Source of the DNA: Callaeas wilsoni
Lineage: Eukaryota; Chordata; Aves; Passeriformes; Callaeidae
Assembly: GCA_013398955.1 (NCBI GenBank)
Contig: VWPU01001221.1
Span: 183,400 to 247,399 of the forward strand
Reading direction: 5' to 3'
DNA: 64,000 nt
The notes beneath the pieces are model-generated. The model worked only from the letters and a program-made list of their open reading frames with translations, was not told where the DNA came from and searched no databases. Numbering within the stretch: position 1 is the stretch's first letter; every line of letters starts with the position of its first letter. A program made the translations under genes and the position numbers. Shown here piece by piece: positions 1-64,000 of this stretch.

Positions 1-281
1 CACACACATATTAGTCAATAACTAAACTGTGCAAATTGACCTCAGTACTTGTTCCCTCCTTACTCTTCCTCCCTCTGTCACATGAAAGATTCATATGCAG
101 TGCAGCAGTGCAGCTCTGAGCCACTGCTCAAAGTCAGTAAAAATATTTTTGTTACCTTAAGTAGGAAATGTAATAGGCCAAGCAATGAAATAAAGACTTT
201 CCTGGCCTCTGTTTAAACTTCCTGTACCGCAGTGTTTGCTTTCATTGATCAGAATACCTTACCTGACTATAAGATTAATAT

Positions 282-287
282 TTTATT
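282..287 (-). terminator. Candidate poly(A) signal of LRPAP1
   Basis: AATAAA on the minus strand about 310 nt after the LRPAP1 stop. It is the first canonical hexamer downstream. Use of this site is inferred; the 3' UTR could run beyond the window edge. The rest of 1-595 shows no other feature. Confidence 0.4.
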
Positions 288-595
288 ACTAGCAGGAATC
301 CTTTCAGAGTTCACATATTTTTTCCTTTTGACATGACTGATTATTTCAAAGGCTGCTACTTCAGTGAGATGTAAGATTTATATGATCCAAGATCTGCAAC
401 CTAAATATTTAATCGAGTAATTTAATTTTATAGTGCAAATACAAAATTGGTAATTAAGTAGACAAAAAAAATTTCTTAGAGGACACATCTGTTCAATCCT
501 TACTATTTCAGAAGGACTCCTTAGTAAGCCCTGTTCAAAAAAACACATTAACTGCTTTGTGTTAATAGACTGATCCCATGAAGTAGAACAAATTT

Positions 596-661
596 TTATA
601 GTTCATTGTGTTGAAGACCTTGAGAGATTCTGCTGGATAAGTCTTGCAAGTGCTTCTTTAC
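596..661 (-). CDS. LRPAP1: LRPAP1 exon 8 (C-terminus, HNEL signal)
   Basis: This terminal coding exon has 66 nt after a CCTGATAG acceptor. It encodes VKKHLQDLSSRISQ through HNEL and a TAA stop. HNEL is a KDEL-like retrieval signal. The exon is too short to be found by ORF length alone and was located by homology and phase. Confidence 0.94.
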   Translation of the reverse strand, partial: VKKHLQDLSSRISQGLQHNEL

Positions 662-3600
662 CTATCAGGAAAACAAAACACACAAAAACAAATTTCAGGA
701 AAACAATAAATTATCAATATAGTAATATATTCAGATTTTGCTATGAGTATTTGTTACAACAGAAAGAGCAGAGAGCAGGAAGATTTCAGGCCTTTTAGAA
801 TTAGGCCTATAAAAAACAATTACGTGTATGCTGTACTAAACATGGAGAACAGATGTGCTTGAACTCCCCTTCTGGAAGTCATTCTGCTTGCATGAAAAAT
901 CAGCACTGGATAATCTACTTCCCTTCTGCTACTGAATTAAACTTTCGACGTGTATGTAACACTGGATTTATACAGACCTTATATCCTAGTTCTTTCGTCT
1001 TTTCTTGCAGCATGGCATATTTCTCTTTGTTTCTGTTCAGATGATCCTTGTCTCCAGTTCCCTCTACATGCTTCAGTTTCTGGTGTGAAATCTCTAATTG
1101 TTTCTGGTAATGATGGTGCTTTTCAATTTTTGCTTCAAAATGTTTCAGCTCCTCCTAAAATAACAAATACACACAGCTTCACAGGAGTTTCTTTCCAAGC
1201 CTTCCTTTTTCTTGCCAAGACACTCCTAGTCATACTTTACTAAGTCAGGCACAGAAGATTTTTCAGTTCCCTGCTTCTTAAGAATGTCTGGACAATTCAT
1301 TACCACCACCACCAAACTCCTGACTTTGAAAGCAAGTGCTGGAAACAACCCACTACAACAGATTTTTATCTTTTTAAAATCTGATAAACAGGCAGAGTCA
1401 GATAAATAAAAAAATCAAATGTTTTCTCTATACAAGTTGAATTGAATAAAAGTGGCATGAACTGCACAGGAATGAATTTCTATATTATTTTCTTGAAAAG
1501 CAGTCTTTCTCACTGTAGTTTTGTGTCAGCTCAACACAGCTCCACCATGGGAAGTTAACAGTACAAGAGATGGGCACGAGAGGGAAATTGCTGAGTATAC
1601 AGATTACACTGCTTCCCAAGGACATAATTAAGACATTGGGTAAGAGGGGTAGATCTGGTGCACTGGAAACAAAGAAGCAGGGCCTGATCTTTCAAAGGTT
1701 TAAAACATGCAACACTTGTTTTGAGAGGATTCAGAATTTTCATTCTGCAGGTTATAACAGAACCAGCATATGAGTAGTTACACACATGTTTTTATATTTG
1801 AAGTATTAAAAAGGCAGCATGACTTTTTTATGGTGTCTGGAGGGTAACACAGAAGTGGCTGCAATCAGAGTAACATCAAGTGTTTCTTTACGTGGCAAAA
1901 TATCTTTCTGCAAGAGAAGTCACTGGAATTCTACTTACCCGAAAAGATTCAAGTTCTTTCTCAGTGAAATTGGCTGATTTGGCCATGTCCCACAAATCAA
2001 TAACTCTTGGTTCTTCGAATTCTAAACAAATACATATAACATAATGAAAATCTGGACACAATGCTTTTAATGCCCAACTTCTATGCAAGATGAAGAGATG
2101 CTTTCTCACATACATATTGATATTAAGAACAGATATATTAAGCACTGCATTACTAATAGATTTATTTAGATGAAAAGGGAGAAGTATCCAAGTACTGGAT
2201 AAAACTAGATACTAGTACTAGATAGACAAAGTAGGTTTTTAAAAGCAAAACCCCCAAACTCGAGGAACTGGATAAAGGCATTGCTTGCTCTGCATGTTGC
2301 CTCACTTACTTGCCCTCCTGGGACTGACGGTGTAATATCCCTCCTCACGTGGGCATGGAAGACAGAACCACCCTCTTAACACACTGACTGTTCCCTTTCA
2401 GTAGGCTTCCAGTCCTAAATGGGACTGGCGGGCTGCATCTCTTCAGCCCACTGTGGTTCACTATGCACTGTGATACTGTGGCTACACCTTATTATTTGTC
2501 CACTGATTTTTTTTTTTTAAATGAAATTAATCCCAAATAAGCACAAACCCCACTGTATCATACCACTGGTTGTGTCATATCCCTGGTGACTGACTTTACG
2601 CAAACGCTCAAACCCCTGATTGATGCTTCTTAACTTCTCCTTGAGTTCTCTGTGTTTGTTGTGCAAGATTTCCTCTTTCACCAGGTTCTCCTCCGATGGA
2701 TTGATAACATTTTTGTGGATATCTGTTGAAGAACAATAAGTGTTATTGATTGTGGGCCAAATCTTGATGGGTCGAAAACTCCAGAAATCCCCCACATCTG
2801 AGGTGAATAAAAGATGCTAAGCTCTTAGGATTTAAGTTGCGTGCAAATAAAGCATCAAAACCAGACTTTAAGAAGTAATTCCTTTTGTACGTCAATATTC
2901 AGATCAATGCCCCTCAGTGCTCTGGAGGGTGATGGTACAGAAATGCCTTGTAAGTCCTACTGGCCCCCAGATTATAGTAAGGATTTTCCCAGGTTAGCAA
3001 TATCCCAAGAAAATGGGATAAGGATGCTCGATGAGTTCTTCCCTGGACATTTCATGAACCAAGACATCTGATGTTGAAGTGGTTTTCAGCAGCTTCAAGC
3101 TAGGACTATGTAATGCAAACATCAAACTGTCAGCTTTAGAATTCTTCAGCTCTAACAGTTTTAGCTCAGATTAGTACAGCAAGCTGGGTTCAGATCCTTG
3201 ATGCTCTAATAAACTTCAGGCTTGGTGCCTAAGATATTCAGGATATCCTCTTGGGCTCACAGCTGGTGAGATAAAACATGCATGTTCTGCAGACTTTAGA
3301 ACCACATTTTGCAGCAGTGGATTTAGTTTGTGCATAATTTCCTGTAAACTACAATGGCCATCATCATTAATCTGATGGCATCTTCCTGGCTTGAAATGAA
3401 GGCAGAATCAGAAAACTGAAATGGCAACATTTTCATTAGCTGGCAAGAATTTTGGCAGCTAATGCGGAACTAAACCCAGGAAGTATCTGAAAATGCCAGC
3501 ATCTGCAAGCAGTTCTGACAGAAATGTTGGGAATTTCAAGGGAATTTGGAAGCCATGGGCAGAGAAAAGACTTGTACTGCTCTTGAAACATCAGAGAAAT

Positions 3601-6600
3601 GCTCAGGCACCTTCTGTTCTGCTCACAGTCTCCAGCAGAATATTGTATTCATGAATCTTTTCTTTGTGATGCTTAAATTCTCGCCAAAGCTTATCCAACT
3701 CCTCATCAGAGAACTTCCCAGAAGTCTTGGCCTGAAAGAAACATGAGTTCATTATGCTTTCCAGGCCAAGTGCTTTCAAGTACCCCCAACTGCCAAAATG
3801 TCTTCCCACTTCTCACCACATTTAGAAAATTATTAAGTGCAGCTTTTCTTTAGATATTTTGTTTTAATTCTCTTAGTATTTGTATGTGGTCAAGATTTAG
3901 ATGTTGATAGATAAAGATGCCTTTAATCATGTCAAAAGGAAGTTTGCTTCAGACTTAGAAAGTTGGACTTGCTATGGACTACCCAGTGAAAAGTGTCTGG
4001 CATTTCTATTCCACAGGCAACAATTTAATACAGAAATAAGGGCCATGGAGCTCCATTGGCAACTGTAAGGGAACCATGTGTATGAGGGATGCAGCCTGAT
4101 ATTAAACACAGTCTTTACTTCATCTTACTTTACTGGCAGGTGAAGATTTTATCACTACTGTGCATTTGCTCTCTAACTATTAAGGAAGCATTGCTCACAC
4201 AGCTGGGGCACTACCCACAAATCTGGTGGCTTACTTGCTCCAATGCCTGATCAAAAGTGAATGTTTTTGATACCTATTCAGACCCAACCCTTTTTTTTTT
4301 TTGTTTAGGGAATATTCCTCCCATTGCACTTTACTGTTCCCCAAAGCACAGGACATCATGTTCCTTGCCAGAGCAGTATCTATTACAGTAACATTTTAAA
4401 ATCCAGCAACTCTTTTTTTCTGCTTTACTAACTCTGCACTAGACTTGCAGGAGAATTCTTCAGGTTTATCTGACTAGTTGCTTCTGAATACTTGAATTAT
4501 TTAATTTCTGAAGATTATGACTTTGCCAGTTTTATCTGCCCAAACTGACAGTACATCTTCCACTTTTTACGCATGAATGCAAATCCTGGAAATTTTCACT
4601 TGAATACTAGGTTGGGAAAGTCCTTATTTAAAACCCTTCCCCACAATACATTTCACTTTTAGAAAGTCTACAAAATGGTTCTATTTTAAATATATCTTTA
4701 AAAAAAAAATCCATAACAATAAGAAAACTAGGAAAAACACCATAGATAGACTACCACACAGTGAGAGTCACACTAAGGGAAGCATGAGTTCAGGGAAATG
4801 TGACAAACTACTCCATCTGACCTCAGAGGACCCAGGCTCCACCCTTCAGACTGATGTGGGTGTTTTATTTGCCAAAGACAACCTGCCACAGCTGGATGAT
4901 CTGGATGCAGGTGGGGTACCCTCAGGGCACAAAGATGTGAGCTACAGACCAATGCAGCTTGGTCAGTACTTAACAAAAGAGTAGTAAAGCTATTAATTTC
5001 CAAGTCTGAGTGCTCTCAGAAGACACAGCTAAGAGTTCAATGAAGATATACTGATTTCCTACACTCCAGTTCCTGGAAACCTTCCTCACCTTGCTCCATA
5101 GTTTTTCCAGTCTTGGATCATCTAGTGTGTCACTTTCTGTGCCATCTTTAATATAGTTGGTATCAACTAGTTGAGAGTCCTTCTTTCCATTCATTCCATA
5201 TTTAGTCATAATGACTGCAAGGGAACAGAAGATACAGAAACATGAGAACCAGTTATGGATGTATGGAAAGTGAGAGATGAGCTACATCTGTGACTCGCAG
5301 AGCTGGACTTTGCAGCTCACGGAGGAAAAGCTATTGGTTCAAGACACACAGGTCCAGGTTTAAAGACCTCTTCTGAAATTACTGGGAGCAAAGGAATCTG
5401 TTAGGCTCCTGCAGCTCCCTACTGATCTCCAAAGGACTTGTGTGTGCTCACTGTCCAGAAAGACAACCTGTTACTTAATGGTTCAAACACAAACACAGGT
5501 GTCTAACCACGCGTGTGTCTGACGCAAAGTTTAAGCCCCTTCTTTCCAAGACAGACCTTACCATTTAAGTTGCGTCTGAGCTTGGCCTCCTTCTCTCCAT
5601 CTTCATCCAGCCCTTCAGCCTTCAGTTTTTTCCAGCTTAGCTCATCCTTTTCTTGTATTTTTAGATCACTGTGCAACTCTGCCAGTTTCACAGCAGAGAG
5701 ATGGAGCTAACGAGAACAGAGAAAGGTTTGTATTTGGTTATGTGGAGTCCCCTCTGGCTTCAGAGCTACCTCAGAAACCAGTACAGATACATAAGAACCA
5801 GTATGGCACAGCAATTCTTCTCAAACAACATGCCATTGCCACCACATGTGCTTTCTTGAGGACCTCCTTCCAACCATGTAGTTATAGTGAGTTAAAAACT
5901 TTATTGGTTATTACAGTTTTTCAGACTACCAAGTCACTTAGGATGGCCTTGCAGGTCAAAGGACCATTTCATCAGCAATTTTTACCATGATCAAAATGAA
6001 AAAAATTCCCAGATAATTTCTTAACATGATTTATGTGCACTAAAACATACAAAACCTAGAGGTATTCCTGTCTGACATAACAGGACAAAAAAGGTATGAC
6101 ACTGAGGCTGAAGATAGGAAAATAAAAAAAAGTAGAATTTAGATAAAAGCTAGGTCAGCTTCAAATTTTGTGAACTACAGAGAAAACAGAAACAGAGACA
6201 ATGACTAATATGGAGTTGGCTAAGCAGCACTGCTGTGAGTTGATCCTGAACATCCAGATTTTAGACACCTTAGTTATTCAGTTTAAAACAAAGAAATTTA
6301 ACAAATCATCTTAATAGTTCAGAACTACTTTTGTCTGTGTCTACATGCCTGTCAACAAACAGAAGGCGAGGTGAGGACAAGCCCAGAGAGGAGAGGTGAG
6401 AAAACTCCTCCAACCACTGTGCAGCCAGCTCCTGGGAGCTGAGATCCAGCTCAAAACCCCTGGGCTTGTCAGTCCTAGGACAAGTTTATCTACTGGAGGT
6501 TTTTTTTATCATTAAAACCAGCTTACAGATTACAAAAATTCTCATTTTCAGTGAGGAAGCAGTATATTTATTAAACACAGACTCAGTACTGTTTTTAAAC

Positions 6601-9600
6601 ATCAGAATGATTCTGAAAAGATTCAGCCGTTCCTTTGTGTGTCAGTAGGTTATTTTAAAGTAACTAGGAAAAGTGTCATTGCTTTGAGCTAATGCACTTC
6701 CTATTGACAGGAATTCAGGAAGCTATCCACATTATTGTTTCTGCTTCCATCGTAGGCTGTCCTATTAATCAATCTTGTGCCACTGCATATAATTATTATG
6801 ATTTTTGAACTAGTTTTTTTCCTGCATTTTGCACTTGGCTTACTGAAATTACTAAAATCTAGAGTAGTTAGAATCACAGGTAAATATAATAATTATTATT
6901 ATATTAAAGTTCTGATCCCTCACATTAAAACTTCTTATCCTTCTAATACTAAAGCAAAGGAACATCCCTGTTGTCTTCTTTACCATCTACTTTTGAGGAC
7001 CTGCTTGATAGAAGCAAGGCTCTAAGAAGAAATCACTTTATTTATGGTTTTTAGTATGTGCTAAAAACCTTAATCATGTACTTATTTGCTTTTCTGGTGC
7101 AGGATGACCTGGACACCTCAAGTGTCACTGCTGCAGTGGCACCAAGTATCAGCATTTTCCTCAGCAAGAACTGTGCCCTGAAGCTCCAAGACTGAATGAA
7201 AGGTTTGCTACAAATTGTGAAGGGAATGGCCAAGCATCTCAGTAGTTCTGTACTCTAAGATTAGTCAGCATTCAAGTAGTGTGGATTTCATATGTAGCTG
7301 GGCTGAGGAAATACAGGAAAAAAATAGCCAGCAATAACTTACATAAGTAATTTACCTCCTAAGTACTGCAAATATAGGAAAATAAAATCTCTGATATGTG
7401 TGACCTTGTCATCAGAGACACATTACTGTATAAAAGATTACACAGTGCAATTTATGTTAGAGCCCCTCTGCAGTTAGTGCAATCTCAGAAACACGTACAG
7501 CTTTGTTTTCTAAGTTACAGAAAAGAATATCAGAACTTCTAAATATAACGTTTGGAGACATCTTCAATCAAACATGTTAAAGTCTTAAAAAAACTAAGGA
7601 ACTACATTAAGCCCACTGTTCCTGAAGAGAAAGCAAGATTCTATTCAAATTTCTCCCAATTAGAGCAATATTTTTCTGATTCTCACTATAATCTAGTATG
7701 AAACTGGACTAACTGTCCTTGTAAGCATTATAAATCCTTTGAAACCTTTTGGAAGCCCCTTGCTTGTCCCATTAATGTAACACAGAGTGAATACATAAGT
7801 TAATTTAAAGTATTCAGTTCAAGAACTGCTTCCTTTAAGGTCATCTCATGTAGGACCCTGAGTACACCAGGCAAAAAATATCAACGGATAGGACTCCTCA
7901 TCACTTTACTAACACTACTCACATGTTGGAACAACTAACTAGAAGCGGAGGTGAAAAGCTAAGTTTAATGACTAAATAACCAAGCAACAAGCTCCTTACA
8001 CTCATTCCTTCTTCCTCATGCTGCCTGGACATTAACATCCAAGATAGGTACCTGGCAATTCTGGGAATGAGTGCTGGAAATTTGTCAAACATTACAACAA
8101 TTAAGTCATTTGCAGGTGGGCTGGCTGCAATCATTACCTACACTCTTGCCTCCAAGAGGAAAGTGCTCTTCAGTACAAATTTACTATTTATGAAAAGAGG
8201 TTCTGGAGAAAGATCAAGCCTTCCCTCCCACCCTCAGGGAAACAAGAAGGAAGTCTGGCTTGCCAGCTCCTGGTCCCACTAAGTCACATTTTGGGGCTTT
8301 TTAAAGGACTGCTCATCCAGCTGTGTGCTGCAATGCTAAATTGCGGTATCTGTCAAAACAAAGAAGTTCCCTGTTTTCAGTACTTTCTCTACCATTACCA
8401 AAACAAAGGAATGAAGAGTTTTGCATTGACACATGGAAGTATTTCAAAGCAGATGTAACACATAGGCATAGTTTTCCTCTTATTTCATATACTGCCCAGA
8501 CATACTGAAAAATCACTTTATAAAACACATGCTGGGTGACAGTTGTTCTCAAAAGTGAAATTTAGATGGTGGCAAATTTAGTTCAAGTAGGTTTTGCATC
8601 TCAAAAATCTAGCTCACATATAGAGAATTTACTAAACCTTAGTTTTTTACTGACAGAGTTAATTCATTTTTTATTTTAGTATCTTAACATAGATGATGTA
8701 AAGCATCTCAAATTTTAATACCAGAAAAGCCAGGTATAAAAATGAGAGAAGACTGTAATTGGAAAGGTGAGAGGTAACTGACATTACCATCATTATATAT
8801 TATTTCTAGTCTCAGTGTTGTTTCTTTTTCAGCTCAGTTCACAGCTGGAGCTTCATAACACACACTGTCCTAGGCCCCATTTCATCCTTCTCCCATCGAG
8901 TAAAGGAGTATTTTTGATACCTTCCTTTAGCACACTGGGAAGCAGCACAACGGCAGAGTTCTAGTTTTTGGCTGAACCCAGGGATGCCCTATGTCCACTT
9001 CCATAGCTCAGGCTATTCAGAACACAGAAGATCCAAAATTAATATTAACTATATTTCTTTGCCTGAAAGAACTGAACCTTTGCCAGTCATGACCCTAATT
9101 CCCATGGTCCACAATATTCAGGGGATATGTGTAGTGCACTCTTCTCCTCCTGTTGAAGCTCTTCTGTTTAGTTCTAAGTAAATATTTCTGCTGTAATGAA
9201 ATACTTTGACTGTATTTTCACTTTAATTAAATACTTCTTCTAGTCCAGTGTGAGAGAAACTCAAGAATCACTGTCAAAATGAAGGCTCTCATCTGGGAAT
9301 GGTAATACCCATTTGCTGGTCCTCTTGCATTTGTCTGTATCACTTGATGTGAATGTGGGTGACACAACCACCACGGTGGAGGGTTTCCTCTTCTGTGCTG
9401 TGATCTCCTGCCCTGTGCAGAGCAGGGACCGAGGCCACCGGCTTCAGAGAGCATCACAGCCCGGAGCAACACGGCTAAAGCATTCAACCAGCGAGCGCTG
9501 GAGCCAGCCGCAGATCCTCCATGGCACCAGAGGGGTTCCCCTCTCTCTCCCACTTCCTGGGCATGTGGTTTAGCTGCTGTATTCAAACACGGGCAGGTCA

Positions 9601-10084
9601 ACACTTCCCAGGACTCAGATCCACATCCCGTCTCCCGGGAGAAGGCTGTTGCCCGCCGCCGGGACTGCCGCCCGGCGCGGGGCTCAGCGGAGCCCTCGCT
9701 GGCTGACGGTCGGGGACAGCCATGCCCGAGAAGCGAACAAAAGCCACCGCAGCCCCGAGCCGGGGCCGGACAGCCTCGGACACTCCCCACACACGGGACC
9801 CCGCTTCTCCCCATCTCCCTGAGGGGGAATGAGTGTCCGAAGCGGCCGGGCCCGACCCCGGGGCCCCCCCGAGCACCGCCATCGCCGCGCGCCCCCCCAC
9901 TCACCCGCTGCGCCTTCTCCCAGACCTGGTTCAGCCTCACCACTCGGAACTCCCCGGCCTCCCGCCGCTTGCCGCCGGCAGCCGCCAGCCCCTCATTGGC
10001 CTCCCGGGAGTACTTGCTGGCCTGGCCGGCGACAGCGAAGACCAGCGCGGCGGCGAGGGCCGGCAGCGCCCGCAGAGCCGCCAT
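596..10084 (-). CDS. LRPAP1: LRPAP1 (receptor-associated protein, RAP), complete 8-exon gene
   Basis: The product is an ER and early-secretory chaperone. It binds LDL-receptor family members (LRP1, LRP2, VLDLR and others), blocks premature ligand binding and escorts them to the Golgi. Eight coding exons on the minus strand join in frame into 351 residues, close to the 357 of human RAP as I remember it: 9905-10084, 5562-5706, 5090-5214, 3611-3731, 2564-2722, 1939-2021, 978-1154 and 596-661. All seven introns have GT-AG ends and matching phases. Residues 1-22 or so form a hydrophobic signal peptide. Three helical-bundle domains follow, with hallmarks such as LDEDGEKEA, LDDPRLEKLW, KLRSINQG and EEPRVIDLWD. 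The sequon NFT lies in domain 3. The C-terminus HNEL is the known RAP ER-retrieval signal. Identity was judged by recall of the family; no search was run. No lesion is visible. Confidence 0.97.
978..1154 (-). CDS. LRPAP1: LRPAP1 exon 7 (domain 3, receptor-binding helices)
   Basis: This exon has 177 nt (59 codons) after an ATTTTAG acceptor and before a GTCTGT donor. It begins EELKHFEAKIEKHHHYQKQL. In human RAP this helix carries the lysines that dock into LDL-receptor repeats and the histidines thought to sense Golgi pH. Both residue types are present; one human Asn position reads His here, giving three His in a row. It ends KTKELGYK in phase 0. Confidence 0.95.
1939..2021 (-). CDS. LRPAP1: LRPAP1 exon 6 (domain 3)
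   Basis: This exon has 83 nt between a TGTTTAG acceptor and a GTAAGT donor. It encodes (E)FEEPRVIDLWDMAKSANFT through ELESFR. It carries the NFT glycosylation sequon, at the same place as NLT in human RAP as I recall it. Confidence 0.95.
2564..2722 (-). CDS. LRPAP1: LRPAP1 exon 5 (domain 2 / domain 3 boundary)
   Basis: This exon has 159 nt between a TTCAACAG acceptor and a GTATGA donor. It encodes (D)IHKNVINPSEEN through KLRSINQGFERLRKVSHQG and ends YDTTS plus one base of a Glu codon. Confidence 0.95.
3611..3731 (-). CDS. LRPAP1: LRPAP1 exon 4 (domain 2)
   Basis: This exon has 121 nt between a CTTTCAG acceptor and a GTGCCT donor. It encodes AKTSGKFSDEELDKLWREF through ETVSRTE, nearly identical to human RAP as I recall it. 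It ends in phase 1. Confidence 0.95.
5090..5214 (-). CDS. LRPAP1: LRPAP1 exon 3 (end of domain 1, start of domain 2)
   Basis: This exon has 125 nt between a TTGCAG acceptor and a GTGAGG donor. It encodes (V)IMTKYGMNGKKD, a variable linker, and LDDPRLEKLWSK. Phase 0 at the donor. Confidence 0.95.
5562..5706 (-). CDS. LRPAP1: LRPAP1 exon 2 (domain 1)
   Basis: This exon has 145 nt between a TTAG acceptor and a GTAAGG donor. It begins LHLSAVKLAELHSDLK and holds the acidic stretch GLDEDGEKEAKLRRNLN. It ends in phase 1; the first base of a Val codon is completed in exon 3. Confidence 0.95.
5707..9904 (-). other. LRPAP1 intron 1 (4.2 kb)
   Basis: The largest intron, AT-rich except for the last several hundred bases next to exon 1, which belong to the CpG island. 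No recognisable repeat, exon or RNA gene was seen. Confidence 0.8.
9905..10084 (-). CDS. LRPAP1: LRPAP1 exon 1 (signal peptide, start of domain 1)
   Basis: These 60 codons start at the ATG at 10084-10082 and end CAGCGG before a GTGAGT donor. They encode an Ala/Leu-rich signal peptide, then KYSREAN and LNQVWEKAQR, which match the N-terminus of mature RAP. The reading frame stays open into intron 1, so a naive ORF call overextends here. Phase 0 at the donor. Confidence 0.95.
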
Positions 10085-10101
10085 GTCGCGCCGCGCGAGG
10101 A

Positions 10102-10126
10102 ACTACAACTCCCGAGATGCCGTGCG
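10102..10126 (+). promoter_or_regulatory. ZNF143/THAP11 (SBS-type) motif in the LRPAP1 promoter
   Basis: The run ACTACAACTCCCGAGATGC followed by CGTGCG matches the known SBS element ACTACAAYTCCCAGVATGC with one shifted base. This element is bound by ZNF143 and THAP11/HCF-1 at many CpG-island promoters. It lies 17 nt upstream of the ATG, in the probable 5' UTR or TSS region. Binding is inferred from the motif. Confidence 0.75.
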
Positions 10127-10244
10127 GGCCCCGCGCCCTCCCGGCCCGGGAGGGGAGCTCGGTGCTGGAAGACCGGAGGGGAATCCAGCTGAGGTTGGAA
10201 GTGCAGAGTCTGCTTTGGGCTCTGGGGAGCGTGAGAAGAGTTAG

Positions 10245-12230
10245 GTTTGAGCTCTTTCTCTTCGTGCCATTCTCCTCAGTGCTTGCTTCTCAAAATACGC
10301 TGAACGTGGCACGTTTTTTGAGTAGTTTCCCCCCCCAGTCTGTAGTAACTGCAGCCAACACTCGGTGTTGATGTCAGCTGTGCGAGAACAAGGGGACACA
10401 GTGGGTTCGAGCACCACTACTTCCGTCAAACAAAGTTTTCAGATATTAACACAATGTCCAAGAGTATACAGAGAAAGAAGAGGCAGCTCGGGGAGGACGG
10501 AAGGCGAGAATGGGGACCGGTTCCCCCGTGCTGCCTTGGCAGTGGCAGAGAAGAACACCCGGGACAGCACAGAGGGATGGATGGTGGTGGGGAGAAGGAG
10601 GATTGTGAGAAAGGCAGGGACGCGTAGGTTGGGCTGCTCTCGTGGGGTGAAGTGTGGGAATGGCTCTGGTCTCGGTAGTGTGTGCTCAGAGTGCAGCTCC
10701 TGGGCAGGAGAGCCCGTCCTGATGTGCCAACCTCCCACGTCAGTGCGTCCTCCTCAGGGAGCCAGCCCAGAAGTGTAGTGGTAAACAGGCAATTTTGGGA
10801 GGGGATTAGGTCAAGCTGTATTAAGAAAAAAACTCCACGGTGCTGTGAAAATGCACAGTATTTCATCCAGAGTTGGTGTATATTTAAGAACAAACAGATT
10901 GCCTAAACTCTAATGAGATTTCTGAAAACAATGCCCCAGGGAGGGTTTTTAAAGGACTCTCATTTTTGCCTTATAAGCAATATAAAAGTCTTGTGTTTTC
11001 TCTTTCACATTTTCCTAAGTCAGAGATTTTCAGTGTTATTAACCTAGAAGCTGTTGCTTTAAGGCTAAATTGGAGAAGTGGCCGAAAGCACTGCAGTATA
11101 TGTTGCATTGAAGAGTAGTTGAAGCGAGCATTGAAGTACACATTGAGATACAGCAAACTGATGATGCAGAAAGAAGCTCATCAGCCTTGCCCAAATCTTG
11201 TGCAGCTCTACACATCACTTTTAGGATTTAGAGCTTCTTTTAGTCTCATTATTACAGTGTATATATGTATTCCTGAGTCAGTTTGGAGCAGGTAGTTTTA
11301 TCTTGTCTGTTATTTGAAGTACTGATTGAGTTTTCAGGCTCTCTGCAAATAAATTCAACTCCTATGCTCTATAAACTCTAACAGGTTCTCACTCTTGTTC
11401 TAGTATTGAGTGTACTTGTGCACAGTTTTATGCATTTGTTTGCCTGAGTTTCTGAGCTACACTGCAAATTTTGAGAAATAGAGAGGAGCTGCAGCATGAT
11501 TAGTTTGCTTATGCTGGCTTGTTGGATGTCATTCTCCAGTGCCCTTACCTCTGTGACCTCGAGTGACTAGTGCTGGTATTGTTCTGTGTGTCCTGGCCCA
11601 AGCAGAAGCAGTGCAGGGCAGAAGGTGGCCCTGGGGCCGAGCTGGTGTCAGCCGCAGAGATGTCCCGCTCGTGTCCCCAGCGCTGGGCAGCGGCGTGAGG
11701 ACAGAGGTGGTGTCAGTGGTGGGGACAACGCTGCCTGCTCCTCTGGCAGCACTGTGGCACAGTGTGTATGTGGGGACAGCAGCACTCAGGAGCACCGGGA
11801 CCTCAGCTCCAGCGCTGCAGGGAGCTGTAGTATAGGAGAGGGCTAGGAGTGGGGATGTCAGGTAGTCAAAAACTGTCCTGATCCTCAGTTCTTTGGGGAA
11901 AATATGTCAAAGAGCTGGTGGCAGATGCCCAGCAGGGCTGCCTAGCCCAGGGGGTTTGTTACTGAGCTCCACAGGTGCTGTGTGGGGAGGGCCCCAAGAA
12001 ATGAATGAGATGCCAGTGTCACCCCCCAGGTATGTCTGGGTCATGCTGGGAAGCAGGAGCAGAGTCCAGGCTGGAGAGGGGAAGTACTGTGGGAACTGTC
12101 ATGGGACTGCCCTGCACAATGGGTAGCAGTGAAACCAGGGAGTGGGGAGGGCAGGAGGCTCCCCATGGGTCCCATCTGTCATGTTGGGGCTCCAACAGGG
12201 ACTTCAGAGACACCCAAAGGGTTTGACAAG
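10245..12230. other. GC-rich intergenic DNA between LRPAP1 and the chemokine remnant
   Basis: No gene was recognised. The part from 11540 to 12230 is GC-rich and has overlapping open frames on both strands, typical of composition rather than coding. Some phrases (for example around 11640-11740) loosely resemble the repeated GC-rich blocks at 15.3 and 16.1 kb, but too weakly to call. Confidence 0.5.
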
Positions 12231-12238
12231 CCAAACAC

Positions 12239-12244
12239 TTTATT
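12239..12244 (-). terminator. Poly(A) signal of the chemokine remnant
   Basis: AATAAA on the minus strand 26 nt past the TAA of exon 3. Position and strand fit the 3' end of the chemokine gene. Confidence 0.5.
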
Positions 12245-12270
12245 CAACCATTTAAGCACACAAAATTTAG

Positions 12271-12487
12271 TTAAACAAGTGTATACCAATTGTAATAAGT
12301 TTTCCCATGAAGAAGGATGCAGCTCAAGCACTCCCATTGCATGTCTGGTGCTGGGGGCTGAGCCCATTTCCGTGGTGCAGCAGTAGGGAGGCGTGAGTAC
12401 TCTGGCAGCCTCATGTACTTCAGGTATTTCTGCACCCGGAGAGCCTTGGGGTCTGTGCACAGCTCCCTCTCCTTCCTGGTGACCAGG
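12271..12487 (-). pseudogene. Chemokine copy A, exon 3
   Basis: Follows a pyrimidine-rich TCTCCCAACAG acceptor. Encodes LVTRKERELCTDPKALRV, QKYLKYM and a long tail to TAA at 12273-12271. The LCTDP block holds the fourth chemokine Cys. The C-terminal tail is longer than in most CC chemokines and may be read-through after loss of the original stop. Confidence 0.8.
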
Positions 12488-12671
12488 CTGTTGGGAGAAA
12501 AAAGCAGTGTTGAGGCACTCAGCCAGGGCATCAGGGTGCCTGCACTAGGTCCTTCCGGCAGAGCCCTCGCTGTCCCTGCCTATGCCCTTCCCCATCCTTG
12601 ACAACCCTGGACACCCTTGGGGTGCTGCCCTGGCTGGTGCACCCTGGGCCCCGGCAGTGCTGGGTGCTTAC

Positions 12672-12779
12672 ACCACGGCTGCCTTTGGGCAGCTGTTGCT
12701 GGTGCTGTAGGCAGAGCGGGTCATTCTGAGTGGAATGCGGTGCGGGCTGGAGGTGGTGCAGAGCAGATGCGTTTGGGTC
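12672..12779 (-). pseudogene. Chemokine copy A, exon 2 with 2-bp insertion
   Basis: 108 nt between a CCTCACAG acceptor and a GTAAGC donor. An intact phase-1 to phase-2 chemokine exon here would be 106 nt; the extra two bases at 12761-12762 (TC, a CT repeat step) sit inside the adjacent Cys codons. The frame on either side is otherwise open. Confidence 0.8.
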
Positions 12780-13068
12780 CTGTGAGGGCAGAGACATGGG
12801 CCCAGTGAGACCCCACACTGCGGCAGAGGCTCTGCCTGGGGCTCCCAGGGGATTTGCCATCACCTGTGCTGTGTCCTCCAAGGACACCCCCTGAAAACCT
12901 CCATCTCTCAGGCTTAGTCCCTGCACTAGTGATGATCATCGGCTCTCAGCCTTCTCCAAGGACAGGAGGATCTAATCAATGGGGATGGGGCTCTCTGCTG
13001 GGGAAGGAGAGCCTACTGTGCTTCTGGGAAAATGCAGCACTCCTGGAGACTCTGAGATTGGCCTCAGC

Positions 13069-13126
13069 CAGGGAGCAGATGGGCCACAAGGAGCAGAACA
13101 GCCAAGGCAGCTGCAAGGACCCTCGT
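13069..13126 (-). pseudogene. Chemokine copy A, exon 1 (signal peptide) with ACG for ATG
   Basis: 58 nt encode a typical chemokine leader after the first codon and end CCTG before GCTGAG, a GC-type donor in phase 1. Copy B aligned over this site (14744-14746) has ATG, which supports ACG being a mutated start. No in-frame ATG lies close upstream, because the LTR begins about 45 bp away. Confidence 0.75.
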
Positions 13127-13170
13127 GATGCTGGGAGGGCTGAGGGAGCCACAAGTGAGGCTGGAGCTGG

Positions 13171-14145
13171 GATGTTGTATGGGTTTGAGGAGTTCTTTTG
13201 TTTTGTTGGTTTTTTTTTTTTTTTCTTTCTTAAGGAATTTTCCCCGTAGGCTGGCTAATGGGCCGTAACGACTGGACACGTCACAGACAAAAGAAGTTAT
13301 CAGGTCACGGGAGAAGGCCGGTGGCCCCTCTCTCGTCCTGGGAGTGCCCAAGTAGGGGGAAGATACCGCGAGACGGGAGACTGGACATGGCAGGGTGGCA
13401 CACAGCCCCTGTCTCTCGGGCTCTCTCGCTCTCGACTGGGGAAGAGGAAGGAGGCGGCCGAGGCTGTGTGGAGAGGAGTTTTTCGGCTGTCGTCGGGGAC
13501 CAGCCTGGTCCTGCTCCTTTTGCTGCGGGGTGAGCCCCTGCTCGTAAGAGCAGCCCCTCAAACTGAGACCTTATTAACACCCCCCTCACTAAGGGAAGGA
13601 CTTTCTTACCATCTGCCTGGGTGCCCGCTCCCTCCTCTCCCTGCCTTCCTTGCAGCCGGGCTGCTGCTGCCCTGCCCTGCCGCTTCTTCGGGGCTGCTCC
13701 CAGCCCTCGCTACTCTGTAGCCTCGCACCTCCTGCCTGCTGAGACCTCCCGGGGATTTCCCACTGCAGCTCCAGAGCGTGATACATCTCCTCCACCATCC
13801 CAGGACTTCTGCTTGTCTCTGCCGTCCCAGCTTGCCGCCGGAGCGCCCCTGCCAGCTATGACTGGCAGGGCACCAAAGGAGAAAGTGCCTGCACCCAAGA
13901 CGGCCGTCATTGGGTTCCTAGTTCTGTTTGTTGTTAATACCAAAGTTGTTGTTATTTTTGTCTTATTAGATATACTAGTAAAGAACTGTTATTCCTATTC
14001 TCATATCTTTGCCTGAGAGCCCCTTAATTTCAAAATTATAACAATTCGGAGGGAAAGGGGTCCCCATTTTTTTTTTAATTTCCCATTCCAAGGAAGGCGT
14101 CTGCCTCCTTTAGCAGACACCTGTCTCTCAAACCAGGACAGATGT
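13171..14145. mobile_element. Solo LTR of an ERVL-type endogenous retrovirus with 5-bp target duplication
   Basis: The LTR runs from 13176 (TGTATGGGTTTG) to 14140 (CAAACCAGGACA), with short inverted ends TGT..ACA. It is flanked by GATGT at 13171-13175 and 14141-14145; a 5-bp duplication is usual for ERVL. The part from 13930 to 14130 (AGTAAAGAACTGTTATTCC, CTGAGAGCCCC, TTCGGAGGGA) reads like ERVL LTRs of songbirds as I recall them. There is no internal retroviral sequence, so this is a recombined solo LTR of 965 bp. It splits the chemokine copy A promoter from its exon 1. Orientation is probably plus, judged from the TG start and the AT-rich 3' part. Confidence 0.88.
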
Positions 14146-14330
14146 CTGTAGGGCTCTCCTCTGCACGATAGCCCCTGCTCGTGCTGACCTCTTTTTATAC
14201 TCCTGCCACTGGGCGGGCACAGGGTTTCAAGAAAGAAAATGAGTGTATCATACCAGGAAAATTATGTAGGGCAAAGAAACTGCAGAAGAGGAAGTGCCAG
14301 CCACAGGGCTGCAATTTTCAGATTCAAGAG
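14141..14330 (-). promoter_or_regulatory. Displaced promoter of chemokine copy A
   Basis: Aligns with promoter copies B, C and D around the shared phrase GAAAATGAGTGTATCAT (14235-14251) and the block GAAGTGCCAGCCACAGGGCTGC (14291 on). Holds a TATA box on the minus strand. The kappaB-like site seen in B and C is not conserved here. Homology stops near 14325, where a CR1 begins. Confidence 0.65.
14192..14199 (-). promoter_or_regulatory. TATA box (TATAAAAA) of chemokine copy A
   Basis: Without the LTR and one target-site copy this box would lie about 100 bp upstream of the exon 1 start codon. That leaves room for a 5' UTR of about 70 nt, normal for CC chemokines. Function is inferred. Confidence 0.6.
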
Positions 14331-14334
14331 AGAA

Positions 14335-14738
14335 CAGATCTTATGAGGAGCAGCTGAGGGAGCTGGGTTTGTTTGACGGTAAAAGAGGAAGCTAAGGAGA
14401 GACCTTACTGCTCTCTGCAACTACTTGAAAGGAGTCTGTAGTGAGGCGGAGGTTTCTCTCTTCTCCCAGGTAACAAGTGACAGGATGAGATGAAATGGCT
14501 TCACGTTGAGCCAGGGCATATTATGAAAACATTCTTCTCTGAAAGGGTTGTCAAGCACTGGAACAGGCTGCCCAGGGAAGTGCTGGAATCGCCATTCCTA
14601 AAGACATTCAAAAGACATATAGATGTGGTGCTTAGGGACATAGTTTAGTGGTGGACTTTCTAATACTGGGTTAACGGTTCAACTGGATGATCTTAAAGGT
14701 CTTTTCCAACATAAATGATTCTACAATTTGATTCTATG
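14335..14738 (+). mobile_element. CR1 LINE 3' end, plus orientation
   Basis: Contains CR1 landmarks in order: AGCTGAGGGAGCTGGGTTTG, CACTGGAACAGGCTGCCCAG, GTTCAACTGGATGATCTTAA, GGTCTTTTCCAAC, and the tail ATGATTCTAC / GATTCTATGA. 5'-truncated. It sits exactly between promoter A and the start codon of copy B, replacing the B gene body. Confidence 0.9.
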
Positions 14739-14960
14739 AACTTCATGGTGTGGCAGGGGCTGAGAGAACACAAGCAGGGCTGCAGCTGGGGTGAGTGCAG
14801 GGTTTTCCTCTGCACAATGCTTGGTCCCTGCTGCTGCTTCCCTCCTATTCACCCAGAGCTTCAAGGAGAGGAAATGAGTACATCATACCAGGAAAATTAT
14901 GACAGGATTTCCCAGTTTTGCTGAGCTGGAGAAGTCAAGGAAACCACAGAAGAGTAAGCA
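14739..14960 (-). pseudogene. Chemokine copy B: promoter and first codons only
   Basis: Minus-strand remnant. Upstream part aligns with copies A and C (AGGAAATGAGTACATCATAC at 14868-14887; TTGCTGAGCTGGAGAAGTCA at 14918-14937). A kappaB-like site lies at 14904-14913. The leader region (CTCAGCCCCTGCCACACC) aligns with that of copy A and leads into ATG AAG TTC at 14746-14738, after which CR1 sequence begins. Exons 2 and 3 of this copy are absent. Confidence 0.6.
14904..14913 (-). promoter_or_regulatory. kappaB-like site, copy B
   Basis: GGGAAATCCT on the minus strand, one base from the NF-kappaB consensus GGGRNWYYCC, about 160 bp upstream of the copy B ATG. Same site in copy C. A motif match only. 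Confidence 0.45.
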
Positions 14961-15289
14961 CAGGCCTTGGTGGTGGAACCAATTGCTGGTGCAATTGGGA
15001 CAGACCAGGATGTTGTATCACAGCTGCCCCACCACTGCCACCTGGCAGGTGAGGTGGTGGGTCTGGTCCCGCTGCACTGCCCACACTGCTGCACTAGTTG
15101 GTGCTTCCAGCAGAAGGACCGGCAGAACAGAGGTGACAGCTCAGCCCCAGCCCCCCTCTGCCCTGGCCCTGTCTCGGGCTCTGTGGGGTGCCTGTACTCA
15201 CTTGAACGCCCAAAAACACCTGGGAGATGCAGCATTACTTGTGATCACAGGGAAAGCGAAAGTTTTGGGGCGTTGCTGGCCCTGGCAGG

Positions 15290-15590
15290 TGTCTGAGGTG
15301 CCCCCAGCTGGCAGATCCCGCCCGTGTGGGGATGGCACAGAGGCAGCTGGTGTCAGTGCCACACTCACCCGGTGAGCCCAGTTAGCCCTTGCCTGGGTGA
15401 GCTGCTTGGATGGTGAGACTGAAACACTGATACAGCCACATGCCCTCTCAAAATATCCCTAATTTTTGCATAAATGAAGATATGGTGGGTTACTTGCAGC
15501 TGGCTGACAGTACATCCTGGTGAGTTTACTGGCCTGTGCAGTGCCAGAGAAGGGGCAGGGGGCCATGGTGGAGACATGAGCAGGCCTGGA
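15290..15590. repeat. GC-rich duplicated block, first copy
   Basis: Matches 16062-16360 in the same orientation: GAGGTGCCCCCAGCTGG, CACAGAGGCAGC, GTGTCAGTGCCACACTC, CTGATACA, TTGCAGCTGGCTG and CTGGCCTGTGCA occur in the same order in both. Here it abuts promoter copy C directly, suggesting that the gene body of copy C was lost by recombination or deletion. Confidence 0.75.
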
Positions 15591-15985
15591 GCTGGGATGA
15601 CTGCAGGCATCTCCTTTGCTCAGTGCTCAGCCTCTGCTGATGCCGCCCTCCTTCTAGTCTGCCAGAGATTCAAGGAGAGAAAATGAGTGCATCATGACAG
15701 GGAAATTCTGCCAGGATTTCCCAGTTTTGCTGAGCTGGAGAAGTCAAGGAAACCACAGAAGGAAAAGCTCTGGCCACAGATCTGCAACTGTCAGATTCCA
15801 TTTGAGTGTCCGGTGGGAATGGCCGGAGCCCAAACCCCTGTGACGCGAGGCCTGCTGCTGCTGCAATGACCTGTTGGCTGAGAGCCAGGCTGGGGCATGA
15901 AGTTTGCTAACCAAAGTTCTGAGAAAAATCAGAACAAGGCCAGAAAAAGGAAAAAAATGAGGGAGTAGCAAGTTCTGTAGCTTGT
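15570..15985 (-). pseudogene. Chemokine copy C: promoter remnant
   Basis: Aligns with B over CAGGATTTCCCAGTTTTGCT (15712-15731) and onward through GAGAAGTCAAGGAAACCACA, and with D over the AAATCA-GAACAAGGC-GG-AAAAAGGA tract near 15930. Two kappaB-like sites. No chemokine exon is recognisable on its 3' side. The minus-strand ATG at 15584-15582 opens a frame without a convincing signal peptide. Confidence 0.5.
15700..15722. promoter_or_regulatory. Paired kappaB-like sites, copy C
   Basis: GGGAAATTCT on the plus strand (15700-15709) and GGGAAATCCT on the minus strand (15713-15722), three bases apart. The second is shared with copy B. Paired kappaB sites are common in inflammatory chemokine promoters; use here is inferred. 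Confidence 0.45.
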
Positions 15986-16011
15986 TTTCTGAATGGTGGG
16001 TGTCTTTGGGA

Positions 16012-16064
16012 CCTGATTATATCATACCTTTGTCAAGCAAGAATTTTGCTGTAGTGCTGTGTCC
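16012..16064 (+). repeat. Dispersed repeat copy shared with 42025-42077
   Basis: Partner of the copy 26 kb away. Lies at the junction of chemokine copy C upstream sequence and the duplicated block at 16062, so a repeat may have taken part in the rearrangement. Confidence 0.7.
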
Positions 16065-16360
16065 GAGGTGCCCCCAGCTGGAGGTGCAGCCCCTGAGGGA
16101 TGCCACAGAGGCAGCCCGTGTCAGTGCCACACTCCTCCACGGAGCCTGGTTACCCCTTGCCCAGCACTGCTAGTGGGCTGCCTGGCTAGTGACACCAGAC
16201 CACTGATACAATCATGTACCCTCTCAAAACACCTAATTTCTGCAGAAATGAACATTTTTGGGTAAACGAGGGTCTGGTGGGTGACTTGCAGCTGGCTGCC
16301 AGAGCATCCCTGGTGGGTTGCTGGCCTGTGCACTACCAGACACAGAGCATGGAGACCCCC
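16062..16360. repeat. GC-rich duplicated block, second copy
   Basis: Second copy of the block at 15290-15590, same orientation, about 770-790 bp apart. Here it lies 3' (minus strand) of the copy D gene body, its likely original place. Confidence 0.75.
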
Positions 16361-16385
16361 AAACTCACCTTCTATGCCAACCGCA

Positions 16386-16990
16386 TCAGCTCTTGCTGGT
16401 TATCGGGGAGTAGTTGTAGAATCCCTGTTCATCAGTCCCAGTCTGGCTCAGCTCGCTGGCCTGGTACTGCGAGAGGGGAAAAGAGGGTACGTGCCAGGGG
16501 CTGTTGGCGGTGTGGGGCTGGGGGCTATGGAGTGTCAGCTCTGGGGACTCACCAATCCGTTCTTCTGGACACTGAGCCTGTCCTGCTGGCACAATGACCT
16601 TGCTGTCAGCTCACTGGCACAGCCTGGACAGTGCCAGGAGGTGGCAGGAGTGCTACCCCCAGAACTGTGCTGAGGTGCCAGTGGGGGTAATACCAGGAGC
16701 AGGATGAGGGAGAGGCCAGAGCACCTTCCACAGTTCAGGGCACCAGCTAAAATCTGCCCTGGCACCTGCTCAGGGGGATGTTCTGTGCTCACCTTCCTCC
16801 TTGGGGACCTGATACTTCATTTTGGTGGGGGAGAGGTACGCAGGAGCATCCCACCTGCTGCTCTGGCAGCACCCACTCCCAGCTCTCCACATGGTCTTGG
16901 GGGTCTCATCCGTGGGGATGGGGCTGTCTTCTGGGAAGGGAGAGCATCCCTGGCTTCTGGGAGGACTCAGCAATGCTAGGATCACATAGA
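16386..16990 (-). pseudogene. Chemokine copy D: decayed gene body
   Basis: The part 16890-16985 aligns with intron 1 of copy A (12950-13040): shared CCCAGAAGC, GCTCTCC, TTCCC and AGCCCCATCCCCA in order. A GTGAGT donor at 16547-16552 and a TCTCGCAG acceptor before 16466 sit where the exon 2 end and exon 3 start are expected. The exon 3-like piece begins ACCAGG and holds GAGCTGAGCCAGAC, resembling ACCAGG..GAGCTGTGCACAGAC of copy A, but reads to an early TGA (16388-16386) and lacks the chemokine Cys pattern. Exon 1 is not preserved. It could instead be an unrelated exon; the family link rests mainly on the intron 1 alignment. Confidence 0.4.
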
Positions 16991-16999
16991 TGGGCATCA

Positions 17000-17325
17000 G
17001 ATGGGGAAATTGGAAGAAAATAAAAGCCTCATAACGGGGAAATGGAAAGAAAACGAGTGCATCATAACAAGGACATTGTCAGGACCACCCAGATTTGCTG
17101 AGCTGGTGAAGGCAAGGAAACCACAGAAGGGGAAGCACCAACCACAGTGTTGTGACTTTCAAATTCTGTTTGGTTCCTGCCGTGGACTGGCCAGAACCTA
17201 AACCTGCCAAGATTCAGGCTGGTGCATGCAGCTCTATAACAAGAGCCCTGAGGAAAATCAAGGCAAGGCTGGCAAAATGGAAAAAAAGGAAGAAGTAGCA
17301 ATTTTATCCATCACTACACTCCCTG
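17000..17325 (-). pseudogene. Chemokine copy D: promoter remnant
   Basis: Carries the shared phrases GAAAACGAGTGCATCATAAC (17050-17069), TTTGCTGAGCTGGTGAAGGC (17093-17112) and the AAAATCAAGGCAAGGCTGGC tract, aligned with copy C. The kappaB-like position is degraded (AGGACCACCC). A partial internal duplication (GGGGAAATTGGAAGAAAAT / GGGGAAATGGAAAGAAAAC) lies at 17005-17055. Confidence 0.5.
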
Positions 17326-17327
17326 AT

Positions 17328-17470
17328 TCAGAGTCCCTCTCCAGCTCTTTTGTAGGCCCTCTCTAGGCAGTGGAAGCTGCTCTAAGGTCCCCCAAAAGCC
17401 TTTTCTTCTCCAGGCTGAACAAACTGAACTCACTCTGCAGCGAGGTACAGCCTGGTCTTGTGAAGAGCCA
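17328..17470 (-). mobile_element. CR1 LINE fragment, minus orientation
   Basis: Shows the reverse complement of the CR1 3' coding region: TCCCTCTCCAGCTCTTTTGT, GCTCTAAGGTCCCCC and CTTTTCTTCTCCAGGCTGAA. It bounds the GC-rich chemokine region on its right. Confidence 0.75.
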
Positions 17471-17474
17471 CAAG

Positions 17475-20400
17475 GGTACCTTAACACTATGTGTAATCCT
17501 ACTGGCTCTACTTCCATCTGCAGGGGTTTTTAATATTTTGGATTAGGTATTAATAGTTTGAAGGCTTCTTGGCCCTGTACAGATCCAGGTTCATTCTTGA
17601 CAAACTCTCCTGGGTTAATGTTAGGAATTGATAGCACATGAACTTTGAAAACCAAGATGGCTTTGGAGGTGGCTGGTTGTCTTTACTTGGTTGGTGACAC
17701 AAAGCATTCTCTGTGCCTGGCATCCATCTCTTAGTATGGTTTTGTAAGCAGAGAGGGAACCTATTTCTTCTTTTAATTTCTTTTAGTAACAGGAGAGAAA
17801 GCATCCTTGTGGATCTTACACATTGATTTTTTAGAGAGATGTGTAGTTCCTCGTACTTTAATTCACTTTAAATTAAAGACAATTTATTCAGATCTGCTTT
17901 AAGTTTTTGAGGACAAGACAGTTAGAGATCTATTAGTATCTGGACTAATTGGGCTGAACTCTCTCATCAAAGACACAATCCTGTTTGTCAAGGGATTAAG
18001 CCTGTTCTTTCACTGTGTGCTGTTCTGTAAATCTCAGACCAAGGTCAGAATCAGCTTATAAACATCAATTTTGACTACTTCATCAGGGCTAAAAGGACCT
18101 CAGGATTCCTCTGATATTCCTTTAAGGTGTCTGCAGTAGCTCACTGGGATGGAAAGTCAATTGTCTTAAAAGCACTTTACATGCTCGTCCCTCAATGGCC
18201 CAGAGGTTGACAGCTGTACCTGAGACACTGCTGTAAACCTGCCTTCTCTGGGAAAACTCCATTTTCAGCTCACAGAAGCAGGCTGCATCACAGCTCCTGT
18301 CTCCATGATTCTCTGCATAGGTCACTGTCACTTCCCTGTCCAAGCAAACCCAGAGAATGTGTGCTTTTCCAGCATCAGAAGTTTCAGATCTGCTTTGTTC
18401 CGAGTCTAAATCGTAGGAAAACTACTCTGTTGTAGTGTGAATAAGACTTTTTTTTGTTGCATTTAAATTAATTTATGTAACTGTTTTCTTTTTCTGAAGT
18501 AGCTTCTTTGTTTTCCTTGGATTTAATTCTATGCATTCAAGCAGAAAGTTAAACAATGTCAGACTGAAGAAAATGAAATGCTTAACATGCCAAAAAGATG
18601 AACTGGGGAAATGCTTGTTATTACATTCCCTTCTTACCTGTGTCTTTAATGTGAATTACTGGAATGTCAATGAGAACTAACTGGTTTGGACTTTATTTTA
18701 AAATACATATTCTCATAAAGTGGATAATTTCCTCTATGCAGTTAATTTTAGTGAAAGAAAAAAACAAGTGTTGGTATAATATTATTACAAAACATCTCTC
18801 TAGAGTAGCTAATTTTCAGAAGTTATAGCAGCTTTCTATTGCTGTTTTCCTCCTGAAATTACTTCCTCAGCTAAATTGTTTAGGGCTGATGCTGAAGATA
18901 AGTGTATGAAAACCAGCTTAGCAGTTCTGCCCTTTCAAAAATGATCTTTGCAACTGCTTGAAGTGAACCAGGATTTGTTTTGAGAAGAAACAAAGAACTC
19001 AGTGGCATTCTTGGCTCTTTGTTTTAGTGCTCCTGACTGCAGCTCTAGATGACTTCTGGTTGCAGGGGTGAATCCATCTTTCCTTTCTAGCCAATTCTCA
19101 ACACATACTTTTAAAGGCTCTTTCTTTTTTCATAAGTGTGGAGGGAATAAGGATTTTTTAGGTGGAATCTTGACTTGTTTCAATGAGATGGAGCTTAGGT
19201 ACTGAATATGTTCAAGATTTGAAATGAGAGGTGGTTTCTCAAGAACTCAGAATCCCAGAAACCATCTTTGATTTATAATTCTGTTACTAATATTTTATAA
19301 TACATGAACTTTACTGTTGTGAGAGTACTTGCATGTTTAGTAGTAAGTATGTAGGTAATTTTTGAATAGAATTTGGGCTGTAGATTATTAGTATAAAATA
19401 CACAATGAATGCAAAATAAACAAATTGCTAACGGGTATCTCACCTGCCTGTGAAATGCTGCTCCTCTCTGAGATGAAGCCCATCAGTGGAACTCATGGTT
19501 GGATCTAGTTCAGTAAAAATGTAAGAGCAGTTCAGCAGAACAGAACATGAAATAACAAAAAGTATTCTGAAGAATGCCAAGTGCCATCTCCTTGAAAACC
19601 ATATACTTAAGTGCTGTATTTTTCTCTCATCATCCTATTATGGATAATTGATTGGAACTCAATTCCTCCTGAATCATCCTTTCTGGAATTTGACAGCACA
19701 GTACAGAAACAAACCTGACAGACGTGCTCCTTTACATCAGTTTCCTGTCAGAGCAACTGTGTCCTTTTTGCCAGGAATTTAGTTAAGGACTCCTTCCAAG
19801 TATGATTGCAGTTTAACTTGCTCCCTGTTTCTCCTCAAAAATGTAGTACAGCAATGGCAATGGCTTCTGCAGTGCTGATTGTCACGGGGAGCTGTGACAG
19901 TAGGAGGTCTTCAGCAAGTGTACCTGTGTGTCCTGCTGCCTTCAATCATTTCTGCCTCTTGCTTCTCTGCCGTGCTTACTTTCTTCTTCTTCCTCTTCCC
20001 ATCTCACTTGGGTCATGCTATTCCTTGTTTACATACCTTCATGAGCCCCCTTAATTTTTTCCCTTTAGCATTGACTTTACAGCTTTCTAAGTTTAAATTA
20101 TTTTTCTCCCATTCCTTCTCCATTGTGTGTATAGCTTTCAAACTTTACCAAACACTTGTACCTTTCAAAACTCCTGGCTCTCTTTTCCTAGATGTGAAAT
20201 GAAGAGTTGTATGTTGCAGTTTGCATTATTCAGATGTAGCTCAGTATCTTTTTATATCTTTTGAGACATACAGAAGCATCTTTATTTTCTGGCATGTTTG
20301 TTATCAGAACTCGTGAAGTGAAGCAGCAATATTTTTCAAGTTACTTTTATATGGGGAATTTAATGTTTGGTGAGCAGCCTTTGGTAGTGGTTTGGCATTT

Positions 20401-23400
20401 TAGAGTATTTCAGGCTCTGGCATGAACACTTGAGAATGTAAAAGGAGTAGTTTTCATTCTCATTACATTTCATTCTCATTACTGTTCCTGAATTTTCAGC
20501 TATTTAGGCAGGAGAAGGGTCATGGGAGCTGTAGAAAATGGAACCAAATAAGCAGATGGGTTCTTCCAGTCCAGCTGAAATAACTACTCTTCCTATAGAA
20601 GGTTGAAAGGGAGAATTTCAGAGCTAGAAAAAAATCTACATCCCTTGCTATGTCTGAGATCTTAGTGCTTCCTAGTGGGCGTCACAAAGAATTCCTCAAG
20701 GAGGGAGAGACTGCAGTTGAGTTAGAACGACTTCATCAGCCAAACACTGGTTTCAGGGTATTTTGTTATCCTTATTGGCTATGAGACATTCAGGTGTAAA
20801 AAGCCTGAGTAGCAGTGGCTGAACATCTGCTCAAGAGTAATGAACCCAAAAGGACAATAACTGTAGAGGGAGATGAGGTCACACCATTCTCAGGAATGAG
20901 AGCAATTCTCACAGATTTGTAAGTTCCTGTGTACAACAGCCTGAAAAAGGACTTATGAGCCAGAAGAAGAGACTTGTTCCTTGTCTGAAGTGCACACTGT
21001 CCACGTAGAGACCTGCTGCACAGGAGAATAGGTAGGGTTTTACAACACAGCAAGAAGTACTGATCTTACAAAAAGAAGAGAAATGATGAAGGTGTGCTAT
21101 GGGAAGAATGATGGACTGACTTTCTTTGTCACAGCCTGGGTCAAAAAGCAAGAGGAGAGGCAGAAAACCCTGCACTAGCTGGTGGCATCCTGTTATCCTC
21201 ACTTTTTCAGTTGCATTCTGTTGCTTCTGCTACTATAAGAAAAGAAATCAGTGTAATTGTCAAGAAAATTGTTTCCTGGGGAAAAGTGGTTAAATGAAAA
21301 GAATGGTTCTGTAGAATGTTAAATTTGGCATAACTAATATTGAGCACTACAGATGACAAATCCAGCAGCCAAAAATAAAAATAAATGGAAATCTAAATAT
21401 GAGTCACTTAATAATTTTTATTTGTTTTTCCTAGATGGCGTCGCGTCCAAAATAAAAACTGAAAAGAAAAGATGGAAAATTATAGTGAACAATCAAAAAT
21501 TTACTGCACTTGGGAGTGAGTAGCACCATCCAAATGTGGCTGTTCATTGTCCTAGGGTTAGGAAGAAGGTACACAAAAGGAAATGGATGATGTTTCCAGG
21601 GTTCCCAGAAGAAATCTGATGTCCTTCTTTACCTGTCCTACAGGACACGTTGCTGAAAAACGTGGCCAGTGCACGCTTGCTGCAACACTGCAATGGAGCT
21701 TGAGCTGGAAAAATGCTGTCGTTTTTTGCACCTCCATCCAGAAGACACGGGTGCTCTGCCCCATTAAAGCAAATCCTAGCAAGCCTGTGACTCTTAACGT
21801 GGATTACACAGAATTCATGAGCAAATGAGCTGTGTTCACTGTCATCTTGTGGTGATAAAACCTTTTCAAACCTTCTGCTTCCTTCCACACTGCAGTTCTA
21901 TATGCTTGGCCTGTACAAAATGTTCTTGGAAGGGAAGCATAGGTAAAAATCCTTTTTGGGTACTTCCAAGAGATTAAGAGTTATTCCTTATCCTGCCCTC
22001 ACTGTCTCTATGTACTCAGCTGGTTATGAAGTCCTCATTTTTCATCACATTCTACAGACCCTTCTGGAACCTAATGCTAAGCAGATGCTGTTTCTCTTGA
22101 GATGATCATTAAAATTAATTGTTCAGAAATCAAGCAGCAAGTAAAATTTGCTGCCAATACTTACCTGAAACAGAAGTTTTTATTTTATTTTAACCAAAAA
22201 ATTGTGTTTTGGAGTGGGCATTGTTAGCTGCATTCTAGTGCATTGAAAAGCTATGGCTATGTCCAAGGAAGTTTGTTGTGGCCCAGGATTCCTTTTTGTC
22301 CCCTGTTTTGGGCTGTATGCTTTCCAGAAACGACTTACAGTATTTTTGTGTATTTTGAGCACAGATGTATTCCTGAACTTTCTCTGGCTATATGGATTAT
22401 TTGTGACTGGTTTCTTTAACTTGAATGGAGCAACACAAAAATCCAGTGTAGAAAATACTGAAACATATGTATAAATTGAAATCAGATTTGATTAAAGACA
22501 CACATATTGTGAAAAGGAAAGGTAAATCATTCTTGTGCTGCATAGCTGGCAATCAGAAAATGAGGATGGAGCTGCTTATCCTTATTTCTTCAGACATTGA
22601 CAGCTGGGCAGAAAAGCTGAGTCATATTAACTGACTGTTGGCAGGTACATAGATTGGGCCAAGCACATTCCGTGAAATATGTAAAGTGCAATTAATCTCC
22701 ACAGAAACTGTATCTTGGTTTTCAACAACACTTTGACATAATGGTGAAGAATTTAGACTGCTTTAAGCTACGTTTGTCCTGTCATTTATGTAAATCCTTT
22801 ATTGCAACAGTGTTTTCTCAGGTGTGTGACTGATCAATATTTAGGAGGTTTTTATTATCTCCAAGGGTTTCACTCAAGAAAAAGTTGTAATTTTGTTGGT
22901 TAAGCTGTACTCTTTGGCTAAGTTATGGGGATTTCAGAGAGAACTTTATGTATTCAAGGGTGGGATGATGTAATCTGCTTTGCACGTCAATTCTGTAGCC
23001 TGGGGACTTGGGTTTTGCCATGGAGAGCTGTGTGTCAGTCCCATTGTAGCCTGTTACTGCTGTGTGTGTCTGCAAACTCGTACATTGTGTTTGCTAAGTC
23101 ACTCAGGACCTGATCCAAAAGACTTAAATCAGAGAAAATCGGTTTACTTACGTGGGTTTGGGTAAGGTCTGGAAGGTCCATGCCTGCTCCCAGTGGAGGA
23201 ATAGATTGTCTCTTAGTCTGAAAATGGACACATTCTACTTTTGGATTATTAAAAAGGCAGTAAATCTGAGGTAGAAGAGGACTGATTAATGATGGTGCAC
23301 AGAAAGAAATGCTGTCACTATCAAACGTCAGCACTGAAGATGAATACAGATGATAATAATTTCTGATTTGAAGAGCATTGTCAGGAGAAATGTAAGGAGC

Positions 23401-26350
23401 CAGAGGGACTGGCATCATGTCTACTGCTTTCTTTTCTGTTCAGCTGCTATGTCTTAACGTGCCCAAACCAGCTTTGGATCTAGGTTTTAGACGGGCTTGC
23501 AGGTGAGTGCCCCAGCTGTCAGTTCCTTTCGGAAAGGTGGATAGGAGGCTATGCATGAGAAACAAACAAACAATAAATAAATAAATACGGAGGAACCCTC
23601 GTAAGATTCGTTTCTTTGGAATAGTCTTTGGCCACAGGAGGGCAATACTGTTCTATAATAAATATGGCAAGCTCTATTCCCTGAAAGGCTGGTTTGTCTA
23701 CAGGTACCTGAGGGGGAATGGGATTGATCATAGTTAACAATCATCAAAGTTGTATTGATCAGGAAGTGGATTTATGCCTTTAGCTATGTTTGCAGGGGCT
23801 GGGCAGTTGGTTCTCCCAATCCTCCTTTCAAGAAGAGCAAATTGCAGCACAGAATCTGAGAGCTGTGATGACATCTAAGGAACTACTGCTTCTGCATCTC
23901 TGGTTCAGATTGATCTGGGTTGTGCTGTCCTCCTGTCCACCATCTCAGCTGGAGGCCAGAACCAGGAGTCACTCTCATACAAGAGTGACTATGGCAGCCT
24001 CCATAGTGCTGGTGGAGGGTTCTTTGTCCCTTGTCTCTCAGCTGCTTCAAACTGAAGTAAGGAGAATTTTAACTGATAATGGTGAGAATCTCAGGGTGTG
24101 TGACTCTCACTAATACTGCTAAGAGTATTCAGCTGGGAAGGGTGGATTTTATTTGTCTTTTTTCCTTCAGAAACTTTCTGTGTTTTCCCCAGAGGCTGAG
24201 GGCATGTCCTTCTTTACTGGAATCCAGGCAGAGGAGCAGGAGTCCTGACTTATTAGGTTATTGATTTATGCCCTTGCTCTTTGTTGATTCATGCCCTTGC
24301 TCTTAGCTGGTCAGATAAATCTCATTAGTTAGAATATTCTCCAGAGAAGCAAGTGGTGTGAGTTTTAGTTCCCCAAAGCAGATGATTGAGTTGAGTGTGC
24401 ATTTTGTGGCCCTTAGAAGAATAGGAGATAGCACTATTTGGTCTTATGAGAGAAAATGAAAGCTCCACTGTGTTCTTTATGAAGATTAATCTCCTAGGAG
24501 TGCTTTGAGACCAGTGGATTTAAGTTTTAAAAGGAGGGGAATACTTGGTTTCCAAAGACTAAGAGTTTAGTTTGAGAATGGTGTTTGGCAGAGTCAGACA
24601 TGTGAGTATATTTGAGTCCTTAATACATCACTTTCATACTTCAAGTACTTAAACATTAATATGAGAGTTATTTGCACAGTCTGGTTATCTCTTGAGTTTG
24701 GAGGCAGCTGTACTCCCCAGACTAATAGAGAAGAACAGGGAGCTTTCTCAGGGCTGCCTCTGTCATCAGCGTTACTAGTATGACAGGAATAGTCTTCAGG
24801 AAAAATTAAAGTGATATTAAAAGTTAAAAAGGCATATTTATGAAGGATAGATTGTTAGCTTCCAGGCTAACTTTTTAGGTTATCTGGAAATGAAAATGTT
24901 TCAGAAAATAAATGCTACTGAGGTGCTGCCCTTTTAGCTTCTGTTTCTGAATAAAGGCTCAAAGAGGTCCCCTTCTGAAAGACAATTCTTCTGAGAGATT
25001 TTTTTCAGTTTTTAGTTTGCACACTGTTTCTGATAGGAAACTCTTGTCTTTAGCTTTTCTTTAGAAGATGCTAAACTTCCACTGAATGTGTCTAAGGGAA
25101 GAAAGAATATTTACATCAGGTTTGTCTTAAATGTCAATTTATTTATTTTAAGCTTTACATTTTAAAGTGTGTTTTAAGTATCACAATTAAGAACATAATG
25201 TTTTGTTTTGGAGGAATAAATTTTAAGGCTTTTATTTTTAAATTTCTCTGAGGTGAACTGAAATAAATCTGACAGTTTCAGGGTGATTGACTTGGCAAGG
25301 GGGCAAGGAACCCAAGAAAAATGGCAAGTCCATTGCAGGGCTTGTGGCCCAAACTGGCATTTATCATCTTCCAAACTACTGAGTAATTTTGGGAGCTGGT
25401 ATCCTCAAGTGCTCTAAAAAGGAGAGGAATTCCTTCAATGACAGCCAAAGTCTTTTTGGCAAAGGATGGGCAATGATGATACAAACCACGATGTGATGAA
25501 GTTTTTCCAGCTAAGTTTTTTTCCGAGGAGAAATGAACATTTTGCAATTAGGCACTTAGGTAAGATGCCTTTTATTTAATTTTACCTATCACTTAATTTG
25601 TGTGTGCAGTGAAGATAAAACAAGTGGACCCAGTCACTCAAGTCTGTTGAGCACTTTTGAATGTATTTAGGTAAATCTGTTTCTCACTTTACTCCGTAGT
25701 CACTTTTCCTGCTCAAACCACTACATTGAAAATCCCATTATTGACTTTACTTATCTTTAAGTATTGAAGAAGAGTTAGAGTAGTGCTTCTTTCAGTCTTT
25801 GTGTTTTCTAACACTTAAAACATGTGAAAAGGGTCATGTCAAAGATGATTCTGATGTTGCTTCCACCTGAATTTTTTTTCCTGCTCCCTACCACACATGT
25901 AATGTATTACTAGGTAGATTTGCACATATTTTCTGTGAAAAAAGAACTTCAGGAGAAGTTGTGAACAGTCAAATGTCAACTGAATGTCAGAGAATTGGCC
26001 CTTCTGATGAAATCTATTAAGGTGTCCAACAGCCCTGTGCAGAAGAGAAGATAAACTTGCTTTGTCACCTTTAGGACAAATCAAACAAAACAATAAAACA
26101 CGCAGAAAGCAATGTCCTTCCTGGTGTTCAAGGAGATGGCCAAGTGTTGGTAGAAGTTTTTGGCTTTATTGTTGTTTATATTTTTCTTTTGCTTTTTAAA
26201 TAATTTACAATGATTATTATTAAAATGCTTATTTTTATCACACTTCTGAATGGTAGTAGGCAAACCTAACTTCATTCTTTTGATCCTTTGTTTTTATTAT
26301 GATCAACCTATTTTTATTGCCAGTCATGGAGATATTTGCTGTTTCTTTAT
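17475..26350. other. AT-rich intergenic DNA, no recognised gene
   Basis: Composition drops to AT-rich right after the CR1 at 17.4 kb. Short open frames occur on both strands but none has a recognisable domain, and none joins to a neighbour by good splice sites. A 23-bp tandem duplication lies at 24261-24305. Confidence 0.6.
24261..24305. repeat. Two-copy 23-bp tandem duplication
   Basis: TTGATTTATGCCCTTGCTCTT at 24261 is followed at 24284 by TTGATTCATGCCCTTGCTCTT, period 23, one difference. A small replication-slippage product. Confidence 0.85.
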
Positions 26351-26354
26351 TCAC

Positions 26355-26600
26355 TGATTTAGAGGCTAGAAGAGACCATTAGGATTGTCTCATCTGACCT
26401 CCTGTACAAGCCAGACCAGGGAAATGAACTCCATAATTCCAGCATAGATTCTTATTGAGATAAGAAACACAGCACTTAAAATGACATTACATTTTGTTTC
26501 AAGACTTCCAGTGACAAAAACTCACTATATTATCTGGTAAGTCTTTGAAATCCCTAATTACCTTTGCTTATGAATTGCATCTTCTGTCTATCATGGATGT
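26355..26600 (-). mobile_element. Ancient amniote CR1 relic, minus orientation
   Basis: GAGGCTAGAAGAGACCATTA followed by TGTCTCATCTGACCTCCTGT is very close to the 3' end of the old CR1 class known from turtles and crocodilians as I recall it. The match fades through CCAGTGACAAAAACTC and GGTAAGTCTTTG. Much more diverged than the avian CR1 copies nearby. Confidence 0.65.
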
Positions 26601-26609
26601 AATTAGTGT

Positions 26610-29600
26610 CAGGTGGCTGCTGTGGGATCTGGATGCATCTGTTTTTTTGCTCATGGGAGAATACTTGAGTAGAATGATGAAAAATAACTTGTCTTGTTCC
26701 TCCTGGACTCTGATGCTTTTGGCAGTCCAGCTGAACTATCCACAAATATTTTTGGTTTAAACTCAGAAAACTGTCCACACCAGGCTTTTAATGGTCTGTG
26801 TTTTGAAGGTAGGTGGGACAGGAGAATTAGCGTTCACAAAGGCTAACTTTATCCAAGAGTCCAAATGTTCCTCTGTCAGCAACAAAATAGAATTGTGTTT
26901 CCAAATACCTAAGTTAGAATATTTGAAGTTAGGCTTCTTATTATCCAAGGCCCAGAAGGATGCTCTATAAGTATTCCATAGTGTCCACAATATACTCTTC
27001 TAAGAGGTTTAATTTTGTTCCCTTTTTCTTTAGTAAGCTTTTGGCTACATGTGGGGGACTGTTTGAAAGAAGTGTACTTCCAACAAGAGTGGATTGACTT
27101 TCACTGAAGAACCTGTCAATAAAAAAAAAATAATTTATACTCGAAATAAGGGTAGTTTTCTTACCTCTGGCAGATGAATTCCTAGCTGGAGAGTGGCAGG
27201 GGCCTGTTTATGCTTGTAGATGAGGGAATAGTTCTATTGATATAGGTCAAGGACATTTAAAGTCTCTAATAAAATCACCTCTGAACTCGGTCTGCAGAGA
27301 TGCTGTGCACCATTTGTTTAGGCTGTTGTCCTTAGTGAATAGTTTTATATTTTTTTCAGAGTTTTTTTGTTGTGTTTGGTTTTGTTTCATGCTTTCATCT
27401 CATTTGATGATGAACAAGCACATAATGTGTGGGATTGTTTCTGAGCTCTAGAAATATGGTAGTGCTTTGTCACTTTTCACTTAAACGAGGTCACAGTGAC
27501 ATTCATTGTGGAGAAAAGTATTATTCCTAAACATTGGGGCACATGAATCACAGATATTTATTGTTACAAAGAATAGTGCACTTTATTGAGCCAGCTGTTC
27601 AACACAACCCATCAAGTTAAGAGATCAGAGAGGTTTTCAACAACATGGCCAGCACATGCTGGAGGGGCATGATTTCATTTCTCTCAGCTTTCCCAGAACT
27701 GCTGATATATTCCAGTAAAAGCCTCTCATGTCTTCTATTCAGTCTTACGAAATTGCACATAGTAGCTGAAAGTTCCTGAGCAGTGCTGTCTTTGGCTATC
27801 TAATGGCTTGCTGCTAATTCAGTTCTTTTGGATCATGCACAGAACTATACTGGCTGACAACTGCTGTTACCACAGGTAAACGAAAAGAATCTCTGTAATC
27901 TAAAGTAGAGGAAAATGATGCTGATGGTTAAATCTTCTTGGCTGTTTTATGGCTTTTCAGGAATGTCACGAGAGTCTTAAAATAATAGATATTTCAATCA
28001 GAGTTGAAATTAAGGAGAAATAAATAGAATTGACCACTTAAAAGATGCATGTTCTGTTGCCAGCCCTGGCAGTGATCTGCTCTTTACCTTTAGAAAGGCT
28101 TTTTCATCATTTTTCTCTTTCATACTGTTGTCAGTTAGAAGGATGAGCCTTTTGGGCTTGCAGCCCTCTTGGTGTTCTGCTGTTTGATCACACCCACTCT
28201 TTTTCTTCTGTGGCTTCGATGTTCTTCTAGTAAACAAATGCTAACAAGAAGCTCCAAGGCTGTAGAGACACACAAGTCTGTACTCTTTTGCAATTGATTT
28301 TTTTCCAGTGTTATTATCATCACAAGATGTAGCCAATGGATCCAAAGCTGTGTCAAAGGCTGATCCTTGGTGACATATGGCAATAAGGGGTGCTTATTTC
28401 TATTTGTTAGTTAGCTATTCCGGGGAAAAAAACCCAAAGCTGCTTAAGTTTTTAAACCTATTATGTGGTATTCCAAAAGGTCAAGTTGCTGTTCTTTTAA
28501 AATACAATTTAATTGAAAATGGACAGTAGCCTGGATCTTCTTGAGGTGTAATGAAGTAGACTATTGATATGCACCATGTGTTCCTGATTAAAGTCAGAAG
28601 GCTAGGAATGTTCAGCCAATTATGCAATTTGTGAGACTTTGCCCAATTAGTTTAGGACCATGCAGAAGCAGGTACACAGAAAGATACTTTGTGTGTTCCC
28701 TGTAAGCAAAAAAACCCAAACTACAAAGTGCTGAATTATGTACAGGCTAATAAAGGCAATTAATTGTTTGAACTCGCTTGTTGCACTTTATTTATCTCCA
28801 AGAAAGATTTGTCTGAGGTAGAAATTTACAGTATAACATAATAATTTGCAGTTAAACATAACAGTAAGGAAACAGATATTAATGCAAAGAACAGGAACAA
28901 AGAATATACTTTAACATCTGAAAATATCCTCTTATTTTGTGTTGTGAATGTAGCAGTTTCTGCCTGCCTCATTTTACAAACCAACCTAAGAGCAGGTGTT
29001 GTTGCTAAATTCTCTAATTAAAAGAATAACATTTAAAGAAGTACAGATGTGATTTTCATGAGTAATGAACTTTTGGATCATCTTAAGCAGGAAAATACTC
29101 ACTGTGGAAGATGTTTATAGCTGCAGACAAAAAACTCCATGTATTTAAAGTTTCAGCTTTGTCTTTATGGTTTATTAGTTTGTACAGACCCCTCCCTATA
29201 AAGTACAAAGACATGTCTAGTGATGTAATATTTTGCAAGAATGTGCCTGAGCATGCATCTATCCAAAATACAGAAAAATCTCTCAGTGTGTTTGAAACAT
29301 CAGAATTATCTTTTTTAATAATTTTTTTTTATTATAGAAAAAGGAAATGTTTAATTATCTCTAGCCTTGGAGTCACACATGAGATGTTCAGCAGATTTGT
29401 GCAATTTGTTAGAGCAGCAGTTGTTTCTAAAGTGAAGGAAATATTGGCACTGGCGAGTTAAACCAGTGACAGCGAGCAGTTCAGTCTCCCCCATGGAAAA
29501 GAAACTCCACATTGCAGAGGCTTTAACTGAAAATTAAAGCTTTTTGTAGTTTGCTTAGCCGGTTATAAAACATGCTTCAGAGCTCCTGAGTGTCTGAAAA

Positions 29601-31660
29601 ACAGGTTGATTTAATCATGGACTCAGGGGCTTTATTCACATGAGCAAGAGAATTAAAGTTCAGCTACTTTGTTGTGGGCTAATCGTTAATCCCAGGGTGA
29701 CTGGTACCGAGGGGCCTGAGAGATAGCACTCAGGGTGATGAAGGGTTTCCGGCAGCCTGATGCCTGTTCATTGCTTTCGTGCTGAACAAGGAAGCAACTG
29801 GAACAAAAAAATTGCAACCATGAATCCTTCAGGGAGTTTATCAGGTCAGAATTAAGTAGTTTATTTCTTTGGCCAGCCAAAAATTTTTGGTGGAAAGGGG
29901 TTCTTGTAAGGAATGCATTTGCACAGTGGAATCTGACGAACTCCTATGGGATATTTGTGTTGCTACTAGGGGCAACAAACATGGGGACATTTGCCTATGT
30001 CCCAGTCCTGTCTCCAAAGAAATGTTAAGCCCCTCTGAAGAAATCTTAAGCGAGCTGTGTGTTTAAGGTGCCTTCATACAGGAGTGGCTAAGCAAGACAA
30101 ATTCCATGTAAGCTGGTGGATACTGTGACAGTCAGCCCAGTGAGTTAACAGAGGTTGCATCCTTCTGTGGCTGGGTTTAGCTTCACTAAAAAGCTACCTG
30201 GTAACCCCAGTGTCTGGTTGGGGTAGTCACTTCTCCTGCAACTTTGAAGGCTGTTTGAATGCTTAGAAAGTACTCAGGTATTAACTTGGCTCATTATTTT
30301 TGGCATTTTCTGGGCTGTAGAAGCTGATACTGACTCTTCCTGTCCATCCTTTTCACGTACGAAATTAATATATACATGAAACTCTTTCTTTAACTGGTTC
30401 CTCTCTATTCTGATATCAGAATATACTTTACAAAACCCATTTTCTTAGCTTCGTACCATTTACAACTAAAAACAATTAAAAATAAATCTCACAGCATCAT
30501 ATAATTTACAGTAGCTATGAGGTGCTTATACAAACACTGTAAGTCAGCAGTGCAAACACTAGATTAGATAACGGAAAATTTAGGCATTCTCCTACCCTCC
30601 CTGCCATATTTTGTTTCCAGTGTCACATGGGAAGAAAAGAAGAGCCCCAGGCAGGTCTCTAACTTTCAACGTTTAGGAGAAAGCAGCATGCAAAGCACGT
30701 AAACACACAGAACAGGCACAGCAGTGAACATGTTGATATACAACACACATTTCTCAGTCTGCTGTTACTGTTTCCCTGGAAGGCACTAAAGCATTGAAAT
30801 GCCCTCTTCCAAGTAAGGATCAAATCATAATTTCCTAAATGTTTCACACAGCCAAATGCTTCACAAGTCTATCCATTTCATCAGGAATGAGCACCAGCAC
30901 TCACCTCTTGGTGGCAATTTTGCACGACTGATACACAGATTTCGTAGGTCTTGTTGTGTTTTAACATTCTGACCATATCTTTTGCAAAATGAGGGATGTT
31001 CCTCCAGGACTGGAGTCTTGGGTCCTTTGGTAGCAAGTGCTACATAAAGCTTTTTCTACAGCTGGAGATTTTATGGGGTCTTTCTGCCTTGCAGATTTTC
31101 TGTGTGAGGTCTTCAAGAAACTCTGTTCTCTTTTTAGCCATCTATATTTTTGTGATGGCAGTAAGAGCATAATCATCTTTGAAATGTCAAATCTTCTTTC
31201 TTCTTGGACAGAGAAATGACCAATAGTGCTACAGTCCACTAGGGAAGACAGATGATATTATCTGTCTTATTTCCAAAGAAAGTAAGTAAAAAAATAGATA
31301 TGAGCTGTGACTGTAAATGCTGAAGTTACCATTTCCTGTTACAAAACCAGATCAAAACACTAATCACTGAGTGTGTATGAAGCTCTGTGGCTGCTTCAGA
31401 GCATAAATTTATTAAATTATATAATTAATAATTACTCAAATATTAAAAACTGGTTTTACTCCCACAATTACCTGACAAGGACGTATCCTAGCTAGTTTCA
31501 AACTGTCAGTTTATTTTTATATTGTTTGTAGCTCAGAAAATTTTGCAGATTTTTGTCATTGCCCACAAAATTTTACTTGGTGAATTTAAATTTGTATTTT
31601 GTGTGAAATTTGTATTTTGCTTGTTTCCTCAAAGTCACACTGTTGTTCACGTCTGATGTA
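26610..31660. other. AT-rich intergenic DNA, no recognised gene
   Basis: Nothing recognisable. The longest frame is 29111-29461 on the plus strand (116 residues), with no signal, domain or low-complexity bias that would support coding. Confidence 0.55.
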
Positions 31661-31669
31661 CTCATAGAT

Positions 31670-31960
31670 TCTCTTTAAATTTTGTGTCACCAGGAAACTT
31701 CATTGGCATAATTTTCTTTTGGTTGATATAATTATTAAAAATATTAGCTAACATCAACTCCAAGACTGATGCTTTAAAAACTCTAAAAAGTAGAATCCTG
31801 CCATCCCTGTCAACACTCCAATTCCTTATTTATCTTAGAAAATTTGCCTCGATTTCTGAATCTCACTTTTAAGGCAGTACTACATGCTTTGCACCATATT
31901 CAGTGCTTTACTGAAAGATTAGATCTATTTTCTACCCTACCGTGAAATTTCCCGGTCTTA
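31670..31960 (-). mobile_element. Ancient amniote CR1 relic, minus orientation (RT-coding part)
   Basis: Ordered matches by memory to the turtle-type CR1 consensus: TTTTGTGTCACCAGGAAACT, AATTATTAAAAATATTAGCT, CCAAGACTGATGCTTTAAAA, CCAATTCCTTATTTATCTTA, GCTTTACTGAAAGATTAGAT. This is the reverse complement of the reverse transcriptase region. Heavily mutated; no open frame. Confidence 0.7.
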
Positions 31961-31969
31961 GCTCTCACC

Positions 31970-34900
31970 CCCACATCATCTTTATTCTTTAAAAGACACC
32001 TGCCACTTGCCAAGTGCTTTATGCTTTACTTTGATTGTAGCAGTAAGCTGAAAAAGCGTGCCTGTGATTATTTACCAAACCTAAAACGTAATTCAAAGGA
32101 AAAACTGCAGCTTTCTCTTCTAGAAATTCTAAGTTCAATCTACCAGATAATCATGTTTTTAGGGTTCTGATAACAGATGCATAGTGTCTATGAGTCACAC
32201 TTTTTTTTTTATGTCAGATCCAAAATTATAGCTCTCTTTTGATAATTTTTACTCTAGAGTCTTGCCTCCAGAGGAAAAAGGTGATGGAACAGCATCTGAA
32301 AATTAAATACCATGTGGAGAACATGACAATTCGCCTTTCGTGTGTTGGAATTAGAGTTTAATTACAATCGAAGAACCCTTCAACCTAAATTGCAATTGCA
32401 GATTTTGCAGCCACATCTGATGGTTCGTGTCTTCCAAGTAGTTTCGTAGGATGATTTGCATCAGTTTATACTCAGTTTGCTAATAATACTTCTCTAAGAA
32501 ACAGCTCCAGCAGAGATGATGGGCAATGCTTTTGAAATCCCCAGGTCTTCACTAGTTCTGAATTTGTTTCTCCTTCAGTTTTCAGATGTGATATTGTCCC
32601 ACAGCTGTGAACCTCTGATAGCAGAAATCTGCTTTTTACTTCAGCCCCGATTAGAAAAATCTGAAGCTGTAGTTGTAATGAATTGTCATAGCAAATGGTG
32701 CAGTTTATCTGGTCAAGCAGGTCACCAGATATGCATATTCAGTGTGTAAGAAACCTGCATTATTCATCTTCGGAACAAATGATAGTGTGGTGTACCAACA
32801 GAGATATTACACTGATACCAGCCTTCACCTACATCAATATCGTATAGTTTAATTTTTTGTGATGAGAGAATTGGTTAGGATACGTTATTTATTTTTAGCT
32901 ACTTGGCCAACTGGAAGTGTTTCAGCTGTGGATTTGGGGTCTTAACAAAAATTGGGTACAGAAGGAAATGACTTCTCTTTTAGAAAAGCCAAGCTCATTT
33001 CTGTATAATAACAGAACAGGAGAGAAAGTAGGAGCAGGCTCAAGTAGAATTAAAAATAAAAAACAAGAATAGTAAGCATAACAGATTGGTTTAATGTAGA
33101 TAAAACCAGATTTTTCAGCCTAAGATACAAAACAAAGGAAAAGCAAATTTTTGTTTGCATGTATTATATAATGAATTGTAACTAATTTTGCCCAGCTGAT
33201 TTGAGAATCCTTCTTCCTGAAATTAGGGGGAGAAATCCAGGCCTGAATGTTTCATTGTTTTCACTGTGCTCTTGATTTTGTCAGAATGTTGGCTTGCATA
33301 ACAACATCGATAGAGAGCAATCCTGGTTACATGAAGGGCATTGTATTCCTGTTAAACTCATTTTACACCAGTATTAGTGAAATATAAACAAAGCCTAACC
33401 TTTGTCTTTTCCTCTTCTTCAAAACTGGCCTAATCCTGAATTATTTTCATAAGGGTTGATGAGTAATAACTCATGAGCACTTATGTAGCACTTCTGGATC
33501 CTCACAAAGAAAGCCTAAGAGAAGGTTAGCCCCTAAGCTGCATTTAAATTTCCTCTGTAGTTTAACAATCTCAAATCTTTTTATAAATATTATCAGTCAA
33601 GTGCTCAGAACATGGGGAATACAGCCCGTTTTTCTACAGGGTGTTTCAAGGGGGAGCTCATGTACTCAGCATCTTATTCTCGCCAAGCAGGGAAGATACT
33701 GAGATGCCTAAATCCTAACTGTACTTCCCATCCCATAGGTTCGTTCCACGTGCTTTCATAGCAGGTGTGTTTAGTTGTCCCCCTCACCAATTTTAAATTC
33801 AAAATGGACACATTTATTTAGCGGCTTCTTTTGACAAACATCTCCAGAAAGGTTAGTATCACCAAGATCACCATAAATGATTCCCAGCTGATGAGCACAA
33901 ACATAATATGATTTGGAAGCTTCAGTTTTAAGATTGTTTTAATACCTCCAAGCTGATCACAGCCTTTCACGACTACTTGTATACCAGTTATAGATCTAAG
34001 TGCTGTCCTATTTCTTCTGCCACCTGTTTATGAGAATGCCTCTTTACAACAATCTTCTTTTATACAAAAGTATTGTGTTTCAATGCCCTTATTTCAAAGT
34101 GACTGCTGCCAGAGGAAATGCACCAGTGTGAATACTTAGATTGTTATGGAAATGCTGGAATAAGGAGTTTGAAAGCCATAAAAAAATTTTGCTTACTGAA
34201 AATTAATGTTTTTATCTCCTTGCGGACTATGTGTTCTCTTCAATTTACATCAGAGCAGGCTGTTTAGCAAGTGGCATGACACCAGAGTGGTCAGCACACC
34301 AAAATGGTTGTTCTCTGTGTGCCACAGAATTTGGGGATTTTTAAGATTTGGAAGGTGGTACCAGCAGCTGTTTTGAGAGAAGAGAGATTTCTTAATCAAG
34401 CACAGCAAATCCAACCAAAAGCTCCCTTCTCTCTAAGCATGTAACTAGCCTGAATTTAGTGGGGAGGGGCAGAAAACATACTGGTATAATGGAAATGTAT
34501 AGGGAGGCTTTCTTCAAGAAGAAAGAAATGCCGTAAAGACAGGTTTGAGAACAAGATATTGGTGAGGATTTGACTGTGTTGAAAATGAGATGTGTAAATG
34601 TGTTGCTTTTCCTTTGCTGCTTCAAAACCACAATTTTCAACCTCTTGACTGGAACATACCTGAAATAATTTGGCTTCTTGTCAGACCTCTGTCAGATGTT
34701 CTTTAAACAGGCTATTTGGCAGATGTATGAAGCAACAGATACAAAAGGCCTTAAAGGTTTCAGGATAGTGTCTGACAGCTGTGTGAGCTACTGACCAAAG
34801 GGGCAATTGCAAACATTTTGTGGCACGTTTTGCTCTCTGCTGTTGTATCATCTCCACCTTTCTATGTCTGAAACAAGGCCCCTGAGGAAAGACTTGGGCG

Positions 34901-37140
34901 TGTGTGTTAATATCTCCTGTTCTTACAAAGAAGTTGTAACAGCATGGCTGAATCCACTCCCATAATGGGTTTCAGAGAAGAAAAGTGTGGCAAAAATAGG
35001 TTGCTGACACTTTATATGCATTAAGATGCATTAAGTTTACAAAAACATTAGTCACGCCCATTAATCTGTTATGAAAAATTGCCTTTGTGGTAATTCATCC
35101 TTTCTACTATTCATTGTATTCTGTCCCAGCCAAATAATCAGCATTTCAGAACAACCTGCCAAACATCAGCTGAGGCAGTAGTTTACAACTAACAGAAATG
35201 GGGCCTATTAAATTTATAAGAGCTTTGGAAACCAACCTCTGCAAGTCTAAGTACATCACAATTTCAGAGAGGCAACAAACCTTACAATTTTTTTATTGCT
35301 ATTTAACCAGTCAATACATGAGGTCTCTTGAATATTTGAACTCTTCATAAGGCTTTAGACTGTACAGTCTTGTAGATAACTAGCTTTACTGAAGATCAAT
35401 GTAAAACCAAATGTATTCATGATTTATGCTAAAGACTTTGACCTCTGGAGAATGTTTAAAGATTTCAAAAGAGAAAACTCAGGATGTTGGCACATTAGAT
35501 CACTATAGCTTTTCTGCATTGAGTTCAAGGAGTTTTTTTATGGTTGAATTGTTAACTGTAATTTTCAGTGATATGCTTTAATGCATGTACATTGTTTTAT
35601 GGTTGCTTTCAGCCAATTTAAAAAATGCAACTTACTTATATATGTCCATTAATAACTATGCAAATATGATAGTTTAAAAGAATGTAATTTATTTCTTCTA
35701 ACTTGGTATCACAAAGAACAAAATTGTTTTGTGGAAAGGAAAAGTCAAATGAGTGAGGTTCAAACTCAACAGCAGACATTTCATGAGATAGTGCTGTCTA
35801 GTAGAATAATTGTTGTAAATTCTGACAAGCTGGGTTAAAAACCTGGAAGATCTCTGTTCAATACAAAATTCTTCACCCCGTCAATAGTCATTAACTATTA
35901 ACTATATTTGCTCTTTCTTTCAGGCTTTTGAGCCTCTCACTTTTGTATGCTGGTTTTTCCATTTTGAGGCTTACTCAATAAATTCTCAGTGAGCATTTCT
36001 ATACTGTTAGTGTATTTAATTATCAGATATTTGTTATTTCCTTATCCTGAAAGGATGTCTCACAACAGTAAATTTCTTCTCTGAGATGAGTGTGTAGTTT
36101 TTGGAGTCTAGTGGATTGCTTTTAGAGGAGTTATATAATTTAGAGCAGTTAAAAAGCTTATATTGTTTTGGCACGTTACTCTATTAAGAGCAGGTGTGTA
36201 TTTTGACTCTCATATCCTCAGTCCTTTAGTTCTTCTGCCTGTGCAACAGGCAAAGAAAAAAAGATGCCTGTGTGAGTGGCAAAACCATTTATGACCACGA
36301 GACCTCCGTACTTCCTGGCCACGTGTGCTGGGTTCTGGCACTAGGGGAAGGTAAGGTGAAGGATTTTTTCCTGTGGTGTGACTCCATCCTCTCAACGTGC
36401 TGTAGTTTCACAGCATAGGATTTGTCCCTTCCCATTTATTTTGCATTGCGGAAGGCAGCAAGAGTGCAAGGGACTCTCGTTGTGAAAGTCACGGGGGCTG
36501 CTCTGCACGGCCTTGTGCTTATTCCACACCTCTGCTCGACACCACGGACTGAGCCAGGGCTCTCCTCTCCAGCAGGCAAATAACACTGCCAGCCTGGAGG
36601 CGGGAGGTTTGGATGGAATTCCATTTAGGCTAGACATGAGCATCATTGCTGCATTTTGAGTGAGTATGTGTTTGTTTTTTACTAAAACAAACGAGGACAA
36701 CCAGTCAATACAGCAATTTATGAAGTGTTTGATGGACTGATCACTGGCAGTTGTAAGAGAATGCAGTTTTTCTAAATCACCTTGTGTCGGTCATGATTGA
36801 AAATAGAGAAAGTTGTCAGCCTGCCTTATGCAGAAATTAGAAGTTGATTTCCCAAAGGTCCTTTCTGGTCTTTCGAGAAGGAGCACCTTTTTCTTGTCAT
36901 TAAATAAAAGCCATTTCAGCATGAATCATGAACTAATTGTTCATAATTGTTAATTGCTTTGGCTTAGTGTCTGATAAAATTCTGCCATTTCCAAACTTAA
37001 TACTAATTTTCCACTTGTAACACTTTGTAACAACGTGCAATAACATCATCCAGAATTTTTTTTCTTTTTTTTCTCCATCCTGAAAACATCCTTATGTGTT
37101 GGCGACTTCATTAACCATAATTTGGATGTTTTTAATCACT
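31970..37140. other. AT-rich intergenic DNA, no recognised gene
   Basis: No gene or repeat was recognised. A brief GC rise with short minus-strand frames at 36230-36620 has no identifiable product. Confidence 0.55.
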
Positions 37141-37149
37141 TTAATAAAG

Positions 37150-37330
37150 ACAACATTAATTTGTAGGTAGTGCCAAAATTTTAAAATCAGACTGTTGAAT
37201 GGCATCGAGTGAAATGCTTTGCAGAAATCTGAACATATTATGTCAACACAAGTGCATTTTTGAGAGAGATTAAAATCTTGTCAGGGACATCAGATTAACA
37301 ACTTCCAACTTTAGTGAAGGGAATAAAAAT
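37150..37330 (-). mobile_element. Probable ancient CR1 relic, minus orientation
   Basis: GTGAAATGCTTTGCAGAAAT then TATGTCAACAC and GGGACATCAGATTAAC resemble the reverse-strand RT segment of old CR1 elements, which encodes the FSKAFDT region. Low similarity, so the call is tentative. Confidence 0.45.
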
Positions 37331-37334
37331 TCAA

Positions 37335-38915
37335 GATAGCTTTTCAGTTTAATGGTTGAACTCATCTGAAGGATTAACCTGTCTTTCCCAAAAGGTAGAC
37401 TTTCATTTGCACAACTATATCTATCGCATGTTCATTTTCAGGAGCTTAGACCTTTTTTATGCTGCTTCAGTAACTGACAGATGAACTGGAAGACAAGTTT
37501 CATTTCACATACTTTAATTGTATCACAGCTCTCGGACCATCCAGCTTGCTTGCTGAAGCAGAGGAACATTGCAGACTTTCATTAATACCTGTCAGAAGTT
37601 TTAATTTACCAAAAAATAGTACTGATTCAGAAACAGCCTGCTGGATACTCTCAGTTTTAGAACATGCACTTGTCCAAAATCATCTCAAAGCTGATGGAAG
37701 TGTGTTTGTCTCAGAGGTAATAAATTTTCTACATCTGTGAGCAATTTCTGCTTTGATAAAGAGAGACAGCACGATTGTGCTCAGACAATATTCTAGAGTA
37801 GCACTTTGGCTTTTGCAAGTTGTCAGAGCTTGATTGACTTCAGTGGCATTGTTCCAATTTGCAGTGTCTGAGTATCTGACTCTCCTTCTGACTGCACTTT
37901 TTTTCCCCCCTTTCTCATCTGAACTTCTCATCTAAAAGCTCTACCTCACCCCTGAAACTGCAGGTGTTCAAATTCAGGTATTCCAGTTCCCAACTATTTG
38001 CTTCCTTGCACTGAACCCCAGTCTCCGAGAGGAGCCCTGTGCATCTTCTGGTATCCTGTGCATAATGCAGAGATACTCTGCTGTGTTTTGTTTATGGCAA
38101 TGTCTAAAATTTACAGCTGTTTTTTTACTCATCATTGTCACATAAACATACAGATATCCAGGTTGAGTGTCTGCATTTGTCTAGGATATTGAAAACAGAA
38201 AGAATTGTATTTTCCTGTCTGTGTATTGACAAGTGCTTGGGAAGTACAGGGGTTTTCAGTCGTTGTTTAGCTAGCATTCAGCATGATCTGTGTGTTTTCC
38301 GTTTGGCATCGCTTATGTCGTGCACCCACAAAGGCAGAGATATCCTTTCTGTCTGCTTCCTTACACCACAGAAGCTACTGATCAATAAAAAAGAAGACTA
38401 CCTTCTCTTCTTAAGGACTTTAAGCTCTAGAGTTCAAGCACAATGAGAAAAGTAACAAAAACACCTCTATAAAACAGAGTCACCACAACCCTCTTCTAAC
38501 TCAGAAGCTAAGGTGTGTAAAACATTCTCTCTTCCTTAGCCCCAAACACCACATAAGCCAAAAGATGAAATGAATTGCCTATTTGAACATTATTAGTGAA
38601 GAAATGCCTAATTCCTGTGTAGCTGAAGGTAGAGTCCAGTTTAGGTAGCCATCAAAGCAAGAGAAATGTCCAGCTTGTCAAAGACTCTGAGTACCTACAT
38701 GTTGTTTGTATCTAGTAAGAGCTGAAGAAGTTCCACCCTTCCAAAAACCAGACCATGTTCACAGGTGGCCTAAATCCTTCTCTTAAGCATGGACATTTGA
38801 ATGCTTCTGTCATATTTCCTCACTGTCAAGATGATGATTTCAGACAAACCTGCTTATTTAACCCCATTCCATCCACTGCCCTAAGCTGAGATGGAAATTA
38901 CAGCTGCAATATTTC
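37335..38915. other. AT-rich intergenic DNA, no recognised gene
   Basis: Nothing supported. Frames around 37680-38450 are short, overlap on both strands and lack domains. Confidence 0.5.
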
Positions 38916-38919
38916 CTAG

Positions 38920-39190
38920 CCGATAGTTGAGTTTTTTTAAAGAACCCTCAATAGTGTCAAGCCCAGTTTTCCTTAAAGTATTTTCAGATTTTTAATTATC
39001 CTGGATAATTAAGCATTTTCTCCTTTGCAGCAATTTGTGCTCATTACTCTCTGTTGTATCCTCAGTGGACATGAATAACGGTTTTTGTTCCAACCTTTGA
39101 CAAGCTGGAAGACCATTAAGTTTTCTCACTTTTGCCTTCTTATGCCCAACTAGCCCAGTCCTTTCATGTTTTCTTGTTTCATACATTATT
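38920..39190 (-). mobile_element. Possible old CR1 relic, minus orientation
   Basis: AACTAGCCCAGTCCTTTCAT near 39148 and the preceding CTTTGACAAGCTGGAAGACC resemble the CR1 segment that reads as AACCCAGTTCTTTCAG in younger copies. Weak. Confidence 0.3.
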
Positions 39191-39659
39191 TACAATGCTC
39201 CTCTCTGGCATTTTTAATAGCATGTTTGCCTATATGATGGAAGTAGGCAAACAAAGTCAAGTGCGTGGGATTACTAGGGGAAATCTTGCCTTTTGACGTT
39301 CTCAGTATATTAAAACCCATAAGCGAAGCAAGCTTTGTCCTTGATGCATTTCCACTGGATTGCTACTGGGGATTCTTTTTCATGTCATCTGTACAAGGAC
39401 ATGAACCTTACAAAATGTGCAGAGGTAGTAGGTTATTCATGGTAGTAAAAGTGACACCTGTCTGGGAGGCATGGTGCAAGGAACAGGTTTGCATGATCAG
39501 TCAGCAGAATGTCAGATAGGATTCAGGGTAGATGAATTGATGAGTGTAGCAAAAAGTTGTGTGAACTTCCCCTAATGGGCCCCAAATTGCTGTCACCACT
39601 TGGTGGGAAGGTTGGGATTTGGCATGGTCGGGTTCAGGGAAGGCAAACAGGGATCAAAA

Positions 39660-40060
39660 ATGTGAAATGGCTTCTATACAAGGAAGAGTTGTGTAACTGG
39701 TGAATCTTCTGGCTGGAAGAGACCCTTGGGGTGAGAGCCACAAAATAACAGCAAGCTTGGAGAAAAAGATAAGGCTTTCTCTCTGTCTCTTTATATAAAT
39801 AAAGAAGTCAGAGTATTGAATGAAAATAATGGGAGCCACAGTTCAGACAGGAGGAAGAATTACATTGCATGTTTGATTGTAGACTCGTGAATGCCCTTGT
39901 CCAGGGCATTGTGGCTGCTGGATTCAAAGGAATTTATCATGGACTCAGACAGAGACTGGAAAATTTCATGGAAAAGAGCTTAGAGTAACTAAATACACAG
40001 AGAAGAGCATACAGCTCAGGAATCTCCTGAAGAGGACATTGTTAGATAATGGGAAATCAG
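39660..40060 (+). mobile_element. Old CR1 relic, plus orientation
   Basis: CTTCTGGCTGGAAGAGACCC, GGAGCCACAGTTCAGACAGG, AATGCCCTTGTCCAGGGCAT, GTGGCTGCTGGATTCAAAGG and ATTTCATGGAAAAGAGC follow the order of the CR1 3' coding end and 3' UTR. Diverged, with no open frame. Confidence 0.6.
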
Positions 40061-40069
40061 GAAAAAACA

Positions 40070-42020
40070 TTCTTGTACTGAATTTTGGTGCTGTGTTTTG
40101 TGGAGAATATTAAGCCATGTGGATCTTTGATGTCACCTAGTGCCATCTTGTTTCTTAAAGTCAGACCAGTGCACTGACTTTTTGCCAGGTGCAACCAATA
40201 TTTCTTCTTCTGAGGAGATAAAAATGAAATTCTGGGCTTGTTAAAGACAATGACAACTTTCTCACTGACATCAGCAGATGGGCACTTCATTTCAGGAACT
40301 TCATCTACAAAAGATTGTCCTGGAAGAAAGCACTGGAACTGAAAAACCTTCCATGATGTTGGAATTTCTGACAAAATAGTGCAAAATTCAAGGTGCAGCA
40401 CAATATTAATTATCCCAAATGCACAGAACAAATGTACTGAATGGCAACTGTCAGAGACAAACTTAACCAGAGAAATATTTTGATTTATCATATTTAAAGT
40501 TTGAGATGTTATGATTTCTCACAAGATCTTGGAAACATTGTTCTGGAAACGTTCTCTGAAAAGAAAATTACTGTGACCATAACAAGGTAGAATTGCCTCA
40601 TTCCTGTTTTGAATTAGAACAGTTGAGAGGCTCACAAGATTCTAGTCAAAAGTGGAAGTGTCAGGGCAGAAAACAGCGGTTGATTTTAGAAATTATTGTT
40701 GTAGAGTTGGCACTGCTGCCCTGTTAATGGCTTTATTGTAGGAGATAGATACGGTGTTATATATGGAGAAACTTAATTGGAAGTTTAACTTTATTCTGAT
40801 CTAAAAGAGCTTTCTCTGTGCCTGAGATGACAGCCTCATACATTTGTTCTGATTGTGACATTGATCACTGCAGAGATGTAACCAAGTTTTTCCCTCTAAG
40901 GAAGATGCAAAATTTTTGTCCGAACCTATGGCACAAATGCTGCCTGTCCTCTCCTGTGTGTACACTACTGGGGACCAGATACTGTGTGGAGTGTCACAAG
41001 TGGTGTGAAATACAAGGAAGTGCTGGATCACTTAACAGCAATTTTGATGCTTTATAAAATCTCTAATGCTTTATGGAATCGTAATAAGATTGCATCAGTT
41101 CCCAGAAGGGGCTCGGACACCAAAAGAAAATGCATGAGTGTTTTAGTGCCCAGAATAGGATTTCAATTTTCCAGTTAATCCTCTCTCTACAAGAACCATA
41201 AACTCATGATTTATATAATTAGGTATCTAAAGTGAACACATGTACAGAGATATGTGAAGTGAGCTGCTGTTATTATTTATTGCTTGTTCTATAACAGTGC
41301 TCAGTAATCCAGTTCAGGGCAGAGCCTGATGTATGAGAAGCACTGCATACACAAGTATCAGGGAAGTTGCCTATTTGAAAAACAGTATATTACAAAAGTT
41401 ATTTCAAAATAAATTTTTTATGTCTAGAAATTTAGCTAGCCTTTTAAAATTAGATGGAAACAGCTTAAAAAAAGTTTCATTTATTTCCAGCTGAACAGTT
41501 TTGAAAGGAATGGAAATACTGCTGTAAGGAAAAGCTTTAAATGGTTTAGCAATATTTTTGTTATGAGGCTTCAGAATTCTACTTCCCATTATAGACAGCT
41601 TACATTTGGTATGCCTTTCAGTTCCTCACAGAGGTTCTCATTCCAGGTTTTAGTTTTTGACAAAGTGACCAAGTGCAATGTTGGCTTGGATGAACATCAC
41701 TCTGATGAATGTGACTCCACATCAAAGTGCACAAACCTGAATACTATTATGTAATCTTTTGAACTCAAAATATCTTTCTGTTGACATCAGAGAGAGGTGA
41801 ATCAGGGTCTAATGTGGCACACTGATGTATATTTTCAATAAAGGTATGCATTGTGTATAAGCTTGAAGAAGTGGTGTGATGCATGGCTCTGTGGCTGCTA
41901 AGAAATCAAGAAGATGCCCCTTTCCCGTGATGTGTTTTATGCACAGAGGTGACACAGACTGACATTCCTGCGGCTTTTTTCCAGGTACTTCTGAACATTG
42001 GGTTAATGTGCTTGACACGT
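40070..42020. other. AT-rich intergenic DNA with a 144-codon frame
   Basis: The frame at 40057-40491 on the minus strand is open for 144 codons but has no signal peptide, domain or splice context that I recognise. I treat it as chance. Nothing else is supported here. Confidence 0.45.
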
Positions 42021-42024
42021 CTGG

Positions 42025-42077
42025 TATGATTATATCACACCCTTGTCAAGTAAGGATTTTGCTGTAGTGGTGTGTCA
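42025..42077 (+). repeat. Dispersed repeat copy shared with 16012-16064
   Basis: About 45 of 53 bases match 16012-16064, including the identical run GATTATATCA and the phrase TTTTGCTGTAGTG; most differences are transitions. The element continues for an unknown distance; no known family was recognised. Confidence 0.7.
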
Positions 42078-42294
42078 GCAGTTTATGGGGGAGCAAGGGC
42101 CCATGAGCCTTAGTTAGGAAATAGGTTAGAGCCAGCTTTAGTGGGAATGGGACAGAAAAGATCTCTGCAGCCACAGCTGCATCAGTGAGCCAGGACTGTA
42201 TATGATACGCTGCATGCGGTACAGAAATAGTGATGAAAGGAGCAGCTGCTGTCTCCGTAGAGAACCTCTCAATAATGATCTTCAGAAACCACCT

Positions 42295-42505
42295 TTCACT
42301 TACCTACATTGTGGCTGGGCACTGGAGCAGCTCCCCAGGGCAGTGGTCACGGCACCAAGCCTGAGTTCAGGAAGCTTTTGGACAATGCTGTCAGGCACAT
42401 GGTGTGACCCTTGGGGTGTCCTGAGCAAGGTCAGGAGCTGAACTTCGATGATCCTTGTGGGTCCCTTCCAACTCAGGATATTCTATGATTTTATGGTTCT
42501 AGCTC
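42295..42505 (+). mobile_element. CR1 LINE 3' end, plus orientation
   Basis: GGGCACTGGAGCAGCTCCCC, GTCACGGCACCAAGCCTGA, TTTGGACAATGCTGTCAGGC, ACATGGTGTGACCCTTGGGG and GATGATCCTTGTGGGTCCCT, with the tail ATTCTATGATTTTATGG. Close to the chicken-type CR1 consensus as I recall it. Confidence 0.92.
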
Positions 42506-45500
42506 ACCTTATCTTTTCACAATATATTGATTCACAACAGCTGACTCTGAAAGGACCCAGAAGTTCAGACTTCCATTTTATCCATGAGCATGAGCAGTGC
42601 TCCAATTGTAGGTAGCTCTTCAATCTTGCAGAGAAAAGTATAGCAAGATCCAGGCTGAAACCAGAGGATTTCAAGCAAGAAATAAAGTATATTTTTTACT
42701 TGTTTCTCTTTGTTTATTTTAACCAGTGAACAAAGTGGATCCTAGAACAATTTATGTAAGTAAAAGTATTTTCTTTAGCCTTAAAATTATTGGCTTTGAT
42801 ACTTAGGTCAGGTAGCTGAACAGATTAAGTCACCATTGTCTTCTTGGATTTAATTCTAAGTGTTTTTTTAACTATAAAATGTATTATGGCAGAATTTAAA
42901 GACTGTCACAATGTACTGTCAGTTCTTAATTCTTCTTATTTAGTTTTGCCAGCACATTCTCCTGCCTCAGCTATTTGTTTTTTGATATTAATTTTGAAAT
43001 GTACATACAGCTGCCAAGTAGATATACTGGTAAGCATGCTCTGGGGTATGGATAAATAAGATAGAAGCCATAGAACATAGTTCTTTGAGTAAATATATAC
43101 TTGAGAGGGTGAAGTGGCTTTAATTAGAAAACTGTGCTCAAAGGACATTGGGAGAGATAGTACTAGGTATATCATCAGGGTATAACATCTAGATATATTA
43201 TGCTGTAGATATATTCTAGTACTTAACCTGAAGGCTCTGAAATGAGCTCTTTTCAGAGCAGTGATGCTGGAAAAGATTGACTAATGGTCTGACAATTTCT
43301 AAATTCTCCTTTTTAAAATTCTTTTGCAATAAATGTTTTCTACCTGACACTCACCAATATTAGATTTTTATCCTATTGAAATGCACGCTGAAGTGTCCCA
43401 TAATCTAATAAGTAAGTTTGCTAATCTTGTAGGAAAATCACATTTGAATGCAATATATTTTCTGTTTCATAGCTGTGAAGAAGTGCACATTTTTTACTTT
43501 GTTGTAGCATAGCAGTGTCTCACAGCCTGCCACCCCCAGAAAGAAGTGCTGAGACTCACAAGATTCCTACTTCTCCAAAGTCATTTATCCAAACTGACAC
43601 ATAGGCTTTAAAAGAAATGTTACAGCTGGCCTGGTTAAAACTGTGTGAGCTTCATATAATTCCCTTTTCATAGGAGGCACAAAGCTCTTTGTTATGCAGA
43701 TCTGTGTCTGTGCCAGTGATGTACTGCGTATCTCGTGCTGCTGTTCCTTCCTACCTTCAGTCCTACGTTCATAGAAGCTGTCTGATGTGGGAATAGAAAT
43801 CTGCAGGTGGGATTTCTAATGTGTATTAAGGTGGGGATAAGCAATCGAAGACATACTGAGGGTATAATGTCATGGCTTCTGAGCTTAGGGCCACATTTTT
43901 ACTCAGCTTCAGACAGCTAACTGAAAATAATAGCTATGACACATATTTTATGCAGTGGTTTTTTGAGTGCAAAGCACTTCACAAAGATGGTTAGAAAAGC
44001 TGTAACAGCAATTGCAGCCACTCTTTGCCTCAGTGACTTGTCCACCCAGGAAACTACTAATGGTGCAGTTCTGCTCCATGAGCTACTCCTGTCCTTTGAG
44101 GTCACTCCCTGCAGGAAAGTGGCTGCATTTCACTTGGAACAGAATTTTAGATGGGAGAAGGGTAAAGTATGAAAGATGAGAGAACTGGAATAGTCAATGG
44201 CAACTGATTCATGCAGATTTTTAAGGGCAGCCTGGCTGAGCAGGACCACTTATGTAATGGTTGAGCAAGTACCAAATGTAGGTACCACGGTGAAGTTACA
44301 CAGGTGATGGGAGAGGTGTTATTCTGCTGTGGAAAGTGGAGGCAAGATTGGGGTATTTCTGAGGGAGGAGCTTGTCCCTGAGCACAATAAACGTTGACTG
44401 TTTGTTGTTACCAGGTGCCTGGGTACTTGGGAAATTCAGATATGGTTGGAGTGGAGGTGGGACATAATTTACCAGATCTTCCTGAGAAAAGGATTTATCA
44501 GCTTGAGGAAAGCCTCCACTTCTGTCTGGACAGCTCAGGACATCTAATTGGTTATTTCGATCTAGTGATCTTTGAGTGTCGTGACAGGTGTGGAGTTAGC
44601 ATCCCACTTGAGATCACTTCAGCCCAAAGACAGGCGAGCAACTGCTAATGAATAATGCACAGGCAGATGCAATGTCCACCCCCAAACCAGTGACCCTCCC
44701 TCCCTAGTTTCAACTCCTAACACTCCAGGTACTTAAAATAGTCACAATCCATGCTATGGGACCTTTTCACCAGGAGAAAGCTTACCAAAGGGAAAGAGAA
44801 AATACTTCAGAAGCTAAATTTTTCCTGGTTGTCTTTTTATTATAATTATTTTCCTGCTTTTAGTTTGTAGATGATACTTCCCACTGCTTTTCTCCTAGAT
44901 CAAACATTGCAAGATTAAAATATATTTGCATTCGTGCTCTGTGATACCTTTTTATTCCTGTTTTAGTTGACGTAAGATTGCCTTTGCATTGTCATTCACT
45001 GCTTCCAGCACTCAGAAGTAGTGCCGAGTCACTGACTCTTCATGTCTTTTCTGAGACTTCCAATGATGACAAAATTTCATTAAATGTGGAGCATCAATTT
45101 TTTTTAGCAGGTTTTGCTTCCAGATGTTAAATTACCCCCCTATTTCATGTTTTTATCTTCATTACTTCAAGGTGAGTGTGAACAAGGGTAATCCTTCCTT
45201 TGATCCTGGTGTGCAAAGGGATGCATTCAGCAGTGTCTGTACCACGGGCTGGGGGAGGGAGGGCACATGAACAATGCTCAGCATCATTCCCTGTGGTCTG
45301 GAAAATCCTCTTCCAGCACACATTGCATTGTGGCAATTATCAGAGAGAAGGAGTCTCCACAGACCTCACTGTCAAGTTTCTTTTCAGGTGTGTTCGCTGT
45401 TGCACAAAAGTTTCTACAAAGCAGCAACTTACTTTATGAGACAGGATCAGAGGGAGCCAGGGGAGGTGGAGGGACTATGTAGGACTTTATTCCTCTTCTA

Positions 45501-46400
45501 CAGAATAGGAAGCTGCTGCTGTGAGTGCTTAAGTCAATGAAGCATTGAATTTGCCATCTCCCTGGGCTTGGATCATTAGCTGCAGTGTTATTATAGGTGT
45601 GCAAGTTAATCTAGGCCTGTTCCAATTCTCTGGGTAATTGAAACATGGGAGGAAAGCCTCATCCATCAACAACTTCTTCCTTTAGCAGTTACTTTCCTTT
45701 AAGCACCAGGGCCTGTTTTCCCTGGAGCATGTTATTGTGCTGTTACTAAGAACACAAATGTTCTCAGAAAGGGAAGACTTTACACAGCAGAGATTTTGGA
45801 AAGTGTTGAGCAGAGCTTGATGACATGTAAAATTATGTACTGTTTTTTTAAAATAAACTTTCTACTGAGCATGACTGATTAAATTTCTTTTTAATGATTA
45901 CATCCAGAATAAAAATAATGGCTGGGGGGCTTAGATATGATAATAAAGATTACTTACATCTGAAGTAGGATCACAGTTTAGGGAAAAAGATCTGCAGAGA
46001 AGGGGAAAGCTGCAAAAACAACAGCAAAGTGTGTATGTATATAAGGCATAATTTCCTGGGAAGGACGGGCAGGTACAGCAAACAAGAAAGCAGGATTCTT
46101 TCCTAATGACAGTAGTAAAGTGCTGTAGTCCTGGTTGTCCACAGCTGTAAATAGGTTTAGCTCCAAGAGGGAAATGAAAGCCTCTTGAAGCCTGTCTTTT
46201 GTTAGCAATAGTAACCTTTTCCAAGAAAGTCTAGCTAGGAATTCACTTCTAATAAGGTGTTTCAAGAATAGGCTTATTATGTCCAACATGGTCATGGTCT
46301 GTCATTTGCATGATGAGTATTGTACATTGTGATTAAATATATAGTGAATGACTTCAAACACTTCTGTAAGGACCTGCGCTTTTTAAAAAACATGACTTTG

Positions 46401-46423
46401 AGTCAGGTTTAAAAAACCTGACT
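46401..46423. repeat. Perfect 10-bp inverted repeat
   Basis: AGTCAGGTTT, three A, then AAACCTGACT: a perfect 10-bp stem with a 3-nt loop. It overlaps an imperfect direct duplication of TTTAAAAAACATGACTTTGA and TTTAAAAAACCTGACTTGGA. Confidence 0.85.
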
Positions 46424-47122
46424 TGGAGCCTAGCTTTTTGATCGTAAGCATTAGTGCTAATAAAAATAACCTTGAAATACAGAAATCAGGGACTCAAAAC
46501 AGTAAAGGTGAGTCTTCTGCTACCTGATTGTTAGAAATAATCACTAGTGGAACGAAATAGCATTTGTTTTTCATAGGTCAGTTCTGAAGCAATTAGTAAA
46601 CATAAGCATAAAATGGTACCAAGTATAGAAAGTCATAAAACTTAGCAAATATATTACCAGCAGGAAAAACGGCAAATGTAACAGGGAGAGCATCAAGGCT
46701 GTCTTAAGAGGGTTGTGAGATTCTAGTACTGATAACTTAGGATATTTTGCATACTATAGCAAAAAACTTTTTAGGTGATGTTATTAGATTATGGTATTAT
46801 GTACACCAAATTCAGTGCAAAATTGTTTATAGCCGCTGTATTTTTCTCTTATTTACGTTGATATAATCTATGGTAACAGTTGGCACAGAACGTCTCAGAG
46901 CAATTCTTTTAATGAAACCTCATGATCTTGTCTTTGGGTTTTTTCCAGCATTAATTGGGAATTCTCTGTATGCTCAGCTAACATGGATCCTCATCTTTTT
47001 CATGAGCCTTGTGTTCTTCCCAATGCACTCATGGCAAAATTAATTCCGAGACTCCAATTAAGTAAGTTATGATGCTGCCAGTAAGATACTAAGACACCCT
47101 AAAATAATATAGTGATATATAA

Positions 47123-47139
47123 ATATATATATATATATA
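47123..47139. repeat. (AT)n microsatellite
   Basis: An uninterrupted AT run of about 17 bases within a longer AT-only region (47100-47155). Confidence 0.8.
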
Positions 47140-50100
47140 GTGATATAAATAATATAGTCTGGTGAGTGGTGCTGAAGCATTTGCCATGTATTTAAGGTAT
47201 ATTATTTCTATATATACAACTGTTCCACAAACTGTGGGCCAATGGAATTATGCAATAGTGCATGTGTGCCTTTTAGTGCCGAAATTAAGTAGGTTGCAAA
47301 TGCAAACACAGATCAGAACTTCATCCCTCAACTACACAGTAAGACGAGAGAGGAAACGTTAAGCTGCTTTTTCTTACCAGCTGAGAAAATCGCTGTTTAC
47401 ATTTGAGAACATATTTCCCACAGGGACAAATGCTATCACTGCTCTGGAAGGCAGAGATGCATCTGCTGACTGAATGTCACCACAGGAGTTTGTGAAGCCC
47501 TACAGTCAGTGGAAGAACATGGGACACTCAAAATGACCTTCCACCATCATGTGGATTGGTTGGAGAAAAGCAGTGAAATATCAGAGTCCAGGATCTCTTA
47601 ACTTTTCCTATTATTCTGTATTTTTTTAATCTCCCCTTTTCACAAGCAAATATTATGACATATTTTTCTTCAAGTTCATAATTACGATGTGATAGATTAT
47701 TTTTCTGCTGCAGCAATACCTTCAGCAAGAAGGTTTTAAATTGGAAATGCCTGACCTGGTGGGCCAGAAGTATCTGTATCAACATGTAAACTTTCTATAA
47801 TCATAGGAATTTAATGTGAGTCATACTGGACAAACTAAAATCTGGAGACTTAAGTCTCTTTACTGGCCAGGTCAAATCATTATATAAAGAAGGAAAATAA
47901 GTCACAGTAAGCAGGAACTTATTTTCTGTTTATGGATTGAATATGAACATATCACTGGCCTAAATTTCAATACCAAATGGTTTATTGCATATTGAACTCT
48001 CCCCAGAGGCAGCTAGTAAGTGGTTTCTGATTTTCTTACTGTATGTTTGAGATTATCAACAATATCTCAATCTTTTCCTCCCCTGTTCCTAATTAAGAGA
48101 AATACAATTTTTAGTATAAAAGTTTAGTGCCTCTGGAGCCTGTGAAAGCATAGACTCAAAGTCCACATTTTTCAGTACCAACTTCATTTCTCAGTGATAG
48201 AATAGCTAGAATATTTGGGGCAGATTAACACAGAAATAGGCATCCAGAGAAAATTCATTTAGTACCTCATGGCAAGGCTACTAAAGGAAATGGCAGTCTT
48301 ATATATCCACCTTGATCAGGAACTTATTTCTGTAGCATTCATTCAGTTCTGCATTTTCTATTTCAGATTAATAAACAGATCCAGAGGAACAGAATTCCCG
48401 CATTACCCACAAAACATCTCATTCAGCTGTTTCTAGAAGCTGCTGCACAGTATTTCCTTTCAGCTTTGTTGTTGAATTTGAGGTATTTTAAAATGTCATT
48501 ACCTTCTGTGGCACTAAGAATTTTGCAGTAAGCAAAATGTCAGGCAGTAGGTATGTGAATTCCCTCACATTCTTCCTTTCATGCCACTGATGTAGGTGAG
48601 TTTTCTCTTTCTGTGTGAATCATGTTTTTTCTTTCAATTAGTAAGATGTTTGACTGTTAAAGCATGTAATCCCTAAACTTATTTTTACGTGGCTCATTGC
48701 CTCTCTTATCTGGTGGCTAATAAGGTTAAGCAATTTTATGTTGATGAAATACAGCCACTGCATTTCCTTCTGCCATTTCAGAGAAGTGCCAACAAATTAA
48801 TTTATATTAATTTACATTAAGATAGCCCACAAAATCATTTCTTGCTAACAAACCAAACCTTACCATCCTTCCTGGACCTTGGGAAATTATCTGTGGTGAA
48901 CAGCTGTGTGGCAACAGCCTTGCTTTGGTTTGTCCATCCCCTAGGCAGGTTTGCATGTTAAGCTACTCAGCTCTTTTTGCAGAAACCTTAAGGATTTTTT
49001 TCACAGAGGCTTTTCTTACCCATATAAATTTTTTTGCAAACGACTGTCATGTGTTTGCCATCCCAGTAGTTTCCTCAGCTGTGTTTCTAACATGGTGTTC
49101 AATGTATCACTTGCACTCAGCTGCTGGTGATTTAAGTTACTAAAACCCCTCCTAATTAAGTGATTCCCAGAGATGTTTCATGAACACCTCTCAACTCTTT
49201 ACTCCTGAAACCCATTGAAGTTAGGACTGCTGGCAGGCAGAAGCTGCCATCTCTCCTGATGACTCTGTTGTTTCCGTCCATCTGTACCAGAGGTGTTCGT
49301 GTCCCTCATTCCTCATCTAACAATTTGGCTCTATGTTACTGCAATTGTGACCATCTTTCCCTTTTTCATTGAAGATCTAGAAAAAAAAATCCCAACACAT
49401 CACCACAGCTACCAGGTGCAAGATGATTTACTGCAAATATTAATCAATTGGGTAGTGACATATACATGCCAGTTCAGAAACAAAATGATTTCTATTTAAT
49501 ATAACAGCTTTCATCCATTTTCTAATCAATCCAGATTGTTCTACAGTTGTCTTACTGCATTATTCACTCTTAAACTGAAGAGAGGTGCCCTTTAAATAAT
49601 GTAGAAAAATTTCTGAATTGACTCAAATAAACAATAGACAAAAAAAGATCTGTAATGGAACAGAACTGTTTCAATTAACATTTATCTTGTTCAGACAGTG
49701 TTAATGACACAAGTAGGGCTAGGAAGTTAAAGAGTTGGTTTAGGAAAGCAGGATCAGTGGGATCCCCAAGGGCTGTTCTTGCTGTCATTGCTAGTATCAG
49801 CAGGAGCAGGGCTCAGATCAGAAAATGCCCAGAAGTTTTCACTCACCTGGCCCACAATTCTTCTCAAAGTGCCTTTTTTTAAGCGGCCCCAGTTTCTCTC
49901 CTACCTATTCCCTCTCTTTCAGAAGACCTGGATAAACCCAGCCTTGCATCAGATGAGGCGCAGCTGTGCAATATCTCGGTGGTGCCGAGACTGGGAACTG
50001 GTTGGCCCATCCAGTGCCCTTTCCTATAGCCCTGTGAGCTGCAGGGGGATTCCTGACACAGCAGAGGGGTGTCAGGTTTGCAAGGAGACAGCCCTGGCTT

Positions 50101-53100
50101 CCAGAAGGTCTCTCTTTTGGTCTGCCCAAAGAAGTGCTGGTGAGCAAGCTGCGAGTCTGGCTGCTGTGCGGCCTGACCTGCTCGTGCAGCATTTGCAGTC
50201 AGGGTTTCAGAGGAACTCTGCAGGTGCACAGCACGTGGTACAAGGACATTGTGCTTTGTGTTGTATTTTATCATACTGCTCTATAATACCTTATTATTTA
50301 ATCAAAATACCTCTATTTTACAGTGGAGGGTATGTTAGATATGCTTTTTTGTTTTTCCTTTGTGATATTTCACTCTGACTTTAAAGTTCTTGGCATGAAA
50401 CCAGAAGGCAAAAGAAAACTCTTTGGCAATGCAATCCCAGTCAGAAAGACAATGCTCTCTTAGGAAATCTCTGTTGAAGAGCTACTTTGGCCATATGGAA
50501 GAATTGTTGTTACTTCCTCAGCACAGAAATAACAAGGTGCAGATGTTAACTGAAATGACAAATTCCTTCTATTTAGTATTAGAGAGTGATTCTGCATTGA
50601 CAATATCTCCCTGACTCTGCCATTAAAATGGAGCAGGAAATATGAAAATCAAAGTGACAAAGAAAAGTAGTGCTCATTTATGGAAAGCCCCAAATGTTTT
50701 GTAGAACCAGGCGTCGATCCACTTGCGTTTAGAGAGCACAGCATTGCATTGGTTGGTGGAAGGGTTGCAGTGCACTGTATTATCAAGTTTATAGAGAGGT
50801 CTGCGACCTTTTAAAATTACTACAAAATTGCAGCAGATTAGCAAAATGTCTTACAACTTGGAGTGGAAAAAAATTTTAAATATTTTATGCTCCCTGAATA
50901 ACAGCAGAAAGTACATCTTTTTTCATGTTGTAATAAACTTTAACTTTGTTTTCTAGAAGCAGCCTGTATCCAAGAAATTATGCTCTTAATGGAATTATTA
51001 AGCAAAAACCTGGAAAAGTTATTAAAGATTTATGTGACTGGCCAAACAGGGCACTGCTGAATTCCTTTCTATTTGTCTTCCTTCAAAGATGATATTGTAG
51101 CAATAATAGATGTCAATAATGGATATAAGCCTAGTAGAAATATTCATAAAACCAAGGAGATCATAAATCCAATAATGCTGAGGAAATTATGAGTCTGATT
51201 CTGACTTTTTATATTGCTGGACAAAAATCAGGAGTGTCTCCTTAGCTACCAGGAGAGTCACCTATGAGGAAGTGATAGAAAAAGCAGTCCTTGTGCATTC
51301 TAGGAAGAATAAAAAACTGTAAAATATTGCATGTATTAGTTCAAATGTGAACAGAGTAATAAATTATACTGCGAAATGAAGAAAGATGTTAAAATGAGCA
51401 CATTTTATAAGGGAGAACATATTTGAAGTATCTTGGGGGGCTTCACAAATTGGGGATGTTTTACCAAGTAATCTCTTGGTCATTTCTAATTCCTCTACTT
51501 GTCACTGTGATTGATGAGTAGAGGAATATTGTTCTTTTAAATGAACATTTCACAAATGGTCTTTATTTGACTGAACTGGAAAACTCATTTGTGAAACAAG
51601 AGGGTATTTCACAGCAGATACAAACAAATTAAATGTTTTCTGAATAGGTGTTCTACAACACCAACACTGTGTATCCCTGACAGCTTAGGAAAGGGACAGC
51701 ATACACAGAGTCCTGGCCTCTTGGCCATGCTGAATATTTTAAAATATGATGGCCTGTCACCAACCAAAGATTTTCTTTGTTGTTTTGTAATTCTAATAAA
51801 CAGCTTTAGTGATTGGTAAAATCACTTGAGCCTTTTCAATCAGATCACAGCAGCTGTTTAATTTACAACACAGTTGGGATCATCCTCTAAACCTGTGGGC
51901 TTTTGAGCAAAATAATCAAGTGTGAATGATTTCTCTCTTTCAGATACCATTCAGTAAATGTTGTATTGCAGTTTTCAGGCTTTGGATTCGTAGTGTGCAT
52001 CTAGCAAAGCAGTTGATAGGGTTGGATATGTACGAGTATCTATCTGCCTCTGACAGGGCACAAGGCTTTTTCTCTCAAGACATTAAGATTAAAATGAGCA
52101 GCTTGGCAGGTGCACTGTGCTCTGGCAAGGCAATGACATTAATGATTAACTGCTTTGGGTCACTGCTTTGATGTGTCCATTCACAGACAATCCTGTAAGA
52201 TGTAGGAGAGGCCGGTTGAGACTTGTTTTACATTGGAGTCTTCAAATGATTAATTGGTGGACAAAGGTCTTATTTATTTATTTATTTCAAACACAGTCAC
52301 TATGGGATTGTACCATCCACAGGTGTAATTCCTGTTGATGTACTGTACTGGAGAGCTGAACAAGTGCAAATATCTGTTCTCCTGTGTAACCAGCAGCTGG
52401 GGAAGTGCTAGAAATGTATGGACTCAGCTTGAGGAGCTATCAGTTCCTGAGATCTGACCTTGTGTCTGAAACCCACTGGAGAATAAACTGTTGCTACTTA
52501 TTCCACTCCCTTTGGCTGCATATTTGAAGGTGAAAAAGTGAGGGCTGCATTTCCAGATTGTCTGGAGACCCACAGCATCAGGAGTGCTGAGGGGATAATA
52601 TGGGGTCTGGGCATCCCCTAAACCCATGGTTTGGTCTTTTGTAATGTAGAAGTGAGTTTCAAAATGTTATCTTGCATTTTATATCTGTTAGTTTACATAT
52701 ATGAATGTACGATTTTTTTACGATTGAATGGCCAGAACAATTGGTGTGTTGAGGTATTGCTTCACGTAGAAATTGGTGATTAATATGCTAATGTAGATAA
52801 GTATTTGGGAAGTCAGAAAGGGCTGAAGCCAAAATTGTGTTCAAATGAGGACTGCAAAAGATTATACAGTTCCAAATTCCCCTAAGACAAGGAGGCTTTC
52901 TTCCTGATAAACAACAGAGTATTATTTCCCTAACACTGGTGTTCACCTTACTTACGGTGTAGACAGTGCACCACGAATAAGTAATAAAATCATCTCTTTG
53001 GCATTGACTTCCAGGAACAAAACCCTCTGGTAACTCTGAAAGGCAGATATTACCCACCATGTATAGCCACAGTATTTTGATATTGTGTTTTTTGGAACTA

Positions 53101-56100
53101 CTGTTCAGAAATATTAAGCTATTTTCACAGAATAGGACAATAGGATTCTTTTACTGGAGGATCATTCCTGATAGTCATGTGTGACTTGTATGCAGAAAAT
53201 GATTATGGTAGGCAGCAGTGATGTTGCTAAATATCTGATATACCATAATGTAAAGCTGCCATCTACAAGTCATCCATATAATTTCCTGTAATTTCTTTTT
53301 CTAGGAGATTCAGATATGCTTGTCTAAATGCACTCTGTTCAATATTTCATTTAAAGTGGATGTCACTGATTTCATACCTGACCAACAACTTAAAAAGGAA
53401 ACAAAAATTTAATGATGTGGTCTCCTTCCATTCTTGTGTCCATGGAGATGTAACAGTTTAATTTTTTCCCAGTCTTTAGGTCTAATATGTTCTGAGAGCA
53501 GCTGCATTTCCTCCTTCAGAAAGAATTTTACTTCTCTGTAACCACTGAGCATCCTGGCAACCTTACTAAACCTGTGCGGAGATGGATGTGGAAGCTATTT
53601 TGTTTCAAGATAACCTTTCCCCTATGTTGCTGTAAGTCTTGAAAACTATGGACCTTTCATAGGCAGTGCCTTCTTAGCAGAGACTCTAGCTGTGTTTTTA
53701 TATTCAGTGTTTTCAGTTTCTTCTGTTTTGAACAATACAAAAGAAATCTGTTTTTCTTTGTCAATTCTTTATTTAAAAATCGACAATAAAAAAAAAAAAA
53801 TTATCCCTGCAAGACATGCAGTGTTCGCCAATCTTACTCCACTTGTGCTACCTCATTCAATACAGGAGGGTCAAAGATATCCCAAAACTCTGCAAATTTC
53901 AACTTCAGTGCTTTCACTGTGAGTTTTTGAAGATATTTGTAATTGCTTAATTTTTTTATTAAGTCACTAATACTGAAATATGAAGGGGTTTTGTATACAC
54001 GGAATATACATAGAAAACAGTCTTAACTCTGACAGATATCTAGAAATGAAATTTTTGGTTTGATTTGAATAAAGAATAAAGATATTAAAAGAATTTCAAA
54101 ATGGCAAAGAAAAGCATAGAACTATAGCACATTCCAGAATTCCAGCCACTCATAAAAGTTTGATTTGCCCAATGTGTGCATATTTTTTGTGATACTGTTT
54201 TATAGCTGTACTCTTATTTTTATTTTTTTTCGCTTAAAGACATCTGCCAGCTTCAACATCTGTTTGACAAGTTCTATCATCTTCATCTTACACTGAGAAT
54301 GTTCCAGCTTCCATGCTTAGGAGATGTATTGGTCAAGGGATTTGTTGTTGGCTTTTGACATGATTGTTGGAAGACTCAGAATAAGAGATGTCTCTCCGTT
54401 TTTAAGGGCTGTGGTTCAGAAATACCCAGTTCTGGAAGGTTGGATTTTTTTTCTTGCAGGTTTTTTCTTTCCTTTCCATACCTCCTGGACCAGGCTTTAT
54501 ATTGCCTTGGGTGCTGTGGTGAAGGATCAAAGCTCTGCTGTCTAACCCAGCAGCCTCTGAGGTGCTGCTTGCAGGTGTGTCCTTGCCTCCGCTGCTGTGC
54601 AGAGCCAGAAGGATGAGGAGGTAGATGGATACCTCCAGTGGGGAGGGCAGAAAGGCAGCTTGCCTCGGTGATGCTCAGCTTCTGTCCAATAACCTGGTTT
54701 TGAGCAAGCTCCCTTTGTTTACATCCCTGCTAACCGTGCATTCGGTTCTGAAGTGGCAAAGGCTTGTCTGACAATTTAAAAAATGTATTCTAGAGGACAG
54801 TACACTGCCAGAGTTCTATGCCTCCAGTGGCTTCTCAGAGCTCATTTTCTCTTGATATTAAACCAAGACATTTCAGATTCTCTGTGGCATTTCAAGTGAG
54901 TTTTGGTTTGGGGAATCAGACTGTAAAGGTAAAACATCTATCATCGTTATACAAACAAAGTTCACATTCTGCTTGGAGCAGTTTTTGGAAAAATATTTCA
55001 CAGTGTTTTCAGATATGTTGGTCTGAGGGGATCTTTTGAACTAATTTCTAATTCCTCTATATCTAAACTAATTGATTCACCTTTAACCCCATCCAAACTG
55101 AGGAACTTCTGATGCAGCTGTGAGATGTTGCATGATTAATGTAGCACTGGGGCAGCAGAGTAGCAGTGTGCTCATTGCCTGAATCGGTGGTTTTACTTGT
55201 GTGGTTTCTGGGTTAATGTCTCTTTCTGTAGAGTTATTACAGAACCAAGGTACCTGGATTTTAACCTGCAATCCTCTGGTCCCAGAGCTGACAAATAGGA
55301 AAGAAGACAGCCCGCAGCAAGACACTGTAATGTGGGGTACCAGGTTTGCAAGCCAGGAGAAAGGAGGGCTCCTTTCTCAGGTACTGCAATAATCTTGTTT
55401 AGCATTTGCTCAGGGTATAGAAAAAAAGAAACCTCAAGATAAAATATTCCCTTTCTAAGCTGCTTGGAATGGAAACTTGTATGATGGAAAAATGATGGCA
55501 ACAGAAGGGTGAACACAGATAATAACTTTACTCCTGACCACTCGAGGAGAATAGACCAATATTATTGCTTTTTGATTTCTCAAGAGAAATCAAAGAGCCT
55601 GATCATTTGATGCCACATCCTTGGAGACTAATAGCTGATGTCTTTCAGAGCAAAATGCAGTATGGTTATATAACTGATGAAAATCATTGGTTGTGAACAC
55701 AACAAATTTTAAAGTATTTATTTAAACTCCCAATGGAGCCAGAGCAATATTATTTTGTGGGTGAAATACATTCAATTAAAAACTGAGCTGTAGGAGAAGA
55801 ACAAAATTGTTTTCAATTTACAACTTTGTAAATAGTTGGGGCTGCAAAGAATGGAGGAAAATATTCAAATATCTCAATACAACATCTCAGCGAATTTGGA
55901 GTTAACTTTGGTTTTGTTTCAAAATAGCACTTTTCTACTAAAAAATGAACGTAAATTAAACATACAGATTTACATCCATACTCTTGTCATCTTTTGACTG
56001 AACAAAACAATCTAAGCTTCCCACATACTTTGCTGCAGCTAGACAGAAAAACATAATTATTTTTCAAGAAGGAAGCCACTTTTTCTCACAGTAATGTGGC

Positions 56101-57564
56101 CGTTATTTAATCATCTTTCAAGCAGCCTAAGTGGCCATACTCACTATATCTCCCTGGTTTGTTTGCATCTAAAACATATCGATATCTCTTTCTATTAAAG
56201 TGAAATATGACCATTGTAGTAGTCCAGTGTATTCCCATTTCAGATTTACTTTTAATGAAACTAAGCAATTATCTTTAAAGCATCTATAAATTAGAAAATA
56301 CGTGTCAAGAACTGTACTAAGTAAATGGATTCATAACTACAGGTAAGCTGTGCAGAGAATCTCATGCTGACAAAACCCTAAGTCCCTGCAGAGTTACTAG
56401 GTCAAAAGACACCTGACACGGAGGTGCTGAAGTGGCAGCACTTTTAAATCTGCTCTCAGTATGGGAACTGATGACCCTTCTGGGACTAGGAGGTAAATAT
56501 GGAATGAGTTCATGCCCTGTGGTCTTGCTCTGAATATAATTATGTTCAAGATGCAAATGAGCCAAGATGTGAATGACAGTGAGGGACGAACGGATTGAGG
56601 TATGCATGGGGAACCAAACGTCAATAGATCCCTCAAGTGTGTTTTCATCTTGACAGAGTATGTGACTGGAATTAGCGCTCAACTCCTTTATGACTCTGGC
56701 ACTGTTAAATGTAACTTGGCACATGCTTGTCTAGGTAAGCTTCTGCAAATCTGAGGTGTGGATACCATCTCCTGGAAACAAGAACTTGTTATCCTCCTAC
56801 TACTGAAACACTGTGTTCTGCAGACCACAGCAATGGGAGGGCAGGGATAAGACCAAGAGCAGAACTTTTCTGTTGCTGATGTGGAAAACTGTCTGGAGTT
56901 GGTGAGCCAGGGATGGGTTAACATTGCAATGGAAGGCAAGCCCCTTAATTTTTCATCTTTGAGGAACAGGCAATGGTGTGTTACCTGGGGAGGAAGTCCT
57001 GATTATATAATACAGGAGGAAAATGCAAATGCCCAGTTCAGGAATTTAACATCTTGCAAGTCTTATGGTTATTACAGGGAATGAAAGTGCTGTGTTGTGC
57101 ACTCACTGGAGACTCAGAGGTATCACTGAAAGAGGAAAGAATGATTACACTACAGAAACTATTCAAGAAATAGCTTTGAATCAAGATTTTGGTGGATTCA
57201 GGGTTACAGACTGTTCTGGTCCTCATCTGTGTATACATTTTCAGCTTCATTTTGTAGAATCAAAAGTCAATAAAAGAATTCACCATCCTGGTCTGGGAAA
57301 GAGCTTTTTATAGGCCTTCTTTTTAAGTTTTCATAGGAGACTTTCTCAATATTAGCTATCAGGGAGGTTCCAAACCCATTAGGTTGAACAATCAGTAACA
57401 TTTTTCTTCTAGTAATTGAATCTCTGTTTTACGGAACTAATAATATATTGTAGTGCAAGTAAATTACCCTGTAGCTGTATGGTGTTTATATCTGCATTTA
57501 TTGGCTTCTCGAGCAGCATATAGAATGGATATCATGTTATGAAGGGGTATCTGCAGATTTTCTT

Positions 57565-57620
57565 TTACAGGATACATTCTTTGGACTAGATGATCATTGT
57601 GGTCCCTTCCAACTGAAATC
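57565..57620 (+). mobile_element. CR1 LINE 3' terminus
   Basis: TTTGGACTAGATGATCATTG then GTGGTCCCTTCCAACTGAAA is the last part of a CR1 3' UTR. The usual ATTCTATG tail is replaced by a pentamer array. Confidence 0.8.
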
Positions 57621-57670
57621 ATTCCATTCCATTCCATTCCATTCCATTCCATTCCATTCCATTCCATTCC
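57621..57670 (+). repeat. (ATTCC)10 microsatellite on a CR1 tail
   Basis: Ten perfect copies of ATTCC directly after the CR1 3' terminus. It probably grew from the octamer tail by slippage. Perfect purity suggests recent expansion and length polymorphism. Confidence 0.97.
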
Positions 57671-57674
57671 TCTC

Positions 57675-58330
57675 TCTATGGCTGTTCCCCTCTCTTGCCC
57701 CACTCTGTTTCAGCAGTGTGCCCTCTGACCTGCTGGCTGTGCCTGTCGTGCTGAGTGCTCCCCTTGCATAGGTGAGCTGCTAAAAGTAGTTTTATTCTGT
57801 CCTGAATGCTCCTGGTTCCTATCTGTCTACAGAATATAGCAATTCAGACAACTTACTTATCAAGGCTAAACCAAGTCCTGGATCCAGTTTTAATCTTTTC
57901 TTACACTCTTTGTCTGTCCTGTTCTTCCCTTGCCAGAGAATTGACTGTAAACTTTAGCTCTTTAAAGTTCTTCCACTTTAGCTACAAACTGTACAGCTGG
58001 CACAGAGGTACATGGGTCTCTGTTGCTGCCGTGGCAGATCTGATGTTTGATGTACCATAGTTATTAAGCTGTTCCATCACCTGTGCGTTGCCTATAGAGG
58101 CAGGATTCAGAACGAAAGCACAAAACATCCTCGAAAAACCAAGGTAACTTCTTAATAATTAATCCACGATTAATTATTTAAAAAAAACCAAGTCCAAACA
58201 TTTTCCTAGCAAGATAATTCCCTAAGAACAAATGCCTGAATAATTTTGAGCACCTCAGTCTGTATGATCTATTAAAGTCTAACAATGATAATTTTATAAG
58301 TAATGCCACTTGTCTCACTAAATAAGCAAC
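57675..58330. other. Intergenic DNA between CR1 tail and LTR
   Basis: No gene seen. Contains a perfect inverted repeat at 58154-58178. Confidence 0.5.
58154..58178. repeat. Perfect 10-bp inverted repeat, AT-rich
   Basis: AATAATTAAT, loop CCACG, ATTAATTATT. AT-only arms arise often by chance in such DNA. Confidence 0.8.
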
Positions 58331-58339
58331 TGGCTTTTT

Positions 58340-58712
58340 ATATTGCTGGACTGCTTAGGCTGGAGAACCATGAAGTTGTCCAGTGTGGAGATTGCCAGCA
58401 TATAAAGCTGGGGGAAGAAGGAGGACGAAGGGTTGTTTGGAGTGGTAGCGTTTGTCTTCCCAAGTCACCGTTACGTGTGACGGAGCCCGGCTGCCCTGGG
58501 GATGGCTGAACACCTGCCCTGGGCAAGTGGTGAATTAATTCCTTCTTCTGCTTTGCTTGTGTGTGTGGTGCTTTTGCATTACCTATTAAACTCTCTTTAT
58601 CTCAACCCATGACTTTTCCCACTTTAACTCTTCCAAGTCTCTCCCCCATCCCACAGGGGAAGGTGTACAAGTGTTTTTGTGGGGCTGAGTTGCCACCTGG
58701 GGTTAAATCAAA
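58340..58712 (+). mobile_element. Avian LTR, 3' part, plus orientation
   Basis: CAAGTCACCGTTACGTGTGA, CGGAGCCCGGCTGCCCTGGG, TACCTATTAAACTCTCTTTA, TCTCAACCCATGACTTTTCC, TCTCCCCCATCCCAC and the end GGTTAAATCAAAAC follow a widespread bird LTR whose 3' end reads GGTTAAACCACAACA as I recall. ATTAAA is the probable poly(A) signal. The 5' part is missing and no internal retroviral sequence is attached. Confidence 0.82.
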
Positions 58713-58714
58713 AC

Positions 58715-59655
58715 TCTGAGAAAAAGACAAGAAAGAGGAAGGAGAATATAAAAGAAGGGAGAAAAGGAATAACAAACATGAATCAATATTAATTTCATTG
58801 ATTTTCATCTCACAGCTTTTGCAGAGGATTTTGGCTTCATTCTGCTCAGATTCAGCAGCAGGGCTTTATATAGGCAATATTAAGAGAATGCTGTCATATT
58901 TTTCATACGTAGTGTGGTTTATAAGCTCATGTTTCTCACTGTGGTAGTGGGAAGAGAAGTAATCCCAAACTTTCAGTGAAACGGGGAAACCATTGAAAGA
59001 TGCTCTCTGGCTGTCACTGGACTGTAGAACTAATTTTCTTAACTGAAATGAAGATCTTTAATAAAAGCTCATTATCAGTCTACTGAAGGATTTTATGCCA
59101 GTGAAGAATCTGACAGTTCATCCAAAAGTAACTACAGAGACAGAAGTTCTTACAAAAGAATAAAGCCTGCAGTCTTATTTTCAACTCTCATACTCAGTTA
59201 ATATCATTGCAGAGCCCAGAATCCTCAGCCCAGTTTCTTCTCCTTGATGCACACACTCCTCTGCACTCAGAGTACCTTCACTCCTCCTCAAGCAGAGGCA
59301 GAATCAGATGCTTTCTTCCTGCCCCCAGTTTGGGTAGATGCCTTTCTTGGTCCAGCGGTGAGCACCTCAATTGTTTTTGAGTTTCATGCTGTTCCAAATG
59401 CTGGCTGCAACCACTGGTTATTACAACTCTGATGGTTGTTTATTGTGAGGTTATTGTGGTAGCCAAGAGGTATATTATTATTTTTAACCTGAGTATAATG
59501 CAATAGTTCCAATTGCTTCTGTTTGCTGTGATACCACAGTTTGTACATTATTTGATTACTGATACGGCATTTTGCTTGCTTAAATCCCTCTTGGTTACCT
59601 CTTTGAGAGCTGGGTCCTGATAAATGTAGTGTTCTGCATGTTTCAGTCTCAGGCA
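58715..59655. other. Intergenic DNA, no recognised feature
   Basis: AT-rich, with short frames only. Nothing supported. Confidence 0.5.
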
Positions 59656-59656
59656 A

Positions 59657-59728
59657 ATAATCATAGGATCATTGCATGTCTTGAGTTGGAAAGAACCTCA
59701 AAGATCATCTAGTTCCAACCCCAAATAC
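59657..59728 (-). mobile_element. CR1 LINE 3' end, minus orientation
   Basis: AATCATAGGATCATTGCATG then GTTGGAAAGAACCTCAAAGA and TCATCTAGTTCCAACCCC, the reverse complement of a CR1 3' terminus. Very short, 5'-truncated. Confidence 0.88.
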
Positions 59729-60189
59729 TTCATATGGATATGGAAGAAGGACACTTTCCCTATCATGTGAATAAATCATTTATAAAATCTTATTTGCTGC
59801 CAAGAGAGGCAGCTGGCTTGGAATAATCAAAATATGAGTCCATATTAAGGAAATACTAATAATTACAACTAATACTAATAAATACAGCTAAAACTAAGTT
59901 GCTAATCAAGGAAAATACACATGTAGTGAAATTCTTCAAGTCATTTTGGTAGAACATGGTAACCAGACTGTGTAAATAAAGAAAAGCCTGTCTCCTATCG
60001 AGGCAGAGAGTTCAAATTAGTAGTCACCTGTCCAAATGTGCATGTCTCCCTCTGGGCATTTCCCCATCTTCCTTCTGACCTGTGCTCTTCTTTGGATCCT
60101 GAAGGCCTTCCTGTAACAATCTATTTCAGTGTCAGGTCATCAGTATCTTGGTATAGAAGTGGCTATTCTGTTACAGTGGCAACATTTTC

Positions 60190-60206
60190 TTTTTTTTTTT
60201 TTTTTT
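60190..60206. repeat. Poly(T) tract
   Basis: Seventeen T in a row, preceded by TTTTC. No transposon is recognised next to it. Confidence 0.9.
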
Positions 60207-60532
60207 CATTCACACTGTGGTTAGAATTTTCCTGGAACTGGTCTGTCTAGAAGTACAGAGAGTCACAAATAACCTGTCCTCATGAGGATGTCCTTGTTCC
60301 ATTATTTTCTACTTTGTATTAGCTCATTTGTGCTGGAACCATCTCAGTAATCTTGCAGTCAAGGTGCCCACGAGCGTCTGCAGCCGTTTCAATGTTAAGG
60401 GCAGACTGCCTTCAGCGCTTTCATTTCACTTCTTCAAAATAATTTCTGTAAGTATTTGTTCATCACGAGCCTGACAGTGCCCTGGGACTGCACCTTAGAA
60501 GGAATGAAAGCATTGCACTGGTGTGCACTGCT

Positions 60533-61040
60533 CAGAGAATCGCAGAATCCCAGGGTTAGGGTTGGAAGGAGACAGTGTGAAAAGCCTTGCTGAAGTCAAG
60601 GTTTAAGAGCAGCCACTGCTCTCCCAGCATCCATCCATCCTGCCATGCCTCCACAGAAGGCTGTCAGATTGGCCAGGTGTGATTCCTCCTTGGCGAGCCC
60701 ATGCTGACTGCTCCTAATGACCTTCTTTTCTCTTACCTGCTGCTTGATGACCTTCAGCATGTTATCTTCCATCACCTTTCCAGGGATGGAGGTGAGGCTG
60801 ACTGTCCAGTAGTTTTCCTGCATCCTCCTTCCTGCCCTTTTTGAAGATGGGAGTAACGTTTGCTTTCCTCCTTTCAAAAGGTGGTTGTTTTCTGACACCA
60901 GATCCCTGGGGTCAAGAGAAGCAGATAGGTTATTGCATCTGGCTGGTGCTTCTGTGCTTCTGGAGCTGTGGTGATCCATACCTACATCCAGGCAAAAATC
61001 CCCAAACATCTTTTCCACCACATATGGAAGACTGGATCCT
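60533..61040 (-). mobile_element. CR1 LINE: 3' end plus decayed reverse transcriptase segment, minus orientation
   Basis: Starts with AGAATCGCAGAATCCCAGGG and GTTGGAAGGAG (CR1 3' terminus), then jumps to the RT-coding part. On the minus strand the frame 60596-61045 reads VSLTSIPGKVMEDNMLKVI and VIRSSQHGL, the CR1 RT block known as VSLTS.PGKVME and QHGF. A full-length CR1 would have well over 1 kb between these parts, so it is internally deleted or two insertions. The YxDD catalytic motif is not in the retained part; the copy is dead. Confidence 0.85.
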
Positions 61041-61044
61041 CTCA

Positions 61045-62248
61045 TGCAGTCTGAGCTGTTTTCAGATTTAGTCTTAGCTTACAAACTGCTCACCCCAAAC
61101 TCCCCTTGCTCTGGGCAACCTTTTAAATCGCAGACGTTTAAATGCTGACTCTCTTTATCTTGCCCGTTAGGACCAGTTGCCTTTAGGAGTTGTTACTGGA
61201 GTGGGATGATATGGGAAAGGGATATGGCAAAACACTTCTACTCCGAGAGAAGGAAATGTGTTGTACTGTAAATCCAGGGATTTGGGGAGTGCTTAGAACA
61301 CAGTAAGGTGAGGTTGTGGTCCCCCTTTTTCATCTAAAATGATGCAGGCCTGGTTAAAGCCTTTCACATTCTGGGGAGTACATTTATCTTCAACATTCCT
61401 TGACAAAAAAGGGTAAATTACAAATCTGTGGTACTTTGATGCTTGAGTCTCCTAGCAACAATGGTTCCTCCGAAGATGACCCCTGTCATTGCAGACTGCT
61501 TGAACCTGGACATTTTAGATGCCTTCTGTGGATGCAATGAACTTTAAATAAGCCTTTCCTTTATGAAAGTCTCATTTCCCAGTAAGCAGATTTTATTTCC
61601 AAATCTCATGATAGCTTAATGATAAAATATGACAATAGTTCTGCTTATTGTGAATAAAATCCCAAAGAAGGTAAGTGGTTCCTTATTCAGAAGTGCACCT
61701 GAATTAATGACTGGCTGTTTTTTAAAAGTTGTCTTTGAGGTTGAAAAAAGCAGCTCTTATTTACTGAATGAAGGGTTTAGGGCTTTAGACCCAATATCTA
61801 TCATTATTTGTATACCTGAGATCCTACTGCATGACTCTTAAGTAATTTTACTTGTCTTTCATATTTCTAAATTTCAAATTTTATTCCAAATTTTGTTGCC
61901 CACCCCACTTTCAAAACTCAGCCTTTTTCTTTTCTCTGTGAAATAGAAAATTTTAATGAAAAGACCTCTAAGGGGTTCAAAACTAACTGGATAATTCAGA
62001 GAGGTAGTTGGGAGTTGCGCACTACTGATGCACAGCTGTGTCATGAGGGACCTTCGGAAGTCTCTCTTGGCTGTGATGCTGTTTGGTCCTTTTATTAATG
62101 GACTGAGTGATGGATTGTGAAGTGATGCTTGCTCACTTTGCAGATTCTCTGGATGAATGGATGAGTATTTAAGCCAACCTTGATGTACTGAGGAACAGGA
62201 TGCAGTATGATGAGGATGAAGCCCTGCACTCATTCAGGAACAGTCATT
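61045..62248. other. Intergenic DNA, no recognised feature
   Basis: No gene or clear repeat was recognised. Confidence 0.5.
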
Positions 62249-62250
62249 AT

Positions 62251-62395
62251 CACCATCCATGGAGGTATTTAAAAGATGTGTAGATGTGGCACTTAGGGAC
62301 AGAGTTTAGTGGAGGACTTGGCAGTGTTGGATTAGTGGTTGGGTTTGATGATCTTAAGGTTATTTTCCAAACAATTATATCTTACAGAATAATAT
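62251..62395 (+). mobile_element. CR1 LINE 3' end, plus orientation
   Basis: CCATGGAGGTATTTAAAAGA, TGTAGATGTGGCACTTAGGG, ACAGAGTTTAGTGG and TTGGGTTTGATGATCTTAAG. Same subfamily pattern as the copy at 14335-14738, but the tail is eroded. Confidence 0.85.
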
Positions 62396-62399
62396 TAAG

Positions 62400-63715
62400 A
62401 AAAACAGAGATAAACTGGTAAATGTTCTGTGTTATTCACAGTTCAGATACCTAGATTATCAGATATAGAAGCCTATATTTAGCATTTGACAACATATAGA
62501 TTTATTTCCCCATATATGAAATTAGAGCTGCAGCTGGGTCCAGGGGCTAATAACCAGCATAATGAATCTAGTGTGGTTCTTTATGGTATATGCAGTCTGC
62601 ACTGCAGTTACTAGTTGCATTGTATTGGCTGCATATATTGGCAAAAATGCATAGAGGGAACCTCTTCCACCTGCCATATTAATGGGCTCCCATTTTTTCC
62701 CTCAACATTTATCAGCGTGCTCGACAAGTCTTAAACAAATTTCTAAATTAATATCAGGTATCAGTATGTTAAAGGATGAGGATGAGGCAGAAAAAGGGTG
62801 GGGAAGTTTGTATTCATGTGGTACAGGTTTATGGTTACAAGTAAAAGAGTACAGTGTTGTCACCTAGGAAATAAAAGTGGTTGAATAGAAAAGGGCTTAA
62901 ATGATACACATTTCTAGCCAGCTGTTGTCAGAGTATTCAAAGCAGTTCAGTTTGGTGTGTTGGAGGATATCAAAACAGCCACAAGAATTGGTGCACTGAT
63001 CTATTTGAACACATCTGAAATTAAACAGCAACATTAACAATAAAATATTGCTGGGTGAGAAGCGCACACTCCTCTGCTTTAGCAAAAAGCAAAACTCAGG
63101 GGCATGCAGAACATTTCTCTTTCCCTGATGACGTTCCCCCATCCACTGAAGTAGCAGGTTCCTCTGTATTCTCATCAGAGCGCTTTGCACACATCAGAGG
63201 CAATGCCAGAGCACAAAGCAGCAAATTAATAGAAACTTTTTCATTCTGATAAATGCAAAGAAGTTGATCTTCTATTGTAATTAAATAGGCATTGTAACAC
63301 TTGTCTCACCAAGGGAAAAATGACAGGCTTGGTAGGGAAATACATGATATTTTGAAGCATCTGATAGTGTATTAAGTTGTTAAACAACAGTATTCTATGG
63401 AGAGTACAAGAGACAGGCAAAAGATGTTTAAGTGCAACGGGATAAATCCAGTTGAAAAATGAAGACAGAGATAAAAGCATTGTATCATGTACAGGTTATA
63501 CAGGGCAAGAAAAATGAATATTAAGATATGTCTGGTCTGTACTCCTCTTTGTACCATCTCTTGTCTGTAGAAATTACATAAAACAAGTAAATCATTATTT
63601 AACTCAGTTTCTTGAATGGTGTAAGTAAAATGCCACTGATACACATTTTTGCACTCAGGTTTGAAATATGACAACTAAGATGAAGTTAAATAGAGTCACT
63701 TAAATTTTACAGAAA
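62400..63715. other. Intergenic DNA, no recognised feature
   Basis: AT-rich with short frames on both strands. Nothing supported. Confidence 0.5.
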
Positions 63716-63724
63716 TATAGGATG

Positions 63725-64000
63725 GCATAACAAATCAGACTGGAAGGCACATTCACTTCGAAACTGGGTCAGCTGTGTGGTTATACCAGGATGTTCAGGA
63801 TTTTATCCAGTCGACTTTGGGAAACCTGCACAGGACAGGGACTGGCTCTCTGGGCAACCTGTCTCGCTGCTTGAGTGCCCTCCCGGTGAAAAGGTTTCTC
63901 CTTGTCTCCAGCCTGAGCCTCTCTGCTCTCAGTGTATGCCCGTGCCAGGGCTCTGGGGCCACTCTTACGCCTCAATGCTCTAGGGGTTTGAGTTCTTCTT
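63725..64000 (-). mobile_element. CR1 LINE fragment, minus orientation, running off the window
   Basis: CAGACTGGAAGGCACATTCA, GGATGTTCAGGATTTTATCC, CTCTCTGGGCAACCTGTCTC, GGTGAAAAGGTTTCTCCTTG and TCTCCAGCCTGAGCC follow the reverse complement of the CR1 3' coding region. It probably continues past the window end. Confidence 0.82.

Follow-up and report, generated by a model that had tools for sequence, protein, structure and literature searches.

The window, by which we mean the whole 64,000-nucleotide stretch of Callaeas wilsoni DNA analysed here (contig VWPU01001221.1), ends where its contig ends and carries on its minus strand the gene LRPAP1 and, upstream of it on the same strand, a remnant of a three-exon CC-chemokine gene (12271-13126), with about 3 kb between its start site and the start codon of LRPAP1. 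An LTR-type element and an array of decayed sequence copies adjoin the remnant. The features, with the evidence for each in brackets, are as follows:

596-10084, minus strand: LRPAP1, eight exons with an open frame of 351 aa (Pfam matches, exon joining, protein matches)
12239-12244, minus strand: AATAAA poly(A)-type signal 3' of chemokine exon 3 (sequence)
12271-12487, minus strand: chemokine exon 3, its frame running past TCA (12396-12394) to TAA at 12273-12271 (Pfam IL8, E 4.3e-4)
12672-12779, minus strand: chemokine exon 2, with a two-base frameshift between the adjacent Cys codons (TGCTCTGC, 12765-12758) (Pfam IL8, E 5e-4)
13017-13126, minus strand: coding part of chemokine exon 1, leader and N-terminus, with ACG at 13126-13124 where relatives have ATG, a one-base frameshift in the C run at 13083-13081 and a GT donor at 13016-13015 (sequence, alignment with relatives)
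13127-13175, minus strand: remaining 5'UTR of the chemokine gene, resembling the N-terminal extensions of predicted canary and Zonotrichia proteins (tblastn on joined flanks)
13176-14140, plus strand: 965-bp LTR-type element, putatively solo, TGT...ACA (39 other places, ends, target duplications, unoccupied site in two relatives)
14146-14340, minus strand: 5' end and promoter region of the chemokine gene, with the TATA-box-like AGTATAAAAAG at 14201-14191 (sequence, shuffle tests, joined flanks)
14768-15573, minus strand: relic B, decayed tandem copy of the promoter region (self-comparison, shuffle tests)
15574-16352, minus strand: relic C, decayed tandem copy of the promoter region (self-comparison, shuffle tests)
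16858-17304, minus strand: relic D, decayed tandem copy of intron 1 and the end of exon 1 (16876-17007) and of the promoter region (17044-17304) (DNA search, self-comparison, shuffle tests)

The neighbouring LRPAP1 matches PF06401 in four places and PF06400 in two, one of these two under the cut-off, and its eight exons, separated by seven GT/AG introns, join into 351 open residues. Its product shows 96% identity with the tawny owl protein across 351 residues and 98% with a zebra finch protein across 330. A scan of the window for RNA families returned none at the gathering score, and the prokaryote library NCBIfam gave no match.

When the chemokine exons are taken singly, exon 2 (20.6 bits, profile positions 4-35) and exon 3 (20.8 bits, positions 37-60) each match the IL8 profile PF00048 just under its cut-off of 21.3 bits, and exon 2 gave no match in its other frame in this Pfam scan of single exons. 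Read through, with an X at each frameshift, the exons match PF00048 at E 3.4e-15 (56.4 bits), so that the joined product carries the domain of a CC chemokine. Such a read-through also matches 74 distinct PDB sequences, and among the best 60 of the 74 the top one is CCL18 (E 2.3e-8). Chance similarity is ruled out by two exons falling on successive parts of one Pfam profile and by four stretches that match the relatives in order. The original prediction, a CC-chemokine gene or pseudogene next to LRPAP1 that should be checked against PF00048, is thus borne out, on the one side by the IL8 matches and on the other by the Pfam matches and open frame of LRPAP1. A genome-wide six-frame search for Pfam IL8 yielded 10 matches at E <= 0.001, among which the chemokine locus was absent, as expected for single decayed exons.

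CC chemokines are three-exon genes, and the predicted arrangement of three exons with intron phases 1 and 2 is recovered at this locus once the extra bases are discounted, with GT at 13016 and 12671 and AG ending at 12780 and 12488. The donor of exon 1, GTAGGC, is unusual, and the exon model should be regarded as predicted. The second and third Cys are parted by 22 residues and the third and fourth by 15 (C-X22-C-X15-C), which agrees with the CCL5-type spacing claimed before; both of the first Cys codons are kept in exon 2, but two bases part them. The leader exon is present as previously proposed, although it had been drawn too short: exon 1 reads ITRVLAAALAVLLLVA and then, one base out of frame, ICSLAEANLRVSRSAAFSQKH, up to the GT at 13016, and the consensus of the relatives over this stretch, in the alignment with 31 of them, is MRVLAAALAVLLLVAICSLAEADLRVSRSAALS. 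An end of exon 1 at LLPG is therefore ruled out, since the leader of the relatives continues in the next frame. The read-through with this short exon 1 (to LLPG) is the one used for the protein search, the PDB search, the 31-relative alignment and the conserved-column count.

Searching 5.8 billion proteins with the read-through returned 31 relatives at E <= 0.001 out of 318 candidates, the best at E 1.2e-13. All 31 carry PF00048 and all 31 are birds by name, a few being called only uncharacterized or hypothetical, and unbroken relatives are annotated in dozens of birds as CCL3-, CCL4- or CCL5-like. A profile built from 29 of the 31, with P0013 and P0025 left out for their odd N-termini, found 420 proteins among 7,990 scored; by name, the best 120 of these 420 are from Neoaves, with no fowl or ratite, the assignment to bird orders being presumptive. 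In a tree of 71 rows (the window copy and 70 hand-picked relatives with presumptive group labels), separate branches set off the 24 non-passerines (100/95), the 5 suboscines (97/88) and the 41 oscines (98/83), and the window copy lies with all the oscines on their side of the last. Such a split into oscines, suboscines and non-passerines is expected of a single orthologous gene. Within the oscines, the window copy falls in a set of 23 rows, itself included, at 95/71, which is not firm, the bootstrap not having settled, and no starred set of half the tree rows or fewer holds it. Its end branch measures 0.77, against a median of 0.24.

Among passerines, the proteins named CCL3-like, CCL4 homolog or CCL5-like, such as P0002 of Hirundo rustica, P0013 of Serinus canaria, P0018 of Haemorhous mexicanus and P0161 of Taeniopygia guttata, resemble the window copy in the leader, the N-terminal stretch, the IL8 domain and the C-terminal end of the alignment. 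They have an open frame, an ATG, adjacent CC, the Trp and the usual stop, whereas the window copy lacks all of these and bears the LTR-type element in addition. In the house finch, the only bird with such synteny evidence, P0018 (the relative) and P0047 (LRPAP1) sit on contigs of identical length, 78,191,299 bases, which places them on one chromosome without showing that they adjoin. On the basis of sequence, the tree and this house finch contig of identical size, the window copy is likely the orthologue of the avian relatives. Two further observations concern the relatives themselves. The proteins of Passer domesticus (P0192) and P. montanus (P0193) are only 79% identical, which could reflect tandem paralogues or very fast evolution. 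Within each of the same-species pairs P0208/P0237, P0210/P0234 and P0216/P0239, the main difference is that a stretch behind the leader is missing, which suggests that exon 1 has alternative donor sites.

The window copy differs from these relatives by more than the single 2-bp insertion first noticed, which is present, but as one of at least four disabling changes of different kinds, in addition to the LTR-type insertion in the 5'UTR. The place of the start codon is ACG (a blue tit protein has PSIMRV where the window has PSITRV), and the original frame of exon 1 reaches a TGA 20 codons after the ACG. The exon 3 frame runs 41 codons beyond the place of the relatives' stop, to TAA; at the point where the window copy has LPEY in exon 3, many relatives finish with LEY, QEY or a similar ending. 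An Arg codon (CGG) replaces the Trp of WVQKYL, a residue that 29 relatives share without exception. The window copy departs from the relatives in 15 of 47 conserved columns, 10 of these being gaps or X in a row that lacks part of exon 1; counting letters only, it departs in 5 of 37, compared with 0-5 of 43-48 for the relatives (the worst being 5/43 and 5/47), a difference that is weak by itself. The combination of start codon, signal peptide and continuous frame that a working gene would have is missing, and an intact chemokine cannot be read from this copy. Given the ACG at the start place, the frameshifts, the lost stop and the TGA after 20 codons, the gene is therefore a pseudogene.

It is very improbable that the gene still works by way of an alternative first exon, a start codon other than ATG or atypical splicing, yielding a divergent chemokine whose C-terminal tail is long. 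Such a reading would fit the 41 open codons past the normal end of exon 3, the preserved GT/AG borders of both introns, the AATAAA and the resemblance of the three same-species pairs to exon-1 splice variants; yet inspection of the sequence found no ATG between 13170 and 13017, the original exon 1 frame closes at the TGA, and the second frameshift, the lost stop and the Trp to Arg change at an invariant site all speak for a pseudogene.

The 965-bp element stands between the promoter and the coding exons, with some 50 bases separating it from the lost start codon on one side and from the TATA-like box on the other, and is flanked by the 5-bp target duplication GATGT (13171-13175 and 14141-14145). 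When 13180-14160 was compared with the assembly at the DNA level, 41 rows came back, corresponding to the window itself and no fewer than 39 further places, one of them split in two, at 83-90% identity; further copies are likely, because there were 945 candidates at first look and 40 were scored. Five of the 39 copies were examined: all five start with TGT and end with ACA, they are 92-93% identical to the window copy in ungapped columns, and the 5-bp target duplication is exact in four, the fifth having 4 of 5 bases alike. The element thus has TG...CA ends, a target duplication and dispersed copies, and is read as a solo LTR, putative as to family. Like the solo LTRs of avian endogenous retroviruses, it combines TGT...ACA ends with a 5-bp duplication and dispersal, and it differs from a complete avian endogenous retrovirus in having no internal region at 13176-14140. 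The size of its duplication would make it ERVL-like. Next to the chemokine promoter, 14341-14760 resembles the 3' end of a CR1 retroelement, its TTCTATGA-type end being presumably CR1-like.

The relatives also bear on the state of the insertion site. The N-terminal extensions of P0013 (canary) and P0182 (Zonotrichia) match the 5'UTR of the window copy, and in a tblastn against a 431-base subject of joined flanks, with the element left out, both proteins align from one side of the insertion site to the other (E 5.5e-20 and 1.1e-17, respectively). As they read straight through, the site is unoccupied in the canary and Zonotrichia relatives. A third protein tried on the joined flanks, P0177, has no such N-terminal extension. 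Likewise, the alignment of the decayed paralogous stretch at 15555-15798 runs through the insertion site with no element in between, its 5'UTR side alone being weak (E 0.56). The insertion may conceivably have been the first and decisive blow to the gene, although this is only a possibility.

The idea that the gene is healthy and its lesions stem from faulty sequencing or assembly deserves next to no credence. It could appeal to the extra base of exon 1, which sits in a short C run, but it would have to explain at least four lesions of different kinds, the long branch in the tree and a full LTR-type insertion with its target duplication, all in a window with no N. We hold it very probable that the window copy is a broken CC-chemokine gene directly upstream of LRPAP1, likely the orthologue of a CCL3-/CCL4-/CCL5-like gene that is unbroken in other birds. 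The likeliest account is that an avian chemokine already annotated, though little studied, has its dead orthologue here, and that no novel type of gene is involved; as a gene death it is clear, instructive and fairly ordinary.

Upstream of the promoter, the DNA repeats itself. The stretches 14768-15560 and 15574-16352 are 64% identical over 830 columns, and parts of relics B and C recur at 17044-17304 (66%). Moreover, 12943-13074 recurs at 16876-17007 with 69% identity, the end of exon 1 and intron 1 lying on the same diagonal. We assessed these likenesses with 21 shuffle tests of 200 shuffles of two-base blocks each, and the counts that follow are shuffles of 200, given for relics B, C and D in that order. 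The promoter stretch 14141-14400 matches all relics (0, 0 and 0). The first half of intron 1 matches relic D (0) and finds no support in relics B and C (36 and 77). For exon 3 with its 3' flank, the counts were 1, 30 and 2, borderline for B and D. The tests failed for the 5'UTR with exon 1 (66, 25 and 24) and for exon 2 (44, 19 and 75), and gave no support for intron 2 (36, 9 and 12) or the second half of intron 1 (23, 53 and 40). A chemokine exon 2 in relic D near 16390-16470, picked out by eye, was dropped, the shuffle tests lending it no support. It is the promoter region and intron 1 that carry the reading of the relics as former chemokine genes; judging from these alignments, a small tandem cluster probably occupied the locus in the past. 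When the assembly was searched at the DNA level with 14768-15560, every match lay within the chemokine locus.

The relics raise the question of whether a tandem or dispersed duplicate has died here while a working sister copy persists elsewhere in the genome. The promoter relics that adjoin the window gene would agree with this, as would the two sparrow relatives, which at 79% identity are as far apart as tandem paralogues might be, and a working copy may have gone unassembled, because the assembly is fragmented into 12,470 contigs. However, a DNA search of the assembly with 12200-13200 yielded only the window itself and relic D. With the swallow relative P0002 as protein query, 10 matches came back, of which two lie in the window gene and eight elsewhere (contigs C5891, C4903 and C4718) at 34-58% identity, none of the eight covering the leader; this counts only weakly against a sister gene, because the frameshifted leader of the window gene was missed as well. 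We therefore regard a surviving sister copy as improbable, and the death of the orthologue itself remains our preferred reading.

The position of the locus can be compared with what is known in chicken. In the table passage of a 2005 list, 13 chicken CC chemokines are assigned to chromosomes 9, 11, 19 and Z (PMC1082905), against which a place beside LRPAP1 is unusual. Chicken CCL3L1/4L1/5 are listed there with the pattern CCX22CX15C (PMC1082905). The CCL5/CCL3/CCL4 cluster on chromosome 19 shares with the window copy this spacing from the second Cys on and, as is general in the family, three exons; it differs in place, the window copy being upstream of LRPAP1. The locus surprises less than it did at the outset, as the gene is annotated unbroken in many birds. 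A literature search found no work on a chemokine beside LRPAP1 in birds. A 2012 survey mentions novel bird chemokines in the groups CCL30, 31 and 41 (PMC3568907), and a further paper reports that LPS is followed by a rise in the zebra finch genes named CCL5 and CCL4 (PMC6693190).

The unbroken gene would have been TATA-driven, with three exons encoding a secreted attractant of about 100 residues, whose predicted role, by analogy with its family, is leukocyte recruitment via a CCR5-type receptor. In the window copy, the start place is ACG with no ATG up to the inserted element, and the two frameshifts break the leader and part the adjacent cysteines, the stop being gone as well. The putative solo LTR in the 5'UTR separates the promoter from the coding exons, and the decayed promoter copies upstream may be the remains of a former small tandem cluster. 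It is likely that the lineage has lost one of its inflammatory attractants. A broader proposal, which we put forward tentatively and consider somewhat less probable than its negation, is that a separate bird-specific CC-chemokine cluster lies upstream of LRPAP1, outside the known chromosome-19 clusters, and that the whole cluster (up to four genes) is dead in this songbird lineage, the last gene having died once a solo LTR had come between its promoter and its coding exons, so that these birds lack an inflammatory attractant kept by most Neoaves.

Databases scatter the LRPAP1-side chemokine locus under at least three names (CCL3-, CCL4- and CCL5-like). A lineage with a likely loss offers a natural knock-out for asking about the role of the ligand in birds, and the LTR-type insertion, with its unoccupied site in relatives, provides a marker that can be tested by PCR for dating the possible onset of the loss. 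Far from the chemokine locus, the window also holds a perfect 5-bp microsatellite of about 10 copies of CATTC at 57620-57670.
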